NCBI RefSeq assembly: GCF_001660815.1
Contig: NZ_LYMI01000078.1
Location: forward strand, 62,001 to 126,000
DNA: 64,000 nucleotides
From: Xanthomonas nasturtii
GTDB lineage: Bacteria; Pseudomonadota; Gammaproteobacteria; Xanthomonadales; Xanthomonadaceae
Reading direction: 5' to 3'
Below are positions 1-64,000 of the stretch, piece by piece. Within the stretch, counting starts at the first letter, position 1, and each line of letters begins with the position of its first letter. Below the pieces are notes generated by a model that saw only the letters and a list, made by a program, of their open reading frames with translations, had not been told where the DNA came from and searched no databases. Made by a program: the position numbers and the translations under genes.

Positions 1-256
1 CGCAGTGGTTGAGCCTGTCTTCATGGCGTACCAGGCATCTGCGCTGACACCGTTCAAACCATTCCTGCAGCACCGTATGGACAAAAAATGTCCTGAATAT
101 TCACCTCTGTGACCGCAGTTATATATTTTGCGCATCACAAACGTTCATTCCTGCATAGCCCAGCCGTTATCCCAGAGAGCGGCGTCGGTATGATCATGAA
201 GTCATGCCTTACGTCACACGCGCAGCAACACTCGCCACGACGTCTGGAAACCAGCC
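1..256. other. Upstream region of the MCP array
   Basis: No gene could be assigned here. The stretch is the leader of the first chemoreceptor gene. It carries the sigma-28-like promoter listed separately and about 87 bases of untranslated sequence before the ATG at 257. If the first 100 bases hold the 3' end of an upstream gene, it is too short to recognise. Confidence 0.5.
144..170 (+). promoter_or_regulatory. Sigma-28-like promoter of MCP1
   Basis: TTCA, 15 bases, then GCCGTTAT. This follows the FliA layout (TAAA-N15-GCCGATAA) and has the same spacing as nine other sites in the window. The -35 half is a weak match. The -10 box is shared with the MCP3, MCP4 and MCP5 promoters. Confidence 0.55.
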
Positions 257-2506
257 ATGAACACATTCTTGCAACGCTACAACGTGGGCCGCCGCCTTGG
301 CGCGGCCTTCAGCATTTTGATCCTGCTGTCCGGCCTGCTGGTCGCCGCAGGCCTGGGAACGATGGCCGAAGCGCGTGCGCAGCTGGACTCCATCGTCAAA
401 GACCGTTTGGTCAAGATTCGGCTCAGCAACAATATGCGCGCGGCCAACTCCGATATTTTCATCGCCATGGGCACGCTGTCCATGGTGACCAGCCAGGAAC
501 TGAACGATCAGGCGTTGGAGACGGTCAAGCAAAAGCGCCAGGCCTACGCGCATGAGCGCAAGGCGCTGGATGCCTTCCCACCCACGCCTTCCGGCCGCAA
601 GCTGCGCGCGCAAATCGATGCGGCGCGCGAGGTTGCCCGAGACCTTAACGACCAGGTCATGGCGCTTGCCATGCAAAACAAGAACGACGAAGCACAAAAG
701 CTGATGGTCGAAAAAGCCCGCCCTGCCATGACCGCCTGGCAGGCCAGGATCGACGAAAACGTCGCATTGCAGGAAAAGCAGACCCAGGCAAGCTATGAGC
801 AAGCGGTCGCCGCGATGAACCGCGGCAAGGCCATGTTGATTGCCGGTGGTGTCGCGGTGCTGGTGATCAGCAGCCTACTGGCAGTTCTCATCACCCGCAG
901 CCTCACCCAGCCGCTGAACCGCGCTACCCGCACAGCCGAATCCATTGCCGCCGGCAACCTGGATAACGACGTGGAGACCCGCGCCAACGACGAAACCGGG
1001 CGTTTGCTCAAGGCGATGCAGAAGATGCAGCTGCAGCTACGCAATTTGCTGGCTGCACAGACCGACATGGCCAAGCGCCACGACGATGGCCAGATCAGCT
1101 TCCGTATCGATGCGGCCGCATTCCCCGGCGACTATGGCCGCATGGCGCACGACACAAATACGCTGGTGGGTTCGCACATCGCACTGAAGATGCGCATGTC
1201 GCAGATCATGGGCCGTTACGCGATTGGCGACCTCTCGGAAGACATGGAAAGACTCCCCGGCGAAAAGGCCGTGATCAGCGACACCATGGCGCAGGTCAAG
1301 GCCAACCTTGGCGCGATGAACAGCGAGATCAAGCAGCTGGCGCAAGCGGCCGCCAACGGCGACTTCAGCGCACGCGGCGATGCCGAGCGCTTCCAGTACG
1401 ACTTCCGGGTGATGGTGGAAAGCCTCAATACGCTGATGTCCACCGCCGACGGTAATCTGCAATCGCTGTCCGGGCTGTTGCAGTCCATCGCCGCCGGCGA
1501 CCTCACCGCGCGCATGAGTGGTGACTTCCGCGGCGTGTTTGCACAGATGCGCGACGATGCCAATGCCACTGCCACGCAGCTGGCCGTAATCGTCAGTGGC
1601 ATCAAGGCCTCGGCGACGTCCATCAAGGGTGCCGCCAGCGAAATCGCCGCCGGCAACCAGGATCTGTCGCAGCGCACAGAACAACAGGCCGCCAACCTGG
1701 AAGAAACCGCTGCATCCATGGAAGAACTCACATCCACCGTCAAGCAAAACGCCGAAAGCGCACGCCAGGCCAACCAGCTCGCCATCGGCGCGGCCGGCGT
1801 CGCGTCGCAGGGCGGCGAGATCGTCAGCAAGGTGGTCGAGACCATGAGCGGGATCGAGGCCTCGTCCAAGAAGATCGCCGACATCATCTCCGTCATCGAC
1901 GGCATCTCGTTCCAGACCAATATCCTGGCCTTGAACGCTGCGGTGGAAGCCGCACGCGCAGGCGAACAAGGCCGCGGATTTGCGGTGGTGGCATCGGAAG
2001 TGCGCACACTCGCCCAGCGCTCGTCGGCTGCGGCCAAGGAGATCAAGAGCCTGATCGACGACTCCGTACAGCGCGTGGCCGACGGCTCGGTGCTGGTGCA
2101 CAGCGCCGGCAAGACCATGGGCGAGATCGTCTCCAGCGTCCAACGCGTCACCGACATCATGGGCGAGATCTCCGCGGCCTCGCAGGAACAGTCGGCCGGC
2201 ATCGAGCAAGTCAACCAGACCGTGACCAGCATGGATGAAACCACCCAGCAGAACGCCGCGCTGGTGGAAGAAGCTACCGCCGCCGCACGCTCGCTGGAAG
2301 AACAGGCCGTGGGCCTGACCGAGGCGGTGGCCGTATTCAAGATCGATGCGGCCTACGCAGCTCCGACCGTGCGCGCCACGCCCTCGCGACCGGTGGTGAG
2401 TTCAGCGCTCAAGGCCAAGGTGCCAGCAGCCGGCCGCACCGCAGCCGCCCAACTGCGCGCGGTGGTCACCGCGCCCAGCAACGACACCAGCTGGCAGGAG
2501 TTCTAA
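257..2506 (+). CDS. Methyl-accepting chemotaxis protein (MCP1)
   Basis: Transmembrane chemoreceptor of 749 residues that would signal to the CheA-CheW complex. A short cytoplasmic N terminus is followed by a membrane helix (about 14-34), a helical periplasmic sensor of the four-helix-bundle type, and a second membrane helix (about 193-213). Five HAMP-like segments follow, marked by a Gly-Asp/Asn/Gln-Leu/Ile/Phe motif with glycines at 233, 278, 324, 368 and 414. The methyl-accepting signalling domain comes next, with a methylation region near 473-491 and the conserved hairpin tip near 545-580. The protein ends in SWQEF, a likely CheR/CheB tether (xWxxF). The ligand is unknown. It is the first of six tandem receptors, each with its own promoter. 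Confidence 0.95.
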
Positions 2507-2531
2507 GCGAACTAAACTGCCTGAACGGTTT

Positions 2532-2553
2532 CGGTCGGCAGCGATGCCGACCG
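2532..2553 (+). terminator. Hairpin after MCP1
   Basis: Perfect 9-bp stem (CGGTCGGCA / TGCCGACCG) with loop GCGA, 26 bases after the MCP1 stop. No T-run follows, so intrinsic termination is uncertain. It lies just upstream of the MCP2 promoter. Confidence 0.4.
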
Positions 2554-2556
2554 GCT

Positions 2557-2583
2557 CAAGGCATAACAGTTATCGGCCGATAG
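2557..2583 (+). promoter_or_regulatory. Sigma-28-like promoter of MCP2
   Basis: CAAG, 15 bases, then GCCGATAG. Read as TCAA the spacer is 16. It ends 26 bases before the ATG at 2610, giving a short leader that contains a GAGAGG ribosome-binding site. Confidence 0.65.
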
Positions 2584-2609
2584 CCTGCGTACGCTTATGA
2601 GAGGCACCG

Positions 2610-5081
2610 ATGACCATTGCTCCTGCGCTGTTGCAGCACACCGCTTCATCCTCCCTGCGTCGCTGGACCAGCCGCTGGGACGATGTGGCCATTGTCAAAA
2701 AACTCGGTGTGATCGGCGTGCTTGCATTGGCTGGCCTGGTGATCCCGGTGCTGCTTTACAGCGGCAAGCTCAATGAAAGCGTCGCCATCAGCAGCAACGA
2801 GTTGCGCAGCTATGCACCGCTTGGGCAGGTGCTGGGCCTGATCACCGACCTGCACGCTGCGCATGTGGGCAGCGGCAGCACTGCCAGCGCTGCGGCGCAA
2901 CGGGCCGAGCGCGATCTCACCCAACTGCTCGCCACCACGGCCAGCATGCCCGGCTTCGAACGTAGCCAGAAAGAATTGCTTGCCCTGCAGCAGCGCCATG
3001 TTGCCGGCGCGGCCGCCGAGGGCTATGCCGCCGTGAGCGAACAGGCGTTCGCCGCGCTCGATGCGCTGCGCGACGACAGCCAGCTGGTCTACACCCCATA
3101 TATCGAGAGCTACCATCTGGTGGTGTCCACGCTGATCTACAGCCCCGACGCCACCGAATCGCTGACCCGCCTGGATGCCGCCAGCGACCCGTCGCAGGCT
3201 GGCGAAAGACGCGCCGTGCTGCGCGAGCAACTCAATCAGCTTGCGCGAAACCATGTACGTTTCCGGCATGAGCTGGACAAGGCGATGGGCCTGCTGGAAC
3301 AGCCCGATCCGGCCCTGGCCGATGCCGCCAGGACCGAAGCCACCCAAGCAAGCGCGGCCCTGGCCGCCCTCGCCACCGCGCTGGAAGGCAGCGATACCCA
3401 GGCAGACACGCAATGGAACGCCGCGCTCGATGCGCTTGGCCAGACCCTGCAGGCGCTCAGCGACGTCTCGTTGCAGGCGCTGCAGCGGCAATCCCAACGT
3501 CACCTGGTGGATGCACGCAACGCGATGTGGGAAGCCATCGCCGGCCTGTCGCTGCTGGCACTGCTGATCGCCACGCTGGGTTGGTACACCTTGTCGCGGC
3601 TGACCCGTAATGTACGCCGCGCCGCCGCGGTGGCAGCCAATATCGCGCAGGGCCAGCTGGACGATCATGTGGTCGCCGCCAGCCGCGACGAGACCGGGCA
3701 ATTGCTCGGCACCATGCGCCGGATGCAGGAACAACTGCAGCGGGTGCTGAGCGCGCAAAGCGAGATGGCGCAGCGGCACGAGGCTGGCCAGCTCAGCTAC
3801 CGCATGCCGGCAGACAGCTTTCCCGGTGCCTACGCCATCATGGTGCGCGACACCAACGCGCTGGTCGGCTCGCACATCGCAGTGAAAATGAAACTCGCAC
3901 AGATCATGTCGCGTTATGCCATCGGCGACCTGAGCCAGGACATGGACCGACTGCCCGGCGAAAAGGCCGTGCTCACCGACACCATGGATACCGTCAAGGC
4001 CAACCTGTCGGCGATGAACAGCGAGATCAAGCTGCTCGCGCAGGCCGCCGCCAACGGCGATTTCAGCGTGCGCGGCGATGCGCAGCGCTTCCAGCACGAC
4101 TTCCGCGCGATGGTGGACAGCCTGAATCAGCTGATGTCCACCGCCGACGCCAACCTGCAGGCGCTTTCCACGGTGTTGCAGGCGATTGCGGCCGGCGATC
4201 TCACCACCCGCATGCACGGCGATTTCCACGGCGTGTTCGCGCGCATGCGCGACGACGCCAATGCCACCGTCACCCAGCTGGCTGACATCGTCGGGCGTAT
4301 CCAGCAGTCCACCGATGCCATCAACGATGCCGCCGGCGAGATTGCGACCGGCAATCAGGATCTGTCGCAGCGCACCGAGCAACAGGCCGCCAACCTGGAA
4401 GAAACCGCCGCCTCGATGGAGGAACTCACCGCCACCGTGCGCAACAACGCCGAGCATGCGCGCCGTGCGAACCAACTGGTGGTCGGTGCGGCCACGGTGG
4501 CCTCGCAAGGCGGTGCGGTGGTCGGTGAGGTCGTGGGCACCATGGCCGGCATCCAGGCTGCGTCAAAGAAGATCGCCGACATCATCAGCGTCATCGATGG
4601 CATCGCGTTCCAGACCAACATCCTGGCCTTGAACGCGGCAGTGGAAGCCGCGCGCGCAGGCGAGCAAGGCCGCGGCTTTGCAGTAGTGGCCAGTGAAGTG
4701 CGCACGCTGGCGCAGCGCTCGGCCGGTGCGGCGAAAGAGATCAAGCAGCTGATCGACGATTCGGTCAGCCGGGTCGAGCATGGCAACCAACTGGTCGGCC
4801 AGGCCGGTCGCACCATGCAGGACATCGTCGATTCGGTGCAGGACGTCACCACCATCATGCACGAGATCAGCGAGGCCTCGCAGCAGCAGTCGCAAGGCAT
4901 CGAACAGGTGGGCCAAACCATCGCGCAGATGGACCAGGCCACCCAGCAGAACGCCGCGCTGGTGGAAGAAGCCACCGCCGCCGCCCGCGCGATGGAAGAA
5001 CAGGCGCAGCAGTTACGTAATGCGGTATCGGTGTTCCAGTTGCAGGTTGCGGTGTCGCCCCGCCTTGATCGTGCAGCCTGA
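2610..5081 (+). CDS. Methyl-accepting chemotaxis protein with a large sensor (MCP2)
   Basis: Chemoreceptor of 823 residues. The first membrane helix is near 31-50. The periplasmic part is larger than in the neighbouring receptors (about 260 residues, mostly helical, Ala/Leu-rich), and the second membrane helix is near 308-330. The cytoplasmic part resembles MCP1: repeated HAMP-like segments, then the methyl-accepting domain with the intact tip [20 protein letters not shown]. It ends in SPRLDRAA and lacks the WxxF tether found on its neighbours, so its methylation probably depends on other receptors in the array. The GAGAGG ribosome-binding site supports the start. The unrelated sensor suggests a different stimulus. 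Confidence 0.94.
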
Positions 5082-5722
5082 GGGCCGCCGGGCGCGCTGA
5101 CCGCCCCGCATGCGGCACGCCGCAGACGGCCGGTGATGGGGCCGGCGACCTGATCGCCTGTCGATGGGACACCCCCACCACCGCAGTTGTGTCGCTGCCC
5201 TGCCAGGACGACCGGTGGTGCTGCCCTGAGGGCACTGCGGCAACCGCGATGCCGCCTTCCGACCTTGGACGCGCCGTCATCCGCGCGTCCTGATATGCGT
5301 CATGAGCGAACGCGGCATCGCGCCGATTCGCTTCCCAAAGCCGGTGCACTTACCCGGCAAACCACCTGCCTGCATGCTGCCGTCACGCTTCAGCCCGTGA
5401 TCGAGCAGTGAATTGGCACCGCACCATCGCGTGCTGATGGCGCTCCCATGAGGGGGGTTTCGGGTCGTTCGTGCACATCAGCATCATCTTGGTGACGGCC
5501 ACCCATACGCGGCTGGCCAGGCCAGTTCAGCCACTGCCATCCGCGCCGTTACCGTACACAAGCATGCAGACCTGCCTTGCAATCGAGCGCAGCGTGACAA
5601 CCACTCACGCGCAGCGATGGATCGGCCGGATGCATGCCCGCCCCGGCAGCGCTTGGCGTATGGATTACGCGACCCTGCCGATGCGCATTTCCCCTTCCTG
5701 CCCATCGCCTCCGAGACTCAAC
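5082..5722. other. 641-base gap between MCP2 and MCP3
   Basis: No convincing gene. An open frame runs into MCP3 from 5471, but that extension lacks the receptor signature and overlaps the promoter at 5526-5552. It is therefore treated as leader. Confidence 0.6.
5526..5552 (+). promoter_or_regulatory. Sigma-28-like promoter of MCP3
   Basis: TTCA, 15 bases, then GCCGTTAC. It has the same geometry and -35 as the MCP1 promoter. It lies about 170 bases before the chosen ATG at 5723, the longest leader of the set. Confidence 0.5.
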
Positions 5723-7984
5723 ATGATCGCTCTTCTTCAACGGTACAATGTCGGCAAGCGCCTGACCTTCGCGTTCGGCACGCTGATCCTGCTGTCGTGC
5801 GCACTGGTGGCTGCCGGTCTTTACACGCTAGCGCAAGCGCGTCAGAGCCTGGATACGCTCACCAATCGCAACATGGTCATCGTCCAGCATCTGCAAGAGA
5901 TGAATGACGCCGTCTCGGTGATCGCCTTGCAGCTACGCAATCTCGTGCTGCCGACCACCGCTGAAGAGAATCGTCGCTTCGCCACCTTCATCGAAGAACA
6001 GCGCAGCATCTACGACAAAGCGCGCGAGCAGCTTTACGTCTTCCCGGCGACACAGACAGGGCAGGCCATGCGCGACAAGATCGATCAGAACAACAAGATC
6101 GCCAGTGCGCTCAACCGCCAGGTCATCGATCTAGGGCTTGCAGGCAAAGCCGATGAGGCACTGCCATTGCTGCTGCAGCGTGCGGCGCCGGCCACGCAGG
6201 TGTGGCAGGGTGCGCTGCTGGAATACAAGGCGCTGCAGAGCCAGCGCGCGCAGGAAGCCAACGATGTAGCCACCACGGCGATGGCACGCGGCCGCGTGAT
6301 GTTGATCAGTGGCGGCCTGGCGGTTGTGTTCATCAGTGGCCTGCTGGGTTGGGCCATCACCCGCAGCCTGGTGCGCCCGCTGTCGCAGGCCACCCGTGCC
6401 GCCGAAGCCATTGCCAGCGGCAATCTCGACAACGACGTGCGCACCACCAGCAACGACGAAACCGGCCGCCTGCTGCAGGCGATGGACAAGATGCAGGACC
6501 AGGTACGCAACCTGATCAGCGCGCAGCTGGACATGGCCAAGCGCCACGATGCAGGCCAGATCAGCTTCCGCATGGATGCCGCTGGGTTCCCCGGCGACTT
6601 CGGTCGCATGGCCGAAGACACCAACGAGCTGGTTGCCGCGCACATCAAGGTCGAGATGCAGACCATCCACCTGGTGGAGCGTTACGCCATCGGTGATCTG
6701 AGCGAAGACATGCCGCAATTGCCAGGCGAAAAAGCCGCGATCACCACGGCGATGAACCAGGTCAAGCACAACCTGTCCACGATGAATCACGAGATCAAGC
6801 ACCTTGCCCAGGCCGCAGCCAACGGCGACTTCACCGCGCGTGGCAATGCCGAGCAGTTCCAGTTCGATTTCCGCATCATGGTGGAAAGCCTCAACCACCT
6901 GATGGCCACTGCCGACGGCAACCTGCAGTCGTTGTCCGGCTTGCTGCAGTCGATCGCCGCCGGCGACCTCACCGCACGCATGACCGGCCAGTATCAGGGC
7001 GTGTTTGCCCAGATGCGCGACGACGCCAATGCCACTGCTGAGCAGCTCGCCAACATCGTGGGCCGGATCCAGGAAGCCGCCGGCGCGATCGGCCTGGCCT
7101 CCGGCGAAATCGCCACCGGTAATCAGGATCTGTCGCAGCGCACCGAACAACAGGCCGCCAATCTCGAAGAAACCGCCGCCTCGATGGAAGAGCTCACCTC
7201 CACCGTCAAGCAGAATGCCGAACATGCAAGCCAGGCCAACCAGCTCGCCATCGGCGCCGCGGCAGTGGCTTCGCAAGGCGGCGCTGTGGTGGCAAATGTG
7301 GTCACCACCATGGCCGACATCCAGGGCTCGTCGAAGAAGATTGCCGAGATCATCAGCGTCATCGACGGCATCGCCTTCCAGACCAATATCCTTGCGTTGA
7401 ATGCTGCGGTGGAAGCGGCCCGTGCCGGCGAACAAGGCCGCGGATTCGCCGTGGTCGCCTCGGAAGTGCGCACCCTGGCGCAGCGGTCGGCCAGTGCTGC
7501 CAAAGAGATCAAGCACCTGATCGACGACTCGGTCAGCAAGGTTACCCAGGGGGCCACCCTGGTCGACCAGGCCGGCACCACCATGGCCGAGATCGTCGCC
7601 AGCGTGCAGCGCGTCACCAACATCATGGGCGAGATTTCTTCCGCCTCGCAGGAGCAATATGCCGGCATCGAACAGGTCAACCAGACCGTGACCCAGATGG
7701 ACGAAACCACCCAGCAAAACGCCGCACTGGTTGAAGAAGCCACCGCCGCCGCCCGTGCGATGGAAGAACAGGCGCAGCAACTCACCGAAGCCGTGGCAGT
7801 GTTCAAGGTGGCCGCACACGCACCGGTAGCGCGTCAGTTGTCGGCCATTGCCAGTGCAACGGCCAATGCCCGCTTCGCGCCGCGTCCGGCGGCACGCGCT
7901 ACCTCGGCAGCCGTCTCGCTGCGTCGCAGCGCTGCGGGCACCACCACAGCGGCCGCCGATCTGGGCGATTGGCAGGAGTTCTAA
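5723..7984 (+). CDS. Methyl-accepting chemotaxis protein (MCP3)
   Basis: Chemoreceptor of 753 residues. The ATG at 5723 was chosen because it starts the shared N-terminal signature ([14 protein letters not shown]) just before the first membrane helix. An in-frame extension of 84 residues has no counterpart in the paralogs. It has a helical periplasmic sensor, a second membrane helix near 190-212, five HAMP-like segments at a period of about 45 residues, and the methyl-accepting domain with an intact tip. It ends in DWQEF, a likely CheR/CheB tether. The periplasmic part resembles those of MCP4 and MCP5 (LRN-VLPTT-type stretch), suggesting related ligands. Confidence 0.94.
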
Positions 7985-8606
7985 GCGCAGCTCAAGCGTT
8001 GAAAGCACGACAGGCCGTCGCGCACGGCCGTCGTGTCGATGCACAACGCAACGTGCGGTGCCAAATCGGTGGTGGAATCCGCATCTGGCGCTACACGTCA
8101 TCGTCCCTAGGTGCAGATGGGATACGAAACAAAAGCGTGCACGAGAGTATCTGTCACACGCATCACCGGCCTCCGCCGTCCGATGGCAGGCGCAGGTGAA
8201 ACGTCGCCTGCCCTCGGTCGGCGGCCACATCTGCCGCCAGATAGGTTTCACCACTGCAAGGCTGTCTCACCGCGGCATCGGGCCAGCGTTGTATGCGTGT
8301 GAGCTGTGCGGCGCACGTGAAATGCAACAAACGCTCGCAACTTTCCGCAGCACGCCAATTTACAAAAAATCACGTATTTCAACGGCTGGATCGCAGAATT
8401 GCGCACAGTGGCACCGGATATGCACCAGCCATCCACACGCGGCCATCATCTGCCTGAGACCCGGCTTTACCAAGCAGGCCGAGCCGACTTAATTGATCGC
8501 AACCAGCGCCGTTATCAGTGGGCGTGCCGACAGGCGACACGAGCGCAGCGCGCCTGGCTGGCCTGTCGGCGTAACCGCCTCCCACCGTTTCGAGTCGAGC
8601 GATTCC
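7985..8606. other. 622-base gap between MCP3 and MCP4
   Basis: No gene recognised. An imperfect GC-rich hairpin lies at about 8008-8038, shortly after the MCP3 stop, and could help end transcription. The MCP4 promoter lies near the right end. The remainder is unassigned. Confidence 0.5.
8489..8515 (+). promoter_or_regulatory. Sigma-28-like promoter of MCP4
   Basis: TTAA, 15 bases, then GCCGTTAT, 91 bases before the ATG at 8607. Because it overlaps the in-frame extension that begins at 8493, it argues for the downstream start. Confidence 0.6.
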
Positions 8607-10841
8607 ATGACCTCTCTTTTGCTGCGTTTCAACGTCGGGCCGCGATTGGCTGCCGCCTTCACCGTGCTGATCCTGCTCTCCGGCTTCATCGCCATCATCG
8701 GCTATCGCGGGCTGAGTTCGGCACGCGCACTGGTCGAGGATCTTGTACGTCAGAACATGACCAAGATCCGCCTCTCCAACGACATGATGAATGCCAATTA
8801 CGTCATCGCCTCGGAGTTGCGCAATGTCGTGCTGCCAACCAGCAACGAAGACAACCTGAAATTCGTCGCATCCATCAAGCAGGCGCGCGTCGACTATGCC
8901 AAGGCACGCGACGCGCTCTATGCCATGCCGTCTTCGTCGCAGGGCCAGGACATCCGCGAAGAGATCGACCGCCTCACTCCGCAAGTGCGCGATTTGAACA
9001 ACAAGGTCATCGACCTGGTGACGTCAGGCCGCAGCGACGAGGCATTGCCGCTGCTGCTCACCCAGGCAGCGCCCGCGCTGCAGCAGTGGCAGGACAAGAT
9101 CGGCGAGAACATCACACTGCAGGACAAGCTCGCTGCCGAAGCGGCAGAGCTGGCGCTGCAGTCGATGGCCGATTCGCGCAAGTTGCTGGTCGGCGGTTCG
9201 CTGCTGGTGGTGCTGTTGAGCGGCACCTTGGGCTTGCTGATCACCCGCAGCCTCACCCGGCCGCTGAGCCGTGCCACCCGCGCCGCCGAAGCGATTGCCG
9301 AGGGCAAGCTCGATAACGCCGTGCATAGCGAGGCCAGCGACGAAACCGGTCGCCTGCTGCAGGCCATGGACAAGATGCAGTCGCAGGTGCGCAACCTGAT
9401 CACCGCCCAGCTGGACATGACCAAGCACCACGATGCCGGCAAGGTGAGCTTCCGCATGGATGCCGGCGCTTTCCCGGGCGATTACGGCCGCATGGCCGGC
9501 GACACCAACGCGCTGGTCGACAGCCACATCCAGGTCACTGCGCGCCTGGCGCAGATCATGGGCCGCTATGCGATTGGCGACCTCAGCGAGGACATGGACG
9601 CCCTGCCCGGCGAACAAGCCAAACTCACCGAGACCATGGCGCAGGTCAAACGCAATCTGGCAGCGATGAATCAGCAGATCAAGCAGCTGGCCCAGGCCGC
9701 AGCGGCTGGCGACTTCAGCGCACGCGGCGATGCGGCGCAGTTCCAGTACGACTTCCGCATCATGGTCGAAAGCCTCAACACCTTGATGGCCACTGCCGAT
9801 GGCAGCCTGCAATCGCTGTCGGGCATGTTGCAGGCCATTGCAGCGGGCGATCTGACCGCACGCATGGACGGCGATTTCAAAGGCGTGTTTGCACAGATGC
9901 GCAACGACGCCAACGCCACCGCCAGCCAGCTGGCCGGCATCGTCGGGCGCATTCAAACCTCGGCAGTCTCGATCAATACGGCTGCCACCGAAATTGCCGC
10001 CGGCAACAACGACCTGTCGCAGCGCACCGAACAACAGGCCGCCAACCTGGAGGAGACTGCCGCCTCGATGGAAGAGCTCACCTCCACCGTCAAGCAGAAT
10101 GCCGAGGGCGCACGGCAGGCCAATCAGCTGGCCATCGGCGCGGCCAGCGTGGCTTCGCAAGGCGGCGAAGTGGTCGGCAAGGTGGTCGACACCATGGCCG
10201 GCATCCAGGCGTCCTCGAAGAAAATTGCAGACATCATCAGCGTCATCGACGGCATCGCCTTCCAGACCAATATCCTGGCCTTGAACGCCGCTGTGGAATC
10301 CGCGCGTGCCGGCGAACAAGGCCGCGGCTTTGCGGTGGTGGCCTCGGAAGTACGCACGCTGGCACAGCGTTCGTCTGCCGCCGCCAAGGAGATCAAGGAC
10401 CTGATCGGCGACTCGGTGCAGCGCGTGGCCGACGGCTCGCAGCTGGTAGACCATGCAGGCCGCACCATGGCTGAAATCGTCTCCTCGGTGCAGCGCGTCA
10501 CCGACATCATGAGCGAGATTTCCGCCGCCTCGCAGGAACAATCTGCCGGCATCGAGCAGGTCAATCTCACCGTCACCCAGATGGATGAGGCCACCCAACA
10601 AAACGCCGCATTGGTGGAAGAAGCCACCGCCGCAGCACGCGCAATGGAAGAACAGGCCCAGCAGCTCACCGAAGCGGTGGCCGTGTTCAAGCTGGACGAC
10701 GACACCCACGCTGCACGCCTCATCACCCGCCAAACCGTCAAACCTGCAGCGCCGTCACATCTGCGGCATCTGCGCAGCAGCGGGCGAGCGCCAGCGCCCG
10801 CCCTCGCCACCACAGGCAGCGAGGATTGGCGCGAATTCTGA
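8607..10841 (+). CDS. Methyl-accepting chemotaxis protein (MCP4)
   Basis: Chemoreceptor of 744 residues. The start at 8607 ([14 protein letters not shown]) matches the paralogs. The layout is the same as MCP1, MCP3 and MCP5: two membrane helices around a helical periplasmic sensor, five HAMP-like segments, and a methyl-accepting domain. It ends in DWREF, a variant of the WxxF tether. In the conserved tip it reads AVESARAG where the six other receptors here read AVEAARAG. The first HAMP region is nearly identical to that of MCP5, including at the DNA level, suggesting recent exchange between the copies. Confidence 0.94.
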
Positions 10842-11380
10842 GCCAGTGCCACCGGAGCAACGGCTTCGGTCTTGTTCTCCCCAAACGGCCGGCCCGGCAC
10901 TCCCAGGTCGGCCGTGCGCGTTTACGGAGAACGCCGCGCACGATCTCTCCTTCATGGGATGGCTGTCTGCGCTGTCGATGCGCTGCGGCGGAACGCAACG
11001 CTCTATGCCGAACAGCCCATCTCGGCGCAGCCGCATCGCGCGCGTGCCAAACCATCCGGGCATCCGGGCATCCGGGACAGCACATACCTGCGTGAAATCC
11101 TTCTTCACATCCAGCTGCGATCAGAGCAGTGTTTTGGCCTGGAAAGACAAATTCCGACAGGGCATCAAGGGTCTCTCCCGACAGCCGACCACCAATTCCC
11201 TACGTGGTCTACACATGGCCATCACGTAGCTGATCCGTGGATTTAACCGCTCAAACCGCGCACATCAATGCTCTCACGACCCGGCCGTTACTGGATCACG
11301 CAAGGCAGCAGTTCCCCGCAGCGCTCCAGCGTACGTGTGCAGCTCCTGCTGCTTCGCCCACCCATTGCTCAGGCCATTCC
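10842..11380. other. 539-base gap between MCP4 and MCP5
   Basis: No gene recognised. It contains three tandem copies of an 8-bp unit (ATCCGGGC, the last ending in A) at 11054-11077 and the MCP5 promoter at 11265-11291. The remainder is unassigned. Confidence 0.5.
11265..11291 (+). promoter_or_regulatory. Sigma-28-like promoter of MCP5
   Basis: TCAA, 15 bases, then GCCGTTAC, 89 bases before the ATG at 11381. Confidence 0.6.
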
Positions 11381-13624
11381 ATGACTTCTTTTCTGCATCG
11401 CTTCAACGTCGGCAAACGCCTCTCGCTGGCATTCGGCATCCTGATCCTGCTGTCCTGCGCGCTGGTGGCCGCCGGCCTGTACACGCTTGGTCAGGCGCGC
11501 GATCGCCTGGACACCATCGTCAAACGCAATATGGCGATGATCCAGTACGCCACCGACATGCTGGACGCCAATGCCACAATCTCGTTGAACCTGCGCAACA
11601 TCGTGCTGCCGACCACGCCCGAGCAGAATCGCCAGTTTGGCGAAGTGATCGACACGCAGCGCACCCGCTACAAGGACCTGCGCGAGAAGCTCTACGCGTT
11701 TCCCGCCGACGCGCACGACCAGCAATTGCGCAACGCGCTGGATTCAACCCGCGAGCAGGCGCTGGCGCATAACCAGCAGGTGCGCGAACTGGGCACGGCC
11801 GGCAAGGTCGACCAGGCCATGCCCATCCTGCTCGAACGCGCAGCACCAGCCACCCAGCGCTGGCAGGATGCGATCCGCACCTACTCGGATGCGCAGCGCA
11901 AGAGCAGCCAGCTGGCCTACGACCAGGCCAATGTCTCGATGGCGCGTGGCCGCAGCATGCTGATCGGCGGCGGCCTGGCCGTGGTGCTGCTGAGCGCACT
12001 ACTGGCCTGGACGATCACCCGCAGCCTCACCGGCCCGCTGAACCGCGCCACCCGCGCTGCCGAGGCCATTGCCGATGGCAAGCTCGATAACGCAGTGCAC
12101 AGCGAGGCCAGCGATGAAACCGGTCGTCTGCTGCAGGCGATGGACAAGATGCAATCGCAGGTGCGCAACCTGCTCGCCGCACAGACCGACATGGCCAAGC
12201 GCCACGACGATGGCCAGATCAGCTTCCGTATCGACGCCGAGGCATTCCCGGGCGAGTATGGCCGCATGGCCGGCGACACCAACAACCTGGTGGCGTCGCA
12301 TATTGCAGTGAAGATGAAGCTGGCACAGATCATGGGCCGCTACGCCATCGGCGACCTCAGCGAAGACATGGAAAAGCTGCCAGGCGAAAAGGCGGTGCTC
12401 AGCGAGACCATGGCCCAGGTCAAGGTCAATCTCGGTGCGATGAATACCCAGATCAAGCACCTGGCCCAGTCGGCGGCCAATGGCGATTTCAGCGCCCGGG
12501 GCGATACCGAGCGCTTTCAATACGACTTCCGCTTGATGGTGGAAAGCCTCAACACCTTGATGGCCACCGCCGATGGCAACCTGCAGTCGCTCTCGGGCCT
12601 GTTGCAGTCGATCGCTGCCGGCGACCTCACCGCACGCATGAGTGGTGAGTTCCACGGCGTGTTCGCACAGATGCGCGACGACGCCAACGCCACGGCGACC
12701 CAGTTGTCCGGCATCGTCGGGCACATTCAGCACTCGGCCACCTCGATCAATGCCGCCGCCAGCGAAATCGCCGCCGGCAACCAGGATCTGTCGCAGCGCA
12801 CCGAACAACAGGCCGCCAACCTGGAAGAAACCGCTGCATCCATGGAAGAACTGACCTCCACCGTCAGGCAAAACGCAGAAAGCGCCCGCCAGGCCAATCA
12901 GCTCGCCATCGGCGCCGCCAGCGTGGCATCGCAGGGCGGCGAGGTGGTCAGCAAGGTGGTCGACACCATGAGTGGCATCGAAACCTCCTCCAAGCGCATT
13001 GCCGACATCATCAGCGTCATCGACGGTATCTCGTTCCAGACCAATATCCTGGCCTTGAATGCCGCCGTGGAAGCGGCGCGTGCCGGCGACCAGGGCCGTG
13101 GCTTTGCGGTGGTGGCATCGGAAGTGCGCACACTCGCACAGCGCTCGTCGGCTGCGGCCAAGGAGATCAAGAGCCTGATCGACGACTCGGTGCAGCGGGT
13201 GGCCGACGGTTCGCAGCTGGTGGACCAGGCCGGCAAGACCATGGCCGAGATCGTTGCCAGCGTGCAGCGTGTGACCAACATCATGAGCGAGATCTCCGCC
13301 GCCTCGCAGGAGCAGTCGGCCGGAATCGAACAAGTCAACCAGACCGTCACTCACATGGATGAAGCCACCCAGCAGAACGCCGCATTGGTGGAAGAAGCCA
13401 CGGCTGCAGCACGTGCAATGGAAGAACAGGCCCAGCAGCTCACCCAAGCGGTGGCCGTGTTCAAGATCGAGAGCCACCTGCCGGTTGCCGCACGCACTGC
13501 GCCGCTCGGCGCTGCACGCGCCATGCCACGCAGCGCACCGCGGCCGGTGCTGGCCTCCGCCTCGCCCCGCGCCAGCAATGGCGGCGCCCATGCCGCCGCT
13601 GCCGGCGACTGGCAGGAGTTCTGA
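11381..13624 (+). CDS. Methyl-accepting chemotaxis protein (MCP5)
   Basis: Chemoreceptor of 747 residues starting [14 protein letters not shown]. It has the same layout as MCP1, MCP3 and MCP4, with five HAMP-like segments and an intact methyl-accepting tip, and ends in DWQEF. It is a mosaic. The first HAMP segment matches MCP4 closely. From 12179 a 56-base block is identical to MCP1 at 1055-1110, and much of the signalling domain also follows MCP1. A strong intrinsic terminator follows at 13839. Confidence 0.94.
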
Positions 13625-13728
13625 TCCGCTGACCACGCCTGGGACGTGCTGCGCCCTCTCACTGCAAGGCGCCGCGCTGGCCAGACGGCACAGGGAGGGC
13701 ATGACACGCCGGCACCGCTGCGCAACGC

Positions 13729-13766
13729 GGCAGCGACACGGCAGCGACACGGCAGCGACACGGCAG
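13729..13766. repeat. 11-bp tandem repeat
   Basis: Three full copies of GGCAGCGACAC plus five bases of a fourth. It lies in the untranslated tail of MCP5. No function is evident; copy number may vary between strains. Confidence 0.85.
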
Positions 13767-13838
13767 TTCCCAGTAACACGGTCCACAGGCAACACCACAC
13801 ACTTCGAGAGCCTTCGATCCGCACTCCGCCGATCTTAT

Positions 13839-13875
13839 GGGCCGCTTCCCTTGCGAGGGGAAGCGGCCCTTTTTT
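13839..13875 (+). terminator. Intrinsic terminator after MCP5
   Basis: Perfect 12-bp GC-rich stem (GGGCCGCTTCCC / GGGAAGCGGCCC), loop of 7, followed by six T. It separates the first five receptors from MCP6. Confidence 0.93.
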
Positions 13876-14078
13876 GGTCTGCCGTCCCCACTCCCAAGTC
13901 GAGACCAGCAGCCAGGCAGGCGTTTTGACGGTCGTTCCGCTCCCCTGGTCGCAAGCGGCGACCTTCAAATTTCACCCGAAATTTACAAATCACAGATGAA
14001 TGCCGAGGCACTGGAAACGCTTACACCGACTGATGGCTGAATGCACTGGCTGATTTGTGCTGATTTCGACAGAAACGA

Positions 14079-14105
14079 TGAATTTCGAGCATGGTCAGCC
14101 GCTAT
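14079..14105 (+). promoter_or_regulatory. Possible sigma-28-like promoter of MCP6
   Basis: TGAA, 15 bases, then GCCGCTAT, 48 bases before the ATG at 14154. The spacing matches the other sites, but both boxes carry one mismatch. Confidence 0.45.
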
Positions 14106-14153
14106 GGACTTCACGCATCCGTAACGCCCTCCCCCGGGCAAGGTCGATTCCTC

Positions 14154-16823
14154 ATGCATTCCTTCAACCGCCTCTCTGTCGGCACGCGGCTCTCCGCACT
14201 GCTGACCCTGGTCATCGCCATCTCGTTGGGCCTGCTGGCTCTGACCATTTACCGTCAGTCCGCTGGCGACATCGAATCGCAGGTCAAGGCCGAGCTGCGC
14301 TCCAGTACCCGATTGATGCAGCAGTCGGTTGCGATGTACGACGTCACCCTGACCGAAGGCACCCAGCGCCTGGGCAGCGTGTTTGACGACATGCTCCCCA
14401 CCGGAGCGCGCGAACTCGATAGCGCCAGCACCGTCACCATCGGCGAGCAGAACACCCCGTCACTGCGCGCCGGCAAGCAGGTGCTGAATCTCAACTTCGA
14501 CGCAGTGGATCGCTTTGCACAGGCCGCCGGCGGTGTCGCCACCATCTTTGCGCGCACCGGCGACGACTTCGTGCGTATCACCACCTCGCTGCGCAACAAG
14601 CAGAACGAACGCGTCATCGGCACCCTGCTCGATCGCAAGGGCAAGGCCTACGCCGCACTGTCGCAAGGCAATGCCTTCACCGGCCAGGCGCAGCTGTTCG
14701 GCGAGCAGTACATGACCCACTACCAGCCGCTGCGCAACGCCGCCGGCGAAGTGATCGGCGCGCTGTTCGTCGGGCGCAACTACACCCAGGGGCTGGCCGC
14801 GCTCAAGTCCCAGGTCAGCGCCACCAAACTGGGCCAGGATGGCTACTTCGTCATCGTCGACATGGCGCCGGGCGACCATCAGGGCCAGGTCATCGCGGCC
14901 CCACCGGGCACCCCGTCCACGTTGGCGGCGCTGGTGCCGGCCGAGCAGCAGGCGCTGTTGCAGGCGGTGCTGGACGGCAAGCAGCCCAGCGCCACCCTGC
15001 AGCTGCGCGATGCCAAGGGCAGCAGCCAGGCATTCGAAGTCAACGCACAGCGCTACGCGCCGTGGCAGTGGGCGGTGATTGGCGCGCAGCCACGCAGCGC
15101 CATCGACGGCCCGCTGGACGCATTGATGGGTAGCATGCTGCTGTTCTCGCTGGTGGTGCTGGCGCTGTGCATCGCGGTGGTGTTCATTGCCGCGCGCAAG
15201 ATGGTCACCCGCCCGTTGCTGGCAGTGGAACGCGTGCTCGGCGATGTGGCTGCCGGCCGCCTGGACAACCCCATCGAGATCGACCGGCACGACGAACTCG
15301 GCCGCCTGCTGCTCAACGCACGCACCATGCGCGACGACCTGCGCGCACGCCTGGAACGCGACCATCTGATCGCCAGCGAAGCGCTGCGCGTACGCACCGC
15401 GCTGGACGATGTCAGCACCAACGTGATGATCGCCGACGCCGACCGCCGCATCATCTACGTCAATCGCCCGCTGCAGCGCATGCTCTCGGCGATGCAGGAC
15501 GTGCTGCGGCACGACCTGCCCGGCTTCGATGCCAACGCATTGAGCGACACCCGCATCGACCAGTTCCATCGCAACCCGGATCAGGCACGCCTGCTGGATC
15601 AGCTCAAGGGCGCGCACACCGCACAGATCGAGATCGGCGGCCGCGTGGTGCTGGAAGTGGTCAGCCCGGTGCTGGCTGCCACCGGCGAGCGCATGGGCTA
15701 TGTGGTCGAATGGAGCGACCGCACCCAGGAAGTGCAGGTGGAACAGGAGGTCGCGCACGTCGTGCAGGCTGCCGCCGCCGGCGACCTCAGCGAGCGGATC
15801 GACATCCAGGGCAAGCACGGCTTCCTGCTGCTGCTGGCCCAACAACTCAACACGTTGCTGGACAACAACGCCGACGGCCTGTCGCGCGTCTCCGCGTTGC
15901 TCTCGTCGCTGTCGCAAGGCGATCTGACCGCGCGCATGGACGGCGACCTACAAGGCGTGTTCGCCACCATCCGCGACGACGCCAATGCCACCGCCGACCA
16001 GCTGGCCGGCATCGTGCGCCGCATCAAGGACTCTTCCCTGGCGATCAATTCAGCCGCCAGCGAAATCGCCACCGGCAACAGCGACCTGTCGCGTCGCACC
16101 GAGCAACAAGCGGCCGCGCTGGAAGAAACCGCTGCCTCGATGGAAGAACTCACCGCCACCGTCAAGCAGAACGCCGACAACGCCGACCAGGCCAACCGCC
16201 TGGTGCTGGATGCCGCCGGCGTGGCGGTCAAGGGCGGCGATGTGGTCGGCCGCGTGGTCACCACCATGGCCGACATCGACACCTCGTCCAAGAAGATCGC
16301 CGAGATCATCAGCGTCATCGACGGCATCGCCTTCCAGACCAATATCCTGGCGTTGAACGCGGCCGTGGAAGCGGCACGTGCCGGCGAACAGGGCCGTGGC
16401 TTTGCCGTGGTCGCCAGCGAAGTACGCACGCTGGCGCAGCGTTCGGCCGGTGCGGCAAAAGAGATCAAGCACCTGATCGAAGACTCGGTGACCCGCATCG
16501 GTAACGGCGCGGCATTGGCCTCCGAAGCCGGCAGCACCATGCAGCAAGTGGTGAGCTCGGTGCAGCGGGTCACCGACATCATGGGCGAAATCACCAGTGC
16601 ATCGCGCGAGCAGGCCGCCGGCATCACCCAGGTCAACCAGACCGTCACCCAAATGGACGAAACCACCCAGCAAAACGCCGCGCTGGTGGAAGAAGCCACT
16701 GCCGCAGCGCGCTCGATGGAAGACCAGGCCGCACAGCTGGTCGATGCGGTGGCAGTGTTCCGTCTGGAACCGCAAGACCGGCTGAGCACCCTGCTGGCAA
16801 ACGCACGCCACGCCTATAACTGA
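14154..16823 (+). CDS. Cache-type methyl-accepting chemotaxis protein with PAS segment (MCP6)
   Basis: Chemoreceptor of 889 residues starting [13 protein letters not shown]. The first membrane helix is near 15-35. A large periplasmic sensor (about 40-320) has features of the Cache_3-Cache_2 family: a [11 protein letters not shown] stretch, a GxxxxGxLFVGRNY-like segment and a [10 protein letters not shown] segment. The second membrane helix is near 325-345, then a HAMP, a cytoplasmic PAS-like region ([14 protein letters not shown]), a further HAMP-like segment and the methyl-accepting domain with intact tip. Cache sensors typically bind small ligands such as organic or amino acids. The C terminus (NARHAYN) lacks the WxxF tether. 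It has its own promoter and follows a strong terminator. Confidence 0.93.
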
Positions 16824-16986
16824 TGCGGCAACCACGATTGCTGCCAGGGAAATCACAGCGTCGAGGGCGCGATGCCCTCACCGCACCAGATAGCTGGCTG
16901 GTAGTTTTTTGAAGAACCAGGACGCCACATCAGAGCGCTGATAGTTGCCTGATTGAAAGCTCTGCACACCGCCCAACTTGACTGGT

Positions 16987-17088
16987 CCTTGCCCGCCCAC
17001 CGTCGCGGGACCTTGAGCGGCATGGATCCCGCGCCAGAGCCTCCATGGACGGATTCACGGCGTGTCCCGCGATGGTGGGCGGGCAAGG
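16987..17088. repeat. Extragenic element with 25-bp inverted ends
   Basis: The left arm 16987-17011 and right arm 17064-17088 are inverted copies of 25 bases with one mismatch, separated by 52 bases that contain shorter inverted motifs (CATGGA / TCCATGG). The size and arrangement fit a REP- or MITE-like extragenic palindrome. From memory, similar GTCCCGC-GGTGGGCGGGCAAGG arms recur in Xanthomonas genomes; this needs a search. Confidence 0.75.
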
Positions 17089-17128
17089 GCCCTGCAGCAA
17101 GGGCCCCGCAGCAAGGGCCCTGCAGCAA
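17087..17128. repeat. 14-bp tandem repeat
   Basis: Three copies of GGGCCCTGCAGCAA (the middle copy has C for T), overlapping the end of the inverted-repeat element by two bases. It lies in the leader region of ycgR. Confidence 0.85.
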
Positions 17129-17193
17129 ACGCACAGCAGCCATGCGCGGCACCCTCACAGCACCAGTAGGCATATGCGTCTGGTCAGCCGCTC

Positions 17194-17220
17194 TTAAAGA
17201 TTTCGCTTTGCCGCCGATAT
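17194..17220 (+). promoter_or_regulatory. Sigma-28 promoter of ycgR
   Basis: TTAAAGATT then GCCGATAT. It is one of the strongest matches in the window to the FliA consensus (TAAAGTTT-N11-GCCGATAA), ending 58 bases before the ATG at 17279. ycgR is a FliA-dependent gene in enteric bacteria. Confidence 0.75.
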
Positions 17221-17278
17221 CAAGGCGACGCCGGGACAACCCGTCCGGCGCCTTCCCGCTTCCACTGTGCTTGTGCCC

Positions 17279-18064
17279 ATGTCCCAAGGCGATACCTCAG
17301 AGCTGGACCACGACGCCGATCACCTTGCCGAAGGTGACGAGCGCTATCTGCTGCGCAACAAGCGGCAGATCCGTGGATTGCTGCGCCAGCTGCTCGACCA
17401 ACGCGCCATCGTGACCATGCATGTGGCCGGCCGCGACATGGCCGTGCCCACCGCCGTGCTGGAAATCGACGAAGACGACGACTGCGTGATCCTGGACGGC
17501 AGCCATAGCGATGCCTCCAACCGCGCCATCGAAGGCGCCAAGTACCTGCTGTGCTACGCCCAACTGGAGCGGGTCAACATCCGTTTCCGCCTGGAAAAGG
17601 CCGAGCGCCTGGAGCGCGACATCCACGTCGCCTTCCGCGCCGATCTGCCTAACGCCATGTACCACATGCAGCGGCGCGAATCGTACCGGCTGGAAACCCC
17701 GATCACCGACTCGCCCATCTGCACCATCCGTCAGGAAGAAGCACAGGGCGGCGTACTCAACCTGCAGCTGCGCGTCATCGACATCAGCAGCGGCGGCCTG
17801 GCGGTAGCGCTCACCGACGGCATGCCCTTGCTCGAACCGCAACACACCTACCGCAATTGCACCCTGCAACTGCCCGACACCGCACCCATCACGCTGCCGC
17901 TCACCGTGTGCAGCCAGTACAAGCAGACCCTGCCCAACGGCAGCGAAGGCCTTCGCGTCGGCATGCAATTCAGCGACCTGCCACGCGGCGCCGACGAAAC
18001 CATCCAGCGCTACATTTTCCGCGTCGACCGCCAGCGCAACGCGCGCAAGAGCGGCGCCTTCTGA
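17279..18064 (+). CDS. ycgR: Flagellar brake protein, PilZ domain
   Basis: Cytoplasmic c-di-GMP receptor of 261 residues. In the known family it binds the flagellar motor when c-di-GMP is high, slows rotation and biases motor direction. An N-terminal YcgR domain (about 15-120) is followed by a PilZ domain (about 125-245). The PilZ domain has the c-di-GMP motifs: an Arg-rich RRESYR near 133 and DISSGG near 170. The ATG at 17279 is preferred over an in-frame GTG 12 bases upstream, though neither has a clear ribosome-binding site. A sigma-28 promoter and cheW next door tie it to motility. It would read c-di-GMP changes made by enzymes such as the EAL protein at 24639 and RpfG. Confidence 0.9.
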   Translation: MSQGDTSELDHDADHLAEGDERYLLRNKRQIRGLLRQLLDQRAIVTMHVAGRDMAVPTAVLEIDEDDDCVILDGSHSDASNRAIEGAKYLLCYAQLERVNIRFRLEKAERLERDIHVAFRADLPNAMYHMQRRESYRLETPITDSPICTIRQEEAQGGVLNLQLRVIDISSGGLAVALTDGMPLLEPQHTYRNCTLQLPDTAPITLPLTVCSQYKQTLPNGSEGLRVGMQFSDLPRGADETIQRYIFRVDRQRNARKSGAF

Positions 18065-18093
18065 ACCCCCCCGCACCACGCGGGGCCGGCGCC

Positions 18094-18120
18094 TAAAGTT
18101 GCTGCCCACCCCGCCGATGT
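18094..18120 (+). promoter_or_regulatory. Sigma-28 promoter of cheW
   Basis: TAAAGTT then GCCGATGT, with the standard 15-base spacer between TAAA and GCCG. It ends 79 bases before the cheW ATG. Confidence 0.75.
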
Positions 18121-18199
18121 TGCTAGAGCAACCCGCATCCGTCTCTGCTGCCGCAGTCCTGCCGCAACCTGACATTTAGCCGCAACGCCCGGAGTTTCC

Positions 18200-18682
18200 A
18201 TGAACGATAAAAGCACTGCCACCGGCACCGGTGGTGAATTCCTCAGCTTCGCCTTGGGCGAAGAACACTACGGCGTGGACATCCTGAAGGTGCAGGAAAT
18301 CCGCGGCTACGACTCGGTCACCCGCCTGCCCGACGCGCCCGACTACATCAAGGGTGTGATCAACCTGCGCGGCACCATCGTGCCGGTGATCGACCTGCGC
18401 CTGAAGCTGCGACTGAAAGAAGCGCGCTACGACGCCTTCACCGTGATGATCGTGCTCAACGTCGAAGACCGCGTGGTTGGCATCGTGGTGGACAGCGTCT
18501 CGGACGTGATCCCGCTCAACGACGACCAGATCCGCCCCACGCCCGAATTCGGCGCTGCGGTCGACACCCGTTTCATCTCCGGTATCGGTACCCAGGACGA
18601 TCGTATGCTGATCCTGCTGGATATCGAAACCCTGCTGGACAGCACCGAGCTGGGTCAGCAACTGGTCGAAGAAGCCGCCTGA
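18200..18682 (+). CDS. cheW: Chemotaxis coupling protein CheW
   Basis: Cytoplasmic adaptor of 160 residues that joins MCP tips to the kinase CheA. A single CheW domain spans about 12-152, with the family landmarks GEEHYGVDILKVQEI, YIKGVINLRGTIVPVIDLR and the C-terminal ILLDIETLL. Length is normal for the family. Its own sigma-28-like promoter and a hairpin downstream suggest a single-gene unit. The kinase CheA is not in this window. Confidence 0.96.
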   Translation: MNDKSTATGTGGEFLSFALGEEHYGVDILKVQEIRGYDSVTRLPDAPDYIKGVINLRGTIVPVIDLRLKLRLKEARYDAFTVMIVLNVEDRVVGIVVDSVSDVIPLNDDQIRPTPEFGAAVDTRFISGIGTQDDRMLILLDIETLLDSTELGQQLVEEAA

Positions 18683-18832
18683 TTCAAACGGCTGACCTGC
18701 CTCGCCCGCGGTCGTCGGAGAGGTGTGGAGGATGTGCAAGCAATGCTGTGTACGACACGTACATGGCAACGCCGGCACCCACCGCACCGCTCCGACGGCC
18801 GCAGCGGTTTCAGGCAAATGGTTATACGACCA

Positions 18833-18861
18833 TCGCGTGTCGGGAGACTCCCGACACGCGA
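18833..18861 (+). terminator. Hairpin after cheW
   Basis: Perfect 13-bp stem (TCGCGTGTCGGGA and its complement) with loop GAC. No T-run follows directly, so termination is inferred from stem strength and position. Confidence 0.5.
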
Positions 18862-18905
18862 CGCACCACTATTTTAAAGTGAGACAGCAGTCACGCTTTT
18901 CCACT

Positions 18906-18932
18906 TCAAGTTGAACGGCAGCTAGCCGATAG
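18906..18932 (+). promoter_or_regulatory. Sigma-28 promoter of the secreted small protein
   Basis: TCAAGTTG then GCCGATAG with 15 bases between TCAA and GCCG. It ends 64 bases before the ATG at 18997. A near-consensus site. Confidence 0.75.
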
Positions 18933-18996
18933 CTGAATAGAAGCCCGCATCCACACAAGCGGGTCACCGTTCGACTTTTGATTCTGGAGAATCCCT

Positions 18997-19380
18997 ATGA
19001 AGTTCCTGCTCTCGCTCCTCCCCGTCGCTGCTCTCGTGATCGTCGCTCCCACGCTGTCGGCTCAGTCGCAGGAAATGATTCCGCCGGAGATGGCCACCCG
19101 CTTCGTCGGCAAGGACGGTATGGTGTGCGGCAAGGTCGAAAAGGCCAAGTACGCGCAGAGCTCGGAAGGCGAACCCACCTTCCTGTACATGGGCGGCATG
19201 TTCCCGCGCCACACCTTCTCGGCGCGCATCGACGGCGCCAACCGCGGCAAGTTCAGCTTCGCCCCGGAATCGCTCGAAGGGAAGGACGTCTGCGTCCTCG
19301 GCAAGATCCAGCGCGACAGTTCGCGTGCCGAAATCGAAGTCAGCTCCCCGGCCGGCCTGAAGCTCGCCACCATCAAGTAA
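18997..19380 (+). CDS. Small secreted protein, OB-fold-like
   Basis: Protein of 127 residues with a clear signal peptide ([22 protein letters not shown], cleavage likely after residue 22). The mature part of about 105 residues has the pattern GKxxxVCGKV-FLxMGxxFPxxxFxxxI-LEGKxVCVxGKI, which resembles small periplasmic OB-fold-like nucleic-acid-binding-type domains found in exported proteins. The two Cys (in VCGKV and VCVLGKI) could form a disulfide. It is embedded in the chemotaxis island with a sigma-28 promoter, so it is likely expressed with motility genes. Its function is unknown; a periplasmic accessory for chemoreception or the motor is only a guess. MCP7 follows 82 bases later. Confidence 0.85.
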
Positions 19381-19387
19381 TCGCATC

Positions 19388-19419
19388 GCACATCGCCACG
19401 CCCATGCGTGGCGATGTGC
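19388..19419 (+). terminator. Hairpin between secreted protein and MCP7
   Basis: Perfect 14-bp stem (GCACATCGCCACGC / GCGTGGCGATGTGC) with loop CCAT, 7 bases after the stop. No T-run, so partial termination or mRNA-end protection is possible. MCP7 has no visible promoter of its own and may depend on readthrough. Confidence 0.5.
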
Positions 19420-19462
19420 TGTCTGGATTATGCGGACTGACTTTCACGGGGGAATCGTGTCA

Positions 19463-21844
19463 ATGCAATGGATCAATAATCTGAAACTGATGCCGCGTCT
19501 GATGCTGGCGTTCGCCATCGTGCTGCTGATCATGCTGTTGCAGGGAATCATCGCGTATTCGGGCCTGGCCTCGCTCAATAACGTCACCCGCGACCTTGCC
19601 GGCAACACCATGTCCAGCGTGCGCGAGGCCGGCGATCTGCGCGGCATGCTGGGCGAATATAGGAATGCGTCTTATCAAAATCTGGTGCGCGCCAGTGATG
19701 CGGTCAAGCAGGACGCCAAAGTCCACGCCAAGAAGCTCAACGGCGAAATCGAAACGACGATCAAAGGCTATCCCCGCCTGATCGAAACCCCGCGGCAGAA
19801 GAAGTTGTTCGACGTCTTCGTGGCGGACTGGAAGAAGGCATCGGCCTCCTACGCCAGCGTCAGTGAAATGATCGAGCTGAATCTGCCCGACGATGCCATC
19901 GACACCTTCGTTGGCGAGACCCGCACCCTGCACAGCAAGGCCCAGGATTCGCTGGCCGCGTTGATCGCCGAAGACAATCTGTTGGCGCAGGCTGCAAAGA
20001 GCAAGGCCGAGACAGTCCACGCCACTTCCGTTTCGCTGACCGTGATGGTGCTGCTGATCGGCATCGTCGGTGGCCTGGGTCTGGCGTTTCTGTTCGCCCG
20101 TTCCATCGTCAAGAACATGCGCGGCGCGGTCTCGACTGCCACCGAAATCGCCGGCGGCAAGCTGGATGGCCAGATCAATGTGCAAGGCCAGGACGAAGTG
20201 GGCGAACTGATGCGCTCCATGCAGCGCATGCAGCGCGATCTGAGGGAGCGCATCGAACGCGACCAGAAGATTGCCGACGAAAACCTGCGCATCCGCACCG
20301 CGCTGGACAAGTCCTCCACCGCCACCTTCATTACCGATACCGATCGCACCATCATCTACGCCAACGAAGCGTTCACCAAGCTCGTCGCGCACTACCAAGG
20401 CAGCATCCGTCTGGCATCGTCGGATTTTGAAGCCGGCCAGATCATCGGCCAGCACATCAGTTATCTCGGCCTGCCCGAGGCGACCGTGCGCAAGGCAATT
20501 GCTGCGTTGGAACGCGATGGCATCACTAACTTCGAAGAGCGCTACGGCGAGTTCGTGATGATGCAGACCGTCACCGTCATCAAGAACGAGCAGGGCGAGA
20601 GCACCGGCGAAGTCTGCGAATGGCGCGATCGCACCATCGAAGTGCAGGTCGAAGAAGAAGTCGCCCGCATCGTGCGCGCCGCTGCCAGCGGCGACATGAG
20701 CGGCCGCGTGGAAACCGACGGCAAGCACGGCTTCTTCCTGCAACTGGCGCAGCAGCTCAACGGCTTGCTGGATGCCAACGCCGCCAGCCTGGAGCAGATT
20801 TCCTCGCTGCTCTCGGCGCTCTCGCGTGGTGACCTGACCGTGCGCATGCATGGCGAGTTCAGCGGCGTGTTTGCGCAGATGCGTGACGATGCCAATGCCA
20901 CCGCCGAGCAGCTGGCCGACATCGTCGGGCGCATCAAGGTCTCCTCCACCGCCATCAACTCGGCGGCTGGCGAAATCGCCTCGGGCAATAGCGACCTGTC
21001 GCACCGCACCGAACAGCAGGCCGCCAACCTGGAAGAAACCGCTGCCTCGATGGAAGAGCTCACCTCCACCGTCAAACAGAACGCCGAAAGCGCGCGTCAG
21101 GCCAATCAACTGGCCATCGGCGCCACCGGTGTGGCCTCGCAGGGTGGCGAGGTGGTCTCGCAGGTGGTCACCACCATGTCCGGCATCGAAGCCTCGTCCA
21201 AGAAGATCGCCGACATCATCGCCGTCATCGACGGCATCGCGTTCCAGACCAACATCCTGGCGCTGAACGCCGCAGTGGAAGCGGCACGTGCCGGCGAACA
21301 GGGCCGCGGCTTTGCGGTGGTCGCTTCCGAAGTGCGCACGCTCGCACAGCGTTCGGCCGGTGCGGCCAAGGAGATCAAGGGTTTGATCGACGACTCCGTG
21401 CACAAGGTGGCCGAAGGCTCGGCGCTGGTGCGCAAGGCCGGCGCCACCATGGCCGACATCGTCGCCAGCGTGCAGCGCGTCACCGACATCATGGGCGAGA
21501 TTTCTGCCGCTTCGCAGGAGCAGTCGGCCGGCATCGAGCAGGTCAATCAGACCATCACCCAGATGGACGAAACCACCCAGCAGAATGCTGCGCTGGTGGA
21601 AGAAGCCACCGCCGCCGCCCGCTCGATGGAAGAGCAGGCCGGGCATCTGGCCGAAGCGGTATCGGTGTTCAAGCTGGACGACACCGCCGCGCATGTGGCG
21701 CAGACCGCACGGATCCGCCCGATCGCCTCGCGCCCGGTTGCAGTGAAAAGCCCTGCCAAGCCGGCAGCACGCGCAGCGGCAAGCGGGTCGCGGCCCGGCC
21801 AAACCCAGGCCGCGCTGGCCGACGGTAACTGGCAAGAGTTCTGA
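19463..21844 (+). CDS. Methyl-accepting chemotaxis protein with PAS segment (MCP7)
   Basis: Chemoreceptor of 793 residues. Start at the ATG ([13 protein letters not shown]), nine bases after a GGGGGA ribosome-binding site; an in-frame GTG at 19457 is an alternative. It has membrane helices near 13-33 and 195-217 around a four-helix-bundle periplasmic sensor, HAMP, a cytoplasmic PAS-like region ([18 protein letters not shown]), a second HAMP-like segment and the methyl-accepting domain with intact tip. It ends in NWQEF, the closest here to the enteric NWETF tether. The PAS segment is related to that of MCP6. The leader to cheR ends in a long hairpin. Confidence 0.95.
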
Positions 21845-21858
21845 TCCACCGCCTCACC

Positions 21859-21889
21859 CACAACGCCCCGGCACTGCCGGGGCGTTGTG
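21859..21889 (+). terminator. Hairpin after MCP7
   Basis: Perfect 14-bp stem (CACAACGCCCCGGC and complement) with loop ACT, 14 bases after the MCP7 stop. Very stable, but no T-run follows. Confidence 0.6.
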
Positions 21890-22050
21890 CATCTGGGGTG
21901 TGCATCTGCGCTGACCACTGCGCGCCCGCTGCCGCGGATTGCACGACTTGCGGCTTGCGGCTTCCAGCTCGCAGCGCCCGAAAAACGCGCAGCCCGGCCA
22001 ACTCACACGGCCTACCGAGCACAACCGCGTGCAATCCACGTATTGGCGCT

Positions 22051-22077
22051 TCAGTTGCGCGGCTCCGTGGCCGATAT
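22051..22077 (+). promoter_or_regulatory. Sigma-28-like promoter of the cheRDB operon
   Basis: TCAG (in TTCAGTT), 15 bases, then GCCGATAT, ending 22 bases before the cheR ATG. Confidence 0.6.
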
Positions 22078-22099
22078 CCAGTTATAGCTCACGACGCGT

Positions 22100-22966
22100 A
22101 TGGATATGACGACCACGACTTCCGCTTCAGACACACGCGAATTTGATTTCGGCGACCGCGACTTCAAGCGCGTCTGCGATTTGATCTACCAGCGTGTCGG
22201 CATCTCCCTGGCTCCGGCCAAGCGCGACATGGTGTATGGCCGCCTGTCGCGTCGTCTGCGCGCGCTCGGTCTGCGCTCGTTCCGCGAGTACATCGACCAA
22301 CTCGAAGCCGGCAACGACGAAGAAGAATGGCAGGCGTTCACCAACGCGCTGACCACCAACCTGACCTCGTTCTTCCGCGAGCCGCACCATTTCGACAAGC
22401 TGCGCGAAGAACTGCAAAAACGCGCCTCGCAGGCACCGCTGAAGATCTGGTCGTGCGCTGCATCCACCGGTGAGGAGCCCTACTCCATCGCCATCACTGC
22501 CTGCGAAGCCTTCGGCACGCTGACCCCACCGGTGAGCATCGTTGCCACCGATGTCGACACCCAGGTGCTGGAAACCGCCTCGCGCGGCGTCTACGCCATC
22601 GACCGCGTCGCCTCGCTGGATGCGGCGATCAAGCGCAAGTATTTCCAGCGCGGCAGCGGCCCCAACGAGGGCAAATGCCGGGTCATTCCGGCGCTGCGCC
22701 AGCTCATCGAATACAAGCAGTTGAACCTGCTGACACCGCGCTACGACGTCGGCGGCCCGTATGCGGCGCTGTTCTGCCGCAACGTGATGATCTATTTCGA
22801 CAAGCCCACCCAGCGCGGCATCCTCTCGCGCCTGGTCAGCCACATGGGCGACGACGGCCTGCTCTATACCGGCCACTCGGAGAACTACCTGCACGCGGCC
22901 GACCTGATCCAGCCGTGCGGGCGCACGCTGTATCGGCGCGCACCGCGCGCAGGAGCCTCTGCATGA
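22100..22966 (+). CDS. cheR: Chemotaxis protein methyltransferase CheR
   Basis: Cytoplasmic enzyme of 288 residues that methylates glutamates in the MCP signalling domains using S-adenosylmethionine, setting receptor adaptation. Visible landmarks are the N-terminal helical domain, [10 protein letters not shown], the SAM-binding [14 protein letters not shown], and FCRNVMIYF near the C terminus. Length is normal. The WxxF tails on five of the seven receptors here are the expected docking sites. The stop overlaps the cheD start (ATGA), so the genes are translationally coupled. Confidence 0.97.
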
Positions 22967-23559
22967 GTACGGCCGTGCAAGTCGACGATGTCATGCGTTA
23001 CCGCGATTCGCGGTTCCAGACCATCGCCGCCAAACTGCTGCCCACCCAGTATCTGGTGGTGGACGACGACACCGCGTTGACGACCACCTTGGGATCGTGC
23101 GTTGCGGCCTGCCTGCGCGACCCAGTGCTCAAGATCGGCGGCATGAACCACTTTCTGTTGCCGGAAGGCCAGGTCGGCGACGGCGCACCCGCACGCTACG
23201 GCAGTTATGCGATGGAGTTGCTGATCAACGACATGCTCAAGCGCGGCGCGCATCGCAAACGCATCGAAGCCAAGGTGTTCGGTGGCGCCAACGTGCTCAA
23301 GGGCTTCACCAGCAACCCGGTGGGCACGCGCAACGCCGAGTTCGTGCGCCAGTACCTGCAGGCCGAACACATTCCCATCATTGCCGAAGATCTGTGCGGC
23401 ATCCATCCGCGCAAGGTGTGGTTCTTCGCGACGACCGGCCGCGTCGTTGTGCAGCGTCTGCCGCATGCACACGAAGCCGAAGTCGCCGCCACCGAATCGG
23501 CCGTGCGCGCCCGTCTGTCCAAAGCACCGGTTACCGGTGGAGTGGAGTTGTTCGAATGA
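22963..23559 (+). CDS. cheD: Chemoreceptor glutamine deamidase CheD
   Basis: Protein of 198 residues that deamidates specific glutamines on MCPs, making them methylatable. The catalytic Cys lies in [11 protein letters not shown] and the His in GGMNHFLLP, in the family order. A GGANVL motif follows. The start at 22963 overlaps the cheR stop by four bases and has AGGAG upstream. The longer open frame that begins at 22675 lies inside cheR and is not real. The stop overlaps cheB (ATGA). Confidence 0.95.
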
Positions 23560-24632
23560 CGCTGGAAACCCCTGTACGCGTACTCATCGTCGACGACTCG
23601 GCAGTGGTGCGTCAGATGCTCACCGAAATCCTGTCGCGCGACCCCGGCATCGAAGTGATCGGCTCGGCTGCCGACCCGATCCTGGCGCGCGAAAAGATCA
23701 AACGCCTCAATCCGGACGTGATCACGCTGGACGTGGAAATGCCGCGTATGGACGGCCTGGTGTTTCTGGAAAACCTGATGCGCCTGCGCCCCACCCCGGT
23801 GGTGATGATTTCATCGCTGACCGAGCGCGGTGCCGACACCACCTTGCAGGCCCTGTCGCTGGGCGCGGTGGACTTCGTGTCCAAGCCCAAGATCGACGTC
23901 GCCCGTGGGCTGGAAGGTTATGCCGAAGAGATCGTCAGCAAGGTCAAGATGGCTGCCAGGGCCAAGGTCAGCGCACTCAATCGCCCGAGCGCGCCCAAGG
24001 TCACCCTGGACATGCAGTCCGCACCGGTGCCGGGCAGCGCACTGCGCTTTCGCACCACCGACCGTCTGATCGCCATCGGCGCCTCGGCCGGCGGCACCGA
24101 AGCGCTGCGCGTGGTGCTGGAACACATGCCCGCCGATGCACCGGCGGTGGTGATGACCCAGCATCTGCCCGCCAGCTTCAGCACCGCCTTTGCCGAGCGC
24201 CTCAATCGTCACTCGGCCATGTCGGTGCGCGAAGCCAGCGATGGCGAAGCGATCCTGCCCGGCCACGCCTATCTGCCGCCGGGCGGCCAGCATCTGCGCA
24301 TCATCCGCGACGGTGCGCGCTGGCGCTGCCGTATCGATGACGGCCCGCCGGTCAATCGCCACAAGCCTGCGGTGGACGTGCTGTTTCGCTCGGTTGCCGC
24401 CAACGCCGGCCCGAACGCGGTCGGCGCCATCCTCACCGGCATGGGCGACGACGGCGCACGCGGCCTGCTGGAAATGCTGCAGGCCGGTGCGCCCACCCTG
24501 GTGCAGGACGAAGCCAGCAGCGTGGTCTGGGGCATGCCCGGCGCCGCCTACAAGCTCGGTGCCGCGCAGGAAGTGGTGCCGCTGGACCGCGTGGCCGAGC
24601 GCTTGATCGCGCTGTCGGCGCAGGCGCGCTGA
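23556..24632 (+). CDS. cheB: Protein-glutamate methylesterase CheB
   Basis: Response regulator of 358 residues that removes methyl groups from MCPs when phosphorylated by CheA. A receiver domain (about 8-125) has [11 protein letters not shown] and the phospho-acceptor Asp in [14 protein letters not shown]. After a linker, the CheB_methylest domain (about 165-350) has the nucleophile Ser in [10 protein letters not shown], the His in MTQHLP and the Asp in MGDDGA. The start overlaps cheD by four bases; the longer open frame upstream is a cheD shadow. It is followed after six bases by a GGDEF-EAL gene. Confidence 0.97.
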
Positions 24633-24638
24633 TCCCGC

Positions 24639-26999
24639 ATGACCGCCCCTCCCCCACATCCGACTGACCCAACCGAGCAGCCCGGCACCCCGGGTAGCTC
24701 AGTCGGCGTTGCCCTGGATGCGGCGGCAGACCGCGCGCTGGCGACCCCACAGCCGCCACACACCGACGCCATCGGCACCGCTGCGATCAGGCACGGCCCG
24801 ATCACCGCCGGCATGGCCAAGGCCGGCGAGCAGCCCGAGCAGCGCCGTTCGCGCCTGCTTGCCGAAGCGCTGGATGGCAGCAGCAGCGCCATCCTCATCT
24901 GCGATCTGCAATCGCGCCTGTTGTATGCCAACGACGGCTTCCAGCGCATGTTCGGCTACACCGAAGCCGAGCTGGTCGGTCAGCGTCCCTCCGACGTGCT
25001 GACCCGCGCACAAAGCGACCAGAGCGAAGTTGCGCGCATCCGCGACCGCGCCGATGCGTTGCAGCAGACCCGGGCCGACCTACTGGTCTATCGCAAGGAC
25101 GGCACGCCGCTCTGGATTTCGCTCAACTTCAATCCGATCTACGACGCCAGGCACAATCCCTCGCATTACGTGGCGGTGCTGACCGACATCACCGACACCA
25201 AGATGCACGAGGTACTGCAGCATCGCGTGCTGGAAGCGCTGGTGCAGGAGCGCCCGCTGATCGAAGTGATGACGCTGATCTGCACCGAGGTCGAACGCAT
25301 CGCACCGGACGTGCTGGCCACGGTGATGAGCGCGGACAATCAAGGCTGCCTGCACTCGCTGGCAGCGCCCAGCCTGCCGCCCGACTATGCCGATGCGGTC
25401 AACGGCTTGAAGATCGGCCCGGGCGCCGGCGCCTGCGGCACCGCTGCATGGCGCGGTCGCGCGGTGATGGTGGAAGACATCACCACCGACCCGCTGTTCG
25501 CAGCGTATCGCGACCTGCTGCTGCCCATGGGCTTGCACGCCTGCTGGAGCACGCCGATCCGCTCCAATAGCTCGCGCGTGCTCGGCACCTTCGCGCTGTA
25601 TTACCGCAAGCCGCAACGTGCCGATGCCTGGCATGTGCGGCTCACCGATCTGTGCCAACAGTTGTGCACGCTGGCGCTGGAACGCGAACAGATCCGCCAA
25701 CGCGTGCATCAACTGGCCTTCTACGACACGCTCACCGGTCTGCCGAATCGCATCATGTTCAGCGCGCGTGCCGAGCAAGCACTGACGCAGGCCGAATACG
25801 CCGGCGAACCGGCCGCGTTGATGTTCATCAACATCGACCGCTTCAAGCTCATCAACGATAGCCAGGGTCACGCTGCAGGCGATGGCCTGTTGCGCGACAT
25901 CGCATTGCGCATCAACGACCAGCTCACCGCCACTGCGATGCTGGCGCGCCTGGCCGGCGACGAATTCGCACTCGCGCTGCCGCAATGCAGCGCAGAGCAG
26001 GCCAGCGCCGCGGCCGAGCGTCTGCTGGTCAGCATCGCCGGCCCGCTGCCGGTCGGCCACATGACCGTGCATCCGTCGGCCAGCATCGGCGTGGCGATGT
26101 TTCCCGAGGACGGCCGCGAGATCAACATCCTGTTGCGCCACGCCGATCTGGCAATGAACCGCGCCAAGCAGGAAGGCGGCGGGCGTTTCCGCTTTTTCAG
26201 CTCCGACATGAATCGCATGGCGCAGGAGCGCGTTGCGCTGGAAGCGGAGCTGCGTCAGGCCATCGGCCGCGATCAGTTGCAACTGCATTATCAACCGCAG
26301 ATGCATAGCGCCGCACCGCACGCGCTGTATGGCGTGGAAGCGCTGCTGCGCTGGAATCACCCGCAACTCGGCGCGGTGTCGCCGGCGCGGTTTCTGCCTG
26401 TGGCCGAAGAGCAAGGCATGATGCCGCAGATCAACGACTGGGTATTGCGCAGTGCCTGCCGGCAGATCGCCGACTGGCGCCAGCGCGGCGTACCGGTGGC
26501 GCGCGTCTCGGTGAATCTGTCGGCCAGCGGCTTCGAAAGCCCGCGCATGCTGCCCGACCTGCTGCGACTGATTGCCGACACCGGTGTGCAACCCTCCGAC
26601 CTGACCCTGGAACTGACCGAGAGCGTGATGCTCTCCGGGCAAGCGGGCGTGCTCGAAAACCTGCACGCCATTCGCGAAGCCGGTATTTCGCTGTCGCTGG
26701 ACGATTTCGGCACCGGCTATTCCAGCCTGAGCCATCTGCATCGCCTGCCGATCGACGAACTCAAACTGGACATGAGCTTCGTGCGCGACATCGAACACAG
26801 CGAAGACGCGCGCGCGCTCACCACCTCGGTGCTGCGCATCGGCGAGCACCTACGCAAGCACGTGGTCGCCGAAGGCGTGGAAAACGAAGCGCAGCGGTTG
26901 TTTCTCGCCGACCTGGGGTGCGAAGTGCTGCAGGGCTATCTGTTCTCTCGCCCACTGCCGGCTGTAGCACTGGAAGCCTGGTTGGGCGCGCAGCCTTAG
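24639..26999 (+). CDS. PAS-GAF-GGDEF-EAL protein, c-di-GMP turnover
   Basis: Predicted soluble protein of 786 residues. In order: a disordered Pro-rich N terminus (1-70), PAS (about 75-190), GAF (about 205-350), GGDEF (about 360-520) and EAL (about 535-780). The EAL domain keeps its active-site motifs (VEALLRW, NLSA, ELTES, LDDFGTGYSSL, LKLDMSFV, VVAEGVEN), so c-di-GMP phosphodiesterase activity is likely. The GGDEF motif reads AGDEF, leaving cyclase activity uncertain; it may be regulatory. It starts six bases after cheB and is probably in the cheRDB operon, so it may lower c-di-GMP in step with chemotaxis and relieve YcgR braking. Confidence 0.92.
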   Translation: MTAPPPHPTDPTEQPGTPGSSVGVALDAAADRALATPQPPHTDAIGTAAIRHGPITAGMAKAGEQPEQRRSRLLAEALDGSSSAILICDLQSRLLYANDGFQRMFGYTEAELVGQRPSDVLTRAQSDQSEVARIRDRADALQQTRADLLVYRKDGTPLWISLNFNPIYDARHNPSHYVAVLTDITDTKMHEVLQHRVLEALVQERPLIEVMTLICTEVERIAPDVLATVMSADNQGCLHSLAAPSLPPDYADAVNGLKIGPGAGACGTAAWRGRAVMVEDITTDPLFAAYRDLLLPMGLHACWSTPIRSNSSRVLGTFALYYRKPQRADAWHVRLTDLCQQLCTLALEREQIRQRVHQLAFYDTLTGLPNRIMFSARAEQALTQAEYAGEPAALMFINIDRFKLINDSQGHAAGDGLLRDIALRINDQLTATAMLARLAGDEFALALPQCSAEQASAAAERLLVSIAGPLPVGHMTVHPSASIGVAMFPEDGREINILLRHADLAMNRAKQEGGGRFRFFSSDMNRMAQERVALEAELRQAIGRDQLQLHYQPQMHSAAPHALYGVEALLRWNHPQLGAVSPARFLPVAEEQGMMPQINDWVLRSACRQIADWRQRGVPVARVSVNLSASGFESPRMLPDLLRLIADTGVQPSDLTLELTESVMLSGQAGVLENLHAIREAGISLSLDDFGTGYSSLSHLHRLPIDELKLDMSFVRDIEHSEDARALTTSVLRIGEHLRKHVVAEGVENEAQRLFLADLGCEVLQGYLFSRPLPAVALEAWLGAQP

Positions 27000-27051
27000 C
27001 GGATTGCCGCCCGGGCGGCTGGTGGTACTGGAGTCACCCGTACCCTCATCC

Positions 27052-27086
27052 GGCGCTTCGCGCCACCTTCTCCCAATGGGAGAAGG
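27052..27086. repeat. Paired small palindromes (REP-like)
   Basis: Two adjacent hairpins: GGCGC-TTC-GCGCC (27052-27064) and CCTTCTCCC-AAT-GGGAGAAGG (27066-27086). This CTCATCCG...CTTCTCCC...GGGAGAAGG pattern is, from memory, a common dispersed intergenic motif in Xanthomonas and related genera. It lies between two convergent genes and may act as a bidirectional terminator. Confidence 0.7.
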
Positions 27087-27137
27087 AAGAGCCGCGCGAC
27101 CGTCAATTACTCAAGCATCACCGCAACTTCCCCTCAA

Positions 27138-27959
27138 TCACTGCACCGTCCGCTTCAACCACCCCAGCAATTGCGCATTGACGAACGCCGGATTCTCCAG
27201 CGATGCGATATGCCCGGCGTCGGGCACCAGTTCGTAGTCGCAGCCGATCACCTTGGCCATCATCCACAACTCTTCCGGCGGACGCGGAATGTCGTATTCG
27301 CCGCCGAGCAAAAACGTGTTTGCAGGATTGAGCGCAGCCAAGTTTTCGAGCCGATCGTCGCGCCCGAAGATCAAACGGCCCAGCGGCACGATCGACGCAC
27401 GCAGCTGCTCGGCCGACATCGCCGCCAGACGCTGCGCGAACGCTGCCGGCAACGCCGAATGCAGATCGATACCGGAACGGAAAAAGATCGGCACGATCGC
27501 CTCGACCAACGCCGGGGTCACCTGCCCTGCCGCATCGATCGCATCGAGCAACCCGAAGTACCGCGCGCGGGTGACCTGCGGTTCGGCACCCAGAAACGTG
27601 TCCATCAATACCAGGCTACGCACGCGCTCCGGCGCACGCATTGCAAGCTCCGCACCCCACATGCCACCCACCGACAGGCCGACCACTGCGCATTGCGGCA
27701 ATTCCAACCCATCCAGCAGCGTCAGCATCTGCTCGGCGAGATCGCCCAGCGACTGCGTGCCTGCCGGCAACGCGCCCGATTGCCCATGCCCCCAGAGTTC
27801 GGGAACGATGACCCGGTACTGTTGCGACAAGGCCTGGATCTGCGGCTCCCACATCGCAGCGTCCCAGAGATAACTGTGGCCAAGCAAGACGGGAAAACCT
27901 TGGCCGTGTTGTGTGTAGTGCAGCGTTTGACCAGAGATCGTGCAAGTGGGCATGGGCAT
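27138..27959 (-). CDS. Alpha/beta-fold hydrolase
   Basis: Protein of about 273 residues with the alpha/beta-hydrolase layout: an N-terminal strand region, the nucleophile elbow GLSVGG (Ser), an acidic residue near GGEYDIP, and the catalytic His in PDAGHIASLENP. The substrate is unknown; relatives include enol-lactone hydrolases and esterases. ATG at 27959 is chosen, with 27953 a close alternative; the longer frame to 28028 adds residues that do not fit the fold. It lies downstream of acnB on the same strand, beyond a terminator, so it is probably a separate unit. Confidence 0.85.
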   Translation of the reverse strand: MPMPTCTISGQTLHYTQHGQGFPVLLGHSYLWDAAMWEPQIQALSQQYRVIVPELWGHGQSGALPAGTQSLGDLAEQMLTLLDGLELPQCAVVGLSVGGMWGAELAMRAPERVRSLVLMDTFLGAEPQVTRARYFGLLDAIDAAGQVTPALVEAIVPIFFRSGIDLHSALPAAFAQRLAAMSAEQLRASIVPLGRLIFGRDDRLENLAALNPANTFLLGGEYDIPRPPEELWMMAKVIGCDYELVPDAGHIASLENPAFVNAQLLGWLKRTVQ

Positions 27960-28091
27960 TAAACGTGGAGTGGTGGATCGGTGAAACTCTAGACCTGCGC
28001 GCCTCGGATTTTTGTTGCAATGCCGCAACTCAGTCAGCTGATAGTTGCTTTAACCCCTGGGATCGGGACGACAATACGAAGCCATCTCCCG

Positions 28092-28124
28092 AAAAGCGAA
28101 CTGCCCGGCAGTGCCGGGCAGTTC
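28092..28124 (-). terminator. Intrinsic terminator after acnB
   Basis: Perfect 12-bp stem (GAACTGCCCGGC and complement) with loop of 3. Read on the - strand it is followed by GCTTTT. It lies 26 bases past the acnB stop. Confidence 0.8.
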
Positions 28125-28150
28125 GGGACAACACAAACCAGCGACTGGAA

Positions 28151-30742
28151 TCAGGCCGCGACGGTATCCGCCACGTCCTGATATTCCTGGATCTGATCGA
28201 AGTTCATGTAGCGGTAGATCTGGTCGCCACTGGTCTTGATCACGCCCACATCGGCCATGTACTCCTCCTTGGTCGGGATGCGACCCAGACGCGAGCAGAT
28301 CGCCGCCAGTTCCGCCGACCCCAGGTACACATTGGTGTTGCGGCCCAGACGGTTGGGGAAGTTACGCGTGGAGGTGGAGAACACCGTGGCGCCCTCGCGA
28401 GCCTGCGCCTGGTTGCCCATGCACAGCGAGCAGCCGGGCATTTCCATGCGTGCGCCGGCCGCGCCGAAGGTGCCGTAATGGCCTTCCTTGGTGAGCTCGG
28501 AGGCGTCCATCTTGGTGGGCGGTGCCACCCACAACCGGGTCGGGATATCGCGCTTGCCTTCCAGCAACTTGGCGGCGGCACGGAAGTGACCGATGTTGGT
28601 CATGCACGAACCGATGAACACTTCGTCGATCTTGGCCCCGGCCACTTCGGACAGCGTCTTGACGTCGTCCGGGTCGTTCGGGCACGCCACGATCGGCTCA
28701 TGGATATCGGCCAGATCGATCTCGATGACTGCGGCGTATTCGGCATCGGCATCGGGCTGCAGCAGCTGCGGGTCGGCCAGCCACTCTTCCATCTTCTTGA
28801 TGCGGCGGCCCAGGGTGCGCGCATCGGCATAGCCTTCGGCAATCATCCAGCGCAGCAGGGTGATGTTGCTGGTCAGGTATTCGATGATCGGCGCCTTGTC
28901 CAGGTGCACGGTGCAACCGGCCGCCGAACGCTCGGCCGAGGCATCGGACAGTTCGAATGCCTGCTCCACCTTCAGGTTCGGCAAGCCTTCGATTTCCAGG
29001 ATGCGGCCGGAGAAGATGTTCTTCTTGCCCTGCTTGGCCACGGTCAGCAGACCGTCCTTGATCGCGTACAGCGGGATGGCGTTGACCAGGTCGCGCAGGG
29101 TCACGCCCGGCTGCATCTCACCCTTGAAGCGCACCAGCACGCTCTCGGGCATGTCCAGCGGCATCACCCCGGTGGCGGCGGCAAACGCCACCAGGCCGGA
29201 GCCGGCCGGGAACGAAATACCGATCGGGAAACGGGTATGCGAATCGCCGCCGGTGCCGACGGTGTCAGGCAGCAGCATGCGGTTGAGCCAGCTGTGGATC
29301 ACGCCGTCGCCCGGACGCAGCGACACGCCGCCGCGGGTGGAGATGAATTCCGGCAGCGTGTGGTGGGTCTTGACGTCCACCGGCTTCGGGTAGGCGGCGG
29401 TGTGGCAGAACGACTGCATCACCAGGTCGGCCGAGAAGCCCAGGCAGGCCAGGTCCTTCAGCTCGTCGCGGGTCATCGGGCCGGTGGTGTCCTGCGAGCC
29501 CACCGAGGTCATCTTCGGTTCGCAATAGGTGCCCGGGCGCATGCCCTGGCCTTCCGGCAGGCCACAGGCGCGGCCGACCATCTTCTGCGCCAGCGAGAAG
29601 CCCTTGCCGGTGTCCGGCGGGTCCATCGGCAGACGGAACAGGTCCGACGCCGGCAGGCCCAGGAATTCGCGCGCCTTGGCGGTGAGGCCACGGCCCACGA
29701 TCAGCGGAATGCGGCCACCGGCGCGTACTTCGTCGAACAGCACGTCCGACTTCATCGCGAACTCGGCAATCACCTGGCCGTTCTTCAATGCCTTGCCGTC
29801 ATACGGACGCAGCTCGACCACATCGCCGTGCTCCATCTGCGACACGTCCAGCTCGATCGGCAATGCGCCGGCGTCTTCCATGGTGTTGTAGAAGATCGGG
29901 GCGATCTTGCTACCCAGGCACACGCCGCCGAAGCGCTTGTTCGGAATGAACGGAATGTCCTCGCCGGTCCACCACAGCACCGAGTTGGTCGCCGACTTGC
30001 GCGAAGAACCGGTACCGACCACATCGCCCACATAGGCGACCAGATGGCCCTTGTCCTTGAGGTCGGCAATGGCCTGGATCGGGCCGCGCTTGCCGTCTTC
30101 TTCTGGCACGAACGCCGCGCCTTCGCGCGCATTCTTCAGCATGGCGAGCGCGTGCAGCGGGATGTCCGGGCGGGTGGTCGCATCCGGCGCCGGCGACAGG
30201 TCGTCGGTGTTGGTCTCGCCCGGCACCTTGAACACGGTGACGGTCATGCTCTGCGGCACTTCCGGCTTGCTGGTGAACCACTCGGCATCGGCCCAGCTTT
30301 GCAGCACGGCCTTGGCGTGCGCGTTGCCGGCTTCGGCCTTTTCCTGCACGTCGTGGAAGGCGTCGAACACCAGCAAGGTGTGCTTGAGCGCTTCGGCGGC
30401 AGTGGCGCCCAGCTCGGCGTTGTCCAGCAGGTCGATCAACGGCTGGATGTTGTAGCCGCCCAGCATGGTGCCGAGCAGCTCGGTGGCGCGCGTGGGGCTG
30501 ATCAGCGCAGTTTTTTCGGTGCCGAAGGCAACCGCGGCCAGGTACGAGGCCTTGACCTTGGCGGCGTCGTCGACGCCGGCCGGCACGCGCTGGCTGAGCA
30601 GTTCGACCAGGAACTCATCTTCGCCCGCCGGCGGTGCCTTCAACAGCTCGATGACTTCGGCGGTCTGCTGCGCGGTCAGCGGCAGCGGCGGGATACCGAG
30701 CGCGGCGCGCTCTGCAACGTGGTGGCGGTAGGCTTCCAACAT
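28151..30742 (-). CDS. acnB: Aconitate hydratase B
   Basis: TCA-cycle enzyme of 863 residues that interconverts citrate and isocitrate through a 4Fe-4S cluster. AcnB-specific order is seen: an N-terminal HEAT-like helical domain (about 1-160), the swivel domain (about 165-370), then the catalytic core with cluster-binding Cys in SCMTNIGH and SLCMGNQAQ. Length is normal. In other bacteria AcnB also acts as an iron-responsive RNA-binding protein. It is paired here with AcnA at 31611 on the other strand, with a toxin-antitoxin locus between them. Confidence 0.97.
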
Positions 30743-30807
30743 GCGGGTTCTCCAAAAGGACAGCAGTGAATGTGTAAAAACGTCAGACGTGAATCAGAAG
30801 ACGTGGA

Positions 30808-31218
30808 TCAGGCAACAGGTTTGGGCACGGTGATCTTCAAACCCTTGAAGTAATCGCGGAAAAACCCCTCGTCGCGGGTAATCAAGCCGTCGCACTGGAG
30901 CATCGCGTGGGCGCCGATCAAAAAATCCGCCACCACCCGCTCGCGTTTGCCGCCGCGCGCGCGAAACCGCTTGTTCATGTGGCCGGCGCGCACCGCCGCC
31001 GCTTCCTGGGTGGCTTCGTAACGCACCCCGATCGAGGCCAGGGTTTCCATCAGGTCGACCTGGGTGTCGAGCATGGCCAGCACTTCGGCCACCACCGCAT
31101 CGCAGACCACGACCTCGTCGCGCGCCAGCGCATCGCCGATGCAGATCTCCGACACCTCGCCGTAGACCGGGTCGCCGATCAAAATATCGAGCAGCACCGA
31201 GGAATCCAGGGCGATCAT
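30808..31218 (-). CDS. VapC-type PIN-domain toxin
   Basis: Putative ribonuclease toxin of 136 residues starting MIALDSSVLLDIL. The PIN acidic residues are in place: Asp in ALDSS, Glu in VVAEVLA, Asp in VADFLIGAHA, and Asp in LITRDEGFF. Its ATG overlaps the stop of the upstream antitoxin gene by four bases, the usual toxin-antitoxin coupling. A longer frame reaching 31542 is the out-of-frame shadow of the antitoxin. VapC toxins usually cleave tRNA or rRNA; the target here is unknown. Confidence 0.9.
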   Translation of the reverse strand: MIALDSSVLLDILIGDPVYGEVSEICIGDALARDEVVVCDAVVAEVLAMLDTQVDLMETLASIGVRYEATQEAAAVRAGHMNKRFRARGGKRERVVADFLIGAHAMLQCDGLITRDEGFFRDYFKGLKITVPKPVA

Positions 31219-31463
31219 GGGTCGAACGGGTCCCCGGGGGCGCGGCCACGGATGGCGCGCATGGCCTCGTCGGTGCTGGTCAGGCCATCGACCAGCTTGA
31301 ATTTGCCGCGCACCTTGCGCAGCGCCTCGCTGACGTCCTTGCGCAGGATGATGCGCCCGCCGTCGAGCTCGATCTTCAGCGTGGTGCCCTTGGTCAGGCC
31401 CAGGGCGTCGCGCACGGCCTTGGGCAGGGTGATCTGTCCGCGTTCGGCAACGGTGGCTTCCAT
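31215..31463 (-). CDS. AbrB/MazE-fold antitoxin (VapB-type)
   Basis: Protein of 82 residues. The N-terminal SpoVT-AbrB swapped-hairpin DNA-binding domain (about 1-45) contains ERGQITLPKAVRDALGL. The C-terminal tail (LTSTDEAMRAIRGRAPGD) would wrap the toxin. ATG 31463 is chosen because GGAG lies seven bases upstream; the ATG two codons earlier is only one base from it. It precedes and overlaps the toxin gene. It probably represses its own promoter through the palindrome at 31485-31497. Confidence 0.9.
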   Translation of the reverse strand: MEATVAERGQITLPKAVRDALGLTKGTTLKIELDGGRIILRKDVSEALRKVRGKFKLVDGLTSTDEAMRAIRGRAPGDPFDP

Positions 31464-31484
31464 GAGCATGCTCCAGAAAGTATG

Positions 31485-31497
31485 CGTATATCATACG
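31485..31497. promoter_or_regulatory. Possible operator of the toxin-antitoxin operon
   Basis: Perfect inverted repeat CGTAT-ATC-ATACG, 21 bases upstream of the antitoxin ATG, in an AT-rich patch within GC-rich surroundings. Self-repression through such sites is typical of AbrB-type antitoxins. The assignment is inferred from position and symmetry. Confidence 0.5.
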
Positions 31498-31610
31498 TAC
31501 TTGCGCTGTCGTACTCAAGTTGGCAGATCGCTTCGGACACACCGTGCGTACACACTGAATCGCTCAGAATGGGCGCCTACCTAAAGCCTTCGACGCCATA
31601 GGAGTGACGC

Positions 31611-34379
<2,769 letters not shown>

Positions 34380-34410
34380 CCGTAGCGCACAGTGCGCTCT
34401 CTCGATGCAA

Positions 34411-34443
34411 CGCCACTCCCGCCGCTTGGCGGGAGTGGCGTTT
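34411..34443 (+). terminator. Intrinsic terminator after acnA
   Basis: Perfect 13-bp stem (CGCCACTCCCGCC and complement), loop GCTT, then TTT, 31 bases past the acnA stop. The 234 bases from here to 34677 hold nothing recognised. Confidence 0.85.
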
Positions 34444-34677
34444 CAGGCCATTGCGCATCGCGGCGGACCCGACATGCTGGGCAGCCGTCGGGTGATCGCG
34501 CACAGCGTGCGGTGAGCCGCACTGCATGCGCATTCCTTGCGCGCAAGGCCCACCGCGTCGGCGTTGCCGCAGGCGCGGAGTGATGTCGTCCGGACGCGCG
34601 ACTGGGCCAAGCATGCGTTGGCGCGGCTACCGGCAGCGCCAACCCCTGCATGCGCACAGCGCTCCCGATAGACGCGT

Positions 34678-35127
34678 TCAGCCCCCTGTCGGCGCCCACT
34701 GCGCGTGATACAGCTGCCAGTCGCCGTCGCGCAATCGCCAACCGGTGGTGACCTGGTAGGTTTGCGCCTGATCGGGTACCCAGCGACCGCTGCCGCCGGT
34801 CAATAACGCAGTAAAACGCAGCGTGGCGGTCTCGCCGCGCAGTTCCACTTCGACCGGCCCCATGGTCACGCCGATCTGTTGGTTGCCCAGCATCTGCAGC
34901 TGCATCAGGCGCCGCAAGCCGGCCGCGTCGAGCCCGTTTTCGCCGACGAAATCGTCGGCCACCGGCGCCATTGCGTCGCCGATCTCGCGTGCTTCGATCG
35001 CCTGGTGCATCTGCTCCAGCGTTGCGCGTAGCCGCTGTTCCGGCGCGGCACGCGTACACCCAAGCAAGGCCAGCACGCAAAACCCCATCCCCCACTCACG
35101 CCAGCGCACTTGAATGCTGCTCTGCAT
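34678..35127 (-). CDS. Putative lipoprotein, NTF2-like
   Basis: Protein of 149 residues starting MQSSIQVRWREWG. A hydrophobic stretch ends in a lipobox (LALLGC, Cys near 25), so it is probably a lipoprotein. The mature part has one helix-rich half and a beta half (VEVELRGETATLRFTALLTGG, TGWRLRDGDWQLYHAQW) typical of SnoaL/NTF2-like folds. No catalytic residues can be identified. It stands alone between acnA and rpfB, divergent from rpfB with a 97-base gap that must hold both promoters. A longer frame starting at 35190 is less likely because it buries the signal sequence. Confidence 0.75.
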   Translation of the reverse strand: MQSSIQVRWREWGMGFCVLALLGCTRAAPEQRLRATLEQMHQAIEAREIGDAMAPVADDFVGENGLDAAGLRRLMQLQMLGNQQIGVTMGPVEVELRGETATLRFTALLTGGSGRWVPDQAQTYQVTTGWRLRDGDWQLYHAQWAPTGG

Positions 35128-35224
35128 CACGCTTCGCCTTTTCCAGTCATGACGGTATGCTGCCAGCTGTTGTAACGCCGTGGAACACACTGCGGCGCGT
35201 CAAGAACACCCTGGAGGGGGGCAG

Positions 35225-36907
35225 ATGAATCAGGCACGTCCTTGGTTGCAAAGTTATCCGGCCGGCGTAGCTGCCGAGATCGATCTGGAGCAGTTCCGCA
35301 CGGTGGCCGAGGTATTCGCCACCTCCGTCGCGCGCTTTGCCGATCGTCCTGCGTATCACAGCTTCGGCAAGACCATCACCTACCGGCAAGCCGATGAACT
35401 GGTCGACCAGTTCGCCGCCTACCTGCTGGGCGAGCTGCAGTTGAAGAAAGGCGACCGCGTCGCCCTGATGATGCCCAACTGCCTGCAGTACCCGATCGCC
35501 ACCTTCGGCATCCTGCGTGCCGGCCTGACCGTGGTGAACGTCAATCCGCTCTACACCCCGCGCGAGTTGAAGCATCAGCTGATCGACTCCGGCGCCAGCG
35601 TGCTGGTGGTCATCGACAACTTCGGCACCACCGTGCAGCAGGTCATCGCCGACACGCCGGTCAAGCAGGTGATCACCACCGGTCTGGGCGACATGCTCGG
35701 CTTCCCGAAAGCGACGCTGGTCAACTTCGTCGTCAAATACGTCAAGAAGCTGGTGCCGGAATACCGCATCAATGGTGCGATCAGGTTCCGCGAGGCGCTG
35801 GCGCTGGGCCGTAAGCACACCCTGCCCACCCTGCAGATCGAACCGGACGACATCGCGTTCCTGCAATACACCGGCGGCACCACCGGCGTGGCCAAGGGCG
35901 CGATGCTGACCCACCGCAATCTGGTCGCCAACATGCAGCAGGCACACCAGTGGCTCACCGGCACCGGCAAGCTGGAAGAAGGCAACGAGGTGGTGATCAC
36001 CGCGTTGCCGCTGTATCACATCTTCGCACTGACGGCCAACGGGCTGGTCTTCATGAAGATCGGCGGCTGCAATCACCTCATCAGCAATCCGCGCGACATG
36101 CCCGGTTTCGTCAAGGAGTTGAAGAAGACCCGTTTTACCGCATTTACCGGCGTCAACACACTGTTCAATGGCCTGCTCAACACGCCCGGTTTCGACCAGA
36201 TCGATTTTTCCTCGCTCAAGATGACCCTGGGCGGCGGCATGGCCGTGCAACGCTCGGTCGCCGAACGCTGGAAGAAGGTCACCGGCCTGACCCTGGTCGA
36301 GGCCTACGGCCTGACCGAGACCTCGCCGGCTGCCTGTATCAACCCGATGGATCTGAAGGACTACAACGGCTCGATCGGCCTGCCGATTCCGTCCACCGAT
36401 GCCTGCATCAAGGACGACGCCGGCGCCGTGCTGCCGCAGGGCGAGATCGGCGAGCTGTGCATCCAGGGCCCGCAGGTGATGAAGGGCTATTGGAAGAAAC
36501 CCGAAGAAACCGCCAAGGTCATGGACGCCGAGGGCTGGCTACATACCGGCGACATCGCCCGCATGGACGAACACGGCTTCGTCTACATCGTGGATCGCAA
36601 GAAGGACATGATTCTGGTCTCCGGCTTCAACGTCTACCCGAACGAGATCGAGGACGTGATCGCCGAAATGCCCGGCGTGCTGGAAGTGGCCGCAGTGGGC
36701 GTGCCGGACGAGAAGTCCGGCGAGATCGTCAAGGCCGTCATCGTGAAGAAGGACCCCGCCCTGACCGCCGACGATGTGAAGGCGCATTGCCGCGCCAACC
36801 TCACCGGCTACAAGCAGCCGCGCGTGATCGAATTCCGCAAGGAACTGCCCAAGACCAACGTCGGCAAGATCCTGCGTCGCGAATTGCGGGATGCGCCCAA
36901 GCAGTAA
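35225..36907 (+). CDS. rpfB: RpfB, long-chain fatty acyl-CoA ligase
   Basis: Adenylate-forming enzyme of 560 residues, FadD-like. It activates free fatty acids to acyl-CoA. In Xanthomonas it is linked to turnover of the diffusible signal factor (DSF) and to fatty-acid uptake. Motifs: the P-loop-like [23 protein letters not shown], the ATP-binding [12 protein letters not shown], and the C-terminal Lys in [12 protein letters not shown] strong ribosome-binding site (GGAGGGG) precedes the ATG. rpfF follows 179 bases later on the same strand, so they may be co-transcribed, though the gap leaves room for a separate rpfF promoter. Confidence 0.96.
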
Positions 36908-37086
36908 TCCACCTCGCCAGCGCAGATCGACGGCCATCCGGCCGTCACTCGACGCCCGCAATGCCGCAAGGCCTTGCGGGCGTTCGCTTTTGCACGCATA
37001 GAATCCGGTGTCGGCGCATGCTTAGGCGTTCACCCCTTTCTCCGTCCGCAAGGCGGCCGGCCGGACGGTCTTCACGGAGAACCACC

Positions 37087-37956
37087 ATGTCTGCAGTTCA
37101 ACCTTTCATTTGCACCAACATCGGCTCGACCCTCCGCATCATCGAAGAACCGCAGCGTGACGTGTACTGGATCCATATGCATGCCGACCTGGCCATCAAT
37201 CCGGGGCGTGCGTGCTTCTCCACGCGCCTGGTCGACGACATCACCGGCTACCAGACCAACCTGGGGCAACGCTTGAACACCGCCGGGGTACTGGCACCGC
37301 ACGTGGTACTGGCCTCGGACAGCGACGTGTTCAATCTCGGCGGCGACCTGGCGCTGTTCTGCCAGCTGATCCGCGAGGGCGACCGCGCCCGCCTGCTGGA
37401 TTACGCGCAGCGCTGCGTGCGTGGCGTGCATGCATTCCACGTCGGCCTGGGCGCGCGTGCGCACAGCATTGCGCTGGTGCAGGGCAACGCGCTCGGCGGC
37501 GGCTTCGAAGCAGCACTGAGCTGCCACACCATCATTGCCGAGGAAGGCGTGATGATGGGGCTGCCCGAAGTGCTGTTCGACCTGTTCCCGGGCATGGGCG
37601 CCTACTCTTTCATGTGCCAGCGTGTCAGCGCACAGCTCGCGCAGAAGATCATGCTCGAAGGCAATCTGTATTCGGCCGAACAACTGCTCGGCATGGGGCT
37701 GATCGATCGCGTAGTGCCGCGCGGTCAGGGCGTGGCGGCAGTGGAACAGGTAATCCGCGAAAGCAAGCGCACCCCGCATGCGTGGGCGGCCATGCAGCAG
37801 GTCCGCGAAATGACCACCGCCGTGCCGTTGGAGGAAATGATGCGCATCACCGAGATCTGGGTGGATACGGCCATGCAGCTGGGTGAAAAATCGCTGCGCA
37901 CCATGGACCGTCTGGTGCGCGCGCAGTCGCGTCGCTCAGGGCTCGACGCCGGCTGA
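37087..37956 (+). CDS. rpfF: RpfF, DSF synthase
   Basis: Crotonase-fold enzyme of 289 residues that makes cis-2-unsaturated fatty-acid quorum signals (DSF family) from acyl-ACP by combined dehydratase and thioesterase activity. The catalytic pair Glu141 and Glu161 is present (FEAALSC and LPEVLFD), and the oxyanion-hole GNALGGGF precedes them. Length matches the X. campestris protein exactly. It is convergent with rpfC, with only 12 bases between stops. RpfC is also known to bind RpfF and restrain DSF synthesis. Confidence 0.97.
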   Translation: MSAVQPFICTNIGSTLRIIEEPQRDVYWIHMHADLAINPGRACFSTRLVDDITGYQTNLGQRLNTAGVLAPHVVLASDSDVFNLGGDLALFCQLIREGDRARLLDYAQRCVRGVHAFHVGLGARAHSIALVQGNALGGGFEAALSCHTIIAEEGVMMGLPEVLFDLFPGMGAYSFMCQRVSAQLAQKIMLEGNLYSAEQLLGMGLIDRVVPRGQGVAAVEQVIRESKRTPHAWAAMQQVREMTTAVPLEEMMRITEIWVDTAMQLGEKSLRTMDRLVRAQSRRSGLDAG

Positions 37957-37968
37957 TGCGCCGGTGGT

Positions 37969-40149
37969 CTATTCGCTACTACGGGGGGAGCACTCGTCGT
38001 CCTTGACGCCTTGCAGGCGTGCGTCGAGTGCATCCTTTCCGGCGGCCAATTGTGCGTGCAGCGCAGACAGCCGCTTGCGCCACTCTGCCTGCAACTGCCA
38101 GTCGGCCATGCGCATCAGTTCACCGCCGTTGGTGGCCACCTGCGCCAGACCCAGGTTACTGGCCACACCACGTAACGCATGCGCGCTTTCGCGTAGCTGC
38201 TCCCAATCCGAACGCGTGCCATCGCGTTCGATCGCGCCCACGCAGTTCTGCGCATCTTCCAGACACTGGCGCACGAACTGACGCTCGAATTCCTCGCCCA
38301 TGCCCAGCGCGGCCAGCTCGTCGAGCACGCTGGAATCGAGCACGCCTTCGAAGTTTGCCGGAATCTGCACGCTGGTTGCCGGGATTGCCAGCGGGCGTGT
38401 GCTGACCGCCAGATCGGCGAGCGTGTCCAGCAGCTTGGCGGCAACCACCGGCTTGGCCAGGAATGCACGCGCGCCGGCCTGCTCGCAACTGCGGATGGCC
38501 TCGGGCGTGACGTCGGCGCTGAGCACCACCACCGGGGTGTAACGCGTGCCGCTGGCTTGCATCACGCGCAGCTGCTTGAGCATGTCCAGGCCATTCATGC
38601 CAGGCATGTGCAGATCCACGATCACCGCATCGAAATCCTCTTCGGCCATCGCATCCAGCACCTGCTCGGCGCCGTTGACGCACAGCGCGCGGTGGCCGGC
38701 CTTTTCCAACAGGCGCTGCAACACCATGCGATTGGCTTCATGGTCGTCGGCCACCAACATGCGCATGCTGCGCACGCGTGCGCGATGGCGCAGGAACGGG
38801 TTGGAGAATGCAATGACGTTGGAGGCTTCCAGCGCGTCGGGCGTGTCCGCCAGCGCACCGGCCTGCACCCGGGCCGGCGCAGTCTGCACGACCTCGCCAA
38901 TGGTCATCGGCAATTCGAACCAGAACACGCTGCCGCCGGACGGGTTCGGCTTGAAGCCAATCGCCCCGCCCATCGCCTCGACCAGGCCCTTGGCAATCGT
39001 GGTGCCCAGGCCGGTGCCCTCGTAGCGACGCGACAGGCCGACGTCGGCTTGTTCGAAGGCTTCGAACAGGCGTGGGCGCATGTCCAACGGCACGCCAATG
39101 CCGCTGTCTTCGACATCGAAGCGCAGCCGCACCGCATCTTCGCCGGCGCCGGAAATGCGCGTCACCCGCAGCAACACATGTCCGTGCTCGGTGAACTTGA
39201 CCGCGTTGCCGAGCAGGTTGAGCAGTACCTGGCGCAAGTGACCGGTGTCGCCCTTGAGCAGGTCCGGCACATTGGTAGCCACTTCGGTGCCGTAATCCAG
39301 TCCGCGGCCCCGCGCCTGCGGCTGCAGGATCATGTTGACCGAGCCGATCAGATCACGCAGCGAAAAATCGCGGCGATCGATGCGGATCTTGCCGGCCTCG
39401 ATCGCGGAGATGTCCAGCACCTCTTCCACCAGCGACAACAGGCTGCGCGCCGACGCCTGGATGGTGTTGAGGCATTCCTTCTGCTCGGCGTCCAGACGCG
39501 TGGTCGCCAGCACTTCAGTCATGCCCGACAACCCGTTGAGGGGGGTGCGGAACTCGTGGCTCATATTGGCCAGGAAACGGCTCTTGGCCTGATTGGCATG
39601 CCGCGCCTCGCGCACCGCCCGTGTCATCGCACGCAGCAGCGAATCGAAGTACAGCGGCACGGCGATCAGGCCCAGCAACAAGCCCCAGCTCAGGTATGGA
39701 TTGGCTTTCCAATAGGGTGAAATCAGGATGGCGCTGAGGAAACACAGGCTACCCATTGCCGTAGCGGCGCGCAGATAGTTGCTGCCATAGCGCAGACCGT
39801 TGCCGATGGTCACCCACATGCACACTGCATACAACGGTGAGGCAGGCTCGCCCTGGATCGCCATGATGGCACCGGTGCAGGTGTAATCCAGCAGCATGCC
39901 GATCAGGCGCCGCGTGTGGGACACCTGCGGTCGCAGCAGGATCGCCACCATCAGGCCAAGCGACACCACCAGCTCGCCCACCAGGATCAACCAAGTGGCC
40001 ACCAGCGTGTCGCCATGCGTATGTTGGTAGCGCCAGCCCAGGTAAGAAATGAACAGGGTGGTGATGATGATACGGACCAGATTTTGCGCGTGCTCCGTGT
40101 CCGCCCGTCCTGACAGACGTTGCTTCAACCATGGCAATGGAAACTTCAT
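37969..40149 (-). CDS. rpfC: RpfC, hybrid sensor kinase for DSF
   Basis: Membrane sensor of 726 residues that detects DSF and passes phosphate to RpfG. It has five hydrophobic segments in the first 175 residues, a dimerisation/phosphoacceptor domain with His198 (SHEFRTP), HATPase (NLLGNAVKFTEHG, DSGIG, GTGLGTTIAKGL), a receiver with Asp512 (VDLHMPGMNG) and a C-terminal HPt domain with His657 (SAHALRG). All phosphorelay residues are present. ATG 40149 gives the family length; a longer frame to 40239 overlaps rpfH. The N terminus (MKFPLPWLKQRL...DTEHAQNLVRI) aligns with RpfH. It is the last gene of rpfG-rpfH-rpfC. Confidence 0.97.
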   Translation of the reverse strand: MKFPLPWLKQRLSGRADTEHAQNLVRIIITTLFISYLGWRYQHTHGDTLVATWLILVGELVVSLGLMVAILLRPQVSHTRRLIGMLLDYTCTGAIMAIQGEPASPLYAVCMWVTIGNGLRYGSNYLRAATAMGSLCFLSAILISPYWKANPYLSWGLLLGLIAVPLYFDSLLRAMTRAVREARHANQAKSRFLANMSHEFRTPLNGLSGMTEVLATTRLDAEQKECLNTIQASARSLLSLVEEVLDISAIEAGKIRIDRRDFSLRDLIGSVNMILQPQARGRGLDYGTEVATNVPDLLKGDTGHLRQVLLNLLGNAVKFTEHGHVLLRVTRISGAGEDAVRLRFDVEDSGIGVPLDMRPRLFEAFEQADVGLSRRYEGTGLGTTIAKGLVEAMGGAIGFKPNPSGGSVFWFELPMTIGEVVQTAPARVQAGALADTPDALEASNVIAFSNPFLRHRARVRSMRMLVADDHEANRMVLQRLLEKAGHRALCVNGAEQVLDAMAEEDFDAVIVDLHMPGMNGLDMLKQLRVMQASGTRYTPVVVLSADVTPEAIRSCEQAGARAFLAKPVVAAKLLDTLADLAVSTRPLAIPATSVQIPANFEGVLDSSVLDELAALGMGEEFERQFVRQCLEDAQNCVGAIERDGTRSDWEQLRESAHALRGVASNLGLAQVATNGGELMRMADWQLQAEWRKRLSALHAQLAAGKDALDARLQGVKDDECSPRSSE

Positions 40150-40156
40150 AGACGCC

Positions 40157-40789
40157 TCAGACGCGCGTTGGCGTCGATGGGGTTGGGATCCTTCCGTACT
40201 GCGTCGCAGCGTCGATACCTGCAGCGGGCGGCGTCTCAATGATCGCCTGGTCGTGCTCGCGCAGCGTACGCAACAATGACATAGGAATGACGATCAACGC
40301 ACCCAGCAGCGCGATCGCCAGGCCAAGCCGACCCTGCCAATAGCTACTGTTGGCCAGCGTTGTGCCGAAGCTGAGCGTGGTCATGGCCATGGCCACTGCG
40401 TTGTGCAGAGCCTCGCTCCCGAACCGCAGCCCATTGCCGATCGTTAACCAAAGCAACACGACATACAAGAATGCCATCGGCGCCCCCATCCAGGTCATCG
40501 CCAACCCGATCAAGCCGTAATCGGACAGCATCCCTAGCGTGCGACGCAGATGCGAGCGCCGTGGGTCTGCAACAATCCAGCCAAAGAGCACCAGCGCGAT
40601 CCCCTGACCGATTGCGATCAGGCAGAACAGCTGCTGCAGCTGGTACCTGGAGACCTGCCACTGCTGAGCGAAAGTCAGCGCATAGACCAGAATCAGCAGA
40701 ATCAACACGATGCGCACCAGCGCCTGGCCATGCTCGCTGTCGGGACGCCGAGCGAGTCGGTCACGCAGCTGGCCAAGCGACGACCTCAC
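40157..40789 (-). CDS. rpfH: RpfH, RpfC-sensor-like membrane protein
   Basis: Membrane protein of 210 residues with four or five hydrophobic helices and no kinase or receiver domain. The GTG start at 40789 is chosen because the product then begins MRSSLGQLRDRLARRPDSEH and lines up with the RpfC start along its whole length. It also lies one base past the rpfG stop. GNGLRFGSEALHNAVAMAM mirrors GNGLRYGSNYLRAATAMGS in RpfC. It looks like a duplication of the RpfC input domain. In X. campestris, rpfH is described at this position, while some other xanthomonads lack it. Function is unknown; modulation of RpfC by sensor pairing is plausible. Confidence 0.88.
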   Translation of the reverse strand: MRSSLGQLRDRLARRPDSEHGQALVRIVLILLILVYALTFAQQWQVSRYQLQQLFCLIAIGQGIALVLFGWIVADPRRSHLRRTLGMLSDYGLIGLAMTWMGAPMAFLYVVLLWLTIGNGLRFGSEALHNAVAMAMTTLSFGTTLANSSYWQGRLGLAIALLGALIVIPMSLLRTLREHDQAIIETPPAAGIDAATQYGRIPTPSTPTRV

Positions 40790-40790
40790 C

Positions 40791-41927
40791 TCACACCCCG
40801 GGTCGTGCCGATGCGGTCGAGAACTCGCCGCAGATCTGATCCAGCTGCGCGCGACCACGCAGCAACGCATCCACGCAGCGCGGGTCGAACAGGCGGCCAC
40901 GTTGGGCGTACAGATAGGCCAGCGCAGCGTCCATGGTCCAGGCTTCCTTGTACGGGCGCTGCGACAGCAGCGCGTCGAAGACGTCGGCCACCGCCACGAT
41001 GCGCGCTTCCAGCGGAATCGCCTCTCCCACCAGTCCGTCCGGGTAGCCGGTGCCGTCGTAGCGTTCGTGGTGACGCAGCGCGATCAGCGCGCCGACCTGG
41101 ATGAAGCGGTTCTGGCTGCCGCTGAGCAGCTCGTAGCCGATGCGCGGATGGCGCTTCATGATGCTCATCTCGTCGTCGGTGAGCTTGCCCGGCTTGAGCA
41201 GCACCGCATCGGGAATGGCGATCTTGCCCATGTCGTGCAGCGGTGCGGCCATCTCGATGATGCGCACCTCTTCTTCCGAGAGGCCCAGTTGCTCGGCAAT
41301 CAGCCCGGCCACGTGCGACATGCGCTCCAGGAATGCGCTGGTGCCCGAATCGCGATACTCGATGGCGCGCGCCAGCCGCGACAAGGTTTCGCGTTCGCGC
41401 TCTTCGACCTCGTTCATGCTGGCCAGCAGGCGTTGTTCCAGCGACAACGCGCGTTGCTTGACGCTTTCGCTCTGCTGACGCAGCTGCAGCAAATTGGAGC
41501 AGCGCGCGCGCAATTCGCGCGGGCGGATCGGCTTGACCAGGAAATCGATCACCCCGGCTTCCAGTGCTGCCTGACGAATCGGTTCGTCGCCGACGATGGT
41601 GATCAGGATGATCGGAATATCGCGGTGACTGGGCAGCCGACGTAGCCGACGCGCGAATTCCAGACCGTCCATGCCGGGCATGCGGTAATCGAGCAGCAAC
41701 AGATCCACGCGCCCGGCTTCGCACCAGGCCAGGGCGTCGAGCGGATCGCCGAAATCGTAGACCTTCAGTTCCGGCGCGATGTCTTCGATGACATGGCGCA
41801 GCATCGTCCGCGCGGACATCTGGTCATCGACAATGACGATGTTCAATCCCAGATCCGCCTTTTCCGCCCAGCTACCCCATGTATCCGTCGACACCATGCC
41901 GCCCGGACTCCCTAAAACATCCTGCAT
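40791..41927 (-). CDS. rpfG: RpfG, HD-GYP response regulator
   Basis: Response regulator of 378 residues. The receiver domain (about 28-145) has the phospho-acceptor Asp80 (LLLLDYRMPGMDGL). The HD-GYP domain (about 180-370) has the HD pair at 232-233 (APLHDMGKIA) and HHERYDGTGYPDG at 287-299. When phosphorylated by RpfC it hydrolyses c-di-GMP to GMP, linking DSF to virulence-factor expression, biofilm dispersal and motility. Length equals the X. campestris protein. It is the first gene of the rpfGHC operon. Confidence 0.97.
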   Translation of the reverse strand: MQDVLGSPGGMVSTDTWGSWAEKADLGLNIVIVDDQMSARTMLRHVIEDIAPELKVYDFGDPLDALAWCEAGRVDLLLLDYRMPGMDGLEFARRLRRLPSHRDIPIILITIVGDEPIRQAALEAGVIDFLVKPIRPRELRARCSNLLQLRQQSESVKQRALSLEQRLLASMNEVEERERETLSRLARAIEYRDSGTSAFLERMSHVAGLIAEQLGLSEEEVRIIEMAAPLHDMGKIAIPDAVLLKPGKLTDDEMSIMKRHPRIGYELLSGSQNRFIQVGALIALRHHERYDGTGYPDGLVGEAIPLEARIVAVADVFDALLSQRPYKEAWTMDAALAYLYAQRGRLFDPRCVDALLRGRAQLDQICGEFSTASARPGV

Positions 41928-42034
41928 AGCCGTTGCTCCTCTATCTCGAGAACGGAAAAGCGATGACGCCGGCCGCTGGCCGACTCCCCCGAACGATACG
42001 CTGTTCGAGGCTCCGCCCTAGCATATGCAGTATC

Positions 42035-42060
42035 TGTGCCGTCGGCGCACCGACGGCACA
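42035..42060. other. Stem-loop between lysS and rpfG
   Basis: Perfect 11-bp stem (TGTGCCGTCGG and complement) with loop CGCA. On the - strand a run of T precedes the hairpin rather than following it, so it is not a standard terminator for lysS. It lies about 108 bases upstream of the rpfG start. Confidence 0.55.
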
Positions 42061-42065
42061 AAAAA

Positions 42066-43583
42066 TCAGGCTTCCGGACGCATATACGGGAACAGCAGGA
42101 CGTCGCGGATCGAGGTGCTGCCGGTCAGCAGCATCACCAGACGATCGATCCCGATGCCCAGGCCGCCGGTCGGCGCCATCCCGTACTCCAACGCACGGAT
42201 GTAGTCGGCGTCGAAATGCATGGCTTCGTCGTCGCCGCCGTCCTTGGCCTGCACCTGCGCCTGGAAGCGTGCGGCCTGGTCTTCGGGGTCATTGAGCTCG
42301 GAGAAGCCGTTGGCCAGCTCCTTGCCATTGATGAAAAGCTCGAAGCGATCGGTGTAACCCGGGTCGGTGTCGCTGGCACGCGCTAGCGGCGACACCTCGA
42401 CCGGATGGTCGGTAATGAAGGTCGGCTGCACCAGGGTGTGTTCCACCGTGGCTTCGAAAATTTCCAGCAGCAGCTTGCCCCAGCCGTAAGACGGCTTGAC
42501 GCGGATCTTCAAGCGCTCGCAGTGCCGCAGCAGCGCAGCGCGGTCGGTGCAATCGGCCGCGCTGATTTCCGGATTGTGGTGACGAACGGCCTCATCCATG
42601 CGCCAGCGCCGGAAAGCCGGCGCCAAATCGATGTCGGCCCCGTCCCAGCTGACCTGGGTGGTGCCCAACACGGTCTGCGCGGTGTCGCGGATGACCTGCT
42701 CGGTCAGGTCCATGATCTCGTGGTACGTGGCATAGGCCTCGTAGAGCTCGAGCATGGTGAATTCGGGGTTGTGCCGGGTCGACACGCCTTCGTTGCGGAA
42801 ATTGCGGTTGATCTCGTAGACGCGCTCCAGGCCACCGACCACCAGGCGCTTGAGATACAGCTCCGGGGCCACGCGCAGGTACAGATCCAGATCCAGCGCG
42901 TTGTGGTGGGTGGTAAACGGCTTGGCGGTGGCACCGCCGGGGATGTAATGCATCATCGGCGTTTCCACTTCCAGGAAACGGCGCGCGTCCAGCCAGGCGC
43001 GCATGGCGCGGATGATCTTGGAGCGCTTGATGAAGACCTCGCGCGCTTCCGGGGTGACGATCAGGTCGACGTAACGCTGGCGGTAGCGCTGCTCCACGTC
43101 CGACAGGCCGTGCCACTTGTCCGGCAGCGGGCGCAGCGACTTGGTCAGCAGGCGCAACGCGGTAGCCTTGACCGACAGCTCGCCGGTCTTGGTGCGGGTG
43201 AGCCCGCCCTCCACCGCCACGATGTCGCCGACATCCCAGCCCTTGAACGCGGTGTAGGCATCGCCGAGCACATTGCCCTGCAGGAACAGCTGCACGCGCC
43301 CGGATTCGTCCTGGATCTGCGCAAAGCTGGCCTTGCCCATCACCCGCTTGGCCATCAGGCGGCCTGCCATTTTGACCGTGCGCCCGCTGGCCTCCAGCGC
43401 TTCGGAGCTCCAGGTCTGCGCATCGGCGAATTCGGCCTGCAGATCGCCGGCGAAGTGCTCGCGTACGAAGTCGTTCGGGTAGGCGATGCCCTGGCCGCGC
43501 AACGCGCCCAGTTTCGCGCGACGCTCGGCGATGAGGCTGTTCTCGTCGGCGGGGATCTGCGGCGCGGGGGTCTGTTCGGTCAT
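42066..43583 (-). CDS. lysS: Lysyl-tRNA synthetase, class II
   Basis: Cytoplasmic enzyme of 505 residues that charges tRNA-Lys. The N-terminal OB anticodon-binding domain (about 60-175) is followed by the class II core with motif 2 ([20 protein letters not shown]) and motif 3 ([15 protein letters not shown]). Length is normal. It follows prfB on the same strand, the conserved prfB-lysS arrangement, here with a 196-base gap. Confidence 0.97.
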
Positions 43584-43779
43584 GGCGGGAATCGGTCTGC
43601 GATAGGTCGGGCGCGTGCCCGGTAGGGAGTGAGAGACCGGCAGCGCCGGACTCTCTTACATTGACGGTGTCGCGCGTAAGCCGCCCGAGCTCGTCCTGCT
43701 GCCACAACGCGAGCCGGCGCTTCGGTGCGTGGCTAGCGTGGTGCGAGGCCGTCGCATCCGCTGCGACCTCGCCCTGCGG

Positions 43780-44905
43780 TCAAGCATCCAGGCGTTTGGA
43801 GCCTGCCGCCAGACCCGCCTTCAGGCTGGCCTGGACGAATTCGTCCAGATCGCCATCCAGCACTTTTTGCGTGTCGCTGCGTTCGATGCCGGTGCGCAGA
43901 TCCTTGATGCGGCTTTGATCGAGCACGTAATTGCGGATCTGGCTGCCCCAGCCGATGTCGGACTTGGTGGCTTCCAGTGCGTCGCGCTCGACATTGCGCT
44001 TCTGCACTTCCAGCTCGTACAACTTGGCGGCCAGCATCTTCATCGCGTTGTCGCGGTTCTGGTGCTGGCTGCGGCCGGTCTGGCAGGCGACCACGGTGTT
44101 GGTCGGGATGTGGGTGATACGCACCGCCGATTCGGTCTTGTTGACGTGCTGACCACCGGCACCCGAGGAGCGATACACGTCGGTGCGCAGATCGGCCGGG
44201 TTGATGTCGATCTCGATGTTGTCGTCCACTTCCGGCGACACGAACACCGAGGTGAAGCTGGTATGCCGGCGGTTGTCCGAGTCGAACGGCGACTTGCGCA
44301 CCAGCCGGTGCACGCCGATCTCGGTCTTCAACCAGCCGTAGGCGTACTCGCCTTCGATACGGATGGTGGCCGACTTGATCCCCGCGACTTCGCCGCCGGA
44401 CACTTCCATCAACTCGGTTTTCCAGCCGCGCGATTCGGCCCAGCGCAGATACATGCGCAGCAGGATTTCGGCCCAGTCCTGCGCCTCGGTGCCGCCGGCG
44501 CCTGCCTGGATGTCCACGAACGCGTTGGCGCCGTCCATCTGGCCGGAGAACATGCGCTGGAATTCCAGCTTTTCGACATGGGCCTGGTACTTGTCCAGAT
44601 CGGCGATCACCGCCACCGCGGTGTCTTCGTCCTGTTCGCTCTCGGCCAGCTCCAGCAGATCGCCGGCATCGGCCAGGCCGGCCAGCACATCGGCGATGCC
44701 GATGACGGTCTTTTCCAGCATCGAACGCTCGCGGCCCAGGGCCTGCGCGCGCTCGGCGTCGTTCCACACATCGGGATTTTCAAGCTCCCGGGTGACTTCT
44801 TCTAGGCGCTCTCTCTTGACGTCGTAGTCAAAGATACCCCCTGAGCGAGAGCACGCGATCGCTGAGATCGGTGATGCGCTGGCGGATCGGATTTGTTTCG
44901 ATCAT
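43780..44905 (-). CDS. prfB: Peptide chain release factor 2, with programmed +1 frameshift
   Basis: RF2 terminates translation at UGA and UAA. It is read from the ATG at 44905 for 25 codons to an in-frame TGA at 44828-44830. Ribosomes shift +1 at CTT-TGA-C and continue in the frame that ends at 43780, giving 374 residues. The class I release-factor GGQ motif is in [20 protein letters not shown]. The shift is stimulated by an internal Shine-Dalgarno (AGGGGG). This is normal autoregulation of RF2, not a broken gene. Confidence 0.95.
44827..44842 (-). promoter_or_regulatory. prfB programmed frameshift site
   Basis: On the - strand this reads AGGGGG, TAT, CTT, TGA, C, the canonical RF2 recoding signal: a Shine-Dalgarno three bases before the CTT slip codon and a weak UGA-C stop. 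Low RF2 favours the shift and restores RF2. Confidence 0.95.
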
Positions 44906-45355
44906 GACGGACTTCCGGCAAACAAGCTGGCTAGTTTAGCAAGCGGGCCGCATGCGCGGAACGCGCGCGGGGAAGACCCGGGACTGGCAATGACCAGCGC
45001 TGCGACAGCGCTGCCGGTGGAACCGGCCGGTATCCAGCCAGGGCTCCGAAAAGCCCTGTACCAAGACCCGGCCGCGGGCAGAGCCCGATGCTTCCAACCG
45101 CGCCCCGCAAGCATCAGGTGCAACAGCATTTCTGCTCACTGTTGTCATTTAGTAAAGCCCGCTCCAGCCTGAATCACCAGCGGCGGGATCGCCTGGACGG
45201 ACATGATTTCGCAAGGCAAGGACGGCGACGATAAATGCCCCGTGCATCGAACTGAACGGCTCCAGACGTCTGCTGGAAAGCAGTGCGAAACCAGGTAGAC
45301 GGAGTTGGAAACGAACGCTCAAGATAGCGTCTCGATACCCCCTGGAAGATCAAAA
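44906..45355. other. 450-base gap between prfB and the DUF1176-like gene
   Basis: The two flanking genes diverge, so both promoters should lie here. No gene, repeat or convincing promoter is seen. An in-frame extension from 45305 lacks a signal sequence and is treated as leader. Confidence 0.5.
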
Positions 45356-46390
45356 ATGCGCATCAAACTTATCGCCGCCGCACTGATACTCTCGCCTGGC
45401 GCGGCGCTTGCCGCAGCCTCCGCAGGCGGTGTCGAGTTCAGTCACAAGGACTGGACGATCGCCTGCGACAACACCCGTACCTGCCGTGCCGCCGGCTACC
45501 AGCCAGAGGAAACCGAACCGGCAGTTTCGGTGCTGCTGACCCGCAAGGCAGGAGCAGCGCAACCGGTGACGGCGCAACTCAAACTCGGTCAGCTCAAACA
45601 GGCTGCTGCTCCCTCCACCCTGACATTGTCCATCGGCACACGCGATCTCGGCCGCCTGAATCTGCAAGGCACGACAGGCAGCGCCACGCTGAGCGCTGCC
45701 CAGACCAGCGCACTGCTGGCTGCACTGACCGGTAAGAGCGTAGCGATCGCGGCGGTCGGTAACGACGGTCGCCGTTGGCAGCTCTCCGATCAGGGCGCCA
45801 GCGCCGTGCTGCTCAAGATGGATGAGTTTCAGGGTCGCCTGGGCACCCGCGGCGCTCTGATCCGCAAAGGCAATGGCAATGAATCGGCCGTCTTGCCGGC
45901 GCTTGCGGCTCCACAGGTACAGGTGGCTAAGCTCGCTGCCGCGCAGCCCGGCGATGCCAAGCTGGCGCGTCTGCCGGCGCTGTATGCCGCGCTGAAAACC
46001 GCTCTTCCCGCCAATGAGCAGTGCCAGGCGCTGGAGCAAGGCGGTGCGCAGGAGCCGCTGAACATCACGCGCCTCAGCAACGACAAGCTGCTGGTCTCGG
46101 CCGCCTGCACGCTGGGCGCCTACAACCTCGGCATGGGGTATTGGGTAGTCAACGCGCGCGCGCCCTTCGCACCTGTGCTGGTGACCATGGAGGGCACCGA
46201 GTTGAGCGGGTCGACCATCCGCTCGTCGCAGAAGGGACGTGGCCTGGGAGATTGCTCGGTTGATGCCAGCTGGAGCTGGACAGGACAGCGCTTCGTGCAG
46301 ACCGCCAAGTCCAATTCCGGCCTGTGCCGCGAGATCGCCGCCGGCGGTGCCTGGCAGCTACCCACGCTGGTGACGGCAGTCAAGAAGTAA
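45356..46390 (+). CDS. Exported DUF1176-like protein
   Basis: Protein of 344 residues with a signal peptide (MRIKLIAAALILSPGAALAAA). The mature part has a DUF1176-like pattern: FSHKDWTIACDNTRTCRAAGY near the N terminus, VLLTRKAG, and paired Cys towards the C terminus (GDCSVDASWSWTG, GLCREIA). These Cys could form disulfides in the periplasm. Function is unknown for the family. GGAAGA lies upstream of the ATG. It is the only + strand gene between rpfF and the feoA/enoyl-CoA hydratase divergence, so it is probably transcribed alone. Confidence 0.85.
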   Translation: MRIKLIAAALILSPGAALAAASAGGVEFSHKDWTIACDNTRTCRAAGYQPEETEPAVSVLLTRKAGAAQPVTAQLKLGQLKQAAAPSTLTLSIGTRDLGRLNLQGTTGSATLSAAQTSALLAALTGKSVAIAAVGNDGRRWQLSDQGASAVLLKMDEFQGRLGTRGALIRKGNGNESAVLPALAAPQVQVAKLAAAQPGDAKLARLPALYAALKTALPANEQCQALEQGGAQEPLNITRLSNDKLLVSAACTLGAYNLGMGYWVVNARAPFAPVLVTMEGTELSGSTIRSSQKGRGLGDCSVDASWSWTGQRFVQTAKSNSGLCREIAAGGAWQLPTLVTAVKK

Positions 46391-46491
46391 CAGAGCGATT
46401 ACTGGACAACTGCGGGCACCACTGTGCGCCCGCAGCCATTTGCACCAACGGAACGGATCAGCGCCGGCAAGCCGGTCGCCGCACGTTCAAC

Positions 46492-48231
46492 TCAGGCCGC
46501 ATCCATCGCCGGCTCGCAATGCTCGACGATCAGCTGCACCGCCGTGCCGCCGCGATAGTCGTCGGCGACCAGGCGATAGGCCAACCGCACCATCCGGCCG
46601 GGCTCGCTGCCGTGCCAGCCGTTGAAGTGGATGGCATTGAGCGGCTCGGCGCGTCCGGCGCACCGCAAGGTCAGCTTGAGATGGCGCTCCTTGAGCACGC
46701 GGTACTGCAACACTTCGAACTGACCGTCGAACAGCGGCTCGGGAAAACCCTGCCCCCACGGCCCGGCCACGCGTAGCGCTTCGGCGTGCACGTGGTCGAG
46801 TTCGTGCGCGGCCAGTTCGCCGTCGCTGTGCAATTCGGCATGCAGCAGCGAGGCGTCCACCATCGCCGTCACCTGCGCCTGGAAGGCCTGCTCGAACGTG
46901 GCCAACGCCGCGTGATCGATGCTCAAGCCGGCGGCCATCGCATGCCCACCGAATTTCTGGATCAAGCCGGGATGGCGCGCGTCCACCGCCGCCAGCACAT
47001 CGCGGATATGCAGGCCTGGAATCGAGCGCGCCGAGCCGCGCAACAGGGTGCTACCCGGCTCCGCGGGCGCCAGCGCGATCACCGGACGGTGCAGGCGGTC
47101 CTTGAGTTTGGAGGCGACCAGACCGATCACGCCCGGGTGCCATTCGGCATCGAACAGGCAGGCAGCCATCGGCAAGGCGCCATCGGCATCCAGCACCACC
47201 TTGGTCACGGCTTGCTCGGCATCGTCGGTCATCAACTGCTGCACCGCGCGGCGCTCGGCATTGATCTCTTCCAGCGTGCCGGCAATCTCGCGCGCCTGGC
47301 TCCAGTCTTCGCTGAGCAACAACTCGATGCCCAGTGCCATGTCCTCGAGCCGACCGGCCGCATTGAGACGTGGCCCGAGCGCAAACCCGATATCGCTGGC
47401 GCTCAGCCGCGCCACATCGCGGCCGCTGGCATCGATCAGGGCGCGCAAGCCGATACAGCCCTTGCCCTCACGCAGGCGGCGCAAGCCGGCCGACACCAGC
47501 GCACGGTTGTTGGTATCCAGCGGCACCAGATCGGCGACGGTGCCGACCGCGACCAGATCCAGCAACACCGACAGATCCGGCTCGGCGCGCTCGGCAAAGG
47601 CGCCGCGTGCGCGCAACACGCCACGCAACGCCAGCAACACGTAGAAGATCACGCCAACCCCGGCCAGCGTCTTGCTGGGGAACGTGTCCTGGGCCAGATT
47701 CGGGTCGACGATCGCATCGGCCGGCGGCAGCACCTCGCCCGGCAGGTGGTGGTCGGTGACCAGTACGGTCCAGCCACGCGCCTTGGCTGCGGCCACACCG
47801 GCATGGCAGGCGATGCCGTGATCGACGGTGACCAGCACATCCGGCTGCAACGCCGCCAGTTCGTCGACCAATGCGGGCGACAGGCCATAGCCATGCACCA
47901 TGCGATTGGGCACGGCGTGGTGCACATCCAGCGCGCCGAGCATGCGCAAGCCGCGCACACCCACCGCGCAGGCGGTGGCGCCATCGCAGTCGAAATCGCC
48001 CACCACCAGGATGCGCCGTTGCTGGGCGATCGCATCGGCCAGTAGCTCGGCGGCCACACCGCTGTTGTGCAGCAGTTCCGGTGACAACAACTGGCCCAGC
48101 CGCGGTTGCGCGCCTTGCGCATCGGTGACCCCGCGCGCGGCATAGATCCGGCGCAGCAGCGGCAACATGGTATCGGGCCAACTGCCGGCCTGCCCGGAAG
48201 GGCGCCGGACGATCCGCGGAGGCGAACTCAT
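46492..48231 (-). CDS. recJ: Single-stranded-DNA exonuclease RecJ
   Basis: DHH-family 5'-3' exonuclease of 579 residues acting in recombination and mismatch repair. Motifs: VVGDFDCDGATA, VTVDHG, VTDHHLPGE (the DHH motif) and GRLNAAGR-type FALGPRLNAAGRLEDM, then the DHHA1 region GGHAMAAGLS. ATG 48231 overlaps the rpfE stop by four bases (ATGA), so translation is coupled. A longer frame to 48555 lies inside rpfE and is not real. It is the last gene of the dapB-to-recJ string. Confidence 0.96.
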   Translation of the reverse strand: MSSPPRIVRRPSGQAGSWPDTMLPLLRRIYAARGVTDAQGAQPRLGQLLSPELLHNSGVAAELLADAIAQQRRILVVGDFDCDGATACAVGVRGLRMLGALDVHHAVPNRMVHGYGLSPALVDELAALQPDVLVTVDHGIACHAGVAAAKARGWTVLVTDHHLPGEVLPPADAIVDPNLAQDTFPSKTLAGVGVIFYVLLALRGVLRARGAFAERAEPDLSVLLDLVAVGTVADLVPLDTNNRALVSAGLRRLREGKGCIGLRALIDASGRDVARLSASDIGFALGPRLNAAGRLEDMALGIELLLSEDWSQAREIAGTLEEINAERRAVQQLMTDDAEQAVTKVVLDADGALPMAACLFDAEWHPGVIGLVASKLKDRLHRPVIALAPAEPGSTLLRGSARSIPGLHIRDVLAAVDARHPGLIQKFGGHAMAAGLSIDHAALATFEQAFQAQVTAMVDASLLHAELHSDGELAAHELDHVHAEALRVAGPWGQGFPEPLFDGQFEVLQYRVLKERHLKLTLRCAGRAEPLNAIHFNGWHGSEPGRMVRLAYRLVADDYRGGTAVQLIVEHCEPAMDAA

Positions 48232-49148
48232 TGCGCCAGCTGTACCCGTGGCTTGCGCCAGAAACGCCAGCGTTGCGCATGCGTGAGCGACACGCTGTCG
48301 CCGTCCTGGAAATCCAGCACCAGCCGATCCAGCTCGCCGCGCGCCATTGCCGCCAGCAACGGCGCCACCGCGTCCTCGCTGAACTGCTGCAATGAACGCA
48401 GATGGCGCAGGTCCACCAGCGCATCCACGCGCTGTTCGCCCTGCGCGTCGGCACCTGCCGCCAGCGCCAGCGCACGCAGCAGCGATTCGCGGCTGCGCAC
48501 CTGGCGATGCGGCGATGTCACCGCATGCGGCAACACGCCGCCACCCCAGAACCACACCGAATTGATCGCCGGTTTACCGCTGGCCACGCGGCCTTCGTTC
48601 CAGGGATGTTGATGCAGCAGCACCTGCGCTTCGGTCAGCAAGGCACGCCAGCGGCGGCCACTGTCGCCGGCCGGCAAATGCTCGAACAGATCGTCGCCAA
48701 TGGCGACATCCGGCGGCGCAAACTCCGGCAACTTCGCATCCGGCGACAAACGCAGATACCAGCGCGCTGGCGTGGGCGCATCCAGCAGGAATCCTGCATC
48801 GCCGAACATCGGCTTGAGGATCGGCAGCAGTACCGCCAGATCCTCGGCGGTGGGGCCAAGCGCCTCGCCGTAGCCCATCAGCCGCGCGCCCTGCATGTCC
48901 GGCACCACATAGGCCGGGTCGGCACGCACCCAGGTCGCGCCAGCGGCATCGCCGGCATCCAGCTGCCGGGTCAACGCGGCCACCGGCCAGTGCGTCGGCG
49001 TCAGGCTGAAATGGCGCTGCAATTGCGCCACTTCGCCCGCCTCGGCGGGGTGCTGGTCGGCGCGTGCGAGCGCACGCGCCACCGCCGTGTCGCCCAGGGT
49101 TCCGGGCAGACGGCGTTTTTCCGGCAGCAGCAGCGTGGCGGTGGTCAT
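48228..49148 (-). CDS. rpfE: RpfE, phosphoglycerate-mutase-like regulatory protein
   Basis: Protein of 306 residues matching RpfE of the Xanthomonas rpf cluster by position (between greA and recJ) and content. Family members resemble cofactor-independent phosphoglycerate mutases in the C-terminal part. Here NSVWFWGGGVLP near 180 and a run of basic residues near the C terminus (RWRFWRKPRVQL) stand out. No complete metal-binding set could be identified. Its role in virulence regulation is minor and poorly defined. The start is 16 bases after greA; the stop overlaps recJ. Confidence 0.85.
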   Translation of the reverse strand: MTTATLLLPEKRRLPGTLGDTAVARALARADQHPAEAGEVAQLQRHFSLTPTHWPVAALTRQLDAGDAAGATWVRADPAYVVPDMQGARLMGYGEALGPTAEDLAVLLPILKPMFGDAGFLLDAPTPARWYLRLSPDAKLPEFAPPDVAIGDDLFEHLPAGDSGRRWRALLTEAQVLLHQHPWNEGRVASGKPAINSVWFWGGGVLPHAVTSPHRQVRSRESLLRALALAAGADAQGEQRVDALVDLRHLRSLQQFSEDAVAPLLAAMARGELDRLVLDFQDGDSVSLTHAQRWRFWRKPRVQLAQ

Positions 49149-49164
49149 CGCGCGGTGGTGCCGG

Positions 49165-49637
49165 TCAATCCAGGTAGGCCACGCTGACGACTTCGTACTC
49201 GCGCTGGCCGGCCGGCGCGTCGATGGTGACCGAGTCGCCTTCCAGCTTGCCGATCAGCGCACGCGCCAGCGGCGAAGAAATCGCGATCAGGCCCATCTTG
49301 ATGTCCGCTTCCAGATCGCCAACGATCTGGTAGCGCTTCTCTTCGTCGGTCTCGGTGTCTGCCAGCGTCACCGTGGCGCCGAACACGATCTTGGTGCCGG
49401 CCGACAGCTTGGTGATGTCGATGATCTCGGCATGCGAGAGCTCGCCTTCCAGCTGCTTGATGCGGCCTTCGATGAAGCTCTGCTGCTCGCGCGCGGCGTG
49501 ATACTCGGCGTTTTCCTTCAGGTCGCCGTGCGCACGCGCTTCGGCAATCGCATTGATCACCTCCGGACGCTTGACCGACTTCAGCTGGTCCAGCTCTTCG
49601 CGCAGGCGCAGCGCGCCCTTGGATGTCATGGGTGCTC

Positions 49638-49641
<4 letters not shown>
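49165..49641 (-). CDS. greA: Transcription elongation factor GreA
   Basis: Protein of 158 residues that rescues backtracked RNA polymerase by stimulating transcript cleavage. It has an N-terminal coiled coil (about 10-75) with the acidic tip region [20 protein letters not shown] and a C-terminal globular FKBP-like domain (about 82-156). ATG 49641 overlaps the carB stop by four bases. The upstream in-frame extension lies within carB. Confidence 0.96.
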
Positions 49642-52880
<3,239 letters not shown>

Positions 52881-52881
52881 T

Positions 52882-53286
52882 TCAGCTCCGGGACCGGGGA
52901 CCGGGGAACGGGGACCCGGACTCCAACTTCTGATTGAGTGAGTAGTGCAACTTGTGCAGCATTTTGCTGACACGCTCGGCGACATCCAGGACGATTTCGA
53001 CCTGATGCGGCTCAGCCAGCGCGAGCTCTGAAGCAAGTGTCAACTGTGTTTGTAATTCTGCAACCGAACCACGCGCGATCGAAATAAATCGCGCATAGTC
53101 CTTGGTCGAACCGCGAGCATTTCCTTCGGCGATGTTGGAAGGCACCGAGACTGCAGCGCGCTGCAGCTGCGACGAAAGTCCATAACGTTCTTCACGCGGA
53201 AACGCGCCAGTCAGTTCGTAGACCATCTTCGCCAGCGTCATTGCAAGACGCCAGACTTCCAGTTCGCGGAAATGCGAAGGGCTCAA
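52882..53286 (-). CDS. Four-helix-bundle protein, S23/IVP family, inserted in carAB
   Basis: Protein of 134 residues of the 23S rRNA intervening-sequence (S23/Avd-like) family: [21 protein letters not shown], the conserved [29 protein letters not shown], then amphipathic helices. It starts at TTG 53286, overlapping the carA stop (TTGA). Its stop lies one base before the carB ATG. The last 11 residues ([11 protein letters not shown]) are encoded by the left heptamer array, not by the fold. Family members are often carried in rRNA insertions or retroelements, and their roles are unclear. The flanking 30-bp inverted arrays suggest a mobile cassette now co-translated with carAB. Confidence 0.9.
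52890..52919. repeat. Heptamer array, left arm of the S23 cassette
   Basis: Four GGGA-type heptamers on the + strand (GGGACCG twice, GGGAACG, GGGACCC) plus GG. It is the inverted counterpart of 53297-53326 with two mismatches in 30. The four G3 runs with four-base spacers fit the classical G-quadruplex pattern on the + strand. It encodes the C terminus of the S23-like protein on the - strand. Confidence 0.9.
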
Positions 53287-54437
53287 GCATTGCCACCCGG
53301 GTCCCTGGTCCCCGGTCCCCGGTCCCGCATCAGCGCGGTGAACCGATCAAACAACGGCCCCACGTCGCGCGGGCCCGGCGAGGCTTCCGGGTGGCCCTGG
53401 AACGAGAACGCCGGTGCGTCGGTCAGTGCGATGCCCTGGTTGGTGCCATCGAACAGCGAACGATGGGTCACCCGCACATTGGCCGGCAGCGTGGTCTCGT
53501 CCACCGCAAAGCCGTGATTTTGCGAAGTAATCATCACCCGCCCGCCGTCCAGATCCTGCACGGGATGGTTGGCACCATGGTGACCGGTGGCCATCTTCAC
53601 CGTCTTCGCGCCAGCGGCCAGCGCCAGCAACTGATGGCCCAGACAGATGCCGAAGGTCGGCACCTGCTTGGCGATCAATTCCTTGATCGCGTCAATGGCG
53701 TAATCGCAGGGTTCCGGATCGCCCGGGCCGTTGGACAGGAACACGCCGTCGGGCTGCATCGCCAGCACTTCGGCCACCGGCGTGCGGGCCGGCACCACGG
53801 TGACGTCGCAACCACGATCGGCCAGCATGCGCAGGATGTTGAGTTTCACGCCATAGTCATACGCCACGACTTTGTGCTTCAACTCGGCGCGTACGAAGGT
53901 GTCGGAATTGAGATCCAGCGAGCCTTCCTGCCAGCTGTAGTTGCTCTCGGTCGAGACCACCTTGGCCAGATCCATGCCCTTCAGGCCGGGGAAGTTGCGC
54001 GCGGCTTCCAGCGCCTTGTCGACATCGATCTCGCCGGCCATCAGCGCACCGTTCTGAGCGCCCTTCTGGCGCAGCAGGCGGGTCAGCTTGCGGGTGTCGA
54101 TGCCGGAAATGGCGACGACACCGCGGGCCTGCAGCCATTCCGGCAAGGCCACCTGGCTGCGCCAGTTGCTGGGACGACGCGGCACATCGCGCACGATCAG
54201 GCCGGCGGCCCAGATCTTGCGGGCTTCGTCGTCCTGGTCGGTAAAGCCGGTGTTGCCGATATGCGGATAGGTCAGCGTGACCATCTGGCGGGCGTAGGAG
54301 GGATCGGTCAGGACTTCCTGATAGCCGGTCATGGCGGTGTTGAACACCACTTCACCGACGGAAAGCCCGTTGGCGCCTACGGATTCGCCCTCGAACACGG
54401 TGCCGTCTTCGAGGACAAGGATTGCGGGTTGGGTCAC
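53283..54437 (-). CDS. carA: Carbamoyl-phosphate synthase small subunit
   Basis: Glutamine amidotransferase of 384 residues that feeds ammonia to CarB. It has the N-terminal CPSase small-chain domain and a C-terminal class I GATase with the catalytic Cys in [13 protein letters not shown] and His/Glu in [11 protein letters not shown]. The start is GTG at 54437 ([19 protein letters not shown]). The last residues ([14 protein letters not shown]) come from the right heptamer array, so the protein is about 10 residues longer than an uninterrupted carA would give. The stop overlaps the S23 start. An open frame running to 55148 is a shadow. Confidence 0.96.
53297..53326. repeat. Heptamer array, right arm of the S23 cassette
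   Basis: Inverted copy of 52890-52919, differing at two of 30 positions and 377 bases away. On the - (coding) strand it carries four GGGA-type heptamers, so the carA mRNA end would be G-rich. It lies inside the carA C-terminal coding region. Confidence 0.9.
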
Positions 54438-54676
54438 GTGGGGTCTCGCTCTGGCTGCCTGGGACTCCGATGCGCTTCCGGCCAAATTCCGGTTGCAGCA
54501 AAGCGCGGACGCGGTGCTGGGGACCGGTCCGACGCTGGTTCGGGCAAGCGAGAATTGTAAAGGCAAGTGCCCCGGCATGCCAGCCTGAAGAGCATGCGAA
54601 GCAGCACGGGTGTCGGCGCCGCGGCATGAATAGGCAGGCCACTGCGGCTGCCGTTCATGCGCGGTTGCGCGCCGGC

Positions 54677-55393
54677 TTACAACACCAGATCGCGCACGCG
54701 GTAGCTGCCGGCCGGCTTGCCGATCAGTCGTTTGGCCGCATGCAATGCGCCGCGCGCGAAGATGTCGCGATTGGTGGCGCGATGCACCAGCTCGACCCGC
54801 TCGCCCAGCCCGGTGAATTGCACGGTGTGTTCGCCGACGATGTCGCCGGCGCGCAGGCTGGCATAGCGCGGCTGCGCGCCACTGCCGGTGGCCGCCTCGC
54901 CTAGCGTCAACGCGGTGCCGGAAGGCGCGTCCTGCTTGTGCACGTGATGCGCTTCGATGATGTCGCAATCCCAACCCGGCAACGTGCCGGCGGCACGCTC
55001 CACCAGCTCGGTCAACACCGCAACACCGAGACTGAAGTTGGACGCCCACACCAATGGAATCTGCTGCGCGGCATCGCGCAGTGCTACGCGCTGCGCCTCG
55101 TCCAGCCCGGTGGTGCCGGACACCAGCGGCTTGCCGCGCTGCGCGCACAACGCCAGGATCGGTGCAAAGCCCTGCGGCAGGCTGAAGTCGATGGCCACAT
55201 CGAACGCGGGCGCACCGCCGAGTTCGCTGGCGGCAAAGAACGGCACACCGTCGACCACCCGCTGCGAGGGCGAGCGGCCCACCACGGCGCCGACCACCTG
55301 CACGGCCTCGTCTTCGGCAGCCAATCGCAGCAACGCCTTGCCCATCCGCCCGGAGGCGCCGTGGATCAGAACTTTCACAGCAGAGGTTGTCAT
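54677..55393 (-). CDS. dapB: 4-hydroxy-tetrahydrodipicolinate reductase
   Basis: Enzyme of 238 residues in lysine and diaminopimelate synthesis. It has the N-terminal NAD(P)-binding fold with [26 protein letters not shown] and the signature [16 protein letters not shown]. It is somewhat shorter than the enteric protein (about 270) but complete. ATG 55393 opens the standard N terminus; the frame upstream reads through a heptamer array. It is followed by carA after 239 bases, an order shared with many proteobacteria. Confidence 0.96.
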
Positions 55394-55738
55394 GGCGGCA
55401 GGCTGGCTTGGCGATGTGGGTGGTACACGATAGCCGGGATTGGGATTTGGGATTGGCGATTCGTCACTGCGGTGCCGCACTGCGCGCGTTGCACGGCAAT
55501 GCGACTGCTCGCTTTCGAGGCTGGCGACGGGGCGTAGCGAACGGTTCTTGAAGAGGTAGCGACGAGCGGAGAGCAGCAGAAGCGATCGGCCGCTCTACGC
55601 GTGGCGATCGCAATGCAGCGTGCAGTCTTCACGCCAGCGTGAGCTGCGCCCGGCGCAAGCGCAGACACGTGCCGTACCAACCGACGTACGCAGCGAACAC
55701 ATCCGCCTGGCATTGCGCAGTAATTTTGTCAGCCGCGC
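55394..55738. other. 345-base gap upstream of dapB
   Basis: No gene recognised. It holds a single heptamer array (55436-55463) and presumably the dapB promoter. Confidence 0.5.
55436..55463. repeat. Single heptamer array upstream of dapB
   Basis: GGGATTG, GGATTT, GGGATTG, then GCGATTCG. It is a degenerate relative of the arrays at carAB and yeiP, without a visible inverted partner nearby. Confidence 0.65.
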
Positions 55739-56458
55739 TTAATCGCCGATACCGTCCAGGCGCTTGCTCCAGCTTTCCACTTCGCTGCGCTGCAGGCGGC
55801 GTTCGAACAGCGTGCGCCACGACGGCACCAGCGGCAGCTGCAAAACCGCAGTGACTGCTGCAACATCGACCTTGCGCGCGTACAACAGCTGTTGCAGGCG
55901 CGACAGCGTCCATTGCGGATGCGGTCGCGCCTGCAGGGTCAGCAGATCGCCGGCCGCAACGCTGCCCGGCTGCAGCACCCGGTAGTACCAGCCGGTGCGG
56001 CCGGTTTCCTGCACGCGCCGCGCCAGCTCACGCACACCGAACCTGTCCGACAGTTTCCAGCACGGTTGGCGCACCTGCGACACCTCCACCACTGCCGTGC
56101 CCAGGGCGAAGCGATCGCCCAGACAGACCTCGGCTTCGGTCAGGCCGACACTGCTGAGGTTTTCGCCAAAGGCGCCGGCAGCATCCAGCAACCCATGCGC
56201 GCCAAGTTCATCGCGCCAGGCTGCATAGTGATCGCGCGGGTAATGATGGATGGCCTTGTCCGGCCCGCCGTGCACGCGTCGGTCGCCCTGCGCGTCGCCT
56301 TGCAGGCCTTCCATGCCCACCTGCACCGCACCTTGCACTGCACGTTTGTCGATCGCGCTATGGCTACCTGGGCGGGTGAAACCGCGCACGCTGCCGATCG
56401 CCACGCTGTCGATCCTTACCGCAATCGGTGCGCCCTGTCCCGCCGTTGCCACTGTCAC
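55739..56458 (-). CDS. MOSC-domain protein, YiiM-like
   Basis: Protein of 239 residues with a MOSC domain: GLQGDAQGDRRVHGGPDKAIHHYPRDHY, FGENLSSVGL, the Cys in VRQPCWKL, and a C-terminal helical extension as in YiiM. YiiM-type proteins bind molybdenum cofactor and reduce N-hydroxylated compounds such as 6-hydroxylaminopurine. The start overlaps the stop of the aminotransferase gene by four bases, so the two are coupled. Confidence 0.9.
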   Translation of the reverse strand: MTVATAGQGAPIAVRIDSVAIGSVRGFTRPGSHSAIDKRAVQGAVQVGMEGLQGDAQGDRRVHGGPDKAIHHYPRDHYAAWRDELGAHGLLDAAGAFGENLSSVGLTEAEVCLGDRFALGTAVVEVSQVRQPCWKLSDRFGVRELARRVQETGRTGWYYRVLQPGSVAAGDLLTLQARPHPQWTLSRLQQLLYARKVDVAAVTAVLQLPLVPSWRTLFERRLQRSEVESWSKRLDGIGD

Positions 56459-57657
56459 GCGCCCTGCCCCGGCAGCTCGGCCAGCGCCTCACGCAGCAGC
56501 TCGCCCAGGACCTGGATGCCTGCATCAATCTTCTCTGCGGGCACGGTGACGAACGACAGGCGTAGCGTATTGGTCTGCGGCAAGGTGGCAAAGAACGGCG
56601 CACCCGGCACGAACGCGACATTGCGTGCAATGGCCCGCGCCAGCAACGCGGTGCCGTCCAGCCCGGGCGGCAGGCTCACCCACAGGAACATCCCGCCTTC
56701 AGGACGGTTCCATTGCACCTGTTCTGGGAAATGCAGGTCCAGTGCCTCCAGCATCAGGCTGCACTGGCGTGCGTACAGAGCGCGGATCTGCGGAATATGG
56801 GTGTCGAGAAAGTCGTCCTGCAGCGTCTGGTACACCACGCGCTGGGTGAACGATGGGGTGTGCAGATCGGCGGCCTGCTTGGCCTGGATCAGTTTGCCCA
56901 GCACCGCTTCGGGCGCCACCACATAGCCCAGCCGCAGGCCGGGTGCGAGCACCTTGGAAAACGAGCCCATGTAGATGACGCCTTCCGGGTTCATCGACAG
57001 CAGGCTCGGTAGCGGCTGGCCGCTGTAGTACAGCTCGCCGTACGGGTCGTCTTCGACGATCGGCACACCCGCCTCGGCCGCGCGCGCCACCAACGCCTGG
57101 CGACGCGCCAGCGGCAGGCGCCGGCCGGTGGGGTTCTGGAAATTCGGCAGGCAGTACAGAAACCGCGCATCGGCCAGCAGTGACGGATCCAGCGCGTCCA
57201 CCACCACGCCGTCCTCGTCCGACGGCATGCCGACGAATGCCGGCTGGAATAACGAAAACGCCTGGAGTGCACCCAGATAGCTCGGCGTTTCCACCAGCAC
57301 CTTGCTGCCTTCGTCGATGAAGACCTTGCCGAGCAGGTCCAGGCCCTGTTGCGAGCCGGTGGTGATCAGCACCTGGCTGGGCCGGATGCTGGCGCCATCG
57401 CGGCTCAAGCGCGCGGCCACCCAGTCGCGCAGCGGCGCATAGCCTTCGGTGGGGCCGTATTGCAAGGCCGCCTGTGGCGCGTCGCGCAGCACCTGGTCGC
57501 TGGCCGCGCGCATGCGCTCCACCGGAAAGGTCGCTGGCGAGGGCAGACCGCCGGCGAAGGAAATGACCTCCGGCCGCTCGGTCACCTTGAGGATTTCGCG
57601 AATCGCCGAACTTGTCAGCGCCTGCGCACGTCGGGAGATCTGGAAGGAGGTCGTCAT
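56455..57657 (-). CDS. PLP-dependent aminotransferase, 2-aminoadipate type
   Basis: Fold type I aminotransferase of 400 residues. Features: FAGGLPSPATFP near the N terminus, ALQYGPTEGYAPLRDWVAARL, the cofactor-contacting EDDPYGELYY, and the Schiff-base Lys in GSFSKVLAPGLRLGY. It has no helix-turn-helix domain, so it is an enzyme rather than a MocR regulator. It resembles LysN/2-aminoadipate or aromatic aminotransferases; the substrate is not decided. ATG 57657 has GGAGG upstream. About 230 bases upstream (57658-57886) hold no gene. Confidence 0.9.
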   Translation of the reverse strand: MTTSFQISRRAQALTSSAIREILKVTERPEVISFAGGLPSPATFPVERMRAASDQVLRDAPQAALQYGPTEGYAPLRDWVAARLSRDGASIRPSQVLITTGSQQGLDLLGKVFIDEGSKVLVETPSYLGALQAFSLFQPAFVGMPSDEDGVVVDALDPSLLADARFLYCLPNFQNPTGRRLPLARRQALVARAAEAGVPIVEDDPYGELYYSGQPLPSLLSMNPEGVIYMGSFSKVLAPGLRLGYVVAPEAVLGKLIQAKQAADLHTPSFTQRVVYQTLQDDFLDTHIPQIRALYARQCSLMLEALDLHFPEQVQWNRPEGGMFLWVSLPPGLDGTALLARAIARNVAFVPGAPFFATLPQTNTLRLSFVTVPAEKIDAGIQVLGELLREALAELPGQGA

Positions 57658-57886
57658 GCCGCAAGCATAGCGAACGCCAGTGGCGGTGGCGCTGTGCACT
57701 GCAACGACAGACCGCTCGCCACTTGCCGAGAGCGGCGAACAAAATGGAGCGAGCCGTCGCCAGGCGGGTGTGGACGGCGCGCTCAGAAGCGGCGTGTACG
57801 AGTGATACGTGCCACCTCAAGCATCGGCCGCGCCCGCCTGACGTGAGCGCAGTCGCTTTGTTCACCGCTCTTGGCGCGACGCCCGC

Positions 57887-58387
57887 CTACTGATACGCCG
57901 GGCCGACCCAGGCAGTGCCTTCGCTGCGTTCGATCAAGGTCTTCCAGCGTTTGCGGATCACCTTGTCGCGTGTGCGGAAGGTCATGCGCAGCCCGGGCAG
58001 ACCGAGCGTGGCGCGTGTTTCGACCATCGCCGACTGCTCGTCTGCGGCAATGTCGATCTTGGTGATCGAATGCTTGTAGTCGATCAACTCTTCCGGATTG
58101 GCCACATGGCGCATCTGCCGCAGCACCTGCGCCCATTCGCCGTTGGACTTGCAATAGTTCTCGCGGGTGGTGGTCTGCCGCTGCTGATGCGAATCCATGC
58201 GGTACAGCACCACCATTTCGAAGTCGGGCGCGGTCATCGCGCAGAGCGCATCGCCATCCTGGCCCAGCATCGCCTTGTCGTGCGCGGCGTAGAAGTCGCG
58301 CACCTGCTTCTCGTCGAGCGCATTGCCACCGTAGTTATAGAAACCCGCAATGGCGGCCAACACCGCCAACAACACCAGCAAACGCAT
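57887..58387 (-). CDS. Hypothetical exported protein
   Basis: Protein of 166 residues starting MRLLVLLAVLAAIAGFYNYGG, an N-terminal membrane anchor or signal peptide. The rest has an NTF2-like arrangement: VRDFYAAHDKAMLGQDGDALCAMTAPDFEM, VVLYRMDSHQQ, and beta strands ending TAWVGPAYQ. Two Cys (in LCAM and NYCKSNG) could pair. No function is assigned. It lies downstream of the feo operon with a 59-base gap and might be co-transcribed. Confidence 0.75.
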   Translation of the reverse strand: MRLLVLLAVLAAIAGFYNYGGNALDEKQVRDFYAAHDKAMLGQDGDALCAMTAPDFEMVVLYRMDSHQQRQTTTRENYCKSNGEWAQVLRQMRHVANPEELIDYKHSITKIDIAADEQSAMVETRATLGLPGLRMTFRTRDKVIRKRWKTLIERSEGTAWVGPAYQ

Positions 58388-58446
58388 CACTGCCCCCTGT
58401 TTAGCCGCGTCCTGCGGCCGCGCAAGTGTAGCCGACGCTGCCGGGG

Positions 58447-58701
58447 TCAGTGGCGACGCGGCGGTGGCGGGCCGCAGCTGTCGCAACCGCCACACGCCGA
58501 TGCGTTTTGTGTCGCCGGTGGTGCCACGCGACGCCCCAGCGCCTGCATCCATGCAGGCCGCCCGGTGCGCAGCAGCGCAAGCGCAAGCGCACCGCGTAAG
58601 TGGCGCAGGCTGCCGGGGAATTGTTTCTTCATCACCACCCACAGGCTGACCAGCACCGCGATGGCGATCACCAGGTATTGCAGCGTGAGCGAAAGCGTCA
58701 C
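58447..58701 (-). CDS. Small Cys-rich membrane protein downstream of feoB
   Basis: Protein of 84 residues with one membrane helix (LQYLVIAIAVLVSLWVVM), a basic stretch, and a C-terminal CGGCDSCG motif followed by prolines. Such proteins commonly follow feoB in proteobacteria and may bind iron through the Cys cluster. GTG start at 58701, one base after the feoB stop. Confidence 0.82.
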   Translation of the reverse strand: MTLSLTLQYLVIAIAVLVSLWVVMKKQFPGSLRHLRGALALALLRTGRPAWMQALGRRVAPPATQNASACGGCDSCGPPPPRRH

Positions 58702-58702
58702 C

Positions 58703-60562
58703 TCAGCCGGCTCCCAGCAGCACGCCCACTTGGTAGGTCACCAGCGAGGCCAGGTAGGCCAGCGCGAACAGGTACACCGCGCTGATGGTCATCTGCTTCC
58801 ACGAGTTGGTTTCGCGCTTGATCGTGGCCAGCGTGGAGATGCACATCGGTGCGTAGATGTACCAGACCAGCAGCGACAACGCGGTGGCCAGCGACCAGCC
58901 ATCGCTGATCAGCGGCGACAACGCCTGCGCTGCCGCATCGTCGTCGGCAGCCGACAGCGCGTACACGGTTGCCAGCGAGGCCACCGCCACTTCGCGTGCG
59001 GCCAGGCCCGGAATCAGCGCGATGCAGATCTGCCAGTTGAAGCCCAGCGGCGCGAAGAATATCGCCAGCGCATGGCCGATGCGTCCGGCGAAGCTGTAGT
59101 CGATCGCCGGCAAGGTCGCATTGGCCGGCGCTTCGGGAAACGACAGCAGGAACCACAGCAGGATGGTCAGCGCCAGAATGATGCCGCCCACGCGCTTGAG
59201 GAAGATCACCGCACGCTCCCACAGGCCAAGCGCCAGGTCGCGCACCTGCGGCACGCGGTAGGACGGCAGCTCCAGCATCAGCGGATGCTCGCTCTTGTCG
59301 CGACGCCACTTCTTCATGGTCCACGACACCAGCAGCGCGCTGACGATGGCCGCGGCATACAGCGCGAACAGGATCAGCCCTTGCTGGTTGAAGATTCCCC
59401 ACACGGTCTTCTGCGGAATGAAGGCACCGATCAGCAGCGCATACACCGGCAGCCGCGCCGAACACGTCATCAGCGGCGCCACCATGATGGTGGCGAGCCG
59501 GTCGCGCGGGTCCTGGATGCTGCGCGTGGACATGATGCCCGGCACCGCACACGCGAAGCTCGACAGCAACGGAATGAACGAACGCCCCGACAAGCCGGCC
59601 GCGGCCATCATGCGATCCAGCAAAAATGCCGCGCGCGGCAGATACCCGGATTCTTCCAGCGCCAGGATGAAGGCGAACAGGATCAGGATCTGCGGCAGGA
59701 AGATGATCACCCCGCCCAGGCCGGCAATGATGCCGTCCTTGAGCAAGCTGTTGAGCGGTCCTTCCGGCAGCGTGGCACCCACCCACTCGCCCAGCATCGC
59801 GGTGCCGGCATCGATCAGGTCCATCACCGGCGTGGCCCAGGCATACACCGCCTGGAAGATCAAAAACATCACCACCGCCAGCGTGACCAGACCCCAGACC
59901 GGATGCAGCAGCCAGCGGTCCAGCGCATCGTCCACGCGCGAGGTACGCGTGGGCATGGTCACTGCCGCACTCAGGATCTGCCGCACCTGCGCGTGGTAGT
60001 TGCCGTCGGCCGGCGGGCTGGTGGCCGGCGCGGCCAGGCTGGCCGCCTGCGCATCCAGGCGTTCGACCAGGACCTTTGCACCGCCGCGCCGCACTGCCAC
60101 GGTTTCGACCACCGGCACGCCAAGCGCCTGCTCCAGCGCTGGCAGATCGATGACGATGCCGCGGCGTTGCGCGGCGTCCATCATGTTCAGTGCCACGATC
60201 ATCGGCCGGCCGAGCTCGCGCAACTCCAGCGCAAAGCGCAGGTGCAGGCGCAGATTGGTTGCGTCCATCACGTAGACCAGCACGTCCGGTGCCGGCTCGC
60301 CCGGGTAGAAGCCACGGCACAGGTCGCGGGTGATTGCCTCGTCCAGGCTGGCCGGTTGCAGGCTGTAGGCGCCGGGAAGATCGAGCACCGCAAAGTCGCG
60401 CCCGGATGGCGCACGAAAATGCCCTTCCTTCCGCTCGACGGTAACGCCGGTGTAGTTGGCCACCTTCTGGCGGCTGCCGGTCAGCTGGTTGAACAACGCG
60501 GTCTTGCCGCTGTTGGGATTGCCCACCAATGCCAGACGCAACGGCACGGCCGCCGCATTCAT
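58703..60562 (-). CDS. feoB: Ferrous iron transporter FeoB
   Basis: Inner-membrane Fe(II) transporter of 619 residues. The N-terminal G domain has GNPNSGKTALFNQL (G1), DLPGAYSL (G3) and NMMD (G4). The C-terminal half has the Gate regions and multiple membrane helices, with CAVPGIM and CSARLPVY Cys motifs. It is shorter than E. coli FeoB (773), typical of the compact form. The start overlaps the feoA stop by four bases. Confidence 0.96.
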   Translation of the reverse strand: MNAAAVPLRLALVGNPNSGKTALFNQLTGSRQKVANYTGVTVERKEGHFRAPSGRDFAVLDLPGAYSLQPASLDEAITRDLCRGFYPGEPAPDVLVYVMDATNLRLHLRFALELRELGRPMIVALNMMDAAQRRGIVIDLPALEQALGVPVVETVAVRRGGAKVLVERLDAQAASLAAPATSPPADGNYHAQVRQILSAAVTMPTRTSRVDDALDRWLLHPVWGLVTLAVVMFLIFQAVYAWATPVMDLIDAGTAMLGEWVGATLPEGPLNSLLKDGIIAGLGGVIIFLPQILILFAFILALEESGYLPRAAFLLDRMMAAAGLSGRSFIPLLSSFACAVPGIMSTRSIQDPRDRLATIMVAPLMTCSARLPVYALLIGAFIPQKTVWGIFNQQGLILFALYAAAIVSALLVSWTMKKWRRDKSEHPLMLELPSYRVPQVRDLALGLWERAVIFLKRVGGIILALTILLWFLLSFPEAPANATLPAIDYSFAGRIGHALAIFFAPLGFNWQICIALIPGLAAREVAVASLATVYALSAADDDAAAQALSPLISDGWSLATALSLLVWYIYAPMCISTLATIKRETNSWKQMTISAVYLFALAYLASLVTYQVGVLLGAG

Positions 60563-60792
60563 GCCGATGCTCCGTCTTGCCGCACCTGCACGCGCGCGGC
60601 CTCGCTACGGCGCAACGCAAACCGCGTGTAACCGACCTGCACCAGCAATGGCTCGCGACCGACCGGCCCGGTGGCCAGCACGGTGACTTCTTCGCCTGCG
60701 ACAAACCCCAACTCCCGCAGGCGCCGCGCGATCGTGTCGTTGGGGAGGCGATCCTCCACGGAGTCCACAATGGCGGCGCGATGCAAAGGCAT
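60559..60792 (-). CDS. feoA: Ferrous iron transport protein FeoA
   Basis: SH3-like accessory protein needed for FeoB-mediated iron uptake. ATG 60792 (MPLHRAAIVDSVEDRL) gives 77 residues, normal for FeoA. An in-frame ATG at 60849 would give 96 residues but would place the Fur-like site at 60825-60839 inside the gene. The stop overlaps feoB by four bases. Confidence 0.88.
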   Translation of the reverse strand: MPLHRAAIVDSVEDRLPNDTIARRLRELGFVAGEEVTVLATGPVGREPLLVQVGYTRFALRRSEAARVQVRQDGASA

Positions 60793-60824
60793 GTCGGACA
60801 GCGTCACAAAGACGGCCTGAGTGT

Positions 60825-60839
60825 TAGGAATGGTTCTCA
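60825..60839. promoter_or_regulatory. Possible Fur box upstream of feoA
   Basis: On the - strand TGAGAACCATTCCTA matches 9 of 14 informative positions of the 15-bp Fur consensus TGATAATNATTATCA. It lies 33 bases upstream of the chosen feoA ATG and between two divergent genes. Weak sequence match, strong context. Confidence 0.4.
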
Positions 60840-60923
60840 ATTCTAGCATCGACGCACCGCATCATGGCTCCGGCGACCCGGCCCGCTATCATGGTTCGCA
60901 TCCCATTCATGGACGTTGACGCA

Positions 60924-61721
60924 ATGCAGGACACCGGCTTGATCGTGGAGGACCAGGGAGCGGTCCGCACCGTGCGACTGCACCGCCCGGCGGTACACAA
61001 CGCGTTCGACGCGACCTTGATCGCCGCGCTTACCGACGCGTTGCGCCTGGCTGGGCAAGCGCCCCAGATCCGCGTGGTCGTGCTCACCGGTGCCGGCGCA
61101 GCCTTTTCTGCCGGCGCAGACCTGCACTGGATGCGCGGCATGGCAACCGCCAGCGAGGCCGAGAACGCTGCCGACGCACTGGCGCTGGCGCAGCTGATGC
61201 GCACCCTGGACGAACTGCCCAAACCGACCATTGCGCGCGTCAATGGCGCCGCGTTCGGTGGCGGGGTCGGTTTGGTGGCGTGTTGCGATATCGCCATCGG
61301 CTGCACCGAAGCGCGCTTCGGCCTGACCGAGAGCAAGCTGGGCCTGCTGCCGGCGGTCATTTCGCCGTATGTGGTTGCGGCGATCGGCGCGCGCCAGGCG
61401 CGGCGCTGGTTCGCCACCGCCGAAATCTTCGATGCCGGCACCGCGCAGTTGCTGGGGCTGCTGCATCAGTTGGTGGCCGCCGACCAGTTGGATACCGCCG
61501 TGGAGCGGCAGGTGCGTCTGCTGCTGGCTGCCGCCCCGCTGGCTGCCGCCAACGCCAAGTCGCTGGTGCGCTCGGTGCTGCCGGCAGCCGACCGCGATGC
61601 CATCGACGCCGCCAACGCCGCCTTGATCGCACGGTTGCGCGTGTCGCCCGAAGGCCAGGAAGGCCTGGGCGCGTTTCTCGACAAACGCAGCGCCGCCTGG
61701 GTGCCGGAGAGCATGGCATGA
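60924..61721 (+). CDS. Enoyl-CoA hydratase, methylglutaconyl-CoA hydratase-like
   Basis: Crotonase-fold enzyme of about 265 residues: HRPAVHNAFDATLI, oxyanion-hole GAAFSAGADLHWM, and NGAAFGGGVGLVACCDIAIG with the acidic FGLTESKLGLLPA. It is likely the methylglutaconyl-CoA hydratase (LiuC) step of leucine breakdown, because HMG-CoA lyase follows 46 bases later. The start is uncertain: ATGs at 60864, 60909 and 60924 are all in frame, and 60924 opens the recognisable domain. No clear ribosome-binding site. Confidence 0.82.
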   Translation: MQDTGLIVEDQGAVRTVRLHRPAVHNAFDATLIAALTDALRLAGQAPQIRVVVLTGAGAAFSAGADLHWMRGMATASEAENAADALALAQLMRTLDELPKPTIARVNGAAFGGGVGLVACCDIAIGCTEARFGLTESKLGLLPAVISPYVVAAIGARQARRWFATAEIFDAGTAQLLGLLHQLVAADQLDTAVERQVRLLLAAAPLAAANAKSLVRSVLPAADRDAIDAANAALIARLRVSPEGQEGLGAFLDKRSAAWVPESMA

Positions 61722-61767
61722 GCACCCTGGAGGTTGTCCGCACCGCTGCAGGCAGCGGGGCTCGGAC

Positions 61768-62664
61768 ATGAGCGACTTCGTGCGCATTGTCGAGGTCGGC
61801 CCGCGCGACGGGCTGCAGAACGAGGCGCAACCGATCGCCACCGCGGACAAGATCGCCTTGATCGATCAACTCTCGGCGACCGGCCTGCGCACCATCGAGG
61901 CGACCAGCTTCGTCAGCCCGCGCTGGGTGCCGCAGCTGGCCGACGCGTCCGAGGTCTTTGCCGGCATCGCGCAGGCGCCCGGCATCGCCTATCCGGTGCT
62001 GGTGCCGAATCTGCAGGGCTACGCGCGCGCGCGCGCCGCCGGCGCGCAGGAAGTGGCGGTGTTCACCGCGGCGTCGGAGGCGTTCAATCGCACCAACACC
62101 AACGCCGGCATCGACGAATCGATCGAGCGGTTTCGGCCGATCCTGCAGCAGGCCGCGCTGGATGGCGTGCGCGTGCGCGGCTACGTGTCCACCGTCCTCG
62201 GTTGCCCGTATCAGGGCGAGGTGCCAGTGGCCGATGTGGTGGATGTCGCACAGCGACTGTCTGCGCTGGGCTGCTATGAAATCTCGCTGGGCGACACCAT
62301 TGGTGTTGGCACGCCGGTCAAGGCGCGCCAGATGCTGGCCGCGGTGGCGCAAGAAGTGCCGATGCACGCACTGGCCGTGCATTTCCACGACACCTACGGG
62401 CAGGCGCTGGCCAATATCGCGGCGTGCCTGGAGCAAGGCGTGCGCGTGGTGGATGCGGCCGTGTCCGGTGCGGGCGGCTGCCCGTACGCCAAGGGCGCCA
62501 GCGGCAACGTGGCCAGCGAAGACGTGGTGTATCTGCTGCACGGGCTGGGCATGTCCACCGGCATCGAGTTGCCCGCCCTCGCCCGCACCGGGCGCTGGCT
62601 GGCGCAGCTGCTCGGTCGCGACACCGGCAGCAAGGTCGGCAAGGCGCTGGCGGCCGCCGGCTGA
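61768..62664 (+). CDS. Hydroxymethylglutaryl-CoA lyase
   Basis: Enzyme of 298 residues that splits HMG-CoA to acetyl-CoA and acetoacetate, the last step of leucine degradation. It is a TIM barrel with VEVGPRDGLQNE at the N terminus, HFHDTYGQAL (metal-binding HxH region) and the signature GAGGCPYAKGASGNVASED with its active Cys. Known as LiuE/MvaB in relatives. It is probably co-transcribed with the hydratase upstream. Confidence 0.95.
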   Translation: MSDFVRIVEVGPRDGLQNEAQPIATADKIALIDQLSATGLRTIEATSFVSPRWVPQLADASEVFAGIAQAPGIAYPVLVPNLQGYARARAAGAQEVAVFTAASEAFNRTNTNAGIDESIERFRPILQQAALDGVRVRGYVSTVLGCPYQGEVPVADVVDVAQRLSALGCYEISLGDTIGVGTPVKARQMLAAVAQEVPMHALAVHFHDTYGQALANIAACLEQGVRVVDAAVSGAGGCPYAKGASGNVASEDVVYLLHGLGMSTGIELPALARTGRWLAQLLGRDTGSKVGKALAAAG

Positions 62665-62801
62665 AGCATCACTGCCGCAGCAATCCTGCATCACCCACCA
62701 CCGCGATCACGCGGGGGCTTCGGCTAGAATTGCCGACCGCTTCGCCGATCGTTCGCTCGCCGGTCTGCACCGGCCTTCAGCGCTACTCAGGGAACCACCG
62801 T

Positions 62802-63572
62802 ATGCAGCCATCTTCTGTCCTTGCCATCGTCACCGGCGGCGTGTCCGGCCTCGGCCTGGCAGTGGCGCAGCGTCTTGTTGCCGACGGCGGCAAGGTCGCG
62901 CTGTTCGACGTCAATGCCGACAAGGCCGAGGCGGCGCTGGCGCTGCTCGGCGCCGGCAACGCACATTATTTCGCCACCGATGTCACCGACGAAGCCCAGG
63001 TTGTCGCCAATGTGGCGCAGGCTGCGCAGGCGCTGGGCGGGCTCAACCTGGTGGTCAATTGCGCCGGCATCCTGGGTGCTGGCCGCGTGCTCGGCAAGGA
63101 CGCGCCGATGCCGCTGGCAACCTTCCGCAACACCGTGCTGGTCAATCTGGTCGGCAGCTTCAATGTCGCCAAGGCCGCGGCCGATGTGATGCAACACAAT
63201 GCCGCCGGCGACGACGGCGAGCGCGGCGTGATCGTCAACACCGCCTCGGTGGCCGCGTTCGAGGGCCAGATCGGCCAGGCAGCCTACGCGGCCAGCAAGG
63301 GCGGCGTGGTCGGCATGACCTTGCCAATGGCACGCGAGCTGGCGCGCTTCGGCATACGCGTGATGACGATCGCACCGGGCGTGTTCTGGACCCCGATGGT
63401 CGACGGCATGCCCGAGGCCGTGCAGCAATCGCTGTCCGCCTCGATTCCGTTCCCCTCGCGCCTGGGCCAACCCGACGAGTACGCCGACACCGTCGCCTTC
63501 ATCCTGCGCAACCGCTACCTCAACGGCGAAACGATTCGCCTGGACGGTGGCGTGCGGTTGGCACCCAAGTAG
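62802..63572 (+). CDS. Short-chain dehydrogenase, 3-hydroxyacyl-CoA dehydrogenase type II-like
   Basis: NAD-dependent oxidoreductase of 256 residues: TGGVSGLGLAVAQRL (cofactor), NCAGILGAGRV, catalytic Ser in NTASVAAFEGQIGQ and YAASK, then PGVFWTPMV. It is closest in style to 3-hydroxyacyl-CoA/2-methyl-3-hydroxybutyryl-CoA dehydrogenases of branched-chain amino-acid breakdown, which fits the neighbours. ATG 62802 has GGGA upstream. Confidence 0.9.
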   Translation: MQPSSVLAIVTGGVSGLGLAVAQRLVADGGKVALFDVNADKAEAALALLGAGNAHYFATDVTDEAQVVANVAQAAQALGGLNLVVNCAGILGAGRVLGKDAPMPLATFRNTVLVNLVGSFNVAKAAADVMQHNAAGDDGERGVIVNTASVAAFEGQIGQAAYAASKGGVVGMTLPMARELARFGIRVMTIAPGVFWTPMVDGMPEAVQQSLSASIPFPSRLGQPDEYADTVAFILRNRYLNGETIRLDGGVRLAPK

Positions 63573-63574
63573 CG

Positions 63575-63672
63575 GGGAATGGGGGATCGGGAATGGGGAA
63601 TCGTAACGACGCCCTACTCTCAGTGCCCCGGCCCCGGCTTTTTCGATTCCCTATTCCCAACTCCCGATTCCC
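63575..63672. repeat. Inverted heptamer arrays in the yeiP leader
   Basis: The left arm 63575-63603 and right arm 63644-63672 are inverted 29-base copies (24 of 29 match) built from GGGAATC/G-type heptamers, with a 40-base centre. The right arm ends at the base before the yeiP ATG, so no Shine-Dalgarno is present. It is the same family as the arrays flanking the S23 gene. Confidence 0.85.
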
Positions 63673-64000
63673 ATGAAAGCTAACGACATCAAGAAAGGCA
63701 ACGTCGTCGAATACAACGGCGGCATTTACCAGATCCGCGACATCGAACGCAGCTCGCCGCAGGGCCGCGGCGGCAACGTGCGCTTCCGCTTCATCATGTA
63801 CAGCGTGCCGGGCGGAGTGAAAACCGACGCCAGCTTCGATGCCGACGACAACCTGCCGGAAGTGGAGCTGCTGCGTCGTCTGTCCACGTTTTCGTACAAG
63901 GACGGCGAGGCGTTCGTGTTCATGGACGACGAGGACTTCACCCCGTACACGCTGGACGCGGATGTGATCGGCACCGATGCCGGCTACATCACCGACGGGC
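63673..64000 (+). CDS. yeiP: Elongation factor P-like protein YeiP, partial
   Basis: The first 109 residues of a YeiP/EF-P-like protein, cut by the window edge with no stop codon. The start [35 protein letters not shown] and the following [21 protein letters not shown] and [12 protein letters not shown] follow the EfpL/YeiP family. EF-P relatives help ribosomes through difficult motifs. The ATG immediately follows a heptamer array and has no visible ribosome-binding site. Confidence 0.93.

Follow-up and report, generated by a model that had tools for sequence, protein, structure and literature searches.

Why should a core biosynthetic operon of Xanthomonas nasturtii carry, between carA and carB, a gene of the S23/IVP family framed by inverted arrays of a heptamer? 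The window, which is the whole stretch of 64,000 nucleotides that was analysed, had been read before from its letters, and that sequence-only reading proposed a cassette with inverted ends of its own, mobile or domesticated. The features on which the question turns are listed here by position in the window.

52882..53286, minus strand: S23/IVP four-helix-bundle gene, 134 aa, TTG start (PF05635, E=1.2e-37; nearest solved structure XCC0516, PDB 2gsc, E=5e-29).
53297..53327, minus strand: upstream arm, G-rich on the coding strand (GGGACCG GGGACCG GGGACCA GGGACCC), doubling as the CarA C-terminus.
52889..52919, minus strand: downstream inverted arm, C-rich on the coding strand, doubling as the S23 C-terminus.
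53283..54437, minus strand: carA (PF00988, E=3e-53), with a GTG start picked from the sequence.
49638..52880, minus strand: carB (PF02786, E=5.2e-111), with its ATG one base past the S23 stop.
63589..63672, no strand assigned: second inverted heptamer element, GGGAAT type, without S23; left end approximate.

The gene and its surroundings are as the earlier reading described them. The S23 frame is intact, and its PF05635 match covers positions 1-105 of the 106 in the profile (128.8 bits against a cut-off of 33.8), a match over the full length that makes it a member of the S23/IVP family; TIGR02436 matches it as well. For this family a structure has been solved and no function is known, according to PMC4990558. 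The neighbours are, by Pfam, the small and large chains of carbamoyl-phosphate synthase, and the three genes are joined as tightly as had been proposed: the carA stop and the start codon of S23 share TTGA at 53283-53286, and the stop codon of S23 (52882-52884) lies one base from the carB ATG at 52880. The arms, previously scored as matching at 28 of 30 positions, measure 31 nt each, are built of GGGACC-type heptamers and are 94% complementary; their G-rich strand reads into the S23 gene, and in the folded cassette RNA they pair as a terminal stem (z=-6.0). Pfam returned PF05635 only, and no recombinase domain, for the cassette gene, and no Rfam family reached its gathering threshold in the 9 sources searched.

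Three GGGANNN units in a row were found at 6 places in the window, whereas 100 dinucleotide shuffles gave an expectation of 0.02, four of the matches lying in the carAB cassette and two in the element at 63648-63672. The genome of the window (4.87 Mb in 89 contigs) holds 185 matches to four such units in a row and none to the reversed pattern, so that the arrays are not a property of the carAB cassette alone; the excess in the window and the empty reversed control rule out chance or low complexity as their source. Inspection by eye of 20 array places, picked mostly for looking paired, gave 17 inverted pairs, with spacers that differ among them and in one pair a degenerate left arm, two lone arrays and a second S23 gene. 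Both S23 matches of the genome lie within inverted arrays. No S23 match came from the 14 control genomes, E. coli among them. The GGGAAT-type element of the window directly precedes the start codon of an efp-like gene, a name that is our own reading.

Across the Xanthomonadaceae, the number of arrays is associated with the presence of S23. Among 149 genomes, 64 with S23 and 85 without, the median number of GGGANNNx4 matches is 97.5 in those with the gene and 0 in those without; in genus-stratified permutations over the 20 mixed genera the observed difference was reached in 0 of 20000, and 17 of the 20 genera show the same direction. Seven genomes without S23 hold at least 20 GGGA matches (125 in G136), and ten genomes with S23 hold fewer than five GGGANNNx4 matches; in nine of these ten the S23 ends were examined and consist of other or weak units. 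In some genomes the reversed pattern fails as a clean control: it matches 131 times in G066 and 108 times in G151; the S23 ends of G066 read AGGGCTT, and this genome has 11 GGGANNN matches against 131 to the reversed AGGGNNN.

The repeat unit at the S23 ends also matches that of the dispersed arrays. In genomes that have S23 at carAB, four in all, GGGACC matches number 43, 41, 38 and 54 (own arms included), the four highest counts among the 35 genomes of the genus; in the other 31 there are none in 21 and 1-24 in 10. Pairing follows the same division: in the nine fully listed genomes, a set outside which G000 (the genome of the window), G026, G027, G029 and G032 fall, inward inverted pairs account for 39 of 53 GGGACC arrays in the carriers G013 and G015 and for 6 of 45 in seven non-carriers. 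Where S23 ends carry the unit GTGAWT, dispersed GTGAWT arrays were found in all seven family genomes examined (16 to 512 matches); such arrays, in any number, occur in 27 of the 149 family genomes, 6 of the 27 being without S23. Among 29 distant genomes, TAGTNAR matches 404, 450 and 70 times in the three that have this unit at their S23 ends, 80 times in another Selenomonadaceae genome and twice in a Treponema, and not at all in the remaining 24, other Selenomonadaceae included; the reversed TAGTNAR control matched in four other genomes of the 29.

Three genomes deserve separate mention. G025, a member of the genus with no S23 match, has 24 matches in nearly uniform GGGACCC arrays, 19 of 21 of them unpaired, which could be the product of slippage growth following the loss of S23. 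A single long uniform GTGATTC array (G106:C7:172672-172765) was seen in another genome without an S23 match. In G187, the genome of locus L124, 69 matches to the reversed control come from a dispersed 7-nt repeat unlike its S23 ends.

The same architecture recurs across phyla. One genome per species was scanned and the best 80 of 287 relatives were kept, a choice that biases the phylum sample toward query-like S23; these 80 come from Xanthomonadaceae, Selenomonadaceae, Planctomycetota, Chloroflexi, Lentisphaerae, Treponema, Clostridiales and others. One locus lacking a left flank (L131) was removed. The heptamer flanks that the earlier reading proposed to look for at other S23 genes were indeed found: arrays stand at both ends of 61 of the 79 remaining loci, as against 6 of 230 control genes of the same loci, with a period of 7 or 14 in 57 of 79 (controls 6/230) and of 8 in 4 of 79 (controls 0/230). 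The other 18 loci fell below the array threshold, some of them with weaker arrays by eye. Of the 61 loci with arrays at both ends, 58 have a G-rich arm upstream and a C-rich one downstream, and the median array is 4.4 units long in 102 well-scoring arms. The unit itself varies among loci (GGGACCG, GGGGAAC, AGGGACA, TAGTNAG, ACTAGGA, GAGGGGA), while the two ends of a locus match each other: the match to the own arm exceeded that to swapped arms, with 0 of 5000 permutations reaching it over the 79 loci and likewise over the 49 non-xanthomonad loci. The own partner arm was strictly the best for 20 of the 79 loci and in the top 5% for 49. Within the family but outside the genus, where 60 of 80 non-Xanthomonas S23 places were examined, 44 of the 60 satisfied a similar both-end rule and 16 missed it. 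S23 also occurs on plasmids (28 matching records); of the 13 examined, 12 of them cyanobacterial, 9 pass the cross-phylum threshold with a period of 7, 8 or 14, and all 13 pass a laxer threshold that has no control. The phage collection held no match to S23, and with 28 plasmid records matching we reject a phage origin.

Sites of S23 are few and shared. The 62 family loci placed (60 outside the genus and our own two) occupy 12 sites; 55 of them fall at five shared sites and 7 are single. The largest site, before a biotin-carboxylase gene (Pfam, for our own copy), holds 29 loci, and the others are a third junction (11), carAB (10), the start of an nrdR-like gene (3) and a response-regulator-like gene (2), the last two being names by our own reading. 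Of the 31 S23 loci examined within the genus, 27 occupy the carboxylase site and 4 carAB, and flank similarity places all 30 loci of one set (L082-L111) at carAB. This concentration at few shared sites indicates that S23 is mostly inherited in place, and its genes seem to move rarely. At an orthologous site the unit differs among genomes with both arms changing together (0 of 10000 permutations for the carboxylase-site loci, n=28, and again for the carAB loci, n=30); at rsmH|ftsL concerted change was not significant (510 of 10000, n=9).

Relatives differ in which sites are filled and which are empty. These comparisons were made by eye, and gene names besides carA and carB are our own reading. 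The empty carAB sites sought on the strength of the earlier reading do exist: the two genes abut in G035, G078 and G100, three of the 15 S23-free junctions examined outside the genus. In 31 of the 35 genomes of the genus, sequence other than S23, often of about 450 nt, stands at carA|carB, and this varied fill makes the junction resemble a general insertion hot spot; the fill without S23 is of several kinds (L163-L191, L295-L299). At ispD|ispF, read in 34 of the 35 genomes, an element is present in 9. Clean cores number 8, 7 and 5 in the carriers G000, G013 and G026, with no element in the carrier G015, and among non-carriers 4 in G010, G019 and G020, 5 in G012 and G025 and fewer than 3 in G017; array decay following S23 loss is only a trend in these counts, and the carrier G026 is itself partly degraded at the site. 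At murC|ddl, read in 21 genomes, the GGGACC pair is full in G000, G015, G032 and G010, of which G032 and G010 have no S23 beside carA and carB, reduced to remnants in G013, G026, G025 and G029 and absent in 13. The element there sits in the first codons of the ddl-like gene (L043, L352, L355, L356), so its arms would be translated. Filled and empty sites differ by replaced short tracts; the target-site duplications that a mobile cassette had led one to look for were not seen by eye at carAB, ispD|ispF or murC|ddl.

We consider the likeliest account, on balance, to be a two-part dispersed-repeat system made up of the S23 gene and its cognate heptamer arrays. The first part would be an S23 gene flanked by inverted arrays, each of some four or five heptamer copies; the second would be cognate arrays at gene junctions, often as inverted pairs around a variable spacer. 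S23 would act in trans and be mostly inherited vertically and in place, while the hairpins are dispersed. It may spread or maintain the arrays, perhaps as a ring that binds the repeats and leaves the spreading to host enzymes. Once S23 is lost, arrays would lose their pairing and decay. The 23S rRNA intervening sequence (IVS) with an S23 ORF would then be the case of such an element sitting in an rRNA gene. The findings suggest that S23 and heptamer arrays together form an undescribed kind of dispersed genetic element. The association in itself demonstrates neither causality nor insertion in progress.

Because an association gives no direction, the main rival holds S23 to be a passenger: slippage of the polymerase, gene conversion or some unrelated mobiliser would create and spread the arrays, and S23 would persist where arrays exist, adopting the local unit by recombination. 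This we judge unlikely, if still deserving of serious attention. Arrays do occur without S23, as in the seven S23-free genomes with at least 20 matches, and slippage is on record for heptanucleotide repeats, PMC4679880 quoting it as the explanation of other heptamer repeats. Allelic recombination can also account for the fourth junction, where all 28 genomes read have an element, partly degraded in some, and where three types with differing units and spacers occur, even between G006 and G007. A passenger would not, however, be expected to show unit-specific co-occurrence inside one genus, or the excess of arrays at S23 over the 230 control genes; inverted pairing is, moreover, lower in the sampled genomes without a matching S23, and the units around S23 in many phyla are unrelated to one another. 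As to what builds the arrays, a G-quadruplex as the general common cause is doubtful, given that TAGTNAR, GTGAWT and AAACCTG, by our own reading, have no GGG tract.

A second rival places the function in RNA, and as a sufficient explanation we find it improbable. Transcribed hairpins would be bound by S23 or cut by RNase III and kept as processing or regulatory sites, S23 being a domesticated RNA-binding protein that does not spread. The terminal stem of the carAB cassette RNA and the position of arrays at operon junctions agree with it, as do published observations: the Coxiella IVS, with its 28-bp stem and the heptamers that precede its S23 ORF, is excised by RNase III (PMC4990558), and most repeats of this kind are transcribed (PMC4692102). 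Taken alone, it leaves the hundreds of copies, the turnover of units and the empty sites in relatives unexplained, although a role in RNA processing may coexist with spreading. The autonomous S23 cassette, hopping by means of its own inverted ends as the sequence-only reading had it, is very improbable: 12 sites among 62 loci, plasmid copies and junctions without S23 speak for it, but the concentration of 55 loci at five sites, the single S23 match in 48 of the 64 S23-positive genomes and the lack of a recombinase domain and of visible target duplication speak against it. What stands of that claim is an element-like structure with empty sites and recurring flanks; what does not is the independence of its ends, which belong to a genome-wide repeat family, and its mobility, movement seeming rare. 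The observations are better described by a stable trans gene, with dispersed repeats that depend on it, than by a self-hopping cassette.

In an alignment of 139 S23 proteins, from which frames with stops were excluded, W12, Q40, S47, E54, G55 and E77 are conserved at 1.00 after rounding and R43, N51, R58 and S74 at 0.96-0.99. At the second S23 site in the genus the median dN/dS is 0.23 (311 of 351 pairs), which places the protein under purifying selection. The title of Lin 2006, as cited, describes 2gsc as five four-helix bundles. S23 may form pentameric rings that spread repeats, one heptamer to a subunit. Together with host enzymes, and with neither a recombinase nor a reverse transcriptase of its own, such a ring would write, copy and homogenise inverted arrays of its unit; we offer this picture tentatively, and hold it somewhat less probable than not. 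Array writing by an encoded reverse transcriptase or telomerase-like enzyme is unlikely: PF00078 had no match in the genome of the window, and among the 149 family genomes it was found in 28, with 13 of the 64 S23-positive genomes having it and 51 not.

In its population logic, though not in its machinery, the S23 system would be analogous to REPIN/RAYT. As described in PMC8049555, that system likewise combines a trans gene, present in one copy and passed on vertically, with dispersed repeats that are inverted around a variable spacer, and repeats are more numerous in genomes with the trans gene, as seen here over 149 genomes (0/20000). The trans gene of the cassette, however, is an S23 four-helix bundle with PF05635 only, not a tyrosine transposase, and its repeats are tandem 7-mers. 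Intervening sequences of 23S rRNA resemble the cassette in having an S23 ORF within complementary ends, and in Coxiella heptamers beside that ORF (PMC4990558); the long stem of complementary ends that characterizes an IVS is present at carAB (31 nt, 94%), whereas the cassette lies between the protein genes carA and carB rather than in 23S rRNA and its ends also form a genome-wide population. PMC10053308 states that Avd of diversity-generating retroelements (4DWL) and 2GSC are homologous, and S23 matched NF033474 weakly, at 24.6 bits where the cut-off is 80; a diversity-generating retroelement has a reverse transcriptase, whereas PF00078 had no match in the genome of the window.

The heptamer repeats and the S23 fold are already known, and it is the link between them that appears to be new. 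Rehm 2015 (PMC4692102) described repeats of the same kind, GGGAATC/GGGGA(C/T)T, in Xanthomonas and Nostoc: 186 in Xcc and 183 in Xac, with 70 and 75 inverted pairs, mostly of four units and near gene ends, 83% of the Xcc repeats having the same context in Xac. That work found the repeats to be generally without association to mobile elements. The increased stability that it reports near them, and the shared context, count against the two-part account. The main text of that work has 0 mentions of 'S23' or 'four helix', and a link between S23 and heptamer arrays was not found in the literature searched, which did not include bioRxiv preprints and most subscription journals. Heptamer repeats have been viewed as products of slippage or as G-quadruplexes. 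The present account ties together three loose ends, namely the S23 family, the heptamer repeats and the ORF found in intervening sequences of rRNA. Should S23 prove to drive the repeats, bacteria of many phyla would possess another REPIN-like system, unrelated to the first, and one could tell the repeat family of a genome from the unit at its S23 ends. As a repeat-spreading factor, S23 would explain the abundance of seven-letter repeats in bacterial genomes, its own occurrence in rRNA genes, in cas operons and at carAB, and the purpose of the IVS ORF. A single small protein suffices to put the link to a direct test.

Three further loci touch on the range of the system. On cyanobacterial plasmids, S23 genes with heptamer or octamer arrays stand at cas10|cmr3 and cas6|cas4 junctions (L365, L363). 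In cas loci, 18 IVP genes have been reported (PMC3936711), and the plasmid loci may explain them; if S23 drives the repeats, these genes would more simply be read as junction elements than as CRISPR parts. A contig of Microbulbifer litoralis (L088) carries a Xanthomonadaceae-like carAB S23 cassette, the result of either transfer or contamination.
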